Below are positions 1 to 40,241 of a stretch of 40,241 bases of DNA, piece after piece. The notes under the pieces were generated by a model. That model made no database searches. It saw only the letters and a program-made list of their open reading frames with translations, and was not told the origin of the DNA. The position numbers and the translations under genes are program-made. Location: assembly GCA_025929465.1 (NCBI GenBank), contig JAICMC010000003.1, positions 1 through 40,241 of the forward strand, in the 5' to 3' direction. The DNA comes from Nostocoides sp. Its GTDB lineage: Bacteria; Actinomycetota; Actinomycetes; Actinomycetales; Dermatophilaceae. Within the stretch, counting starts at the first letter, position 1, and every line of letters begins with the position of its first letter.

Positions 1-7
1 CGGCGCC

Positions 8-411
8 GGATTCCCACTGAGCACCGGACATGCCGTATTGGGCTTGGCTGGGAGGGGCGGTATGCCGCGTGTCGGGTGCTCAGTGCGGGCGCGGGTCTGC
101 CCGGGCGTCTGCTCGGTCGGCGCCGACTGAGCACCGGACACGCCGTATCCGGCTCTGCCCTTCGCGACCGGATTCCGACTGAGCACCGGACATGCCGTGT
201 TGGGCTTGGCTGGGAGGGGCGGTATGCCGCGTGTCGGGTGCTCAGTGCGGGCGCGGGTCTGCCGGGCGCCTGCTCAGTCGGCGCCGACTCAGCACCGGAC
301 CTGCCGTGTCCGGCTCCGCCCGTCGGTCGCGGGCGGATTCCCACTGAGCACCGGACATGCCGTATTGGGCTTGGCTGGAAGGGGCGGTATGCCGCGTGTC
401 GGGTGCTCAGT
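8..411. repeat. Palindrome-rich direct repeat, 162-165 bp unit, about 2.5 copies
   Basis: Three units begin with GGATTCC at 8, 170 and 335. Each contains a direct copy of a core reading ACTGAGCACCGGACAYGCC (16, 178, 343) and, about 20 bp later, an inverted copy ending in GTGCTCAGT (59-84, 221-246, 386-411), so each unit can fold into a stem-loop. The first two units carry a third core in direct orientation (about 126 and 287). Short ORFs through the block are repeat translations and are not believed to be genes. The same core recurs at 1611-1779, on the other side of the gene at 492-1490. Nothing else is recognisable in 1-491. Confidence 0.85.
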
Positions 412-491
412 GCGGGCGCGGAGGTGGCAGTGGCGTCGGCATCGCCTCCCGGTGCAGTCCGAACGCCGCGGGGCGGCGGGACGGATCGTGG

Positions 492-1490
492 TCAGGCCGC
501 CGGGCGTTGCCAGCGCGCCCCAGTTGCGGTGGGCATGACCAGCTCGCCGGTGAACCGCCTGGAGCGTCCCACCCGGCGCCGTTCCAGGATGTCTGACTCC
601 ACCCTGGCCCGGCGGCGGAGCAACGCCCCGAGATCGACGCGAACCACTTCCAGCCCGACGTTGGTCAACCCGTGCTGCCGAACCCGCTCCGCATCGAGCG
701 CGTCGGGACTCGTGCCGGCGTCGGAGGCCAGGTACTTCTCCTTGCCGTCCAGCTCCAGGACCGTGTTGTCCTCCGCCCAGATGCCGTCCACCCGGCCGAT
801 GAACTCGCCACCGGGAGCCAACACGATGACCTGCGGGACGGGTAGGTCGATGCCCCAGCTGTCGAGGGTCAGGTAGCCGAACGACTCCAGCCACGACTCG
901 CGCCGCGCGTCGACGAGGGCCAGCGCTGCATACGCCCGCGGCCGGCCGCGCCACCTGATCTGGCACGCCAGCTCTGTCTCGACGTCGTCGAGCGTGCACA
1001 GCCTGCTCCTGACTGCCGCGTCCACCAACGGCACCGACACCGCGGGCGCGTTCCAGCGCAGGCAGTCGGCCAGGGTTCTCGCGACGCTGGTGCAGGGCAG
1101 GCCGCTGGCCAGCACCGGATGCATGAGTACCGAGTCGCCGTGGTGAACGGTGACACCTGTCAGGTGACGGGAGCGGTGGACGATGCCGTCGACCGTAAGG
1201 TGCACCCTGGAGAGTGGCCGCAGCGGCAACGGCAGACCATGCGCAGCCGCCGCCGTGAGGTGGCTGAGGACGCATCCGCCAGGGTGTCGCAGCAGGACCG
1301 ATTCGGCGACGGCGAGGTGGTTGCTCCGCCGACTGTCGACCCGCTCATCCTGGTCGGGCAGGGCGTACAGCCCCGAGGCCAGCCGTTGGAGACGCCCGCC
1401 ACGAACGGCGCGGGTGAGCCGATCGCCCGACACACCCAAGGCCAGTGCCTGAGGTCGGCCGAAGGTCGATGGCAGGTCGGGGAGCTGCAT
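492..1490 (-). CDS. AbiEi-like / DUF559-type endonuclease-fold protein
   Basis: A 332-residue protein. The N-terminal 50 residues look like the winged-helix AbiEi-type antitoxin domain seen in many actinobacterial proteins (residues 1-45, with LASGLYALP near 38-45). The C-terminal third resembles the Vsr-like DUF559 nuclease fold: E202 in the LESFGYL stretch, D235 in RVDGIW, then E246, D248 and K250 in LELDGKEKY, which fits a PD-(D/E)xK-type active site. I started at the ATG because codons further upstream translate the flanking repeats into low-complexity peptide. No good ribosome binding site precedes it, so it may be leaderless. Function is unknown: relatives are usually annotated as type IV antitoxin-domain or DUF559 proteins, but no toxin partner adjoins it. 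The flanking repeats of one family make it a candidate for a repeat-associated nuclease. Confidence 0.75.
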   Translation of the reverse strand: MQLPDLPSTFGRPQALALGVSGDRLTRAVRGGRLQRLASGLYALPDQDERVDSRRSNHLAVAESVLLRHPGGCVLSHLTAAAAHGLPLPLRPLSRVHLTVDGIVHRSRHLTGVTVHHGDSVLMHPVLASGLPCTSVARTLADCLRWNAPAVSVPLVDAAVRSRLCTLDDVETELACQIRWRGRPRAYAALALVDARRESWLESFGYLTLDSWGIDLPVPQVIVLAPGGEFIGRVDGIWAEDNTVLELDGKEKYLASDAGTSPDALDAERVRQHGLTNVGLEVVRVDLGALLRRRARVESDILERRRVGRSRRFTGELVMPTATGARWQRPAA

Positions 1491-1610
1491 GCGGACGAGG
1501 GTGCCCAGCGATCCGGTCGAGCGCGAGCCATCAGTCCGGCCCTGTGGATGGTCGCTGTAACCGCACGGTCCTGTGGATGAGCAGGCGGTGCCCCCGCCAG
1601 CTCCGGAAGC

Positions 1611-1779
1611 ACTGAACACCGGACACGCGGCATACCGTGAGTGCGCGAGGGCCGGTCTGCCGCATGTCGGGTGTTCGGTGCGAAGCGGGGGGAGCGGTCT
1701 GCCGCATGTCGGGTGTTCGGTGCGAAGCGGGGGAGGGGTCTGCGGCATGTCGGGTGTTCGGTGCGAACCGGGGGGAGGG
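1611..1779. repeat. Second block of the repeat family, with three 41-42 bp tandem units
   Basis: One direct core copy (ACTGAACACCGGACACGC, 1611-1635) is followed by three inverted copies in tandem starting with GGTCTGC at 1654, 1696 and 1737. Each contains CATGTCGGGTGTTCGGTGCG. The core differs from the left block mainly by A for G in the CTGARCACC stretch. The block lies between the putative nuclease gene and the holin-family gene and ends about 45 bp before the latter's start, so it may form the end of that transcript's leader. Confidence 0.85.
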
Positions 1780-1824
1780 GCCGGGGTTCGGGGTACCAGC
1801 CCTCCCGCATGGCAGGATCAGGCC

Positions 1825-2211
1825 ATGTCTTTCCTGATCAAGGTCGGAGTCAACGCCGTCGCGCTCTGGATCGCCGCCATCGTTGTCCAAGGGATCAACC
1901 TGGCCGAGTCCAGCCACACCTGGACCTCCAAGGTCGTGACGATCGTCCTGGTCGCCCTCATCTTCGGGCTGGTCAACGCCGTGGTACGGCCCATCGCCAA
2001 GCTGCTCTCGTTCCCGTTCATCGTGCTCACCCTCGGGCTGTTCACGTTCGTCGTCAATGCCCTCATGCTGGAGCTCACCGCGGCGATCTCCAAGCCGCTC
2101 GGGCTCTCGTTCACGATCACCCACTTCTTCTGGGACGCCATCATGGGCGCCGTGATCATCACCCTGGTGTCCATGGTCCTCAACCTCGTGCTGCCCGACG
2201 GCAAGGACTGA
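1825..2211 (+). CDS. Phage holin family membrane protein (PF04020 type)
   Basis: A 128-residue protein that is almost entirely hydrophobic, with four likely membrane segments (about 5-25, 35-52, 58-85 and 98-122). The central VNAVVRPIAKLLSFPF stretch and the following LTLGLFTFVVNALML are typical of the phage_holin_4_2 family, which is widespread in bacterial chromosomes and is not evidence of a prophage. The role of these chromosomal members is not established. The ATG at 1825 is the natural start: upstream codons are repeat translation. The pat gene starts 23 bp downstream, so the two are probably co-transcribed. Confidence 0.85.
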   Translation: MSFLIKVGVNAVALWIAAIVVQGINLAESSHTWTSKVVTIVLVALIFGLVNAVVRPIAKLLSFPFIVLTLGLFTFVVNALMLELTAAISKPLGLSFTITHFFWDAIMGAVIITLVSMVLNLVLPDGKD

Positions 2212-2234
2212 CGCCCGGCTCCTACAGTGGGGGG

Positions 2235-3329
2235 ATGACCCTCGACGACGACGGCACCCCGGTCCGGCTGCGCGACGCGCTGGCTCGCGTCCCCGCCTAC
2301 AAGGCCGGCCGACCGCCCGCCCCCCGGGGCGACCTCACGGCATACAAGATGTCCTCCAACGAGAACCCGTACCCGCCGCTCCCGAGCGTCCTGGACGTGG
2401 TCCATGAGGCGGCGACCGAGATGAACCGGTACCCCGACATGGCGGTCACCGACCTCACCGTCCGGCTCGCGGAGGCCCTCGCCGTGGCACCGGAGTGCAT
2501 CGCGACCGGCACCGGCAGCGTCGGCGTCCTCGGCCAGATCATCGCGGCCACCTGCGACCCGGGTGACGAGGTGGTCCACGCATGGCGCAGCTTCGAGGCG
2601 TACCCGATCGTCGTCGCGCTCGCGGGGGCGGAGTCGGTCATGGTCGGTCTCGACGAGCAGCACCGGCACCGGCTCGACGCCATGCACGCCGCGATCGGCG
2701 ACCGCACGAAGGTCGTCATCGTCTGCACCCCCAACAACCCGACCGGGCCGGGCGTCACCCACACCGAGCTGCAGCGGTTCGTCGAACGGGTCCCCGACCA
2801 CGTGCTCGTGGTCATCGACGAGGCCTACGTCGAGTTCGTGACGACGCAGGATGCGCCCGACGCGCTCGCCCTGCACCGGGCCCATCCCAACGTGGTGGTG
2901 CTGCGGACCTTCTCCAAGGCCTACGGACTGGCCGGCCTGCGGATCGGGTATGCCGTGGCGTCGTCCGTCGTGGCCGAGGCGCTGCGCAAGACGGCCGTCC
3001 CGTTCGGCGTCAGCACGGTCGCGCAGCGGGCGGCGATCGCCAGCCTGGACGCCTTCAACGAGCTGGAGGTGCGGATCAAGGACCTCGTCGCCGAGCGCGC
3101 ACGGGTCCTGGCCGCCCTGCGGGAGCAGGGTTGGCCGATCCCTGACAGCCAGGCCAACTTCGTCTGGTTCCCGCTCGGCGCAAAGGCGCTCGCCTTCGCT
3201 GCCGCCTGCTCCGAGGCAGGCCTGTCGGTCCGGCCGTTCGACGGCGACGGGGTTCGCGTCACGATCGCCGAGACCGAGGCCAACGACCGGATGATCGCCG
3301 TGGCGGCCCGGTTCCGGAGGGACGGGTGA
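2235..3329 (+). CDS. pat: Aromatic amino acid aminotransferase Pat (HisC2-type)
   Basis: A 364-residue fold-type I PLP aminotransferase. It resembles the mycobacterial Pat (Rv3772) from memory of that sequence: MSSNENPYPPLPSV near 39, GDEVVHAWRSFEAYP near 110, NNPTGPG near 167, the cofactor-binding D195 in VVIDEAYVEF, and the PLP Schiff-base lysine K228 in RTFSKAYGLAGLRIGY. Pat converts phenylpyruvate and related oxo acids to aromatic amino acids with glutamate as donor. True histidinol-phosphate aminotransferase HisC is the close alternative, but no his genes are nearby. The ATG is preceded by a GGGGG stretch. The stop overlaps the GTG of the next gene (GTGA), suggesting translational coupling. 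Confidence 0.85.
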   Translation: MTLDDDGTPVRLRDALARVPAYKAGRPPAPRGDLTAYKMSSNENPYPPLPSVLDVVHEAATEMNRYPDMAVTDLTVRLAEALAVAPECIATGTGSVGVLGQIIAATCDPGDEVVHAWRSFEAYPIVVALAGAESVMVGLDEQHRHRLDAMHAAIGDRTKVVIVCTPNNPTGPGVTHTELQRFVERVPDHVLVVIDEAYVEFVTTQDAPDALALHRAHPNVVVLRTFSKAYGLAGLRIGYAVASSVVAEALRKTAVPFGVSTVAQRAAIASLDAFNELEVRIKDLVAERARVLAALREQGWPIPDSQANFVWFPLGAKALAFAAACSEAGLSVRPFDGDGVRVTIAETEANDRMIAVAARFRRDG

Positions 3330-3841
3330 CCGACCGGCGTGCGACCCCTCCTCGGGGGGCGATCCCGTCCGGGGCCGCTCGGTCCGGGGCCGCTCGGTCC
3401 GGGGCCGCTCGGTCCGGGGCGGCTCCGCGCGGGGCCGCTCCGTCCGGGGGCGCTCCGCAGGGCGGCGCGCCGCCCGCGCCACGTGCGGTCCCGCCCGCCC
3501 GCGAGGAGCTCGTCGCAGCGCTTCGCCCCAGGGCGGACCTGCCACGACCCCGCCGCCGTCGGCAGCACGTCGAGGTGACCGGTGTCGACCCCTCGCTCAC
3601 TGCCTGGGCCGACCTGGCTCGGGCCGACCTCGCGGGCCGCCTGGGCATCGACCCGGCCGGCATCGAGGTCGCCTGCCTCGGAGCGGTGACCTGGTCCGAC
3701 GCGGCCTGCGGCTGCCCCGACCCCGACGTCGCCCAGCTGCAGGTCCCGGTCGACGGGGCGTATGCCGCGCTCATCGTGAACGGCCTGCGGTTCCACTACC
3801 ACGGCGGCGGACGGCGGGGACCCTTCCTCTGTGCCGACTGA
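3326..3841 (+). CDS. Hypothetical protein with pentapeptide repeats and a C-terminal conserved domain
   Basis: A 171-residue protein of unknown function whose GTG overlaps the pat stop, with GGAGG 8 bp upstream. Residues about 12-50 are a low-complexity tract built on Ala-Ala-Arg-Ser-Gly, from exact 15-bp DNA repeats. Residues about 95-171 look like a real small domain: ITWPDASLGCP-like features are seen as VTWSDAACGCPDPD, followed by VPVDGAYAALIVNGLRFHYH and a terminal Cys (FLCAD). Similar C-terminal domains occur in secreted hypothetical proteins of actinobacteria and cyanobacteria, but here there is no signal peptide. The real start could lie after the repeat tract, since the tract has no coding constraint that I can see. 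Confidence 0.6.
   Translation: MTDRRATPPRGAIPSGAARSGAARSGAARSGAAPRGAAPSGGAPQGGAPPAPRAVPPAREELVAALRPRADLPRPRRRRQHVEVTGVDPSLTAWADLARADLAGRLGIDPAGIEVACLGAVTWSDAACGCPDPDVAQLQVPVDGAYAALIVNGLRFHYHGGGRRGPFLCAD
3368..3427 (+). repeat. 15-bp tandem repeat within a coding region
   Basis: Three exact units of TCCGGGGCCGCTCGG start at 3368, 3383 and 3398, and a diverged fourth unit ends at 3427. Further degenerate copies run to about 3460. The period is a multiple of three, so copy number changes keep the reading frame of the hypothetical protein. Confidence 0.85.
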
Positions 3842-3846
3842 GCGGT

Positions 3847-3876
3847 CCGGACGGCTGCGGACCGCAGCATGTCCGG
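3847..3876 (+). terminator. Hairpin after the holin-pat unit
   Basis: The outer arms CCGGAC (3847-3852) and GTCCGG (3871-3876) enclose a perfect inner stem GCTGCGG-A-CCGCAGC (3854-3868). The hairpin sits 6 bp after the stop of the hypothetical gene. No U-tract follows, as is common in actinobacteria. It probably ends the operon before the promoter of the subtilase gene. Confidence 0.6.
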
Positions 3877-4026
3877 GACGGATGTGGCGCGAGGGGTAGG
3901 AATTGCGTCCCGGACCGTCTACATTCGCCAGCACGGCCTCGGGAGCTTCAGCACTCCCGTGTCAGCGGCCGTCTCGTAGGGCAAGTGTCGACCCGGCGAC
4001 TCGCCGGGCGGGAGGAGTACGTGCTC

Positions 4027-7000
4027 GTGAAGCGCATCATTGCCATGGCGGGGACCGCGGCCACGGCCCTGTGCCTGGCCACCACCCCCAGCTGGGCCGC
4101 ACCACCCACAGCAGGCGCTGCGGCGCCGGCTCCCAGCTCGCACGGCCCCGTCGTCGCCAAGAGCAAGACGGGCAGCTACATCGTCGTCATGAAGGCGGAT
4201 CCGCTGGTCCGGACGGTCAAGCAGAAGGACCTCAACAGCGCCCCGGCCAAGCAGCGCAAGGCGGCGATCCGCAAGACCCACGACAACGTCATGAACGAGG
4301 CGGGTGTCTCCACCTCGCGCAGGACGACGGACTTCAGCAACGCGCTCAACGGCTTCGCCGTCCGCACCGATCTCGCGGGCGCCCAGCGGCTGGCCAAGGA
4401 GCCGAGTGTCCAGGTGGTCCTGCCCGACGAGCTGCGCCAGCCGACAGCCGTTCCCGCGTCCGGCAACACCCCACCGCACGCAGCCACCAACGGTCTCAAC
4501 GCCTTCCTCGGGCTGACCGACAAGGGCGGGGCCTACTCTCGCGGCGTGACCGGCGAGGGCGTCCTCGTGGGCGTCATCGACAGTGGCGTCTGGCCCGAGC
4601 ACCCGAGCTTCCGGGACAACGGCACCCTGCCGCCGGCGCCGACGTTCGACACGAGCGAGCGCTCCGCCTGCGCGTTCGGCAACAGCGCCTGGAACGCCAA
4701 CGACACGGCGTTCGCCTGCAACAACAAGCTCGTCGGGGCCCGTGAGTTCCTCGACACCTACCGGGCCAACACTGGCCTGGAGTCCTACGAGTTCGACTCG
4801 GCCCGCGACAACGAGGGTCACGGCACCCACACCGCGTCTACAGCCGCTGGCAACGCAGGCGTCCGGGCCAACATCTTCGGGGTGAGCAAGGGGACCGTCT
4901 CGGGTATCGCCCCGCGCGCGCAGGTCATCGCCTACAAGGCGCTCGGCGACGGCGGCGGCTACACCTCAGACCTGTCCGCCGCCATCGACCAGGCCGTCGC
5001 CGACGGTGTCGACGTCATCAACTACTCCATCGGCGGCGGGGCGAACACGGTGAGCGCCGACACCATCGCCTTCCTCTTCGCTGCCGACGCCGGCGTCTTC
5101 ACGGCCGTCTCGGCCGGCAACAGCGGGCCCGGCGACGCGACCATCGGCGGTCCGGCCGACGTGCCGTGGGTCACCGGAGTGGGCGCGACGACGTACCCGA
5201 CCTTCTACCAGGGCTCGATCAAGCTCGACGGCGGCAAGAGCTACGTCGGCGGCTCGGTCACCAAGAGCTCCCCGAAGGCCGAGCTCGTCGACGCCGCCAC
5301 GGCGGGGCTGGCCGGCGCGACCGGTGCCGACCTGTGCGTGGCCGGCACCCTCGACCCGGCCAAGGTCACCGGCAAGATCGTGCTCTGCGGCCGCGGCGGC
5401 AACGGCCGCATCGCCAAGAGCTTCGAGGTCCAGCGGGCCGGCGGGGTCGGCATGGTCCTGTACAACCAGGTCGACGTCGACAACATCTTCACGGACAACT
5501 TCTACGTCCCCACCGTGATGGTCGACAACACACCCGGGGTTGCGATCCGCAGCTGGGTCAGCTCCAAGGCACACCCCCGGGGCCAGCTCGTTGCGGGCGG
5601 CGTCGGCAAGGCGCCGTTCAAGACCCCGACCGTGGCCTACTTCTCCAGCCGTGGCGAGAACCCCACGGCCGGCGACATCATCAAGCCCGACATCAGCGCC
5701 CCCGGCGTCCAGGTCATGGCCGGCAACACCCCGGCCCCCTCGCCTGGCACCCAGCCGGCCGGTGAGCTGTTCCAGGCGATCGCGGGCACCTCGATGGCCA
5801 GCCCGGTCGTCGCGGGTTCCTACGCTCTGCTCAAGCAGGCGCACCCTCACTGGTCCGCTGCCGCGGCGAAGTCCGCGCTGATGACCACGGCCGACAAGAA
5901 CGTCCGGGACGACGACCGGGTCACCCAGGCCGGCCCGTTCGCGATGGGTGCCGGTCTGGCCGTCGTCGGCAAGCCGGGCGACAAGGGCTCGGCGTTCCAG
6001 CCGGGCCTGGTCTACGACGCCGGGATCAACGACTACCTCGGCTTCCTCTGCGCCGAGGGACCGGAGGCCTTCGCTGACCCGGCCGCCACCTGCGCAGGCC
6101 TCGCTGCGGCCGGTGTCCCGACCGCGGCTGCCGACCTCAACTACGCCTCCATCGGCGTCGAGGCGCTCCCCGGCACCCAGACGGTCACCCGGACGCTGAC
6201 CAACGTGTCCGCCTCGAAGGTCGCCGTCCACGCAGACATCGCGGCACCAGCCGGATACTCGGTGCAGGTGTCCCCCGCATGGGTCCGGCTGGCGCCCGGA
6301 GAGTCCACGTCCGTCAAGGTGAGGATCACCAACACCGGGGCCGCCACCGGCCAGTGGAAGTTCGGCTCGCTCATCTGGCGCGGTGACGGCTACCGGCTGC
6401 GCAGCGCCATCGCCGTCAAGGGCGTGCCGATCGCCGCACCCACCTCGGTGACCGGCACCGGCACGGACGGCACCGCGTCGGTCGACGTCCAGTTCGGCAC
6501 CTCCGGTGCCTACACCGCGACGCCGCACGGCCTGGTGCCGGCGGTGGACAACAAGGGCACGGTCAGCCAGGACCCGGACCAGACCTACCCCAGCGCCGAC
6601 GACACGCCCGCCACGGCGGTCCCCGTCCCGTTCACGTTGTCCGGGGTCAGCCTGGCCAGGTGGTCGCTCGTCCTGCCCGGCGACGACGACCTGGACATGT
6701 ACCTCCTCGGTCCGTCCGGCGACCTGGTCGCCTCGAGCACCAACGGCGGGACCAACGAGCAGATCACCGTGACCGACCCCGCCGACGGGGCATACACGAT
6801 CATCGTGCACGGCTGGGCGGTGGCCAGCCCGGACACCCCGTTCGACCTGCGCAGCTGGCTGGTCCCGAGCGTCGGCGGCGGCAGCCTGGCGGTCACCTCG
6901 GGCAGCCCGGTCCAGGCGGCCATCGGCGAGACCAACACGGTCGGCCTGTCCTGGACCGGACTCACCGCGGGTACGGACTACCTCGGCAGCCTGACCCACG

Positions 7001-7050
7001 CGCTCGACGGCGACACCGTGGCGACGACCGTCGTCTCGGTCACCGGCTGA
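4027..7050 (+). CDS. Secreted subtilisin-like serine peptidase (S8) with PA, Fn3-like and PPC-like domains
   Basis: A 1007-residue secreted protease. I chose the GTG at 4027 because GGAGGAG (4011-4017) lies 9 bp upstream and the protein then begins with a clean signal peptide (residues 1-25, ending PSWAA). Next come an inhibitor_I9-type propeptide (about 48-137, starting GSYIVVMK), then the S8 catalytic domain with D185 (VIDSGVWP), H265 (GHGTHTAST) and S589 (AGTSMASPV). A protease-associated domain is inserted at about 415-540 (CVAGTLDPAKVTGKIVLC). An Fn3-like domain of the plant cucumisin type follows (about 700-800) and a beta-sandwich resembling pre-peptidase C-terminal domains (about 865-950, LPGDDDLDMYLLGP). 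All three catalytic residues are present, so it should be active outside the cell on protein substrates. There is no sorting signal or membrane anchor. Confidence 0.92.
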   Translation: MKRIIAMAGTAATALCLATTPSWAAPPTAGAAAPAPSSHGPVVAKSKTGSYIVVMKADPLVRTVKQKDLNSAPAKQRKAAIRKTHDNVMNEAGVSTSRRTTDFSNALNGFAVRTDLAGAQRLAKEPSVQVVLPDELRQPTAVPASGNTPPHAATNGLNAFLGLTDKGGAYSRGVTGEGVLVGVIDSGVWPEHPSFRDNGTLPPAPTFDTSERSACAFGNSAWNANDTAFACNNKLVGAREFLDTYRANTGLESYEFDSARDNEGHGTHTASTAAGNAGVRANIFGVSKGTVSGIAPRAQVIAYKALGDGGGYTSDLSAAIDQAVADGVDVINYSIGGGANTVSADTIAFLFAADAGVFTAVSAGNSGPGDATIGGPADVPWVTGVGATTYPTFYQGSIKLDGGKSYVGGSVTKSSPKAELVDAATAGLAGATGADLCVAGTLDPAKVTGKIVLCGRGGNGRIAKSFEVQRAGGVGMVLYNQVDVDNIFTDNFYVPTVMVDNTPGVAIRSWVSSKAHPRGQLVAGGVGKAPFKTPTVAYFSSRGENPTAGDIIKPDISAPGVQVMAGNTPAPSPGTQPAGELFQAIAGTSMASPVVAGSYALLKQAHPHWSAAAAKSALMTTADKNVRDDDRVTQAGPFAMGAGLAVVGKPGDKGSAFQPGLVYDAGINDYLGFLCAEGPEAFADPAATCAGLAAAGVPTAAADLNYASIGVEALPGTQTVTRTLTNVSASKVAVHADIAAPAGYSVQVSPAWVRLAPGESTSVKVRITNTGAATGQWKFGSLIWRGDGYRLRSAIAVKGVPIAAPTSVTGTGTDGTASVDVQFGTSGAYTATPHGLVPAVDNKGTVSQDPDQTYPSADDTPATAVPVPFTLSGVSLARWSLVLPGDDDLDMYLLGPSGDLVASSTNGGTNEQITVTDPADGAYTIIVHGWAVASPDTPFDLRSWLVPSVGGGSLAVTSGSPVQAAIGETNTVGLSWTGLTAGTDYLGSLTHALDGDTVATTVVSVTG

Positions 7051-7086
7051 ACAACGGCAGGTCGGACGGCGTATGCCGTTCGCGCA

Positions 7087-7124
7087 CCGGAGGGGTCCGG
7101 CGCCACGGCGCCGGGCCCCTCCGG
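7087..7124 (+). terminator. Strong terminator hairpin after the subtilase gene
   Basis: The 18-bp arms CCGGAGGGGTCCGGCGCC and GGCGCCGGGCCCCTCCGG pair with a single U-G wobble and a 2-nt loop. CCTTCTTCC follows. It lies 36 bp past the stop. Downstream, 7137-7165 is unusually AT-rich (TACATAAC, CCGATAACA) and probably holds the promoter of the next gene, although I cannot place -35 and -10 boxes with confidence. Confidence 0.8.
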
Positions 7125-7267
7125 CCTTCTTCCGACTCCCTACATAACAATCCGATAACACCCTTTCGACCCCTCGACGCGGCGTCTCGACGATGCCACA
7201 GTGCGACAAGGCGGCCACACTTCCTGTCCGTGACCGCGATGGCCGCCAGAGCCTCGGAGGATGGTTC

Positions 7268-10200
7268 ATGCGTCGACTTTCTGCCCTCGTCCCGGCCGTC
7301 GTGGCCGCCCTCGCCCTCGGCGCCGGCGTCTCCGCGGCTCCAGTCCTCGCCGCCTCCGGAGGAGACGACACGCCGACCCTGCTCCCCATGAAGGGCGAGC
7401 ACGAGAACGGTGCCGACGAGCAGAACTTCGACAAGCTCCGCGACGCCTACTACTGGAGCCGGCTGCTGGCCGGGGACGACCAGCTCGACCTGTCCCAGGC
7501 CGCCGCGCTCCGCAGCAGGGCCAGCAGCGCAGCCTCTGCCGTCTCCGACGCCACGGTCAAGGGCCCTACCCGCGGCGGCACGTGGACCTCTCAGGGTCCG
7601 AACCCGATCGTCCAGGTGATGCGCACGAGCAACACCTTCGGTGCGATGTCCGGCCGGGTCGGTGCCCTGGCCGTCCGCAACGACGGCTCGATCATCCTGG
7701 GCGCCGCCCAGGGCGGCATCTGGACCTACGACGCGACGAGCCAGACCTGGACGTCGCGGACCAACGACGCGGACACCCAGTCGGTGGGAGCGCTCGCGGT
7801 GGCACCGAGCAACGACCGGATCGTCTACATGGGGTCCGGCGAAGGCGCCCTCTCCGGTGACTCCTACTACGGGGACGGCATCTGGCGCAGCACCGACGGC
7901 GGCCTCACCTGGACCCACGTGTCCAGCCTCTTCACCGGCCAGGCCACCTCGGCCATCGTCGTCGACCCGCGCAACCCCAACCACCTGTTCGCCGCGACCC
8001 TGCGCGGTCGTGGCGGGTCGCACCGCACGACGGCCCCGGCCCGCACGGCATACGGTGTCTGGGAGTCCTGGACGGGCGGGACCGCATGGACCCTGCGCAA
8101 GGGGACCACCGACGAGCTGCACGGCGCGACCGACCTCGTCATGGACCCGCAGGCGCCGACCCACCTGTGGGCCTCCTTCTGGGGTGACGGGATCTACCGG
8201 AGCACCGACGGCGGCAGGACCTGGACGAGCGCGCTGGGCAACCTTCCGGCGGGCAACTTCCTCGAGGGCGGCACCCGGTTCTCCCTGGGCATCTCGCACC
8301 CGGCGGGCGCAGCCCAGCCGACCCTGTACACCGGCTTCGACTACTTCGACTCGACCGACGCCTACCACCCCGGCGCGGTGTGGAAGTCGGTCGACGGCGG
8401 CACGACGTGGACGAGCGCAGTCGGCACGACGACCGGCTCCGACTCGGTGGTCAACTACTGCGGCACGCAGTGCTTCTACGACAACGTCGTCAAGCCGGAC
8501 CCGACCAACCCCGACGTCGTCTACGTTCTGGGATCCTACGGCTACAACAACTCCCCACCGTCCGGTGGGATCTACCGGTCGACCGATGGCGGACAGACCT
8601 GGCAGAACCTCGGCTACGACATGCATCCGGACTTCCACGCCTTCGCCTTCCAGCCCACCGACACCCAGCACGTCGTCGTCGGCAACGACGGAGGGGTCTG
8701 GCAGAGCCAGCACGGCGGCGGACGGCCGGCCGGCGCTGCACTGTCGACCGCGGACTGGGAGGACCTCAACGGCACGGTCGAGCCGGCCACCGCGGCGCTG
8801 GTCCACTCGACCGGACTGGCCATCGGCCAGTTCACCTCCGTCGCCACCGTCCCCGACGTCCCGGGGCAGTACTGGGGCGGTACGCAGGACAACGGCACGC
8901 TGCGCAAGTCGTCGGTCAACGACCGTTGGTTCGACCAGGCGAGCGGTGACGGCGGGCAAGTCATCGTCGACCAGACCACCCCGAACCCGTTCAGCACGGC
9001 ATACCCCGCGTTCGTCTTCGGCAGCTACTACGCGATCAGCCCGTTCCGGTACGACCCGTCCAAGGTCAACACCTTCTTCGGCAACGAGACCATCGACGGG
9101 GGGATCGACCTGACCGACCGGGCCGAGTTCTACGTGCCCTGGGTCCAGAACCGGGCGAACCCCAACCAGATGTTCCTCGGGACCTACCGGCTCTACCGCA
9201 CCGACAATGCCGAGACCCCCTCGGCCGGCGACGTGACGTGGACGCCGATCAGTGGCGACCTGACGTCCGGCTGTACCCAGGCCGCACCCAACGGCGCCCG
9301 AGGCTGCCTCATCTCGGCGATCGGGGTGGCCGACGGCGGCGACGCCGTCTGGGTCGGCACCGACGACGCGCACGTCCAGGTCAGCTGGGACGCGGTCAGC
9401 GCGAAGACCCCGACGTGGCACCACGTGGGTGCGGCGGTGCTGCCGAACCGGCCGGTCAACCAGATCGCCGTCGACCGCTCGAACTGGCGGATCGCCTACG
9501 TCGCCTTCGGCGGGTTCAACGCAGCCACCAAGAACCGGCCCGGGCACGTCTTCGCGACCACGGACGGCGGCAGGACGTTCCGGGACGTGAGCAGCAACCT
9601 GCCCGACGCGCCGGTCAACAGCATCGCCATCGACCCCTCCGACAGCCGGATCATCTACGTCGGCACCGACGTGGGGACGTTCGTGTCGACCAACGCTGGC
9701 AAACGCTACTTCCGGCTGGGCTCGGGCATGCCCAAGGTGGCCACCTGGCAGCTGGACTACGACGCGACGAACGGGGTGCTGCTGGCGGGCACACACGGGC
9801 GGGGCGCCTACACGTTGGCCAACCGGGGGCCGTCGGCCGCGCTCGTCGTGAGCTCGACCGACACGGGTATGCCGGTCGGTCCGGGCAGCACCATCGACTA
9901 CGCCCTGACCGTCAGGAACATCGGTAACGCGGCGGCCACAGCGGTCCAGGTGACCGGCACCGTGCCGGTCCACACGGCTTTCGTCTCCGCGGACAGCGGC
10001 GGGAAGGTCAAGGGGCGCACCATCACGTGGTCCGGCCTGACCGTCCCGGCGGGAGGCGCCGTCACCGTGCACTTCGCGGTGCGGATCTACCCGGCCCTGC
10101 CGTCGTCGGTCACCCAGATCGTCGAGGACGGGATCGTCGTCCGCAGTGCGGGTGGTGTCGGCACGACGGGTAGCCCGCACACGACCCCCATCGCTCCGGC

Positions 10201-10333
10201 CCACGCCGTCAGCGTGGTCCCGACCGCGCAGTCCGGCGGAGCCAAGGTCGGCACGTCGGCCAGCTACCACGTCACCGTCACCAACGACGGCTACGCGGCC
10301 GACGGCTACGCGGTCGGCGTGACGAGCACCTGA
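7268..10333 (+). CDS. Secreted BNR/sortilin-type beta-propeller protein, cut short by an in-frame TGA
   Basis: The ATG is preceded by CGGAGGATG. The protein begins with a signal peptide (about residues 1-29, ending PVLAA). Residues about 100-850 hold repeated Asp-box/BNR motifs of the type S-x-D-G-G-x-T-W: RSTDGGLTWTHV, RSTDGGRTWTS, KSVDGGTTWTS, RSTDGGQTWQNL and TTDGGRTFRDV. This is the pattern of VPS10/sortilin-like and glycosidase-like propellers. A DUF11-like beta-sandwich (VRNIGNAAATAVQVTGTVPV) and the start of a NEW3-like domain follow. Translation then meets TGA at 10331-10333, but the same frame stays open to 11167. The gap reads smoothly as protein with TGA standing where Trp (TGG) would fit. 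So the gene was probably 1299 codons long. The ligand or substrate is unknown. Confidence 0.8.
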   Translation: MRRLSALVPAVVAALALGAGVSAAPVLAASGGDDTPTLLPMKGEHENGADEQNFDKLRDAYYWSRLLAGDDQLDLSQAAALRSRASSAASAVSDATVKGPTRGGTWTSQGPNPIVQVMRTSNTFGAMSGRVGALAVRNDGSIILGAAQGGIWTYDATSQTWTSRTNDADTQSVGALAVAPSNDRIVYMGSGEGALSGDSYYGDGIWRSTDGGLTWTHVSSLFTGQATSAIVVDPRNPNHLFAATLRGRGGSHRTTAPARTAYGVWESWTGGTAWTLRKGTTDELHGATDLVMDPQAPTHLWASFWGDGIYRSTDGGRTWTSALGNLPAGNFLEGGTRFSLGISHPAGAAQPTLYTGFDYFDSTDAYHPGAVWKSVDGGTTWTSAVGTTTGSDSVVNYCGTQCFYDNVVKPDPTNPDVVYVLGSYGYNNSPPSGGIYRSTDGGQTWQNLGYDMHPDFHAFAFQPTDTQHVVVGNDGGVWQSQHGGGRPAGAALSTADWEDLNGTVEPATAALVHSTGLAIGQFTSVATVPDVPGQYWGGTQDNGTLRKSSVNDRWFDQASGDGGQVIVDQTTPNPFSTAYPAFVFGSYYAISPFRYDPSKVNTFFGNETIDGGIDLTDRAEFYVPWVQNRANPNQMFLGTYRLYRTDNAETPSAGDVTWTPISGDLTSGCTQAAPNGARGCLISAIGVADGGDAVWVGTDDAHVQVSWDAVSAKTPTWHHVGAAVLPNRPVNQIAVDRSNWRIAYVAFGGFNAATKNRPGHVFATTDGGRTFRDVSSNLPDAPVNSIAIDPSDSRIIYVGTDVGTFVSTNAGKRYFRLGSGMPKVATWQLDYDATNGVLLAGTHGRGAYTLANRGPSAALVVSSTDTGMPVGPGSTIDYALTVRNIGNAAATAVQVTGTVPVHTAFVSADSGGKVKGRTITWSGLTVPAGGAVTVHFAVRIYPALPSSVTQIVEDGIVVRSAGGVGTTGSPHTTPIAPAHAVSVVPTAQSGGAKVGTSASYHVTVTNDGYAADGYAVGVTST

Positions 10334-11167
10334 CCGGCCGCGGCATACGACGCCACGTGCACGACGCCGCTCAGCACGACGCCGAGCGTCGCCAGCGGTG
10401 GCTCGACCGATGTCTGCATCAAGGTGGCCGTCCCCGCAGGAGCCGCCGATGAGGCCAAGGAGGTCGCCACCGTGACGGCCACCTCTGCGGCCGACGCGAC
10501 CGTGCACGCGTCGGCGACCCTCACGTCGTATGCCGTCGCGAGCGATACCCTCCTCGTGGACGGCGACGGCAACGCACCCGACGTCGCCCCGCGGTACGAG
10601 GCGGCCATGGGCTCCACGGCATACGGCTACTGGGACCTCGCGGCCGACCCGAACCTGCCGCAGTCCTACCTCACGGCGCACAAGAACGTCGTGTGGTGGA
10701 CGGGCAACTCCTACCCCGGTCCGGTCACCCCGTACGAGAACGAGCTCAAGGTGTTCCTCGACGGTGGTGGAAGGCTGATGATGTCCGGTCAGGACATCCT
10801 GGACCAGGCGGCCGGCACGACGGCGTTCGTCCGCGACTATCTGCACATCGCGTGGGACGGGTCGGAGAGCCAGAACGACAAACCGACGGCCACCGTGGTC
10901 GGAGTCGCGGGCAACCCGGTGTCCGGATCGGTCGGCACCGTCGCGATCGACCACTCCGTCCTCGACGCCACCTTCGAGGACCAGGTCACGCCGATCGACC
11001 CGGCGACGGCCGCGTTCCAGGACGACACCGGAGCGACCGACGGTCTCACCGTGGCGGCGGCCGGCTACAAGGTGTTCTTCCTCGCCTTCCCGTTCGAGGC
11101 CTATGGCGCGGCCACCGACCGGTCGAGCCTGATGGGTTCCGCGCTCTCCTGGTTCGGGCAACCCTGA
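10334..11167 (+). pseudogene. C-terminal part of the propeller protein, downstream of the in-frame TGA
   Basis: This segment is in the same frame as the gene before it and has no start at its beginning. Its first 70 codons finish the beta-sandwich domain (DATCTTPLSTTPSVASGG, then VPAGAADEAKEVATVT). The rest, from DTLLVDGDGNAPD on, is an alpha/beta domain with VVWWTGNSYPGPVTPYE and GGRLMMSGQDILDQ, which resembles the glutamine-amidotransferase-like domain found at the ends of secreted actinobacterial proteins. Codon usage is as GC3-rich as upstream and there is no second stop, so the nonsense change is recent, is a sequencing error, or is read through. An independent start at 10424 or later is possible but has no ribosome binding site that I can see. 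Confidence 0.7.
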
Positions 11168-11179
11168 TGCACGCCTGAC

Positions 11180-11213
11180 GACACCCGTATGCGCGGGACA
11201 CCCGTATGCGGCG
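11180..11213. repeat. 17-bp tandem repeat between convergent genes
   Basis: GACACCCGTATGCGCGG at 11180 is repeated from 11197 as GACACCCGTATGCGGCG. It begins 12 bp after the stop of the propeller gene and fills most of the 65-bp gap to the convergent gene ending at 11233. Each unit carries the GTATGC motif discussed in the findings. Confidence 0.8.
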
Positions 11214-11232
11214 GGTCCGTTCACCCGTCCGT

Positions 11233-11547
11233 TCAGTCGCCGTCGGTCGGCAGCGGCGACCCGTGGGTCACGACGAACGGGATGCCGCGACCACACTGCG
11301 AGAGCACTGTGCGGTCCACCCAACCAGTGACCGACGCCCGTTGGCCCACGACCAGCCCGGTCGTGGCGCCGACGAGCTCGTAGGTCGCCTCCACGCAGGC
11401 CAGGTGCAGGCAGGCCCCCTCGCCGGCCCGGAACACCCGACCCCGCAGGGCCGTGGTCGCTGCCGGGCGATCGCTTCGTGCTGTATGCCGGTGCGGGCGA
11501 GGCGTGTCCTCGTCGGGTGGGTCCGGTGCGACCGGTGTGTCCGGCAC
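11233..11547 (-). CDS. Small hypothetical protein, paralogue of the adjacent lipoprotein
   Basis: A 104-residue protein starting with GTG only 2 bp after the upstream gene's stop, so translation is probably coupled. The C-terminal two thirds (GRVFRAGEGACLHLACVEA, then YELVG, GQRASVTGWVDRTVLSQCG) align by eye with the end of the upstream lipoprotein (GPCILMTISGRTYQLVG, then GQRVSVTGHLDGTLNTTCQ). Both share a pair of cysteines. No signal peptide is visible, which is odd if its partner is exported. The start could be elsewhere or the gene may be a degraded duplicate. The family is possibly DUF5818. Function is unknown. Confidence 0.6.
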   Translation of the reverse strand: MPDTPVAPDPPDEDTPRPHRHTARSDRPAATTALRGRVFRAGEGACLHLACVEATYELVGATTGLVVGQRASVTGWVDRTVLSQCGRGIPFVVTHGSPLPTDGD

Positions 11548-11549
11548 GG

Positions 11550-11990
11550 TCAGCCGGCTGGCGCGAGCTCGGTGACGACGAGGACCGGACCGACCTGGCA
11601 GGTGGTGTTGAGCGTGCCGTCGAGGTGACCGGTCACGCTCACCCGCTGACCGTCGCGCAGCTTCGCGACGCCGTCACCGACCAGCTGGTAGGTCCGGCCG
11701 GAGATCGTCATGAGGATGCACGGTCCCTCGATGTCGGAGAGCTGGACCGGGCCGGTCGCCGTGATCTTCTTCTGGCTGCTGGGAAGGGGTGGGTCGGTCG
11801 GGTCGCCGGGAGGTGGGGGCGTCTGCACGCTGGTGGGAATGGTCGGGCTGGTCGGCGACGGAGCACCGGTCGAGGTCGTGCTCGCACCCGTCCCGGCGTC
11901 TGTGTCCGTCCCGGTCGCCGTGCTGCCACAGCCTGCCACCAGGAGGGCGCCGACGAGGGCCGGGGCTGCGGCCCGCGGCAAGAACCTCAT
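11550..11990 (-). CDS. Putative lipoprotein with a small beta-barrel-like domain
   Basis: A 146-residue protein with a lipoprotein signal peptide: MRFLPR, a hydrophobic stretch, then the lipobox LVAGC with C21 as the lipidated residue. A Ser/Thr/Pro-rich linker (about 24-70) leads to a compact domain (about 75-146) with GPCILMTISGRTYQLVGDG and GQRVSVTGHLDG, whose two Cys could form a disulfide outside the cell. It is probably tethered to the outer face of the membrane. It is transcribed divergently from bkdA, with about 237 bp between the starts. The next gene is a tandem relative. The substrate or partner is not known. Confidence 0.75.
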   Translation of the reverse strand: MRFLPRAAAPALVGALLVAGCGSTATGTDTDAGTGASTTSTGAPSPTSPTIPTSVQTPPPPGDPTDPPLPSSQKKITATGPVQLSDIEGPCILMTISGRTYQLVGDGVAKLRDGQRVSVTGHLDGTLNTTCQVGPVLVVTELAPAG

Positions 11991-12227
11991 GTACGTGCGA
12001 CGACCGCGCGGAGCTGATCGTTCCCCTGAGGGCGCGGTTCGGGCCGCCCACCAGCGGAGTTCTCGGCTCAGGGCGCGAGCGGGTAGGTTGGGCAGTGCTA
12101 GGCCTGTGAGCACCGCCATCACCCCGCGCGGTGGTCCGCGCAACGCCTCCCGCGACGGTGCGGACCGCATCGCCACGGATGGCCCGAGCCGTCGTCCGCA
12201 ACCCGGTCCGGCGGAGAAGGAGTGCCC

Positions 12228-13421
12228 GTGAGCGACACCGACGTCGCAGCAACCGAGGCTGAACGTGAGCCCCGCAGTGAGTTGGACCGGCTGACCGCGC
12301 CGGTCCCCGCCGTCCAGGACGGCGGTCCGGAGATGGTCCAGCTGCTGACCCCCGAGGGCCAGCGCGTCCCGAACGCCGACTACGACGCGGTGCTGGAGTC
12401 CCTCACCGACGACGACCTGCGCGGGTTCTACCGCGACCTGGTCCTCATCCGCCGGGTCGATGCGGAGGCCACCGCCCTCCAGCGCCAGGGCGAGCTCGGC
12501 ATCTGGGCCTCCCTGCTCGGACAGGAGGCCGCCCAGGTCGGGTCCGGCCGAGCGCTGAAGCCGCAGGACTACGCCTTCCCCACCTACCGTGAGCACGGCG
12601 TCGCCTGGTGCCGCGGGGTCGACCCGCTCAACCTGCTCGGCCTGTTCCGTGGGGTCAACCACGGCGGTTGGGACCCGAACGAGAAGAACTTCCACCTCTA
12701 CACGATCGTCATCGGCGCCCAGACCCTGCACGCGACCGGGTACGCCATGGGCGTGCAGCGGGACGGGGCCGTCGGGACCGGTGACGACCTGCGGGACACC
12801 GCCGTCATCGCCTACTTCGGCGACGGTGCGACCTCCCAGGGTGATGTGTCCGAGTCGCTCGTCTTCGCCGGTGTCACCAACGCCCCGGTCGTGTTCTTCT
12901 GCCAGAACAACCAGTGGGCCATCTCCGAGCCGAACGAGCGGCAGACCCGCGTCCCGCTGTACCAGCGCGCCAGCGGCTTCGGGTTCCCGGGCATCCGGGT
13001 CGACGGCAACGACGTCCTGGCCGTGTATGCCGTGACGCGGGCAGCGCTCGACCACGCGCGGTCCGGTCAGGGCCCGACGTTCGTCGAGGCGTTCACCTAC
13101 CGGATGGGCGCGCACACGACCTCCGACGACCCCAGCAAGTACCGCGTCTCGGCCGAGGTCGAGGTGTGGAAGCACCGCGACCCGATCCTGCGGTTCAAGG
13201 CCTGGCTGGCCCATGAGGGCAAGGCCGACCACGAGTTCTTCGAGGCGGTCGAGCGGGAGGCCGACGTCCTGGCCGCCCACATCCGTGAGGGCTGCCTGTC
13301 GATGCCGGACCCGGCCGGCACCGAGATGTTCGACCACGTCTACGTCGAGCCGCACCCGCTGGTGGCCAAGGAGCGGGCCGAGTTCACGGCATACCAGGCC
13401 TCGTTCGAGGGAGCGCACTGA
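12228..13421 (+). CDS. bkdA: Branched-chain 2-oxo acid dehydrogenase E1 alpha subunit
   Basis: A 397-residue thiamine-diphosphate enzyme subunit. The GTG at 12228 has GAAGGAG 5 bp upstream and fits better than the GTG at 12222. The ThDP motif runs from GDG (198-200) to NN (227-228): GDGATSQGDVSES and FCQNNQWAIS. GAHTTSDDPSKYR is the phosphorylation-loop region of BCKDH/PDH E1 alpha. With E1 beta it decarboxylates branched-chain 2-oxo acids and passes the acyl group to the lipoyl arm of E2. The three-gene order matches mycobacterial bkdABC (Rv2497c-Rv2495c). A pyruvate dehydrogenase E1 alpha is the alternative, but high-GC actinobacteria generally use AceE for pyruvate. Confidence 0.9.
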   Translation: MSDTDVAATEAEREPRSELDRLTAPVPAVQDGGPEMVQLLTPEGQRVPNADYDAVLESLTDDDLRGFYRDLVLIRRVDAEATALQRQGELGIWASLLGQEAAQVGSGRALKPQDYAFPTYREHGVAWCRGVDPLNLLGLFRGVNHGGWDPNEKNFHLYTIVIGAQTLHATGYAMGVQRDGAVGTGDDLRDTAVIAYFGDGATSQGDVSESLVFAGVTNAPVVFFCQNNQWAISEPNERQTRVPLYQRASGFGFPGIRVDGNDVLAVYAVTRAALDHARSGQGPTFVEAFTYRMGAHTTSDDPSKYRVSAEVEVWKHRDPILRFKAWLAHEGKADHEFFEAVEREADVLAAHIREGCLSMPDPAGTEMFDHVYVEPHPLVAKERAEFTAYQASFEGAH

Positions 13422-14392
13422 TGCCGGGGACCACCATTGCCAAGGCAGTCAACAACGGCCTGCGCGCCGCGATGGACAAGGACGCACGCGTCCTGCTCAT
13501 GGGCGAGGACATCGGCAAGCTCGGCGGCGTCTTCCGGGTCACCGAGGGACTGCAGAAGGACTTCGGCGAGGAGAGGGTCATCGACACCCCACTGGCCGAG
13601 GCCGGCATCGTCGGCACTGCCATCGGCATGGCGCTGCGCGGCTACCGCCCGGTCGTCGAGATCCAGTTCGACGGCTTCGTCTATCCCGCGTTCGACCACA
13701 TCATCAGCCAGGTCGCCAAGATGCGGGCCCGGTCGCTCGGCAAGATCACGCTGCCGATGGTCATCCGGATCCCGGTCGGCGGTGGCATCGGGGCCGTGGA
13801 GCACCACAGCGAGTCCAACGAGGCCTACTTCACCCACACCGCCGGCCTGCGGGTGGTCTGCTGCGCCAACCCCGGCGACGCGTACTGGATGATCCAGCAG
13901 GCCATCGAGACCGACGACCCGGTCATCTTCTACGAGCCGAAGCGCCGCTACTGGGACAAGGGCGAGATCCCCGAGACGGCCGAGCTCGGCCTGGGCGACG
14001 CGCGCGTGTGTCGTCCGGGCACCGACGTGACGCTGCTCGCGTACGGACCGATGGTGAAGACCTGCCTGCAGGCGGCCGAGGCGGCCGACGCCGAGGGCAA
14101 GAGCCTGGAGGTTATCGACCTTCGCTCGCTGTCGCCGGTCGACGTGCCGACCATCGTGGAGTCCGTGCGCCGGACCGGCCGCGCCGTCGTCGTCCACGAG
14201 GCGCCGACCTTCGGCGGGCTCGGCGGCGAGCTGGCGGCGACGATCATGCAGGAGTGCTTCTACTCCCTCGAGGCGCCGGTGCTGCGGGTCGGTGGCTACA
14301 ACATCCCCTATCCGCCGGCCAAGCTCGAGGATGAGTTCCTTCCCGACCTCGACCGCGTCCTGGACGCCGTCGACCGCTCCCTGGCCCACTGA
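13421..14392 (+). CDS. bkdB: Branched-chain 2-oxo acid dehydrogenase E1 beta subunit
   Basis: A 323-residue transketolase-like subunit. The ATG shares its A with the bkdA stop (TGATG), so the two subunits should be made in equal amounts. Recognisable family stretches are MGEDIGKLGGVFRVTEGL (about 27-44), LAEAGIVGTAIGMALRGYRP (about 60-78), VEIQFDGFVYPAFD and PVGGGIGAVEHHSES. Its C-terminal transketolase_C domain holds EVIDLRSLSPVD and VVVHEAP. It completes the E1 active site with BkdA. The E2 gene follows 74 bp later, after a short tandem repeat that includes the stop codon. Confidence 0.92.
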   Translation: MPGTTIAKAVNNGLRAAMDKDARVLLMGEDIGKLGGVFRVTEGLQKDFGEERVIDTPLAEAGIVGTAIGMALRGYRPVVEIQFDGFVYPAFDHIISQVAKMRARSLGKITLPMVIRIPVGGGIGAVEHHSESNEAYFTHTAGLRVVCCANPGDAYWMIQQAIETDDPVIFYEPKRRYWDKGEIPETAELGLGDARVCRPGTDVTLLAYGPMVKTCLQAAEAADAEGKSLEVIDLRSLSPVDVPTIVESVRRTGRAVVVHEAPTFGGLGGELAATIMQECFYSLEAPVLRVGGYNIPYPPAKLEDEFLPDLDRVLDAVDRSLAH

Positions 14393-14442
14393 ACGCGCCC
14401 CCACTGACGCACGCCCATTGACGCACGCCAACTGACCCTCGC
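14386..14442 (+). repeat. 14-bp tandem repeat spanning the bkdB stop codon
   Basis: Units with the pattern CCACTGACGCACGC occur at 14401 and 14415 (CCATTGACGCACGC), with a diverged unit at 14429 (CAACTGACCCTCGC). The preceding CCCACTGAACGCGC at 14386 contains the real bkdB stop codon. Each unit therefore carries TGA, giving a run of stop triplets. It lies inside the bkd operon, between E1 beta and E2. Confidence 0.8.
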
Positions 14443-14466
14443 CCTGCCTGGAGGAACGGAGAAGCC

Positions 14467-16101
14467 ATGAGTATCAAGGAGTTCAAGCTCCCCGACCCCG
14501 GCGAGGGTCTGACCGAGGCCGAGGTCGTCACCTGGAAGGTCAAGGTCGGCGACACGGTCAAGATCAACGACATCGTCGTCGAGATCGAGACGGCCAAGTC
14601 GCTCGTCGAGCTGCCGGTGCCGTTCGCCGGCCGGGTTGAGGCGATCCTGGTGCCCGAGGGCGAGGAGGTCGCCGTCGGCACCCCGATCATCACCATCCAG
14701 ACCGACACCACGGTCCAACCCGGGGACGGCGGGGACGGCGGCGACGCCGCGCCGGCACCGGCCCCCCCGGTTCCCCCGGCCCCCCCGGCCCCACCGGTCC
14801 CCCCGGCCCGCGGCAGTGTGGACGAGGGCGCCCGCGAGCCGGGCATGATCGGCAGCCCGGCGCCCAAGGTCGACCCGACAGTGACCGGTGGTGGCGACGA
14901 CGGCGAGCAGATCGAGGAGGGCAAGATCGGCGGCACGACGTCGACCGGTCGCACCGCGGTCCTGGTCGGCTACGGCGTCAAGCAGACCGAGGCGGTCCGC
15001 CGCCCCCGCGGCGCTGCCCCCACCAGCACCCCCTCCCCCCCTCCCACGTCCCCCCCTCCCACGCTTATCGGGTCACCCGATAAACGTGAACCGGTACAGA
15101 CTTCGCAACCCCGTGATCGTGGACCCAAGTCGGGTGAAGCGGTGCGCGCCTTGGCCAAGCCGCCGGTCCGCAAGCTGGCCAAGGACCTCGGCGTCGAGCT
15201 GAGCGCCGTCACCGGCTCCGGAGCGGACGGCATCGTGACTCGGTCCGACGTCGAGGCGTATGCCGCATCGGGCGGGTCCGCCGACCAGCACGTAGCTGCG
15301 GCTGACCAGTACCTCGGCTGGGCCGACGGCGAGGCGGCCGACCCGAGCACGGCGTCCGGGTCGCGCGCCATGGCCGCACGCGGCATACGTGAGACGCGGA
15401 CTCCGGTCAAGGGAGTCCGCAAGGTCACGGCGCAGGCGATGGTCGACTCGGCGTTCACCGCGCCGCACGTCACCGAGTGGGTCACCTGCGACGTCACCGC
15501 GACGATGGAGCTCGTCGAGCGGCTGAAGACCGACAGGGAGTTCCGCGAGGTCAAGGTCACACCTCTGCTCGTCCTGGCCAAGGCGATGTGCATCGCCGTC
15601 CGCCGACACCCCGGGATCAACGTCTCCTGGGACGAGGCCGCGCAGGAGATCGTCACCAAGCACTACGTCAACCTCGGCATCGCCGCGGCGACTCCGCGCG
15701 GCCTCATGGTCCCCAACATCAAGGACGCCGACACCCTGACCCTGCTGGACCTGGCGCGGGCGATCGGCCAGCTGACCGCCACCGCACGGGACGGGCGCAC
15801 CCAGCCCGCCGACATGACGGGCGGGACCATCACGATCACCAACGTCGGCGTCTTCGGCGTCGACACCGGCACCCCGATCCTCAACAAGGGCGAGGCGGCG
15901 ATCGTCGCGTTCGGAGCGGTGCGCCGGATGCCGTGGGTCGTCACCGCCACCGACGGCACCGAGACCATCGAGCCACGATGGGTGACCCAGCTGGGGATGT
16001 CGTTCGACCACCGGATGGTCGACGGCGAGCTGGGGAGCCGCTACCTCGCCGACGTCGCCGCGATCCTGTCCGACCCGTCCCGGGCGCTCATCTGGGGCTG
16101 A
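14467..16101 (+). CDS. bkdC: Branched-chain 2-oxo acid dehydrogenase E2 (dihydrolipoamide acyltransferase)
   Basis: A 544-residue E2 with GGAGGAACGGAG upstream of its ATG. An N-terminal lipoyl domain (about 1-78) carries K44 in EIETAKSLVEL. A long Pro/Ala linker follows, then the E1/E3-binding domain (about 220-257, ALAKPPVRKLAKDLGV). The catalytic domain (about 305-544) has H515 and D519 in SFDHRMVDGELG, the acyltransferase active site. The linker is longer than I would expect for a BCKDH E2. Between the Pro tract and the binding domain it contains an odd stretch (TLIGSPDKREPVQTSQPRD) encoded by a 27-bp palindrome and its flank. The complex would need E3 (Lpd) from elsewhere in the genome. 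Confidence 0.92.
   Translation: MSIKEFKLPDPGEGLTEAEVVTWKVKVGDTVKINDIVVEIETAKSLVELPVPFAGRVEAILVPEGEEVAVGTPIITIQTDTTVQPGDGGDGGDAAPAPAPPVPPAPPAPPVPPARGSVDEGAREPGMIGSPAPKVDPTVTGGGDDGEQIEEGKIGGTTSTGRTAVLVGYGVKQTEAVRRPRGAAPTSTPSPPPTSPPPTLIGSPDKREPVQTSQPRDRGPKSGEAVRALAKPPVRKLAKDLGVELSAVTGSGADGIVTRSDVEAYAASGGSADQHVAAADQYLGWADGEAADPSTASGSRAMAARGIRETRTPVKGVRKVTAQAMVDSAFTAPHVTEWVTCDVTATMELVERLKTDREFREVKVTPLLVLAKAMCIAVRRHPGINVSWDEAAQEIVTKHYVNLGIAAATPRGLMVPNIKDADTLTLLDLARAIGQLTATARDGRTQPADMTGGTITITNVGVFGVDTGTPILNKGEAAIVAFGAVRRMPWVVTATDGTETIEPRWVTQLGMSFDHRMVDGELGSRYLADVAAILSDPSRALIWG
15061..15087. repeat. Near-perfect 27-bp palindrome inside the bkdC linker
   Basis: The arms ACGCTTATCGGGT and ACCCGATAAACGT flank a single C at 15074. 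Only one position mispairs (C at 15064 against A at 15084). It is more AT-rich than the surrounding gene and sits exactly where the Pro/Ala linker gives way to non-linker residues. It looks like an inserted palindromic element kept in frame. I see no second copy in this window. Confidence 0.8.
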
Positions 16102-16105
16102 GCTC

Positions 16106-16137
16106 GTTCAGAACGTAGCAGTTGTGGAGATCTGAAC
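16106..16137. terminator. Inverted repeat after bkdC
   Basis: GTTCAGA (16106-16112) and TCTGAAC (16131-16137) form 7-bp arms around an 18-nt loop, starting 4 bp after the bkdC stop and before the convergent gene that ends at 16163. It may act as a weak bidirectional terminator. The loop is long for that role. Confidence 0.35.
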
Positions 16138-16162
16138 AGGGTCGGGGGCGCGCCAGCGTGGC

Positions 16163-16483
16163 TCAGACGGGTGGGTCGACGGCTGCGCTGAGGTGACCGG
16201 GCCCGGGTTTGGGCCGGCGCGGCTCACGCACCCCGGCGAGACCGCCGTCGTCTCCGTCGTCTCCGTCGGACCCCCAGCCACCGAAGCCGCCCGCGACGGT
16301 GACCAGGGATCGACGCCGGCGCAGCCGGGCTGGCCGGTAGACCGCGTACGCGCAGATACCGCGGTGCCCCATCATGACCACCTGGGCGTCCCACACGGCG
16401 TCGCTGGGTTCGGCCGCCTTGAACGTCCCCGACGCACGACAGATGCCGTCGCGGTCCATGCCCTCGACGACATAGGTGTGCAT
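16163..16483 (-). CDS. Small hypothetical protein
   Basis: A 106-residue protein of unknown function. The first 60 residues look like a compact domain (MHTYVVEGMDRDG, ASGTFKAAEPSDAVWDAQV, MGHRGICAYAVYRPARLR). The tail is Gly/Asp-rich and low complexity (GGWGSDGDDGDDGG). The gene is divergent from the unknown gene at 16539, with 55 bp between starts, and convergent with bkdC. The composition of the N-terminal part supports a real gene. The C-terminal tail could be spurious read-through of GC-rich sequence. Confidence 0.5.
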   Translation of the reverse strand: MHTYVVEGMDRDGICRASGTFKAAEPSDAVWDAQVVMMGHRGICAYAVYRPARLRRRRSLVTVAGGFGGWGSDGDDGDDGGLAGVREPRRPKPGPGHLSAAVDPPV

Positions 16484-16538
16484 GCCACCAGCGTGCGCCG
16501 AACCGTGGAGGGAATCAAGGGCTGGCAGAGTGTGCGTC

Positions 16539-17987
16539 ATGAGCGAGGCGCACGGAGTCGTCTTCCCCGAGGTCGAGGGGCGCCGGAGCACGGCGCACAC
16601 CGGCCGGTCAGTCGTCGCCGACGCGCTTCGCGGGGTCGACTCGGTCGGCGCGGACGCGGCCGAGCGGGAGACCAACTGGCGCACCGGATACGTCGAGCAC
16701 TTCCGCAGGCTCGTCGTCGCCGGCCTGACCGGCCCGGGAGCGGCCGAGCGGATCGCGGCCGACGGGCTCACGTCACTGGCCGCGCGGATGCACTGGTCCG
16801 GCCCCGAGGGCGACCAGCCGATCGTCCAGGCCTTCCACAGCCCCGTCCAGGACCCCCTCGGCACGGTCGTCGTGACGGGCGACGGCGAGCGGGCGACGTC
16901 CTTGTCGATCCCCTACCGCGGCGGCCGGCTCGCCGGTGACGACCTGCGTCGGCAGCTGGCCGCCTGGGTCGCCGCCGGGGTGATGGAACCTTCGGCGGAG
17001 CAGGCCGTATGCCGGGTGCTGGACCACCCCGAGTGGCTCGACCTGGCGGGGCGGACCATCGTCGTGCTGGGTGCCGCCGCCGAGATGGGCCCGTTGCGGT
17101 CGTTGTTGCGCTGGGGTGCCGACCTGGCCGCCGTCGACCTGCCCCGGCCTGCGGTGTGGCAGCGGGTGCTGGAGGAGGCCAGGCACGGAGCGGGGCGGGT
17201 CCACGTCCCCGTCCTCCTCGGCCACCGCGGCGACCTGGCCGAGCACGCCGGCGCCGACCTCGTCCAGGAGCTTCCCCGAGTGGCCGCGTGGGTCGCCGGC
17301 CTCCCGGGCGACCTGGTCCTCGGCAACTACGTCTATGCCGACGGCGGGACCAACGTGCGGGTCGCCATGGCGGTCGACGCCCTCGGCGAGCACCTGGCCC
17401 AGCAGCGTGAGGTCGCCCTGGCCTTCCTCGCGACCCCCACCGACGTCTTCGCCGTCCCCGGTGACGCGGTCGCCGCCTCCGTCGACTCCTACGCCCACCG
17501 ACGGACCAGCAAGGTCCTGCGAGTACCGCTTCGGACCCTCTCCGGGGGACGGCTGCTCCGCCGCAACTACGTGCCGGGTGAGGACCCGGGCGTCCACGAC
17601 GCGGTGGTGGTGCAGCAGGGTCCGAACTACCTGCTGGCCAAACGGCTTCAGCGGTGGCGCGCGACGACCGCCCGGGCTGCCGGTCAGGCCGTGTCCTTCC
17701 ACGTCGCGCCACCGACCCGGACCCGGTCGGTGCTGAAGAACCGGGCGCTCGCCGCGGCCTACGGCGGTGCCCACCGGTTCGGGATCGAGGTGTTCGAGCC
17801 GGGCACCACGAACTCCCTCATGGCTGCCCTCCTCGTCCACGACCTCAACCACCCGGCACCCAAGAACCCGATGTCGTGGCAGGACGAGGCGTATGCCGCC
17901 GTGCACGGCGGTCTCTGGCGCGGGCCGTACGACCCGCGCAGCGCCCTGGGCCTGGCCGCCCTGCTCGGGATCGGCTCGGCCCGCTGA
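16539..17987 (+). CDS. Conserved hypothetical protein with a Rossmann-like segment
   Basis: A 482-residue protein I do not recognise by function. The middle holds a possible dinucleotide-binding-like start, GRTIVVLGAAAEMGPLRSLLRWGADLAAVDL (residues about 168-198), where a beta strand, a GxxxxMG loop and an acidic end of strand two would fit a Rossmann fold. A second region has GDLVLGNYVYADGGTNVRVAMAVDAL. The C-terminal part has GGAHRFGIEVFEPGTTNSLMAALLVHDLNHP. There are no membrane segments or signal peptide, so it is cytoplasmic. The ATG at 16539 has no clear ribosome binding site. The repeat block at 18001 starts 13 bp past its stop. It could be an NAD(P)-dependent enzyme, which is inference only. 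Confidence 0.65.
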   Translation: MSEAHGVVFPEVEGRRSTAHTGRSVVADALRGVDSVGADAAERETNWRTGYVEHFRRLVVAGLTGPGAAERIAADGLTSLAARMHWSGPEGDQPIVQAFHSPVQDPLGTVVVTGDGERATSLSIPYRGGRLAGDDLRRQLAAWVAAGVMEPSAEQAVCRVLDHPEWLDLAGRTIVVLGAAAEMGPLRSLLRWGADLAAVDLPRPAVWQRVLEEARHGAGRVHVPVLLGHRGDLAEHAGADLVQELPRVAAWVAGLPGDLVLGNYVYADGGTNVRVAMAVDALGEHLAQQREVALAFLATPTDVFAVPGDAVAASVDSYAHRRTSKVLRVPLRTLSGGRLLRRNYVPGEDPGVHDAVVVQQGPNYLLAKRLQRWRATTARAAGQAVSFHVAPPTRTRSVLKNRALAAAYGGAHRFGIEVFEPGTTNSLMAALLVHDLNHPAPKNPMSWQDEAYAAVHGGLWRGPYDPRSALGLAALLGIGSAR

Positions 17988-18000
17988 CCCCGCTGACCCG

Positions 18001-18092
18001 CAACGAATCCACCCCAAGTCGCGTGCCACCGTCAACGAATCCACCCCAAGTCGCGTGCCACCGTCAACGAATCCACCCCAAGTCGCGCGGAC
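18001..18092. repeat. Tandem repeat, 32-bp unit, three copies
   Basis: CAACGAATCCACCCCAAGTC begins at 18001, 18033 and 18065, and the units are followed by GCGTGCCACCGT. The units abut with no unique spacers. The same core (GTCAACGAAYYSACCCCAAG) recurs as a 33-bp tandem repeat at 37671-37751. Both blocks begin at or just after a stop codon. Confidence 0.9.
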
Positions 18093-18185
18093 CGGCTCGA
18101 CGCGAGTCCGCGACGGCCACGGCATACGAGACAATGGGCCACCGGCGGCCCGCGCCGGCCCCCTGCCCGCGAACCGGAGTCCGCC

Positions 18186-19382
18186 GTGCTGTCCGCCTAC
18201 CGTCCCCTGCTGCGTGTTCCGGGGATCGGACGGTTCCTCGTGGGGGCGTCGCTCGCTCGGGTCGGGGGCGCCATGTTCGGGGTGGCGATCATCGTGATGG
18301 TGAGCAGCCGTCGCGGCTCCTACGGCGTGGCCGGCGCCGTCTCGGCCGTCGGCATCCTGGTCCTGGCGACCGCCGGGCCGCTCATCGGCCGCCTGATCGA
18401 CAAGTACGGCCAGGGGCGGGTGGCGCGCCCGTTCGTGGTGTTCTCGGCTCTGGCCGGGGTCGCCACCGTGCTGCTGTCCTACCGTGGCGCGCCCCTGTGG
18501 ACCCTGTTCGTCGCCTACGGGATGTCGGCATGCCTGCCGGAGATGGGGCCGCTGTCCCGGGCCAGGTGGGCCCACCTGCTGCGCGACGACCCGGAGACGC
18601 TGCATACCGCGATGTCCTTCGAACAGGTCTGTGACGAGGGCGGGTTCGTCATCGGCCCGGTCATCGCCGTGCTGCTGTCGACCATGGTCATTCCCGAAGC
18701 CGGACTGCTCGGCGCGGTGATCCTGTTCGGGACCGGCATGGTCATCTTCCTCTCGGCCCGCAGCACCGAGCCCACGATCGTCCCGCACGAGGACCGCCCG
18801 CTGGGTCTGGCCGTGGGTCGCCCGGGGCTGCTCCTCGTCGCGACCGTGCTCACGATGACCGGACTCATCTTCGGCAGCAACGAGGTCATCGCCGTCGCCG
18901 TGTCCGACGAGCGCGGTGACAAGGGCTTCTCCAGTGTCGTGCTGGCCGCGTTCGCCGCGGGGTCCCTGCTGGCTGGTCTGGCCTACGGCGCGCGGGCGTA
19001 CGCGTGGACGTTCAGTCGCCGGCTGGTGCTGTTCGCCGGACTCATGTGCGTCCTGGAGGCGCCCGCACTGTTCGCGACCAACCTGTGGGCGCTCGCGGTC
19101 GTCATGTTCGTGGCCGGTTCGGCAACGGCCCCGATGCTCATCACCAGCCTGTCCCTCACCCAGCAGCTCGTCCCGCCGGCGTTCATCACCGAGGGGATGG
19201 CCGTGGCGATCACCGGCATCCTCGTCGGCATCTCCATCGGCACCTCGGTCGGCGGCTGGGCCGTCGGCGCGTTGGGTGCCCAGCAGGCGTATGCCGTGCC
19301 CGTCCTGGCCGGGCTCGTCTCGGTGGTGCTCGCGGCCGCCCGGTTCGGCTACCTCCAGCGCGCCGAGTGCGCGGAGGCCTGA
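18186..19382 (+). CDS. MFS transporter, 12 membrane segments
   Basis: A 398-residue major facilitator protein. About 12 hydrophobic helices are visible, with the family loop after helix 2 seen as GRLIDKYGQGRVARP (residues about 63-77). It is a two-half MFS protein resembling actinobacterial drug or metabolite exporters of the Bcr/ProP-like group with unassigned substrate. The GTG at 18186 begins MLSAYRPLLRVPGIGRF, a common N-terminus for this subgroup. Its stop lies 7 bp from the convergent stop of the DHA2 transporter, so no room remains for a terminator between them. Confidence 0.82.
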   Translation: MLSAYRPLLRVPGIGRFLVGASLARVGGAMFGVAIIVMVSSRRGSYGVAGAVSAVGILVLATAGPLIGRLIDKYGQGRVARPFVVFSALAGVATVLLSYRGAPLWTLFVAYGMSACLPEMGPLSRARWAHLLRDDPETLHTAMSFEQVCDEGGFVIGPVIAVLLSTMVIPEAGLLGAVILFGTGMVIFLSARSTEPTIVPHEDRPLGLAVGRPGLLLVATVLTMTGLIFGSNEVIAVAVSDERGDKGFSSVVLAAFAAGSLLAGLAYGARAYAWTFSRRLVLFAGLMCVLEAPALFATNLWALAVVMFVAGSATAPMLITSLSLTQQLVPPAFITEGMAVAITGILVGISIGTSVGGWAVGALGAQQAYAVPVLAGLVSVVLAAARFGYLQRAECAEA

Positions 19383-19389
19383 GCGGGGC

Positions 19390-21171
19390 TCAGACGGAGA
19401 TGGGCGACTCGGTCGTCGTCTCTGCCGAGCTCTTGACCGCCGGTCCGCCACGCAGCTCCACGTGCGGTAGGAGGAACACGATCGCCCAGCCGACGAGCAT
19501 GACCCCCGCACCACAGAGGAACACCAGGTCGAGGGACTGGGAGAAGCCGACGAAGAACGGCTTGGCCAGCCGGGGGTCGAGGTGGTTGATGAACGAGGAG
19601 TCGGACAGCGCGCTGCTGCTCATCGCCGTCGACCCGCTCGTCCTGGCTGCCGCCAGCTGCCTGAGGTAGGCCGCGTTGGCGGGGTTGGCCAGGACGGCGG
19701 GGTCCTGCGCGGCGGCCTGGAAGTCGGCCGAGGGGACGATCGTCTTGACGGCGGTGGCGATCTTCCCGGGCACGGTGGAGAACAGGACCGACAGGAAGAC
19801 GGCGGTGCCGAGCGTGCCACCGATCTGCCGGGTGAAGGTCGCCGAGGAGGTCGCGACGCCCATGTCGGCGCGGTCTGCGGCGTTCTGCACGGCGAGGGTG
19901 AGCGGCTGCATCATGAAGCCCAGGCCCACGCCGAAGACGACGCACATGCCCATGACCTGCCACATCGGGGTGTCGTAGTCGATGGTGGCGAACATGAGCA
20001 GGCCGGCGACGAGGAGCCCGCCGCCGACCCGGACGAACCGGCGGTAGCGGCCGGTGCGGGAGATCAGCTGGCCGGAGAAGATCGAGCCGGTCATGATGCC
20101 GAGGGTGAGCGGCAGCAGCTGCAGGCCCGCGTGGGTCGGGCTGGAGCCCTTGACGATCTGCAGGTAGAGCGGGAGGCAGGCGACGCCCCCGAACAGGCCC
20201 ATGCCGAGGACGATCGAGACGATCGAGGCGATCCGGATGGTCTTGATCCGGAACAGCTTGAACGGCAGCAGCGCCTCATCGCCCATGGCCCGTTCGACGA
20301 GGAAGAACGCGAGCAGGCCGGCGACGCCGATCAGGTAGCAGACGACCGCGTCGGTCGAGGCCCAGCCCCAGTCCCGGCCCTGCTCGGCGACGATGAGCAA
20401 CGGGACGAGGCCGATGGACAGGGCCACGGCGCCCCACCAGTCGATCCGGTGGTCCAGCCGGCGGGTCCGCAGGTGCAGGGTCTTGGCGACGACGGCGAGC
20501 GCGGCGATCCCGAACGGCACGTTGACGAGGAAGACCCAGCGCCAGCCGGAGATGCCCAGGATCGTGGACTGGCCGGCCAGGAAGCCGCCGACGACCGGCC
20601 CGAGGACGCTCGAGGTGCCGAACACGGCGAGGAAGTAGCCCTGGTACTTGGCCCGCTCACGGGGCGGGACGATGTCACCGATGATCGCGAGCGCGAGCGA
20701 GAACAGGCCGCCGGCCCCGATGCCCTGGAAGGCCCGGAAGAAGGCCAGCTGGTTCATCGAGGTGGCGAACGAGCACAGCACCGACCCGAGGACGAAGATG
20801 GTGATGGCGGTGATGAAGAACTTCTTGCGTCCGTAGATGTCGGACAGCTTGCCGTAGAGCGGCGTGACGATGGTCGAGGTGATCAGGTAGGCCGTGGTCG
20901 CCCAGGCCTGCTGGCTCAGGCCGTGCAGGTCGTCGGCGATGGTGCGGATCGCGACCGAGACGATGGTCTGGTCGAGGGCGGCCAGGAACATGCCCATCAT
21001 CAGCCCGACGAGGATGGTGAGGATCGCCTTGTGGCTCAGCGGTGTGTCGTCCTGCGGAGCGGGTGTGGCGACGTGGGTCCTGGCACCCGAGGCCGCGGCG
21101 GGCGGACCGGACTGCGGCCGGCGGCTGGCGCCGCGTATCGAACGGCGGGGCTTGGCGTGTCGGCCGGTCAT
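19390..21171 (-). CDS. DHA2-family (EmrB/QacA-type) multidrug efflux MFS transporter
   Basis: A 593-residue transporter with about 14 membrane helices. Helix 1 carries the DHA2 signature LDQTIVSVAIRTIADDL, loop 2-3 has GKLSDIYGRKKFF, and motif C is seen as GPVVGGFLAGQ. It should export small hydrophobic compounds in exchange for protons. The first 45 residues are a basic, Pro/Ala-rich cytoplasmic tail. The ATG at 21171 overlaps the stop of the marR gene (ATGA), so the two are translated together, and the operator upstream of marR probably controls both. The substrate cannot be told from sequence. Confidence 0.9.
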   Translation of the reverse strand: MTGRHAKPRRSIRGASRRPQSGPPAAASGARTHVATPAPQDDTPLSHKAILTILVGLMMGMFLAALDQTIVSVAIRTIADDLHGLSQQAWATTAYLITSTIVTPLYGKLSDIYGRKKFFITAITIFVLGSVLCSFATSMNQLAFFRAFQGIGAGGLFSLALAIIGDIVPPRERAKYQGYFLAVFGTSSVLGPVVGGFLAGQSTILGISGWRWVFLVNVPFGIAALAVVAKTLHLRTRRLDHRIDWWGAVALSIGLVPLLIVAEQGRDWGWASTDAVVCYLIGVAGLLAFFLVERAMGDEALLPFKLFRIKTIRIASIVSIVLGMGLFGGVACLPLYLQIVKGSSPTHAGLQLLPLTLGIMTGSIFSGQLISRTGRYRRFVRVGGGLLVAGLLMFATIDYDTPMWQVMGMCVVFGVGLGFMMQPLTLAVQNAADRADMGVATSSATFTRQIGGTLGTAVFLSVLFSTVPGKIATAVKTIVPSADFQAAAQDPAVLANPANAAYLRQLAAARTSGSTAMSSSALSDSSFINHLDPRLAKPFFVGFSQSLDLVFLCGAGVMLVGWAIVFLLPHVELRGGPAVKSSAETTTESPISV

Positions 21172-21665
21172 CGGTTGTCCTTCGTGTGGGTCGGCGCCAG
21201 GGGCGGGGAGAACAGGGTGCCCGCCTCCTTGGCGTGCTCGAACGAGCGGGTGAACTGCTGGAGGCGCTCGATCAGCTGCTCGGCCTCGGCGGGATCCCAG
21301 TCGGCGAGCACCCGCTGGAGCCACTGACCCCGTCCGGCCTTCATCCGGTCGACGAGCTCGTTGCCGGCGTCGCTGAGCGACACCATGGCGGCCCGGCCGT
21401 CGGCTGGATCGGGGATCTTGGCGACGAAACCGTGGGCCGCCAGGCCGGTGACCTGACGACTGACCGTGGAGACGTCGGAGTGGATGCAGTCGGCCAGGGC
21501 GGACACCCGGCGGGGGCCGTCGACGAGGTTGAAGAGCACGGGGTATGCGGCGGGCTCGACCTGCTCGTGGTAGCGCGGGGCATGCTGCTTCATCGCCGCG
21601 AACAGCTTGAAGACGCCGACGAGGTCGGTCGAGAGCCGGGTCGCGGTCTCGAGGCTGAGCGGCAT
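21168..21665 (-). CDS. MarR-family transcriptional regulator of the efflux operon
   Basis: A 165-residue winged-helix regulator. The helix-turn-helix region runs over about residues 50-95 (RVSALADCIHSDVSTVSRQ, then VTGLAAHGFVAKIPDPADGRAAMVSL), with the wing residues D-P-x-D-G-R typical of MarR. The ATG at 21665 has AAGGA 5 bp upstream. A perfect inverted repeat lies 33 bp upstream and is the likely binding site. It would repress itself and the co-transcribed efflux pump and be released by a ligand, by analogy with MarR/EmrR. Confidence 0.88.
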   Translation of the reverse strand: MPLSLETATRLSTDLVGVFKLFAAMKQHAPRYHEQVEPAAYPVLFNLVDGPRRVSALADCIHSDVSTVSRQVTGLAAHGFVAKIPDPADGRAAMVSLSDAGNELVDRMKAGRGQWLQRVLADWDPAEAEQLIERLQQFTRSFEHAKEAGTLFSPPLAPTHTKDNR

Positions 21666-21697
21666 ACGACGTCCTTGCAGGGAGGGGGGATCAGGCA

Positions 21698-21725
21698 GCA
21701 AGCAACTGTACGACCAGTTGCTTGC
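21698..21725. promoter_or_regulatory. Inverted-repeat operator upstream of marR
   Basis: Perfect 11-bp arms GCAAGCAACTG (21698-21708) and CAGTTGCTTGC (21715-21725) are separated by 6 bp, giving a 28-bp site of the size MarR dimers bind. It lies 33-60 bp upstream of the marR ATG, where it would overlap the promoter. Confidence 0.8.
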
Positions 21726-21734
21726 CACATGCAA

Positions 21735-22073
21735 ATATCGCCTGGGAGCCGTATCGGTTGCTGATCAACAGGATCGCGTGGAGCGCCTCGGCCGCCTCCG
21801 CGAGCAACCCCCCGGCCCTACATCCGGGGAGTCATCCGACAAGGCGCCGGCGTCAGGGCTCGCCCCACACGCCTCCAGAAGGTGCACAACCTCTGCACGT
21901 TGCATCGAGGCTGACAGCTGCTCAACGTCAACATCGGCGTCCCCGCCGGGAAGCGGCCAGCCCGCGCCTTGCACGGATCGTCCCGATCGTAAAGACCTGC
22001 GCCAGTTGGGGCGACCCCGCCCAGGCGACGCCGCCGTGGAACGGCGTGCGTTCAGCCACATAGGCCATCACCA
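21735..22073. other. Gene-poor stretch at the left edge of the island
   Basis: No convincing gene is present in these 339 bases. Composition is less GC-rich than the surrounding operons. A minus-strand frame at 21928-22068 encodes 46 residues starting MAYVAERTPFHGGVAW, and in a neighbouring minus frame further down DVEQLSASMQRAEVVHLLEA looks protein-like. Together they could be a small gene broken by a frameshift, but I would not call it. Confidence 0.3.
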
Positions 22074-22340
22074 GTGAGACGCTTGTTCGACTTTAAGCAA
22101 ATCCTGTCAGGTACCTGGCGGACCCCATCAACTACGCCGACGAGAGTGGCAGGGACTTCACCTTCACGGTGGCTTATTGCCGCGGTCGGCGTCTCAGTAT
22201 TTGTTGTGGGAGGGATACTGGCCACCCCGATAGTCGTGGCTGGCAGCGCCGTTTCCAGCGCACTCACGGCCTACGAACTCATCGGAGGCACCGGCAGCAT
22301 TGCTTGCGAGTACTCGTCCGACAATCCATGCTCAGAGTAG
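22074..22340 (+). CDS. Small membrane protein, unknown
   Basis: An 88-residue protein starting with GTG. It has a basic N-terminus (MRRLFDFKQILSG) and one or two hydrophobic segments (about 33-60, WLIAAVGVSVFVVGGILATP), then a short tail with two cysteines (IACEYSSDNPCSE). The tail would lie outside the cell if the N-terminus is inside. A second tiny membrane protein starts 9 bp after its stop, so they look like an operon. GC content is clearly lower than in neighbouring genes. I do not recognise the family. Confidence 0.5.
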   Translation: MRRLFDFKQILSGTWRTPSTTPTRVAGTSPSRWLIAAVGVSVFVVGGILATPIVVAGSAVSSALTAYELIGGTGSIACEYSSDNPCSE

Positions 22341-22349
22341 GAGCGCAGC

Positions 22350-22499
22350 GTGATCTTCGTCGTGTTCGGGGTGCTTCTGACGGGACTTGCCCTGCTGGTC
22401 TCTCGACTCAAGCGGGAAAGAGGAGGGGTGCTCGTCTGGTTCCTCTTGAGCCTCGCAGGTGCCTCATTTGTCGTGGCTATCGTGCAAGGCGTCCGGTGA
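22350..22499 (+). CDS. Tiny two-helix membrane protein, unknown
   Basis: A 49-residue ORF starting with GTG, with TAGGAGCG 8 bp upstream. Two hydrophobic helices (about 2-16, VVFGVLLTGLALLV, and about 27-46, VLVWFLLSLAGASFVVAIV) flank a strongly basic loop SRLKRERGG. It immediately follows the other small membrane protein. The size and layout are reminiscent of type I toxins or small accessory subunits, but there is no direct evidence for either. Confidence 0.5.
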   Translation: MIFVVFGVLLTGLALLVSRLKRERGGVLVWFLLSLAGASFVVAIVQGVR

Positions 22500-22565
22500 T
22501 TGCCCAGCCTCACACGGAAGGGTGGTTATCTAGTGATTCCTCCTGGGGGAACTAGGAGCGTAGCG

Positions 22566-23994
22566 ATGAACCAGATCGCCGAGACCATGCGCGAGGGGCT
22601 GCTGGCCCTGGCCGTCGGTGCCGGCCTGCAGGTGATGGCCCAGCTGATGGAGGCCGACGTGAGCGCGGTGTGCGGCCCCCGCGGCCGGCACCGACCCGGG
22701 CCGGACAGCGACCCGACACGGCACCGAGGCCGGGTCGGTCACCCTGGGCGGATGCCGGGTCCCGGTGACTCGGCCACGGGTCCGGGCCACGGACGGCACC
22801 GGCGAGGTGCCGGTGCCGGCCTACGACCTGTTCAGCGGGACTGAGCTGCTCGGTCGGATGACGATGGAGCGGATGCTGGCCGGGGTCTCGACGCGCCGCT
22901 ACCCGATCGCCCTGGAACCGGTCGGGCAGGACGTCACCACGGCGTCCAGGTCGACCAGCAAGTCGGCGGTGTCGCGCAGGTTCGTGGCGATGACCGAGCA
23001 CGCCCTGGCTGATCTGCTCGCGGCGGACCTGACCGGACTGGACCTGGTGGCGATCATGATCGACGGGGTGCACTTCGCCGACCACCTGTGCGTGGTCGCC
23101 CTCGGCATCGACATCGAGGGGGTCAAACACCCGCTGGCGCTGGTCGAGGGATCCACGGAGACCGCGCTGGTCCGCGGCCTGCTGGTCGGGTTAGGGGAGC
23201 GTGGCCTGGATGTGACCCAGCCGATCCTGGCCGTCCTGGACGGCGCCGAGGCCTTGTCCGCGGCGGTCCGGGAGGTGTTCGACCAGCCGGTGATCGGCCG
23301 CTGCCAGATCCACAAGCTTCGCAACGTGGCCGACCACCTGCCCCAGAAGGTGCGCTGCCCGGTCACCAAGCGGATCCGGGCGGCCTACCACGCCGACTCC
23401 GCCCTGGCAGCCGAGGCGTTGCTGGAAGCGCTGGCCAAGGAGTTGGACAAGACTCCTCCCGGCGCGGCCGGCAGCCTGCGCGAGGGAATGGCCGAAACTC
23501 TGATCGTGCTCCGCCTGGACCTGCCGCCCACGCTCGCGCGGACGTTCCGGTCGACCAACGCGATCGAGTCAATGATCTCGATCTGCCGCGATCACGCCAA
23601 GAACGTCAAACGCTGGCGGGACGGGCAGATGGCGCTGCGCTGGTGCGCAGCCGGCATGGTCGAAGCATGCACACAGTTCCGCCACGTCAACGGCCACCTG
23701 CACCTGCCCGCCCTGCGCATCGCTGCCATCCTCGTTGAGATACTCCCGCGAACGATGGGAGCCAATCAGGGTCGCGCTTCAATGGCTGGAGCGGCCAGCC
23801 GCGGCCAGCGCCTCCATCACCCAGGGATCAACTGGTTGACATCGGCAGAGAGACATACACGGCCTCGTCACGTAGACGTCTCCCCTCCAGTGACAGACAA
23901 CGTCACGGGAGGGGAGACGTCTATGTGGCGTCCTTGGCCTCCTCCGCCTTACCGCGGTTGCGGTTGGCAACGACGGTCTGCCCTGGCTCGTTGA
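22566..23994 (+). pseudogene. IS256-family (mutator) transposase, frameshifted
   Basis: AGGAGCG precedes the ATG at 22566. The first frame gives MNQIAETMREGLLALAVGAG and then loses sense after residue 41. One extra C in the run at 22691-22692 explains it: removing it turns RHRPG into the RHDPGR expected in this family and joins the frame that stays open to 23994. The second frame carries the mutator core: GLDLVAIMIDGVHF (first catalytic Asp), ILAVLDGAEAL (second Asp), HKLRNVADHLP, FRSTNAIESMIS (catalytic Glu) and RNVKRWRDGQMALRWC. After HLHLPALR (about 23728) the C-terminus no longer looks like the family, so the 3' end seems replaced. I could not identify the terminal inverted repeats. The element should be inactive unless the frameshift is a sequencing error. 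Confidence 0.85.
23869..23927. repeat. Long hairpin, 20-bp arms plus an inner 5-bp stem
   Basis: The left arm (23869-23888, CACGTAGACGTCTCCCCTCC) and right arm (23908-23927, GGAGGGGAGACGTCTATGTG) pair with one mismatch. Inside the loop GTGAC (23890-23894) pairs with GTCAC (23902-23906). The right arm includes the TAG stop of the minus-strand fragment at 23921-24091, so it may be that gene's terminator. Alternatively it may be an end structure of a mobile element. Confidence 0.8.
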
Positions 23995-24091
23995 GATCGA
24001 TCACCAGTAGGCCGTCCACGATGCGCGGGCTCCATCGTTTGGCGACGGTCGTATCGAGCTGGATGTGCCGAGTAATAGAGACTGCCTGCGA
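23921..24091 (-). pseudogene. 3' fragment of an unrecognised gene
   Basis: This minus-strand frame is open for 56 codons between a TGA and the TAG inside the hairpin, and reads like protein: HIQLDTTVAKRW, SPRIVDGLLVIDLNEPG, QTVVANRNRGKAEEAK. No ATG or plausible ribosome binding site is present, so it looks like the tail of a gene whose 5' part was lost at the junction near 24092-24106 (a run of seven G followed by TTTTA). An internal GTG could start a 33-residue peptide. The family is not recognised. Confidence 0.4.
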
Positions 24092-24103
24092 TCAGGGGGG
24101 GTT

Positions 24104-24958
24104 TTACAGAGTCATGGCGAGCGCGTCGAGCACGCGGCGCGCGGTCGCCTCGTCTCCCTGCGCCGTCCAGTGCACGTCGTCGACGCCGCGGCGGCCGGCC
24201 GCTCGCCGGGCGAAGGCCTGGGTCGACAGGGTGATCGTCGTCGTCCGCCCCTCCGTCTCGGACGGGCTGTGCGCCTCGCCGGTGAACAGGGGGACGCCCC
24301 GCGCCGACCCGTCGACCTCCTCGACGCGCACCCCGATCCGGCCGACGACCGGCCCGGTGATGTCGAAGATGACCGTGTCGCCGGGTGCCACGCCCGCCCG
24401 CTTGGCGACGATCATCGGCACGGCCCGCTCGAACCGCTCCATGGTCACCGCCGCGCCGGGGGAGTCCAGGTTGCCCGGCCGCCCCAGCGCCTCACGGACG
24501 TCCTGCTCGTGGGTCCACAGGTCCATCACCCGCATCCCGAGGGTCTCGCGCAGGGGGCCCACCCCGAAGACCCCGCGGAAGTCGGAGTCCAGGTCCAGGT
24601 TTGCTCCGTAGAGGATGGCCAGCCGCTCCTGGACGACCAGGCCGAGCTCCTCGACGACGTCCGGACCCGGGGTGCCTCGCCGAACCTCGACCATCGGCTC
24701 CATCAGCTGCTGCGCGGGACGGGTCAGGTACGCGTAGTCCGGCAGCCTCACCTGCGGGGCCGGCGCACCGGAGAGGTGGGCCTCGACCCCGACCACGTGG
24801 GAGTAGATGTCCTTGACCGTCCACCCCGGGCAGTCGGTCGGCCGGTCGAAGTCGGCGTCACGCATCGACTGCCCGAGGTCGAGCAGGGCCTGCATCGTCT
24901 GGCCGTACGCGCCGATGAGACCAGTGGCGTCGTCGGGTCCGCTGGGATGCAAGGGCAT
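24104..24958 (-). CDS. Maleylpyruvate isomerase family, mycothiol-dependent DinB-fold protein
   Basis: A 284-residue protein. The N-terminal DinB-like bundle shows the family stretch DCPGWTVKDIYSHVVGVEAHL (residues about 42-62, with a metal-binding His in the SHVVG turn), and a later DLWTHEQDVREALGRPG (about 145-162) supplies further potential metal ligands (His and Asp). The C-terminal part resembles the SCP2/MDMPI_C-like domain. Members use mycothiol, the actinobacterial thiol, for isomerisation or transfer reactions. The exact substrate is unknown. I chose the ATG at 24958, but the GTG at 24967 is possible. The stop lies at the right edge of the mobile island. It is divergent from the CopD-CtaG gene with a 52-bp gap. 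Confidence 0.8.
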   Translation of the reverse strand: MPLHPSGPDDATGLIGAYGQTMQALLDLGQSMRDADFDRPTDCPGWTVKDIYSHVVGVEAHLSGAPAPQVRLPDYAYLTRPAQQLMEPMVEVRRGTPGPDVVEELGLVVQERLAILYGANLDLDSDFRGVFGVGPLRETLGMRVMDLWTHEQDVREALGRPGNLDSPGAAVTMERFERAVPMIVAKRAGVAPGDTVIFDITGPVVGRIGVRVEEVDGSARGVPLFTGEAHSPSETEGRTTTITLSTQAFARRAAGRRGVDDVHWTAQGDEATARRVLDALAMTL

Positions 24959-25010
24959 GACCTTCACCCTACGTCGCCGCGCTCAGCCGGGCTGCCTACG
25001 CTGGGTGACC

Positions 25011-27008
25011 ATGAGCACCACGCGGCAGCCGGCGGCGAACAGCGCGCCACTGCCCGTGGCGGTGGTCATGGCGGTGGTCGCCCTCGTCCTGGGCGGCCTG
25101 GTCACGGCCGCGTTCAGCCCGTATGCCGTGGCCGACCCGGGCGCCGTGGTCCGGTGGGGCCTGCCGCTCGCCGAGGTGGTCCGGGACGTGTCGATGAGCG
25201 CCGCCATCGGGCTCCTCGGCCTGGCCGCGTTCATCGTGCCGGAGCGGAGCCGGACCGACCGGCGCGGCCTGGCCTGTCGGCTGGCGGCGGTCGCGGCCGG
25301 CCTCTGGGCCACCGCGGGTGGGCTGGCGGTCCTGCTGACCTTCGGTGACCTCTCCGGCACGCCGCTCACCTCATCGGCCTTCTGGTCGCAGGTGTCGGCG
25401 TTCATCCTCTCCCTCGAGTTCACGCGGGTCCTGGTGATCAACGCGGCTGTGGGGCTCGTCGTCGCGCTGGGCGCCGCCGTGGCCCGGTCCCGGGCCACGA
25501 CGGCCTGGCTGTTCGTCCTGGGCGTCCTCGGCATGCTCATCCTGGCCCTGACCGGTCACGCCTCCGGATCCGTCGACCACGAGACGGCGGTCAACTCCCT
25601 GGGCGTCCACCTCCTCGGAACCGGCCTGTGGGTCGGGGGGCTGATCGGGCTGGTGGCACTGCGCCCCACCCTCGGCGTCGACCTCGGTGCCAGCGTGGCC
25701 CGGTACTCGCCGGTGGCGCTGTTCTGCTTCGTGGCGGTGGCCCTGAGCGGGCTCCAGCAGGCCTGGATCCGGGTCGGCTCGCTGAGCGCCCTCGGGACGG
25801 CATACGGGTCGCTCATCATCGTCAAGACCGTTGCCCTGGTCACCCTGGGTTTCTTCGGCTGGCGTCAACGGGCCGGTCTCGTCACGCGGCTTCGCGGGGA
25901 TCCTACGGACGGCCGGGCGTTCGCGCGGCTGGCGCTCACCGAGGTGGGGGTCATGGGGGTCGCCATCGGGGTCGGCGTCGCACTGAGCCGCAGTGCGCCA
26001 CCGGTGCCGGACACGGCGCCCAACCCCAGCCGGGTCCTGGAGCTGACCGGCTATCCGGACCCCGGCCCGATGCACCCGCTGGACTGGCTCTTCGCGTTCC
26101 GGCCGGACTGGCTGCTCCTCGCCGTCGCGGTCCTCGCCGTCGGTGTGTACCTGGCGGGGGTCCGGCGGCTGCACCGGCGAGGAGACCGGTGGCCGCTCGG
26201 TCGGACCGTCTCCTGGACGGCCGGGTGGTTGGTCTTCGTCTGGGCGACGAATGGTGGGCCCGACATCTGGGGTCGGCTGATGTTCTCGGTCCACATGGTC
26301 ATGCACATGGCCGTGGCCATGATCGTGCCGCTCTTCCTCGTGCCCGGCGCGCCGATCACGTTGGCACTGCGGGCCCTCCCACCGCGCAAGGACCGGACGT
26401 GGGGCCCGCGCGAGGTGATCCTGCAGTGTGTCCACTCCCGCGCCCTGCAGGTCGTCGCCAACCCGATCGTCGCCGCGGCCCTGTTCTTCGTCAGCCTCGC
26501 CATCTTCTACTTCTCCCCCCTGTTCCCGCTCGCCCTGACGACACACACGGGGCACCTGCTCATGCTGGCCCACTTCCTGCTCAGCGGCTACCTGTTCACC
26601 TGGGTGCTCGTCGGCATCGACCCCGGGCCCAAGAAGTGGCCACCCCTCATGCTCCTGGTGATCCTCTTCGCCACCGTGTCCTTCCACGCCTTCTTCGGGG
26701 TCATCGTCACCGGGATGCAGACGCTCATCGCGCCGGACTTCTTCGCGGCCCTGCACCTGCCGTGGCTCACCAACCCACTGCAGGACCAGGTCACCGCCGG
26801 CGAGATCGCCTGGGGTGTCGGCGAGGTCCCAACCCTCGTGCTGGCGCTCCTCGTGGCCAAGGCGTGGGTCAAGTCCGACTCGGCCGAGGCGGCTCGAGGG
26901 GACCGTCAGGCCGAGCGGGACGGAGGCGCCGAGCTCGCCGCCTACAACCAGATGCTCGCCCGGCGTCGGGCGTCGACGCAGACGGACGAGCGGCGAGGAG
27001 GCCGCTGA
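25011..27008 (+). CDS. CopD-CtaG fusion membrane protein (copper import and cytochrome oxidase assembly)
   Basis: A 665-residue polytopic membrane protein. The N-terminal half (about 1-330) resembles CopD/YcnJ copper-transport proteins, with LTGHASGSVDH, VHLLGTGLWVGGLIGLVAL and LSGLQQAWIRVG. The C-terminal half (about 385-640) is a Caa3_CtaG-type domain: FSVHMVMHMAVAMIVPLFLV, then FSPLFPLALTTHTGHLLMLAHFLLSGYLF and VSFHAFFGVIVTGM, rich in His and Met that could bind copper. The fusion is common in actinobacteria. The likely role is delivering copper to the CuB centre of cytochrome c oxidase. The ATG at 25011 is chosen because residues from upstream codons overlap the divergent gene. Its stop overlaps the start of the nitrilase gene. 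Confidence 0.88.
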   Translation: MSTTRQPAANSAPLPVAVVMAVVALVLGGLVTAAFSPYAVADPGAVVRWGLPLAEVVRDVSMSAAIGLLGLAAFIVPERSRTDRRGLACRLAAVAAGLWATAGGLAVLLTFGDLSGTPLTSSAFWSQVSAFILSLEFTRVLVINAAVGLVVALGAAVARSRATTAWLFVLGVLGMLILALTGHASGSVDHETAVNSLGVHLLGTGLWVGGLIGLVALRPTLGVDLGASVARYSPVALFCFVAVALSGLQQAWIRVGSLSALGTAYGSLIIVKTVALVTLGFFGWRQRAGLVTRLRGDPTDGRAFARLALTEVGVMGVAIGVGVALSRSAPPVPDTAPNPSRVLELTGYPDPGPMHPLDWLFAFRPDWLLLAVAVLAVGVYLAGVRRLHRRGDRWPLGRTVSWTAGWLVFVWATNGGPDIWGRLMFSVHMVMHMAVAMIVPLFLVPGAPITLALRALPPRKDRTWGPREVILQCVHSRALQVVANPIVAAALFFVSLAIFYFSPLFPLALTTHTGHLLMLAHFLLSGYLFTWVLVGIDPGPKKWPPLMLLVILFATVSFHAFFGVIVTGMQTLIAPDFFAALHLPWLTNPLQDQVTAGEIAWGVGEVPTLVLALLVAKAWVKSDSAEAARGDRQAERDGGAELAAYNQMLARRRASTQTDERRGGR

Positions 27009-28396
27009 TGCGCGTCGCCCTCGTCCAGGTCGGCTACGGCGACGAGGAGTCCGTCGCGGACCGCGTCGACCGGGTCGTGGGCCTGGTGCAGGCACAGGCC
27101 GGCGCCGACCTCGTCGTGCTGCCCGAGCTGTGGGCCCACGGCGGCTTCGCCTACCGGGAGTGGGACTCACGGGCCGAGGCCCTCGACGGGCCCACCGCCT
27201 CGGCGATGTCGGTGGTCGCGCGCGACGCCGGAGTGCTGCTCCACGCGGGGTCGATCGTCGAGCGCCTCGCCACTCCCGGCCCGGACGGGCAGCAGCTGTC
27301 CAACACCTCCCTCGTGTTCGACCCGGACGGGCACCGGGTGGCCGTCTATCGCAAGATCCACCGGTTCGGCTTCGCTGCGGGCGAGCCCGCGCTGATGGCC
27401 GCCGGCGAGGCGCCGACGGTCACGGTCGACGTCGCCCGCGGCCGGCTGGGCCTGACGACGTGCTACGACCTGCGCTTCCCCGAGCTGTACCGGGCCCAGC
27501 TTGACGCCGGCGCAACGGTGTTCGTCATCCCGGCCGCGTGGCCCATGTCGCGGGTGGCGCACTGGACCCTGCTCGGCCGCGCGCGGGCCGTCGAGGACCA
27601 GTGCTGGGTCCTGGCCTGCAACACCGCGGGCACGCACGCCGGCCACCAGATGGGTGGGTACTCCCAGGTGGTGGACCCCACAGGCGTCGTCGTCGCCGAA
27701 GCGGGTCCCGACGAGGAGGTGCTCGCCGCCGACATCGACCTGGACCTCGTGCACCGCTGGCGGGCGACCTTCCCGGTCGACGCCGACCGCCGGATCAACC
27801 CGCCGCCCCTGCCCGCGACGCGCAGCCACGACACCCAGCCTGAGCGTGACACCCAATCTGAGCGTGACACCCAATCTGACCGGGACACCCAGTCTGACCG
27901 GGACACCGAGCAGCGTGTGCCCGCCACCCGACGCGAGGACGACGAACGACAGGCCTCCCGGCGGGCCGCGCTGGCGGCGTCGCTCGCCCGGCTGTCCGCC
28001 GAGGAGCTTCTCGACGACGACGCGGTGTCCGCTGTCGCCACCGCGCCCGGATTCGGCGCGGCCCCCGCGACCGCCCACGGGGCATCCGACGCGCTGGCCG
28101 CATCCCGGGCCCGGCGCAGGGCCGTGCTGTCCCAGATCCTGGCCTTCGCACCGGGCCCGACCCGGGGCGTGGCGACCGACCTCGCGGACTGGCTGACCGG
28201 CATACGAACCGACCTGGTCCACCCGATGACCGCCGAGCCGATGGCGCTGCTGGACTGGGTCAACCGGGGCGGAGCCCTCCAGGAGGCGATCGCCGTCGTG
28301 CGGGACGACGGGGTCGGGCGCCCCCCGTCCGACGCGTCAGCGGACGAGGGCGGACCACTGCCCGACGGACCAGACGCGGATTTCGGGCCGGGATAA
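27008..28396 (+). CDS. Nitrilase-superfamily carbon-nitrogen hydrolase with a long C-terminal extension
   Basis: A 462-residue protein whose ATG overlaps the upstream stop (TGATG). Residues 1-260 are a complete nitrilase fold with the catalytic triad E40 (VVLPELWAHG), K116 (VYRKIHRFGF) and C152 (LTTCYDLRFPELY). It should hydrolyse an amide such as an omega-amide or carbamoyl compound. Family members usually end near residue 265-280. Here a tract of six-residue repeats (DTQSER/DTQSDR, from residue 275) leads to about 150 further residues: an acidic-basic segment, then ALLDWVNRGGALQEAIAVVRDD near the end. This C-terminal domain is not recognised. Confidence 0.85.
   Translation: MRVALVQVGYGDEESVADRVDRVVGLVQAQAGADLVVLPELWAHGGFAYREWDSRAEALDGPTASAMSVVARDAGVLLHAGSIVERLATPGPDGQQLSNTSLVFDPDGHRVAVYRKIHRFGFAAGEPALMAAGEAPTVTVDVARGRLGLTTCYDLRFPELYRAQLDAGATVFVIPAAWPMSRVAHWTLLGRARAVEDQCWVLACNTAGTHAGHQMGGYSQVVDPTGVVVAEAGPDEEVLAADIDLDLVHRWRATFPVDADRRINPPPLPATRSHDTQPERDTQSERDTQSDRDTQSDRDTEQRVPATRREDDERQASRRAALAASLARLSAEELLDDDAVSAVATAPGFGAAPATAHGASDALAASRARRRAVLSQILAFAPGPTRGVATDLADWLTGIRTDLVHPMTAEPMALLDWVNRGGALQEAIAVVRDDGVGRPPSDASADEGGPLPDGPDADFGPG
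27830..27910 (+). repeat. 18-bp tandem repeat in the nitrilase gene
   Basis: Units start with GACACCC at 27830, 27848, 27866 and 27884, with a partial fifth at 27902. The consensus is GACACCCARTCTGASCGK. They encode the six-residue repeat DTQ(S/P)(E/D)R. Nucleotide identity is higher than protein function would require, which points to recent expansion. Confidence 0.9.
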
Positions 28397-28484
28397 CCGC
28401 TGGTCAGAGCGGTGAACGGGTTAGGGTCGGTCGAACAGGACGGGCCCCTCGGGCCTGTCGCGCCGCAAACGTCAGGAGCAACAC

Positions 28485-28733
28485 ATGTACATCGGGCTCG
28501 GGATCTTCCTGCTGGTCGTCGGCGCAATCCTCTCCTTCGCCGTCCGCGACAGCATCAGCTCGGTCGACCTCACGATGGTGGGCTACATCTGCATGGGCGC
28601 CGGCGCCCTGGCCGTCCTGCTGTCCCTCGTCATGAGCCGCAGCGGTGGCTACAGCTCGCGGCGGGTCACCCAGACCGACCCGGCGACGGGCACCCAGGTC
28701 GACGAGACGCACGTCGACCGCGACGGGCTCTGA
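28485..28733 (+). CDS. DUF6458-type small membrane protein
   Basis: An 82-residue protein with AGGAG 7 bp before the ATG. Two membrane helices (about 2-20, YIGLGIFLLVVGAILSFAV, and about 32-50, VGYICMGAGALAVLLSLVM) are followed by a short polar tail (TQTDPATGTQVDETHVDRDGL). This layout fits the actinobacterial DUF6458 family, whose function is unknown. It is monocistronic, with a clear hairpin downstream. Confidence 0.82.
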   Translation: MYIGLGIFLLVVGAILSFAVRDSISSVDLTMVGYICMGAGALAVLLSLVMSRSGGYSSRRVTQTDPATGTQVDETHVDRDGL

Positions 28734-28862
28734 GCGGCAGCCCACGGGTTCGCCGGCAGGGACGCTCACGGCCCCGGATGGACGCGGCGACGGTTCCTTG
28801 GCACAGTTGACCCGGTGCTCCCGGGGGAGCTGTCGGTCTGACCGGGGCGGTCGGTCCGACAT

Positions 28863-28901
28863 GGAAGCGCCCGGCTCATGAGGGACGAGCCGGGCGCTTC
28901 C
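28863..28901. terminator. Bidirectional terminator hairpin
   Basis: A perfect 15-bp stem GGAAGCGCCCGGCTC / GAGCCGGGCGCTTCC (28863-28877 and 28887-28901) with a 9-nt loop, followed by TTGTGTG. It lies between the converging DUF6458 and acyl-CoA dehydrogenase genes and can serve both. Confidence 0.85.
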
Positions 28902-28924
28902 TTGTGTGCCGGGCCGGGGGACCC

Positions 28925-30796
28925 TCAGAAGGCGGACTCGGGGACGTCCATCAGGTCGTTGTCGGCCGCCTCGACGATGGCCCGCTCGGCGGCCAGACGG
29001 GGCAGGACCTGGCGGGCGTAGAACCTCGCGGCGGCGACCTTGCCGGTGTAGAAGTCCACGTCCCTGCCGCTCGCCCCGCGGTCCAGGGCCTCCTGGGCGA
29101 TCGCGCCCTGGCGCAGGAGCAGCCAGCCGACCAGCAGGTCACCGGCTGCCAACAGCAGCCGTGAGGTGTTCTGACCCACCGTGTACAGGCCCCTCACGTC
29201 ACCGCCCTGCCGCGGGTCGGACCTCATCAGGTCGGTGACCATGGCGGTGATGATGCCCTGGACGTCGTCCAGTCCGGTGCTGAGCAGCTCCCGCTCCCGG
29301 TCCAGGCGGCCGCCCTGGGCGCCGGTGTCCTTGACGAACTCCTGGATCTGCATGGCCACCGACGCGAGGGCCTGACCCTTGTCGGCGACGATCTTGCGGA
29401 AGAAGAAGTCCATCCCCTGGATGGCGGTCGTGCCCTCGTAGAGCGTGTCGATCTTGGAGTCGCGCACGTACTGCTCGATCGGGTAGTCCTGGAGGAACCC
29501 GGAGCCGCCGAACGTCTGCAGCGACTCGGTGCCGAGGAGCACCCAGGCCCGCTCCGAGCCCAGACCCTTGACGACCGGCAGGAGCAGGTCGTTGACCCGC
29601 CGGGCCGTGTCGGCAGCGCTGCCGCGCTCGAGCTGCTCGCTGCCGGTGCGCAGCTGCTCGGCGTCGACGACGTCCTGCTGGCTCGCCGCGAAGTGGACGA
29701 GCGCGCGCAGCCCCTCGGCATACGCCTTCTGCAGCATGAGCGAGCGGCGCACGTCGGGGTGATGGATGATGGTGACCCGCGGCGCGGTCTTGTCGCTCAT
29801 CCGGGTGAGGTCGGCGCCCTGGACCCGCGACTTGGCGTACTCCAGAGCGTTGAGGTAGCCGCTGGACAAGGTGGCGATCGCCTTGGTGCCGACGAGCATC
29901 CGGGCGTTCTCGATGACGCGGAACATCTGGGCGATGCCGTCGTGGACGTCGCCGAGCAGGGTGCCGACGGCGGCCTCGTGCTCGCCGAAGGTGACCTCGC
30001 AGGTCGTGGAGACCCGCAGGCCCATCTTGTGCTCGAGGTTGGTGACGTGCGCACCGTTGCGCTCGCCGAGCTCACCGGTCTGCAGGTCGACGTGGAACTT
30101 GGGGACGACGAACAGGGACAGGCCCTTGGTGCCCGGGCCGGCGCCCTCGGGGCGCGCCAGGACGAAGTGGACGATGTTGTCGACCAGGTCGGACTCGGCG
30201 CTGGTGATGAACCGCTTGGTCCCGGTGATGTTCCACGTCCCGTCACCGTTGTCGTGCGCCGTGGTGCGGCCGGCGCCGACGTCGGAGCCGGCGTCCGGCT
30301 CGGTGAGGACCATCGTCGCGTGCCAGCCCTTCTCGACCATCCAGCGCGCCAGCCTGCGCTGGTCGTCGGTGCCGAGGATGTGCAGCAGCCGGGCGAAGGC
30401 GTAGCTCGCCGCGAACATGGCGATGGCCGGGTTGGCTCCGAGGACCATCTCGTTCATGGCCCACTTCAGGCTGGGCGGGGCGGCCGTACCGCCCAGCTCG
30501 GCGTTCACGTCGACGCTCCAGAAGCCGGAGTCGCGGTAGGCCTGGTAGGACCGGGCGAACGAGGCCGGCATCCGGACCTCTTCGGTCCTGGGATCGTAGG
30601 TCGGTGGGTTGCGGTCGGCGTCGACGAAGCTGTCCGCGAGCTCGTGCTCGGCGAGGCGGGCCACCTCCTTGAGCAGCTCGCGCGCCGTGTCGGCGTCCAG
30701 GGCGGCATACGGGCCGTGGCCCAGGATCTCCTGGCGGTCGAAGACCTCGAACAGGTTGAACTCGACGTCCCGCAGGTTGCTCTTGTAGTGACCCAT
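28925..30796 (-). CDS. Acyl-CoA dehydrogenase, large FadE5-like type
   Basis: A 623-residue flavoenzyme. It has the N-terminal extension of the FadE5/DMSP-lyase-like subgroup ([18 protein letters not shown]), then the FAD-binding stretch [19 protein letters not shown] (about residues 162-180), [16 protein letters not shown], and near residue 460 [17 protein letters not shown], which contains the catalytic Glu. A further C-terminal helical domain ends the protein. It catalyses the first step of beta-oxidation, transferring electrons to ETF. The ATG is preceded by AGGAGGTCGGTCGTC. A TetR-like operator overlaps its promoter, so fatty acid or acyl-CoA control is likely. Confidence 0.9.
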
Positions 30797-30838
30797 GACG
30801 ACCGACCTCCTGTGGTCCCGCGATGCGTGTTACCCATC

Positions 30839-30860
30839 AGTATACTACCGCTCGGTAACC
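30839..30860 (-). promoter_or_regulatory. Promoter and TetR-like operator of the acyl-CoA dehydrogenase gene
   Basis: On the minus strand, TATACT (plus 30839-30844) makes a good -10 box. Just upstream, TACCG-CT-CGGTA (plus 30846-30857) is a 12-bp palindrome within CTACCGCTCGGTAAC. Sites of this TACCG/CGGTA form are bound by TetR-family regulators of lipid catabolism in actinobacteria. The outer GTTACC (30829-30834) and GGTAAC (30854-30859) form a second, wider inverted pair. The position implies repression by promoter blocking. Confidence 0.6.
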
Positions 30861-30936
30861 CGGTCGATGTCCCCTCCGTCACCCACTCCGTCGCCGTCGA
30901 CGCATCAGTCGTCGGCATCCGCCGGGCCACCCCGTG

Positions 30937-31827
30937 CTACCGAACGGTGGCCGCGCCGCCGGCCGCCCTGACGGCCGGCTTGTCGGCCGTCAGGGTGTAG
31001 CTCGCGGCGAGCCGCTCGGGGTGTTCGGTCAGCCGCCACTCCCCACCCGAGTCCTCGGTCATCTGGCCGGGAAGGGCACACCACGGCACCGAGTCGTGCT
31101 CGACCAGGCTCGTGAGCACCAGACCGCGGTCGAGCAGTGCGGTGACGATCTCGCCGAGGCCGTGGTTCCACTCGACGGTCGTGTTCGCGGTGAACTCCTG
31201 GTCGGTCTCGACGTAGGTTCCGCTGTCGCTCCACACCATCCCGTCGGCTTGCTCGAAGTACGGGAACCCGACGACGACCTGGCCCTCGTGGGTCTCGTCG
31301 AGCGACCACAGCATCGGGTGGCCCTCGCGGATGAACAGCCGGCCGCCAGGGCGCAGCAGTGCGTCGACGACCTCGGCCCAGCGGGTGACCGACGGCAGCC
31401 AGCACAGCGCGCCGATCCCGGTGTAGACCAGGTCGAAGGTGCGCCCGCCCAGCGCCGCCGGGGCGGCATACACGTCGGACTCGACGAGCTCCATGGCGAT
31501 GCCGGCACGCCTGCTGACCGCGCGAGCCTGCTCCAGCGACTTCGGCGAGAGGTCCACCCCGGTGACGTGGGCCGCCCCGAGCCGGGCCAGGGACAGGGTG
31601 TCGGTGCCGATGTGGCACTGCAGGTGGACGACGTCGAGCCCGGTGAGGTCGCCCAGCCGGGGCCGGTCGAAGGCGACGACGCCGGAGACCTGCCGCTGTC
31701 CGCTGACCAGCCTCCCCACGTCGTAGCCGCTGCTGTTGGCGTGGGCGGCCGCGCGGTCATCCCAGCTCGCGCGGTTGAGGGCAAGGTAGTCGTCGGTCAC
31801 GTCGGTCACGTCGGTCACGTCGGCCAT
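30937..31827 (-). CDS. Class I SAM-dependent methyltransferase
   Basis: A 296-residue methyltransferase. Motif I is seen as VVHLQCHIGTDTLSLARLGA (about 66-85), then VTGVDLSPKSLEQAR with the ribose-binding acidic residue, and motif III as LLRPGGRLFIREGHP. The substrate is unknown. The start region is odd: the ATG codon is followed by three copies of GTGACCGAC, so any of three GTG codons could also start translation. The gene lies 27 bp downstream of the mannitol dehydrogenase gene on the same strand and may be read from that operon. Confidence 0.82.
   Translation of the reverse strand: MADVTDVTDVTDDYLALNRASWDDRAAAHANSSGYDVGRLVSGQRQVSGVVAFDRPRLGDLTGLDVVHLQCHIGTDTLSLARLGAAHVTGVDLSPKSLEQARAVSRRAGIAMELVESDVYAAPAALGGRTFDLVYTGIGALCWLPSVTRWAEVVDALLRPGGRLFIREGHPMLWSLDETHEGQVVVGFPYFEQADGMVWSDSGTYVETDQEFTANTTVEWNHGLGEIVTALLDRGLVLTSLVEHDSVPWCALPGQMTEDSGGEWRLTEHPERLAASYTLTADKPAVRAAGGAATVR
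31792..31827 (-). repeat. 9-bp tandem repeat at the methyltransferase start codon
   Basis: Read on the plus strand, GTCGGTCAC occurs three times in a row (31792, 31801, 31810) and the fourth unit, GTCGGCCAT, contains the ATG start. On the coding strand this gives Val-Thr-Asp repeats and four in-frame potential starts. Confidence 0.9.
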
Positions 31828-31854
31828 TGTGCCGGGTGAGCGCCGACCTGCGCG

Positions 31855-33342
31855 TCACCCTTTCCGGGCCTGCAGGGTCGCGCGAGCTCCCCGTTCGTGC
31901 AGGGAGTCCAGCGCGGCGGCGTATGCCGTGGCGAAGCGTCCGTCGTCGACGAGCCCGCCGAAGAAGTCCCGGTCCCGGATGAAGGCGAGCTTGTCCTGGC
32001 CCTGCTTGGCAGCGGCGGCCATCACCTTGTCCTTGAACCGGTCGACCACCTCGATCGGCTCACCGTCCTCGTCGACGCCCTCGGCATAGCGGGCCCACGA
32101 CGCGACGACGAGGGCGGAGCGCTCGATCTGGCCCCCGGTCTCCAGGTTGCGCTGGATGACGGGGACCAGCCACTTGGGGATCCGGTCGGAGGACTCGGCG
32201 CACAGGCGGGCGAGGGTGTCGCGGACCTCGGGGTTGGCGAAGCGCTCGATGAGCTGGTGCCGGTAGGCATCCAGGTCGACACCGGGCACCGGGGGCAGGG
32301 TGGGGCTGCCCTCCTCCTCCATGTAGCCGAGCAGGAACTCGACGAACAGCGGGTCCTGGCAGACCTCGTGGGCGAACCGGTAGCCGGCCAGGTAGCCCAG
32401 GTAGGTGAGCGCCTGGTGCGAGGCGTTGAGCAGACGCAGCTTCATCAGCTCGTAGGGGACGACGTCGTCGACGAGCTGCACCCCGGCGTCCTCGAACGCC
32501 GGGCGACCGAGCGCGAAGTGGTCCTCCAGCACCCACTGGGTGAACGGCTCGCAGACCACCGGCCAGGCGTCCTGCACCCCGAAGTCGGTCTGGAGAGCGT
32601 CGATGTCGGCCTGGGCGGTGACCGGTGTGATCCGGTCGACCATGCAGTTGGGGAACGGCACGTTGGCGACCATCCAGTCCGCGAGCTCGGCGTCCCTGAG
32701 CCGGGCGAAGGACGTGATCATCTTCTTGGCCACGTCGCCGTTGCCCGGCAGGTTGTCGCACGACATCACCGTGAACGGTTCGGTCCCGTTGTCCCGTCTG
32801 CGTCTGAGCGCCTCGACGACGAACCCGAACATGCTCTGCGGCATACCGTCACCGGTGACGTCCGCCGCGATGACCGGGTCGCTGGCGTCGAACTCACCGG
32901 TGACCTGGTTGACGTGGTAGCCGCCCTCGGTGACGGTGAGCGAGACGATCCTCGTGGAAGGGGCGACCAACACCTCGAGCACGGCCGAGGGGTCGTCGGG
33001 AGCGAACAGGTAGTCGACGATGCTGCCGATGACGGTGGCCTCACGCCTGCCGTCGGGATGCTTGACGACCAGCGTGTAGAGGCAGTCCTGACCCTTGAGC
33101 GCGTCGCGCATCCGGGCGTCGCCGGGCATCAGGCCGACGCCGACCAGCCCCCAGTCCAGCGCCTCGCCCTTGTTCATCAGGGCGTCGAGGTACATCGCCT
33201 GGTGCGCGCGGTGGAATCCGCCGACGCCGAAGTGCACGATGCCCGGGGTGAGGGTGGAGCGGTCGTACGCCGGTCGCCGGACGGTGGACGGCAGGTCGGC
33301 GAGCGTGCTCTGCGCCAGGCGTACCGGCCCGGCCGACGTCAC
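31855..33342 (-). CDS. Mannitol dehydrogenase family protein (polyol 2-dehydrogenase)
   Basis: A 495-residue long-chain polyol dehydrogenase, the usual size for mannitol 2-dehydrogenase. The N-terminal Rossmann domain begins GIVHFGVGGFHRAHQAMYLD (about 34-53). The catalytic signature in KLRLLNASHQALTYLGYLAG supplies K301, N306 and H309. It oxidises mannitol, or possibly arabitol or sorbitol, to a ketose with NAD. The GTG start overlaps the stop of the upstream permease gene (GTGA). It is the catabolic enzyme of the uptake operon, so the imported sugar alcohol is probably its substrate. Confidence 0.9.
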   Translation of the reverse strand: MTSAGPVRLAQSTLADLPSTVRRPAYDRSTLTPGIVHFGVGGFHRAHQAMYLDALMNKGEALDWGLVGVGLMPGDARMRDALKGQDCLYTLVVKHPDGRREATVIGSIVDYLFAPDDPSAVLEVLVAPSTRIVSLTVTEGGYHVNQVTGEFDASDPVIAADVTGDGMPQSMFGFVVEALRRRRDNGTEPFTVMSCDNLPGNGDVAKKMITSFARLRDAELADWMVANVPFPNCMVDRITPVTAQADIDALQTDFGVQDAWPVVCEPFTQWVLEDHFALGRPAFEDAGVQLVDDVVPYELMKLRLLNASHQALTYLGYLAGYRFAHEVCQDPLFVEFLLGYMEEEGSPTLPPVPGVDLDAYRHQLIERFANPEVRDTLARLCAESSDRIPKWLVPVIQRNLETGGQIERSALVVASWARYAEGVDEDGEPIEVVDRFKDKVMAAAAKQGQDKLAFIRDRDFFGGLVDDGRFATAYAAALDSLHERGARATLQARKG

Positions 33343-34253
33343 TTCACCGCGCCCATCGACAGGCCCTGGACCAGCTTGTCCTGGGCGGCGAAGCCGGCGA
33401 TGAGCACGGGCAGCGAGACCACGAGCGAGGCCGCGCACACCTTGGCGAGGAACAGGCCCTGGCTGGTGACGAACCCGGTGAGGAACACCGGGGCGGTCTC
33501 GGCCCGGGTCCCGGTGAGCACGCGGGCGAAGAGCAGCTCGTTCCAGCTGAAGATGAAGCAGATCAACGCTGCTGACGCGATGCCCGGCATGACGACGGGC
33601 GCGATGATCTTGCGCATCGTCGTGAGCAGGCCAGCCCCGTCCACCTGCGCGGCCTCCAGCATCTCCAGAGGCACCTCGGCGAGGAAGGACCGGAGCATCC
33701 ACACGGCGATCGGCAGGTTCATCACTGTGTAGAAGACGGCCAGCAGCCAGATGTTGTCCAGCATGTGCACCTTCTGGGCGAACAGGTAGATCGGCAGCAG
33801 GCCGGCGACGATCGGCAGGAACTTGGTGGAGAGGAAGAAGAAGAGGACGTCGGTCCACTTCCGGACGGGTCGGATGGAGAGTGCGTAGGCCGCCGGGAAG
33901 GCCAACGCGAGCACGAGGATGGTCGAGACGACGCTGGCCGTGACCGAGTTGAGGATCGGCGGCCACGGGCCCGCGCTGAAGAACGACTTGTAGCCGTCGA
34001 GGGACAGGGGCGCGAACGGCGAGGGCGGGTTCGTCGCCGCGTCGGCCTCCTTGTGGAACGACGTCAGGATCATCCACAGCACGGGCGCGATGAAGATCAG
34101 GCCGACGACCCAGGCCAGGACGCCCAGCAGGCGGCTGCCGGGCGACTGCCTGCGGTGGTTGACGACCTGCTGCTCGACCTCGGCCGCGTGCTCCTGGGCC
34201 GGGTTGGTCCCGGCGATGGTGCCGCTGGCCTCGGGGGTGGTGGGGATGGTCAT
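33339..34253 (-). CDS. Sugar-alcohol ABC transporter permease, MalG-type
   Basis: A 304-residue inner-membrane permease with six helices after a 45-residue polar N-terminus. The ATPase-contact EAA loop is seen as EAAQVDGAGLLTTMRKIIAPVVMPG (about residues 195-219). GGAGAG lies 4 bp before the ATG, which overlaps the stop of the other permease gene (ATGA). With its partner it forms the channel of a polyol importer. Confidence 0.9.
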   Translation of the reverse strand: MTIPTTPEASGTIAGTNPAQEHAAEVEQQVVNHRRQSPGSRLLGVLAWVVGLIFIAPVLWMILTSFHKEADAATNPPSPFAPLSLDGYKSFFSAGPWPPILNSVTASVVSTILVLALAFPAAYALSIRPVRKWTDVLFFFLSTKFLPIVAGLLPIYLFAQKVHMLDNIWLLAVFYTVMNLPIAVWMLRSFLAEVPLEMLEAAQVDGAGLLTTMRKIIAPVVMPGIASAALICFIFSWNELLFARVLTGTRAETAPVFLTGFVTSQGLFLAKVCAASLVVSLPVLIAGFAAQDKLVQGLSMGAVK

Positions 34254-35209
34254 CGGCTCTCCTCCTTGAAGAGGCTGAACACGGTTCGCAGGGCGACGGT
34301 GGCGACGATCAGGGTGAGGATGACGACGATGACACCGGCCGCGGACGCCAGCCCGTAGTCGTGCGCCGTGTAGAAGGTCTGGTAGATGTAGTACGGCAGG
34401 TTGGCCGTTCCGAGGCCACCTGAGGTGATGGTGAAGACGTGGTCGAAGTTCTGGACCACGTAGATGGTGCCGAGCAGGCCCGCGAGCTCGATGTACTGGC
34501 GCAGGTGGGGCAGGGTCATGTTCGTGAAGATCTGCCAGGTGTTGGCGCCGTCCATCCGGGCCGCCTCGACGACGTCCATCGGCCGGCTCTGCAGTCCGGC
34601 CAGCAGGATGAGCATCATGAACGGGGTCCACTGCCAGACGATGGCCAGGATGACCGACATGAGCGGGTGCGTGCCGATCCAGTCGACCTGGGGGGCCCCG
34701 TTGCCGAAGACGCCCTTGAGGATGCCGTTGAGCAGGCCGTACTCCGGGTTGTAGATCGCGTGCTTCCAGAGCAGGGCGGCCGCCACCGGCACGATGAGGA
34801 ACGGCGTGATCATCATCGTCCGGACGATGCCCTGGCCGAGGAACTTGCGGTCCAGCAGCAGCGCGATCACGAGGCCGAGGACCAGGGAGATGAGGACGAC
34901 GGAGACCGTGAGGAGCACGGTGACCCAGATCGCGTGCCGGGCATCGGGGTCGGACAGGACCGTCCCGAAGTTGGAGAGTCCGGCGAAGCCGCGCTTGTCC
35001 GGGTAGTAGGCGTTCCAGCGGGTGAACGACGTCACGATGGTGACGACGAACGGCAGCTGGGTCGCGACGATGACCAGGATGAGCGCGGGGAGCAGGGGTG
35101 CTCTTCGTGCCCAGTCGCCGGAGCGCTGGAGGGCCTTGGAGGTCTTGGCGTCGGTCGTCGGACCGGGCGTCGGACCGGGCGTCGGGCTCGTCGTCGTGGT
35201 GGTCGTCAT
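34250..35209 (-). CDS. Sugar-alcohol ABC transporter permease, MalF-type
   Basis: A 319-residue permease with six membrane helices. The first 25 residues are a Thr/Pro-rich tail (a run of Thr then PGPTPGP). The EAA loop reads EAARMDGANTWQIFTNMTLPHL (about residues 212-233). GGAGGAGG lies upstream of the ATG. It follows the binding-protein gene by 12 bp and overlaps the next permease gene. No ATP-binding subunit gene is in the operon, so it probably borrows a general MsiK-like ATPase. Confidence 0.9.
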   Translation of the reverse strand: MTTTTTTSPTPGPTPGPTTDAKTSKALQRSGDWARRAPLLPALILVIVATQLPFVVTIVTSFTRWNAYYPDKRGFAGLSNFGTVLSDPDARHAIWVTVLLTVSVVLISLVLGLVIALLLDRKFLGQGIVRTMMITPFLIVPVAAALLWKHAIYNPEYGLLNGILKGVFGNGAPQVDWIGTHPLMSVILAIVWQWTPFMMLILLAGLQSRPMDVVEAARMDGANTWQIFTNMTLPHLRQYIELAGLLGTIYVVQNFDHVFTITSGGLGTANLPYYIYQTFYTAHDYGLASAAGVIVVILTLIVATVALRTVFSLFKEESR

Positions 35210-35221
35210 GGCGTCCTCCTC

Positions 35222-36577
35222 CTAGTTCTTGTAGCTCTTGGCGACGCGCTCGGCGAGATCCTGGCCCTGTTTGAGCGCCTGGTCCACGGTGGTCTGCCCG
35301 GCGATGGCCGAGCTGACGTACTGGCTCACCTTGGTGCCGAGGTCGGGGAACTCGGGGATGTCGACGAACTGGATGCCGGGCGCGGGCCGTGGCTGGGCGC
35401 CGGGGTTGTCCGGGTCGACCGACTCGATGGCCGCCTTGGTCTCGGCGGCGAAGGCGCCGGCCGCCTTGAGGTACTCGGGGTTGTCATAGGTCGAGGCCCG
35501 CTTGCCGGCCGGCACGGACGACCAGCCGATCTTGCTGCCGACGAGGTTCTCGTAGTCCTTGCTCGAGGCCCAGGCCACGAACTTCCACGCGTTGTCCTTC
35601 TTCTTGCTGGCCTGCTCGACGGCCCAGGCCCAGGTGTAGAGCCACCCGCTGGACTTGGTCACCTTGACCGGCGCCGCGGCATACCCGATCTTGCCCTTGA
35701 CGGGCGAGTCGTTGGCCTCGAGCGACCCGGCGGCGGAGGTCGCGTCGTACCACATGGCGACCTTGCCCTGGGTGAGGTTGTTGAGGCACTCGGTGAACCC
35801 CGCCTGGGAGGCGCCTGCCTCGCCGTGCGCCCGGACGAGGTCGACGTAGAAGTTCGTCGCGTCCTTGAACGGCTGGGCGTCGACCTGGGCGGTCCAGTCC
35901 TTGGTGAACCAGGTGCCCCCGAAGGTGTTGACCACGGTGGTGAGCGGGGCGAACAGCTGGCCCCAGCCCGGCTGCCCGCGCAGGCAGATGCCCTTCATGC
36001 CCGGTTGGGCGCCGTCGACCTTGGCGGCGATGTCGGCGACCTGGTCCCAGGTGGGGCTCTTCGGCATGCTCAGCCCCTTGGCCGCGAGGACGTCCTTGCG
36101 GTACATGAGGAACGAGGACTCGCCATAGAACGGCTCGCCGTAGAGCTTGCCGTCGCGGGACAGGGCCGACGTCATGGGGGGCAGGATGTCGGCCTGGTCG
36201 AAGGCGGTGTCGGCCTTGCTGTATGCCGTGAGGTCGGCCACCCAGCCGGCGTGGGCGTAGATGGGGATCTCGAAGTTGGACAGGGTGGCCACGTCGTACT
36301 GGCCAGCCTGGCTGGAGAACTCCTGGCTGGCCTTGTCGCGCAGGTCGTTCTCGGGCAGCACGGTGAAGTTGACCCTGATGCCGGTCTGCTTGGTGAAGTT
36401 GTCGGCCGTCAGTCTCTGCAGGTCGACCATCTGCGGGTTGTTGACCATGAGGACGTTGATGCTGTTGCCACCACCGCTGCCGAGGCCACCCCCGCCCCAG
36501 CCGGCGCATCCGCTCAGTCCCACCGCGCTCGCCGCTACGGCGGCCACGACGATCGGCACAGTACGTGTTCTGGGCAC
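35222..36577 (-). CDS. Sugar-alcohol ABC transporter solute-binding lipoprotein
   Basis: A 451-residue extracytoplasmic binding protein. I chose the GTG at 36577, with AGGAGGAGGG 7 bp upstream. The signal peptide then ends in the lipobox LSGC with C24 lipidated, followed by a Gly-rich flexible stretch. The mature part is a family-1 sugar-binding fold: INVLMVNNPQMVDLQRL, YDVATLSNFEIPIYAHAGW, GEPFYGESSFLMYRKDVL. Together with the adjacent mannitol dehydrogenase this points to mannitol, sorbitol or a similar polyol as ligand. It is the first gene of the four-gene operon and is divergent from the SorC-type regulator. Confidence 0.9.
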   Translation of the reverse strand: MPRTRTVPIVVAAVAASAVGLSGCAGWGGGGLGSGGGNSINVLMVNNPQMVDLQRLTADNFTKQTGIRVNFTVLPENDLRDKASQEFSSQAGQYDVATLSNFEIPIYAHAGWVADLTAYSKADTAFDQADILPPMTSALSRDGKLYGEPFYGESSFLMYRKDVLAAKGLSMPKSPTWDQVADIAAKVDGAQPGMKGICLRGQPGWGQLFAPLTTVVNTFGGTWFTKDWTAQVDAQPFKDATNFYVDLVRAHGEAGASQAGFTECLNNLTQGKVAMWYDATSAAGSLEANDSPVKGKIGYAAAPVKVTKSSGWLYTWAWAVEQASKKKDNAWKFVAWASSKDYENLVGSKIGWSSVPAGKRASTYDNPEYLKAAGAFAAETKAAIESVDPDNPGAQPRPAPGIQFVDIPEFPDLGTKVSQYVSSAIAGQTTVDQALKQGQDLAERVAKSYKN

Positions 36578-36729
36578 CGTCGCCCTCCTCCTGATGCGTG
36601 GCCCCGGCGTCGGGGCGGTCTTCGCGATCCCGCTGCGTCTGCTCAGATGAGCGAGTATCTTGCACGTATGAGACTGGTGGTTTGGGTCACACTTGTCAAC
36701 AGGTGGGGCCACGCCGTGGGACGTACCCG
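36578..36729. promoter_or_regulatory. Divergent control region between the polyol operon and its regulator
   Basis: This 152-bp region is less GC-rich over 36645-36700. On the minus strand TTGACA (plus 36694-36699, TGTCAA) is a consensus -35 box for the transport operon, but a matching -10 at ordinary spacing is not obvious. No perfect operator palindrome is visible. The divergent arrangement suggests that the regulator binds here. Confidence 0.45.
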
Positions 36730-37683
36730 GTGAACGAGCGCCGGGGCCCGACCGAGACGGTCCTGATGGACGCCGTGGCTCGGCGGCACTACCTGCGTGG
36801 GGAGTCCAAGGTCGAGATCGCCGGTGCCCTGGGGATCAGCCGGTTCAAGGTGGCGCGACTGCTCGACGACGCCCTGGCCTGCGGGGTGGTCCGGATCGAC
36901 ATCCTCTCGCCGCCCGGTCTGGACGCGGAGCTCTCCGAGCGGCTGCGCCGCGCCTACGGGCTCCGCTACGCCATCGTCGTCCCGGGGGAGGCCGAAGGCC
37001 GCTCCGCGGTGGCCCAGGCGGCGGCCGACCTGCTCCTTGAGGTGCTCACCCCGGCGGACGTCCTGGGGCTGCCCTGGAGCCGCTCGGTCAGCGACGTGGT
37101 GAACCGGCTCACCACGCTCCCCGCGATCCCGGTCGTCCAGCTGTGCGGCGGGCTCGTCCTCGCGGGGGAGGAGGGCAGCTCCTCGGACGTCGTGCGTCGT
37201 GCCGCCCGGATCGCCGGCGGGCCGAACCATGTCTTCTATGCGCCGCTCATCCTCGACGATGCCGAGTCGGCCGGTGCACTGCGCAGGCTGGCGTCGGTCC
37301 GCGACGCGCTGGCACACGTCCCGACCGTCACCGTCGCGATCATGGGAGTCGGTGCCTGGGTGCCCGGGGGTTCGACGGTGTGCGACGCGGTGAGCGACCG
37401 GACGCGGGCCGAGGTCGCCTCGACCGGCGTCGTGGGGGAGATGGGTGGCGTCCTCTTCGATGCCGGAGGGCGGCCCGTGGACAGCGAGCTCTCGGCTCGG
37501 ATCGTGGCCATCACCGGGGCTCAGCTGCGAGCCATCCCGAACGTCATCGCCGTGGCGCACGGTGCTGCCAAGGTGACCGCGATCGACGCCGCAGTGCGTG
37601 GCGGCCTGGTCCACTCGCTCGTGACGACCGCCGCCACCGCGACCGCCCTGCTCGCCGGCGCACCTCTCCCGTCAACGAACTGA
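36730..37683 (+). CDS. SorC/DeoR-family sugar-responsive transcriptional regulator
   Basis: A 317-residue regulator. The N-terminal helix-turn-helix (about residues 26-46, SKVEIAGALGISRFKVARLL) is followed by a sugar-binding SorC domain with GLPWSRSVSDVVNRL, VVQLCGGLV and IMGVGAWVPGGS. The GTG at 36730 gives the usual short leader before the HTH. The ATG at 36766 is the alternative. It is divergent from the polyol operon and most likely controls it in response to a phosphorylated or free sugar alcohol. The last three codons and the stop are formed by the first unit of a tandem repeat. Confidence 0.88.
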   Translation: MNERRGPTETVLMDAVARRHYLRGESKVEIAGALGISRFKVARLLDDALACGVVRIDILSPPGLDAELSERLRRAYGLRYAIVVPGEAEGRSAVAQAAADLLLEVLTPADVLGLPWSRSVSDVVNRLTTLPAIPVVQLCGGLVLAGEEGSSSDVVRRAARIAGGPNHVFYAPLILDDAESAGALRRLASVRDALAHVPTVTVAIMGVGAWVPGGSTVCDAVSDRTRAEVASTGVVGEMGGVLFDAGGRPVDSELSARIVAITGAQLRAIPNVIAVAHGAAKVTAIDAAVRGGLVHSLVTTAATATALLAGAPLPSTN

Positions 37684-37751
37684 CCCCAAGTCGTGTCCTC
37701 CCGGTCGACGAGCTGACGCCAAGTCGTGTCCTCCCGGTCGACGAGCTGGCC
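37671..37751. repeat. Tandem repeat, 33-bp unit, about 2.5 copies, related to 18001-18092
   Basis: Units start at 37671 (GTCAACGAACTGACCCCAAG), 37704 (GTCGACGAGCTGACGCCAAG) and 37737 (partial). Each full unit ends TCGTGTCCTCCCG. The first unit contains the regulator's TGA stop. The first 26 bp match the 18001 family at about 20 positions by eye. Confidence 0.9.
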
Positions 37752-37797
37752 GTGCGCGGGGATGTCGGCCCGAGCCCAGATGTGCTGTGCTGTCCCA

Positions 37798-38424
37798 GTG
37801 CCGACCGACAACCCACCGCCCGATACCGCGGGGAGCGCCGGCCTTCGCCCGGGGCAGGACGCGACCTCCGCGGGCGGGCCGACCGCGGGGTCCCGGGCTG
37901 GACGGTCGGGCCCGCACGGGGTCCTCGCCCGTGCGCGCGCCGATCTGCGGCACGGGCGGTCATGGAAGGCTCGTGACCGTCTCGCCGGCCACCTCACGTC
38001 CCACCGTGACCCCGAGGCGCTCGACCTGCTCGGCCAGGTGCACTACGACATGGGAGACCTGCCTGCGGCTGGCGCGGCCTGGTTCGGGTCGGCCCGCCGA
38101 GGGGCGGACGTCGACGAGGCCGTCGCGGCCTGGCGTGAACGACACGGGGACGACTTCGGCCAGATGTGGCGGTCCATCCCTCGCGCAATGCGCGCCGAGC
38201 CGCGCACGGCGAGGCTCGAGGCCTTGCGGCGCAAAGCGATCGACCAGGACCGTCGGGACGGGCACACCGACCGCGGGCCGGACCGGCCGGGCCCGCAGAA
38301 GCACGTCCCGGACGCCCTGCGCGGGGTCGACCCGGCGAAGGTCATCGCCTGGGTCCTCGCTGCCGTCTTCGTGGTCTGCAGCATCGTCGGACTCATCACG
38401 ATCCTCAACTGGGTCGTCTCCTGA
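37798..38424 (+). CDS. DUF6584-type protein with a C-terminal membrane anchor
   Basis: A protein of about 208 residues. The conserved part is LARARADLRHGRSWKARDRLAGHL, then DPEALDLLGQVHYDMGDLPAAGAAWF (about 45-100), which looks like a pair of TPR-like helices, followed by GDDFGQMWRSIPRA. This matches my memory of the actinobacterial DUF6584 family. A single C-terminal helix (VIAWVLAAVFVVCSIVGLITIL) anchors it with the N-terminal part in the cytoplasm. The start is uncertain: GTG at 37798 is my choice, since further upstream codons translate the repeat block. A 23-bp tandem duplication covers its stop codon. Function is unknown. Confidence 0.65.
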   Translation: MPTDNPPPDTAGSAGLRPGQDATSAGGPTAGSRAGRSGPHGVLARARADLRHGRSWKARDRLAGHLTSHRDPEALDLLGQVHYDMGDLPAAGAAWFGSARRGADVDEAVAAWRERHGDDFGQMWRSIPRAMRAEPRTARLEALRRKAIDQDRRDGHTDRGPDRPGPQKHVPDALRGVDPAKVIAWVLAAVFVVCSIVGLITILNWVVS

Positions 38425-38455
38425 GCCGTGAATGGGTCGTCTCCTGAGCCGTGAA
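38410..38455 (+). repeat. 23-bp exact tandem duplication across a stop codon
   Basis: TGGGTCGTCTCCTGAGCCGTGAA occurs in two exact abutting copies, described here as TGGGTCGTC at its start and GAGCCGTGAA at its end, at 38410-38432 and 38433-38455. The first copy contains the TGA that ends the DUF6584-type gene. The second copy ends at the palindrome in front of the leader-peptide promoter. Confidence 0.95.
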
Positions 38456-38467
38456 CAAACTGTTTGT
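38455..38467. promoter_or_regulatory. Palindrome overlapping the -35 region of the leader-peptide promoter
   Basis: ACAAAC-T-GTTTGT is a perfect 13-bp palindrome and is strikingly AT-rich here. It overlaps the likely -35 region (38463-38468), so a bound repressor would block transcription. The cognate regulator is not known. Confidence 0.5.
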
Positions 38468-38498
38468 GTTATCCCAAGGTGACGTTATAGTTGAACTC
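38463..38498 (+). promoter_or_regulatory. Promoter of the cysteine dioxygenase transcript
   Basis: TATAGT at 38486-38491 is a strong -10 box, followed by 7 bp and then the GTG of the leader ORF. A weak -35 (TTTGTG, 38463-38468) is 17 bp upstream. The spacing predicts transcription starting at or within 1 nt of the GTG, making the leader ORF leaderless. Confidence 0.65.
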
Positions 38499-38570
38499 GT
38501 GAAGCCCGCACGTTCGATGCCGCACTCCTGGATGCCCAGCGGTGGCCTGCCGCGCTGTTGTCGTCGCTGA
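38499..38570 (+). CDS. Leader peptide with tandem Cys codons upstream of cysteine dioxygenase
   Basis: A 23-residue ORF starting with GTG, apparently leaderless, since it begins 7 bp after a -10 box. It reads MKPARSMPHSWMPSGG and then LPRCCRR before TGA. The two adjacent TGT codons are residues 20 and 21, near the end. Polycysteine leaderless short ORFs in mycobacteria act as cysteine-responsive attenuators of downstream genes. Here the downstream genes are a cysteine dioxygenase and a rhodanese-like protein, which fits cysteine sensing. A small hairpin GGCCG-ACCAC-CGGCC (38594-38608) lies in the 120-bp gap to the dioxygenase gene. Confidence 0.65.
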   Translation: MKPARSMPHSWMPSGGLPRCCRR

Positions 38571-38690
38571 CGACCCGCCCAGCCACCGACCCCGGCCGAC
38601 CACCGGCCCCCTGCGCGGCATACCCGCTGCCTCGCTGCCGACCAGCCCAGCGCACCCTCGTGCCGTCCCGAACGCCCAGGAGCCCGACCC

Positions 38691-39260
38691 ATGACCATCA
38701 CTGCCGACGCCCCCGTCGCCACCGGACCCGCCCGGTCCACGACCTCCCGCCCGGACCGGCCCCTCGCCCCCACGTTCCCGGCATACGAGCACCTCACGGA
38801 CCCCGCAGAGCGCGTCCTCGCGGCCGTCGTGCGGAGGATCGCCGGCGACCCCAGCCGGTGGGGGCACCTCGTCCGTCAGGGCCCGCAGCGCTCCGGGACC
38901 AGGATCGAGGTCACCGAGGGCGTCGAGGTGTGGGTCATCGCGTGGCCGACCTTCCAGGCGACCGAGCTGCACAGCCACGGCGAGGCGACGACCGCCTACA
39001 CCACGGTGGCCGGGGCGATCACCGAGATCCGGCCGGACCGCCGGGGACGGCTCCTGCCGCGCACGTTCGTCCCGGGCGTCGTCCAGGTGGTCCGGCCCGG
39101 CGAGGTCCACGACGTCCGCAACGAGCGGGCGACGCCGGCGGTGACGATCCACGCGTACAGCCCGCGCCTGTCCAGCATGACGTTCTACGGCTGGAGTGCC
39201 GGGCGCCTGTCGGTCGACCGCGTGGCCGGACCCGACGACCTGGGGGCGGGGGCATGGTGA
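38691..39260 (+). CDS. Cysteine dioxygenase family protein
   Basis: A 189-residue cupin. Iron ligands are H94 and H96 (TELHSHGEATTAY) and H140 (RPGEVHDV). The conserved SPRLSSMTFY near 158-166 supplies the active-site Tyr166. It oxidises cysteine to cysteine sulfinate with O2, the first step of cysteine breakdown. The ATG has AGGAG 8 bp upstream. The first 28 residues are Thr/Pro-rich and outside the fold. The next gene's start overlaps its stop, so the two proteins work together. Confidence 0.88.
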   Translation: MTITADAPVATGPARSTTSRPDRPLAPTFPAYEHLTDPAERVLAAVVRRIAGDPSRWGHLVRQGPQRSGTRIEVTEGVEVWVIAWPTFQATELHSHGEATTAYTTVAGAITEIRPDRRGRLLPRTFVPGVVQVVRPGEVHDVRNERATPAVTIHAYSPRLSSMTFYGWSAGRLSVDRVAGPDDLGAGAW

Positions 39261-39667
39261 CCGCGTCGACGATGGGGATCAAGGACGTCCTGGAGACGTC
39301 GCGGCTCGGCATACGACGGGTGGATCCTGTTGACCTACAACGGCTTCGGACTGCGGGCGCCTTCGTCGTCGACATCCGGCCGGAGCGGGTTCGCCGACGG
39401 GAGGGCCACATCCCGGGCGCCGTGGTGCTGGAGCGCAACGTCCTGGAGTGGCGGCTCGACCCGACCAGTGGCGTCGCGATGGCACGCGGTCCGCGACGGG
39501 ACCAGCTCGTCGTCATCGTGTCCAGCGAGGGCTCCGCGTCCAGCCTCGCGGCCCGCGACCTGCGTCAGATCGGGTTCCTTCGCGCTGCGGACCTCGTCGG
39601 TGGCTTCCGGGCGTATGCCGCGGCCGGCCACCCGGTGGACCGGCAACCCTCACGCGTCGTCGACTGA
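39254..39667 (+). CDS. Rhodanese-like domain protein lacking the catalytic Cys
   Basis: A 137-residue single rhodanese domain: VVDIRPERVRRREGHIPGAVVLER (about 38-61) and, after the active loop, LAARDLRQIGFLRAADLVGGFRAYAAAGHPV. Actinobacterial rhodaneses that follow cysteine dioxygenase usually read VCxEGxxSSLAA. Here the same place is VSSEGSASSLAA, so S90 stands where Cys should be. It probably cannot carry a persulfide and may bind sulfur compounds or act as a partner protein instead. The ATG at 39254 overlaps the dioxygenase stop by 7 bp, and the GTG at 39257 is an equally coupled alternative. Confidence 0.8.
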   Translation: MVTASTMGIKDVLETSRLGIRRVDPVDLQRLRTAGAFVVDIRPERVRRREGHIPGAVVLERNVLEWRLDPTSGVAMARGPRRDQLVVIVSSEGSASSLAARDLRQIGFLRAADLVGGFRAYAAAGHPVDRQPSRVVD

Positions 39668-39740
39668 GCGGAACGAGGAACGGGACGGAGGCGTCCAACC
39701 TCGGGTCGGCCACTCCGGTCGGCAACCGAAGGAGCCGATC

Positions 39741-39911
39741 GTGGGTCTGATGCTCTTCACCTGGGTCTTCGTGGCCGCACTGCTCGTGGCGGCGCTCATC
39801 GCTGGACACCACCGCCGTTCACACCCCGACGTCGACCTCCGCGATCCCGTGCGACAGGGCAGCGTGCGCCTGTTCTGGGTCCACGCCGATGACCCGAACA
39901 AGCGAGGGTGA
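39741..39911 (+). CDS. Small single-helix membrane protein
   Basis: A 56-residue protein. The GTG has AAGGAG 7 bp upstream. One hydrophobic helix (residues about 4-21, MLFTWVFVAALLVAALIAG) is followed by a His/Arg-rich stretch (HHRRSHPDVD) and a tail ending in HADDPNKRG, likely cytoplasmic. The family is not recognised. Confidence 0.5.
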   Translation: MGLMLFTWVFVAALLVAALIAGHHRRSHPDVDLRDPVRQGSVRLFWVHADDPNKRG

Positions 39912-40102
39912 CGGCGAAGTCTGGAACTGAGGGCGCGAGCGAACCAGCGCTCAGTCCCGGAGTGCGTGGCGAACCTGCGGGGTGAGGCACCGACGTCGAG
40001 GTCTTCGTCGCGCAGACCCGATGACCCGATCAGGCCCGGTGTCGCCGCGCTGGGGCGAGCAGATAGTTTCGTCTCAGCGAACCGAGCAAGGAGAAGAGTG
40101 CG

Positions 40103-40241
40103 ATGAGCCAGATCCAGACCTTCCCGACCTACCGAATCGTGAACCCGGCGAGCGGGGAGGTGGAGCAGACGTTCGAGATCGCGACCGACACCGAGATCGA
40201 GACGGCCCTCGCATCGGCCCACGCGGCATACGACGCCTGGA
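40103..40241 (+). CDS. Aldehyde dehydrogenase family protein, N-terminal part (window ends)
   Basis: The first 46 codons of a gene cut by the window edge. AAGGAGAAGAG precedes the ATG. The opening, with TYRIVNPASGEVEQTFEIATD and then ALASAHAAYDAW, is the N-terminus of NAD(P)-dependent aldehyde dehydrogenases, most like succinate-semialdehyde dehydrogenases. The catalytic Glu and Cys lie beyond the window. The 191-bp gap before it (39912-40102) holds only a loose ACTGAG...CTCAGT inverted pair and a slightly AT-rich AGATAGTTTCG. Confidence 0.8.
   Translation, partial: MSQIQTFPTYRIVNPASGEVEQTFEIATDTEIETALASAHAAYDAW

Follow-up and report, generated by a model that had tools for sequence, protein, structure and literature searches.

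The stretch of DNA analysed here (the window, 40,241 nt of Nostocoides sp. contig JAICMC010000003.1) ends in a short operon, in which a promoter-like stretch, a leader ORF and a spacer precede a gene of the cysteine dioxygenase (CDO) family and a rhodanese gene (Table 1). The original prediction had described a 23-codon ORF with two late Cys codons, a -10 box 7 nt before its GTG and a 120-nt gap behind it, and all of these elements are present: the GTG at 38499 stands 7 nt past TATAGT, and 120 nt separate the leader TGA from the ATG of the CDO-family gene at 38691. An alternative in-frame start (GTG at 38451) would give a 39-aa reading and is positioned upstream of the predicted promoter. A generic sigma-70 scan returned no promoters, leaving the predicted leader promoter unflagged. 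No Pfam or NCBIfam model matches the leader peptide, a search of the entire window for known Rfam elements gave 0 matches at the gathering threshold, and no intrinsic terminator was found in 38380-38760.

Two tandem repeats lie upstream. Just before the promoter, a perfect 23-base duplication (38410-38455) spans the stop codon of the preceding DUF6584 gene, and the matching region of a same-genus neighbour, G001, carries other repeats, as judged by eye. Further upstream, a 33-base repeat (88%; 37668-37733) lies at the end of the ORF at 36598-37683; a similar ORF in G001 gives scores with DeoR/LsrR models.

Table 1. Features of the leader and its operon at the end of the window.
Feature	Position	Strand	Description
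Promoter	38463..38491	+	-35 TTTGTG 38463-38468, 17-nt spacer, -10 TATAGT 38486-38491; read by eye
Leader ORF VKPARSMPHSWMPSGGLPRCCRR	38499..38570	+	GTG start, 23 codons plus TGA; leaderless-looking
Conserved block	38532..38558	+	Codes MPSGGLPRC
Predicted hairpin	38540..38588	+	SGGL codons 38540-38546 pair with 38582-38588, just past the leader stop
Cys codons 20 and 21	38556..38561	+	TGT TGT
C-rich, G-poor spacer	38571..38690	+	54% C and 25% G; candidate rut-like stretch, judged on composition alone
Shine-Dalgarno sequence of the CDO-family gene	38678..38682	+	AGGAG
Thiol dioxygenase, CDO_I family	38691..39260	+	189 aa; PF05995, E 1.4e-8
Single-domain rhodanese	39254..39667	+	Overlaps CDO end; PF00581, E 2.3e-9

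A degenerate DNA pattern for MPSGGLxRC was searched for in 186 genomes of the family. It occurs in four places (genomes G000, G001, G010 and G091, representing three genera), and every one of them immediately precedes a CDO gene; a reversed control pattern gave 1 match. The CDO proteins of the other three members are 71, 53 and 44% identical to that of the window. Among the four members the nine-residue block differs in one residue (P/A), and 5 of its 27 bases vary, four at synonymous third codon positions and one responsible for P/A, while the N-terminal half of the peptide shows no conservation. Because the variation in the block is mostly synonymous, the peptide, and not merely its Cys pair, is by the evidence of this alignment under selection. 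Aligning the four regions gives long runs of invariant columns at the block and the -10 region, and all four leaders share TTTGNN, 16-17 nt, TATNNT, 6-7 nt and GTG in this order (by eye and from the alignment). The original prediction of a Cys-containing, leaderless-looking leader that resembles the mycobacterial Cys attenuators is supported, and the leader is conserved.

Two more specific expectations held in part. The first Cys codon is found in all four members, but the adjacent pair is not invariant, being present in three; the G091 member ends RCRG, with a single Cys. Likewise, our check for the ORF upstream of orthologous genes recovered it in three further genomes but not in two other close orthologues, those of G206 and G005. 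No leader was found in G206 (CDO 57% over the aligned part), where the gene starts 7 bases after TATGGT, or in G005 (CDO 53%), where it starts 37 bases after TATGTT; both keep a similar promoter, as judged by eye. The leader is therefore dispensable in evolution. Scanning contigs with a slightly stricter form of the motif returned 16 stretches, with a CDO gene in L095 and L096 and no CDO match in the other 14, from a contig set that may omit records of the window's own genome.

Within that genome (an assembly 73% complete), short ORFs were scanned for on both strands of 230,508 bases, comprising the window and 20 further stretches. Two ORFs of 8-40 aa begin 5-8 nt after TATNNT, one of them being the window leader, which alone of the two has Cys among its last nine residues. 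The leader peptide is almost certainly real and, judging from the promoter-like sequence in front of it, very probably leaderless.

Candidate Cys leaders are not confined to the MPSGGLxRC group. We fetched 91 CDO-family loci, three of which are the same places as others, leaving 88 distinct loci. A candidate Cys leader lies upstream in 66 of the 88, in about nine kinds that overlap in part; since the kinds were set by eye on the same 88 loci, this count is descriptive. The kinds are MPSGGLxRC (4 loci), MSST..MRCCCCA (12), ..AVMCC (8), RxHxDL..C (14), WHxC[RL] (10), GYV..C (11), an RC[PR]R type (7, including two of the MPSGGL loci), SITQ..CC (4) and ERCR (3). With the same patterns, the reverse strand gave a match at 1 of 88 loci and each of ten shuffles at 0-2 of 88, versus 64 of 88 in the control run, which cut the stretch at the start of the CDO match; because the patterns were drawn from these loci, such controls test specificity and not discovery. 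Several of the 22 loci without a match look like near-misses (L016, L018, L045, L062 and L074), and three (L001, L029 and L030) may not be orthologues. Nine or so apparently unrelated candidate kinds of Cys leader precede one enzyme family.

Some of these leaders are arranged in tandem. Throughout the MSST group (12 aligned loci from three genera: L035, L051, L054-L057, L059, L066, L070-L072 and L084), a second leader peptide, of the form R-x-H-x-D-L..C, is encoded after the first leader and before CDO; the example in L084 matches NF042934 (29.3 bits), and that in L066 does not. At four loci with WHxCR-type leaders (L009, L016, L036 and L041; WHLCRY in L016), CDO is followed not by rhodanese but by a membrane protein that we take to be LtrA-like.

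Of 394 genomes from the class as a whole, 195 contain a match to the CDO family. The 30 best-scoring class loci (L112-L141) belong to one genus, which we take to be Streptomyces-like, and all carry (M/V)TDTCVRLWRRVHMDLVRYAGCVCRPSC-like leaders. The one leader tested scored 37.1 bits with NF042934, above its cut-off of 27, and matched Ms5788A only weakly, below threshold. The last leader codons, mostly CAGGACGG, are complementary to the CDO Shine-Dalgarno (SD) sequence over 6 nt or more in 27 loci of the 30 and over eight bases in 19, with a mean of 7.2 versus 4.3 and 4.0 for other leader segments, although the loci are closely related and do not amount to 30 independent cases. Given this complementarity, a stalled ribosome would free the SD, so that stalling would turn expression on. 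At one locus of this set, L125, more than 40 C stand in a row between the leader and the CDO gene, which may reflect an assembly error. Short ORFs at 20 further class loci (two of them second copies from the Streptomyces-like genus) were inspected by eye, and a plausible leader was seen in some, such as L147, L150 and L155.

The four genomes bearing MPSGGLxRC were also examined for Cys leaders at other genes. In a strict scan of 40 loci around their genes for sulfite reductase and rhodanese, leaderless Cys leaders turned up at CDO genes only, in three places, and because of this a wider Cys-leader regulon is not evident in the four genomes. The sulfite reductase genes of G000 and G001 showed no Cys leader. 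Upstream of the G091 sulfite reductase gene (L187), there is a leader of the RRHVDL kind, SRRHVDLCRSTAASC, which scores 25.6 bits, just below the NF042934 cut-off of 27. The same model gave two weak matches in the window's own genome, neither over the cut-off.

The original prediction had called the downstream gene product a cysteine-degrading enzyme, a description that its sequence does not prove. The protein matches PF05995 at 34.9 bits against a cut-off of 23, and its residues H94, H96 and H140, presumably the cupin His ligands, are invariant across 13 proteins; where the substrate-binding Arg lies differs with the reading of the alignments. When 13 relatives were combined into a profile, it matched ergothioneine dioxygenase with an E of 5e-31, compared with 1.3e-15 for Bacillus subtilis CDO and 2e-14 at best for mammalian CDO, and the top 13 Foldseek matches of a structure model (pLDDT 84.9) are all ergothioneine dioxygenase chains. 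The nearest solved relative by both profile and fold is the enzyme of Thermocatellispora tengchongensis (PDB 8qfl-8qfr, from whose titles the name ergothioneine dioxygenase is taken), at 26% identity in the fold alignment. For the one Streptomyces-like enzyme tested, the best match was likewise ergothioneine dioxygenase.

Neighbouring genes offer further indications of function. In G198 (L225:7545-11365), where an RRHVDL leader lies upstream (L225/L047), the CDO gene overlaps a gene for an FMN monooxygenase of the NtaA/DmoA family, and a second such gene and an FMN reductase gene follow; by sequence, a similar monooxygenase-like gene occupies the same place beside CDO in G195. A rhodanese gene lies downstream in 48 of the 66 leader-bearing loci versus 11 of the 22 others. 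A search for egtD returned none in six genomes, and no control genome passed the cut-off either; if the gene is lacking, either the ergothioneine used as substrate comes from outside the cell or the enzyme acts on another thiol. Judged by profile and modelled fold, the enzyme appears more likely to be a sulfur-scavenging thiol dioxygenase, taking a thiol to sulfinate and on to sulfite, than to serve cysteine disposal. Actinobacterial genes named 'cysteine dioxygenase' may therefore serve sulfur scavenging.

Between leader and enzyme, the RNA has two features of possible regulatory relevance. The predicted hairpin encloses the Cys codons and the leader stop, with z-scores of -2.3 in the window, -2.8 in G001 and -3.1 in G010; it is absent in G091 (+0.8). 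One of its pairs is compensated between the window and G001 (C-G to U-A). In C minus G, the spacer ranks first among 35 intergenic regions that precede genes in its own genome, a background that rests on crude gene calls and includes the CDO region itself, and C exceeds G by a factor of 1.7-2.2 in all four MPSGGL spacers; such a composition would suit Rho. C-richness averages 0.23 at the 66 leader-bearing loci versus 0.15 at the 22 others (one-sided p 0.066, strict grouping), a difference that is not significant; with a looser grouping, in which five near-misses were moved and two loci dropped, p is 0.0014. A C-rich spacer is thus not clearly peculiar to loci that bear a leader.

On balance, we read the window leader as a cis-acting peptide of the actinobacterial Cys-attenuator kind that probably turns its operon on when cysteine is short. 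RNA polymerase would start at the GTG itself, and a ribosome would translate the leader at once. With cysteinyl-tRNA scarce, the ribosome would slow on reaching the Cys codons, when the leader stop is two or three codons away, and there it would keep the hairpin around these codons open and cover the start of the C-rich spacer. Transcription would then continue into the operon, most likely protected from Rho; with plentiful cysteine, the ribosome would leave and expression would fall. The parts of this reading differ in strength. From its sequence and context, the leader is likely to be Cys-responsive, and expression of the operon at cysteine shortage is fairly probable; the Rho read-out is put forward tentatively.

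The original prediction had supposed that control of cysteine breakdown would need the opposite logic, or else ribosome release in place of stalling. No such reversal is required, because the enzyme is more likely to scavenge sulfur than to dispose of cysteine: the profile, the fold, the G198 genes and the downstream rhodanese fit a release of sulfur from thiols, which would be wanted when cysteine is scarce. Three clues point the same way, namely the poly-Cys leaders at CDO genes of the same family (the MSST..MRCCCCA and ..AVMCC kinds), the NF042934-kind leaders of Streptomyces-like genomes with their SD-complementary ends, and the likeness to ergothioneine dioxygenase together with the FMN monooxygenase neighbours in G198. 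Counting against this reading are the LtrA-like neighbours, the negative egtD search, the SD accessibility described below, the missing hairpin in G091, the spacer composition that does not clearly mark leader-bearing loci, the scan that gave no sign of a wider Cys-leader regulon and the two orthologues without a leader (G206 and G005). In addition, the single Cys codon in G091 weakens sensing simply by tRNA charging. This raises the question of what a conserved peptide with one or two Cys senses, cysteine as such or the charging of its tRNA, and of whether the enzyme is made at cysteine shortage or at abundance.

One answer would be a TnaC-like arrest peptide, in which plentiful free cysteine, acting jointly with the nascent MPSGGLxRC chain, would stall the ribosome at or near the stop; this would shield the rut-like spacer and turn on cysteine breakdown. 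Such a sensor would account for the conservation of a nine-residue block and not of Cys codons alone, for the sufficiency of one Cys in G091, and for a block whose end is two or three codons short of the stop, with a C-rich spacer next, and the gene family does include true cysteine dioxygenases. However, the leaders that neighbouring genera have at this gene are poly-Cys ones, which tRNA sensing would predict, and the sulfite reductase gene at L187 is likewise preceded by a conserved leader, of the RRHVDL kind, so that a conserved motif does not imply sensing of high cysteine. We regard the arrest peptide as unlikely. Also doubtful is a broader proposal, in which MPSGGLxRC would sense cysteine or Cys-tRNA as a nascent chain and act via Rho. 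It would be one of some nine apparently unrelated Cys leaders at a single gene family, where a ribosomal cysteine sensor for thiol oxidation would have been invented repeatedly and some genera would have two different leaders in tandem.

The preferred attenuator could also be read out at translation, through an RNA switch in which pairing of the SD is longer-range or protein-assisted. This is the published read-out, it fits the Streptomyces-like loci, and a 7-nt stretch of the window leader (CTCCTGG) complements the SD, G091 having a different 7-nt complement. Yet the longest complements in G001 and G010 are only 4 nt, the places of the complements differ among the members, and the modelled unpaired probability of the window SD is 0.46 when the RNA is free and 0.42 with a stalled ribosome, staying at 0.42-0.46 in all modelled states. 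With no conserved complement, and an accessibility that a stall does not raise, SD sequestration was rejected as the read-out in the window's clade, and translational attenuation by a switch of the wider kind seems improbable.

It is more improbable still that the leader is not specific to cysteine and its translation merely keeps the transcript open, as a general sensor of translation or stress; only one Cys is invariant, the other invariant residues being M, P, S, G, G, L and R, but a late Cys is common to the leader kinds at this gene family, though Cys guided the search. Although short ORFs are common and two Cys codons alone are weak evidence, a chance ORF is the remotest of the explanations and was rejected on the placement of the motif, its conservation across three genera, the synonymous variation that marks selection on the peptide and its uniqueness in the scan of its own genome.

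Among the closest known systems are the mycobacterial polycysteine attenuators. Canestrari and colleagues reportedly described these leaderless short ORFs in 2020; in their read-out, the leader RNA is said to keep the SD of the downstream gene sequestered until a ribosome stalls, with expression rising under cysteine limitation. Details of attenuators of this type appear in excerpts of the citing papers (PMC9094748, PMC13236596), the latter of which describes attenuation of translation. As far as these excerpts go, the window leader shares with the mycobacterial attenuators (NF042933 Ms5788A and NF042936 Ms4527A) a leaderless-looking short ORF, late Cys codons and a sulfur-related operon downstream, and differs from them in its peptide, in having one or two Cys in place of a run, in its CDO-family target and in that SD sequestration was not found. 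None of the four MPSGGL leaders matches NF042933, NF042934 or NF042936 at E up to 10. With NF042934 (cis_reg_atten, 'putative leader peptide', RxHxDL..C), whose kind precedes CDO in Streptomyces-like genomes and some relatives, the window leader shares a short conserved peptide ending near Cys, without the RxHxDL motif. TnaC, the tryptophanase leader, is a conserved peptide before a Rho-type spacer; the window leader resembles it in having conserved residues beyond the sensed amino acid and possibly a catabolic operon, with Cys instead of Trp and a spacer that is rut-like by composition only. In the best-ranked literature matches, the listings and the opening parts of the abstracts describe no Cys leader at a CDO-family gene. 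As far as its sequence can tell, the leader is a new family of a known kind of regulator, which would extend ribosome-based cysteine sensing to an operon of a thiol dioxygenase and a rhodanese.
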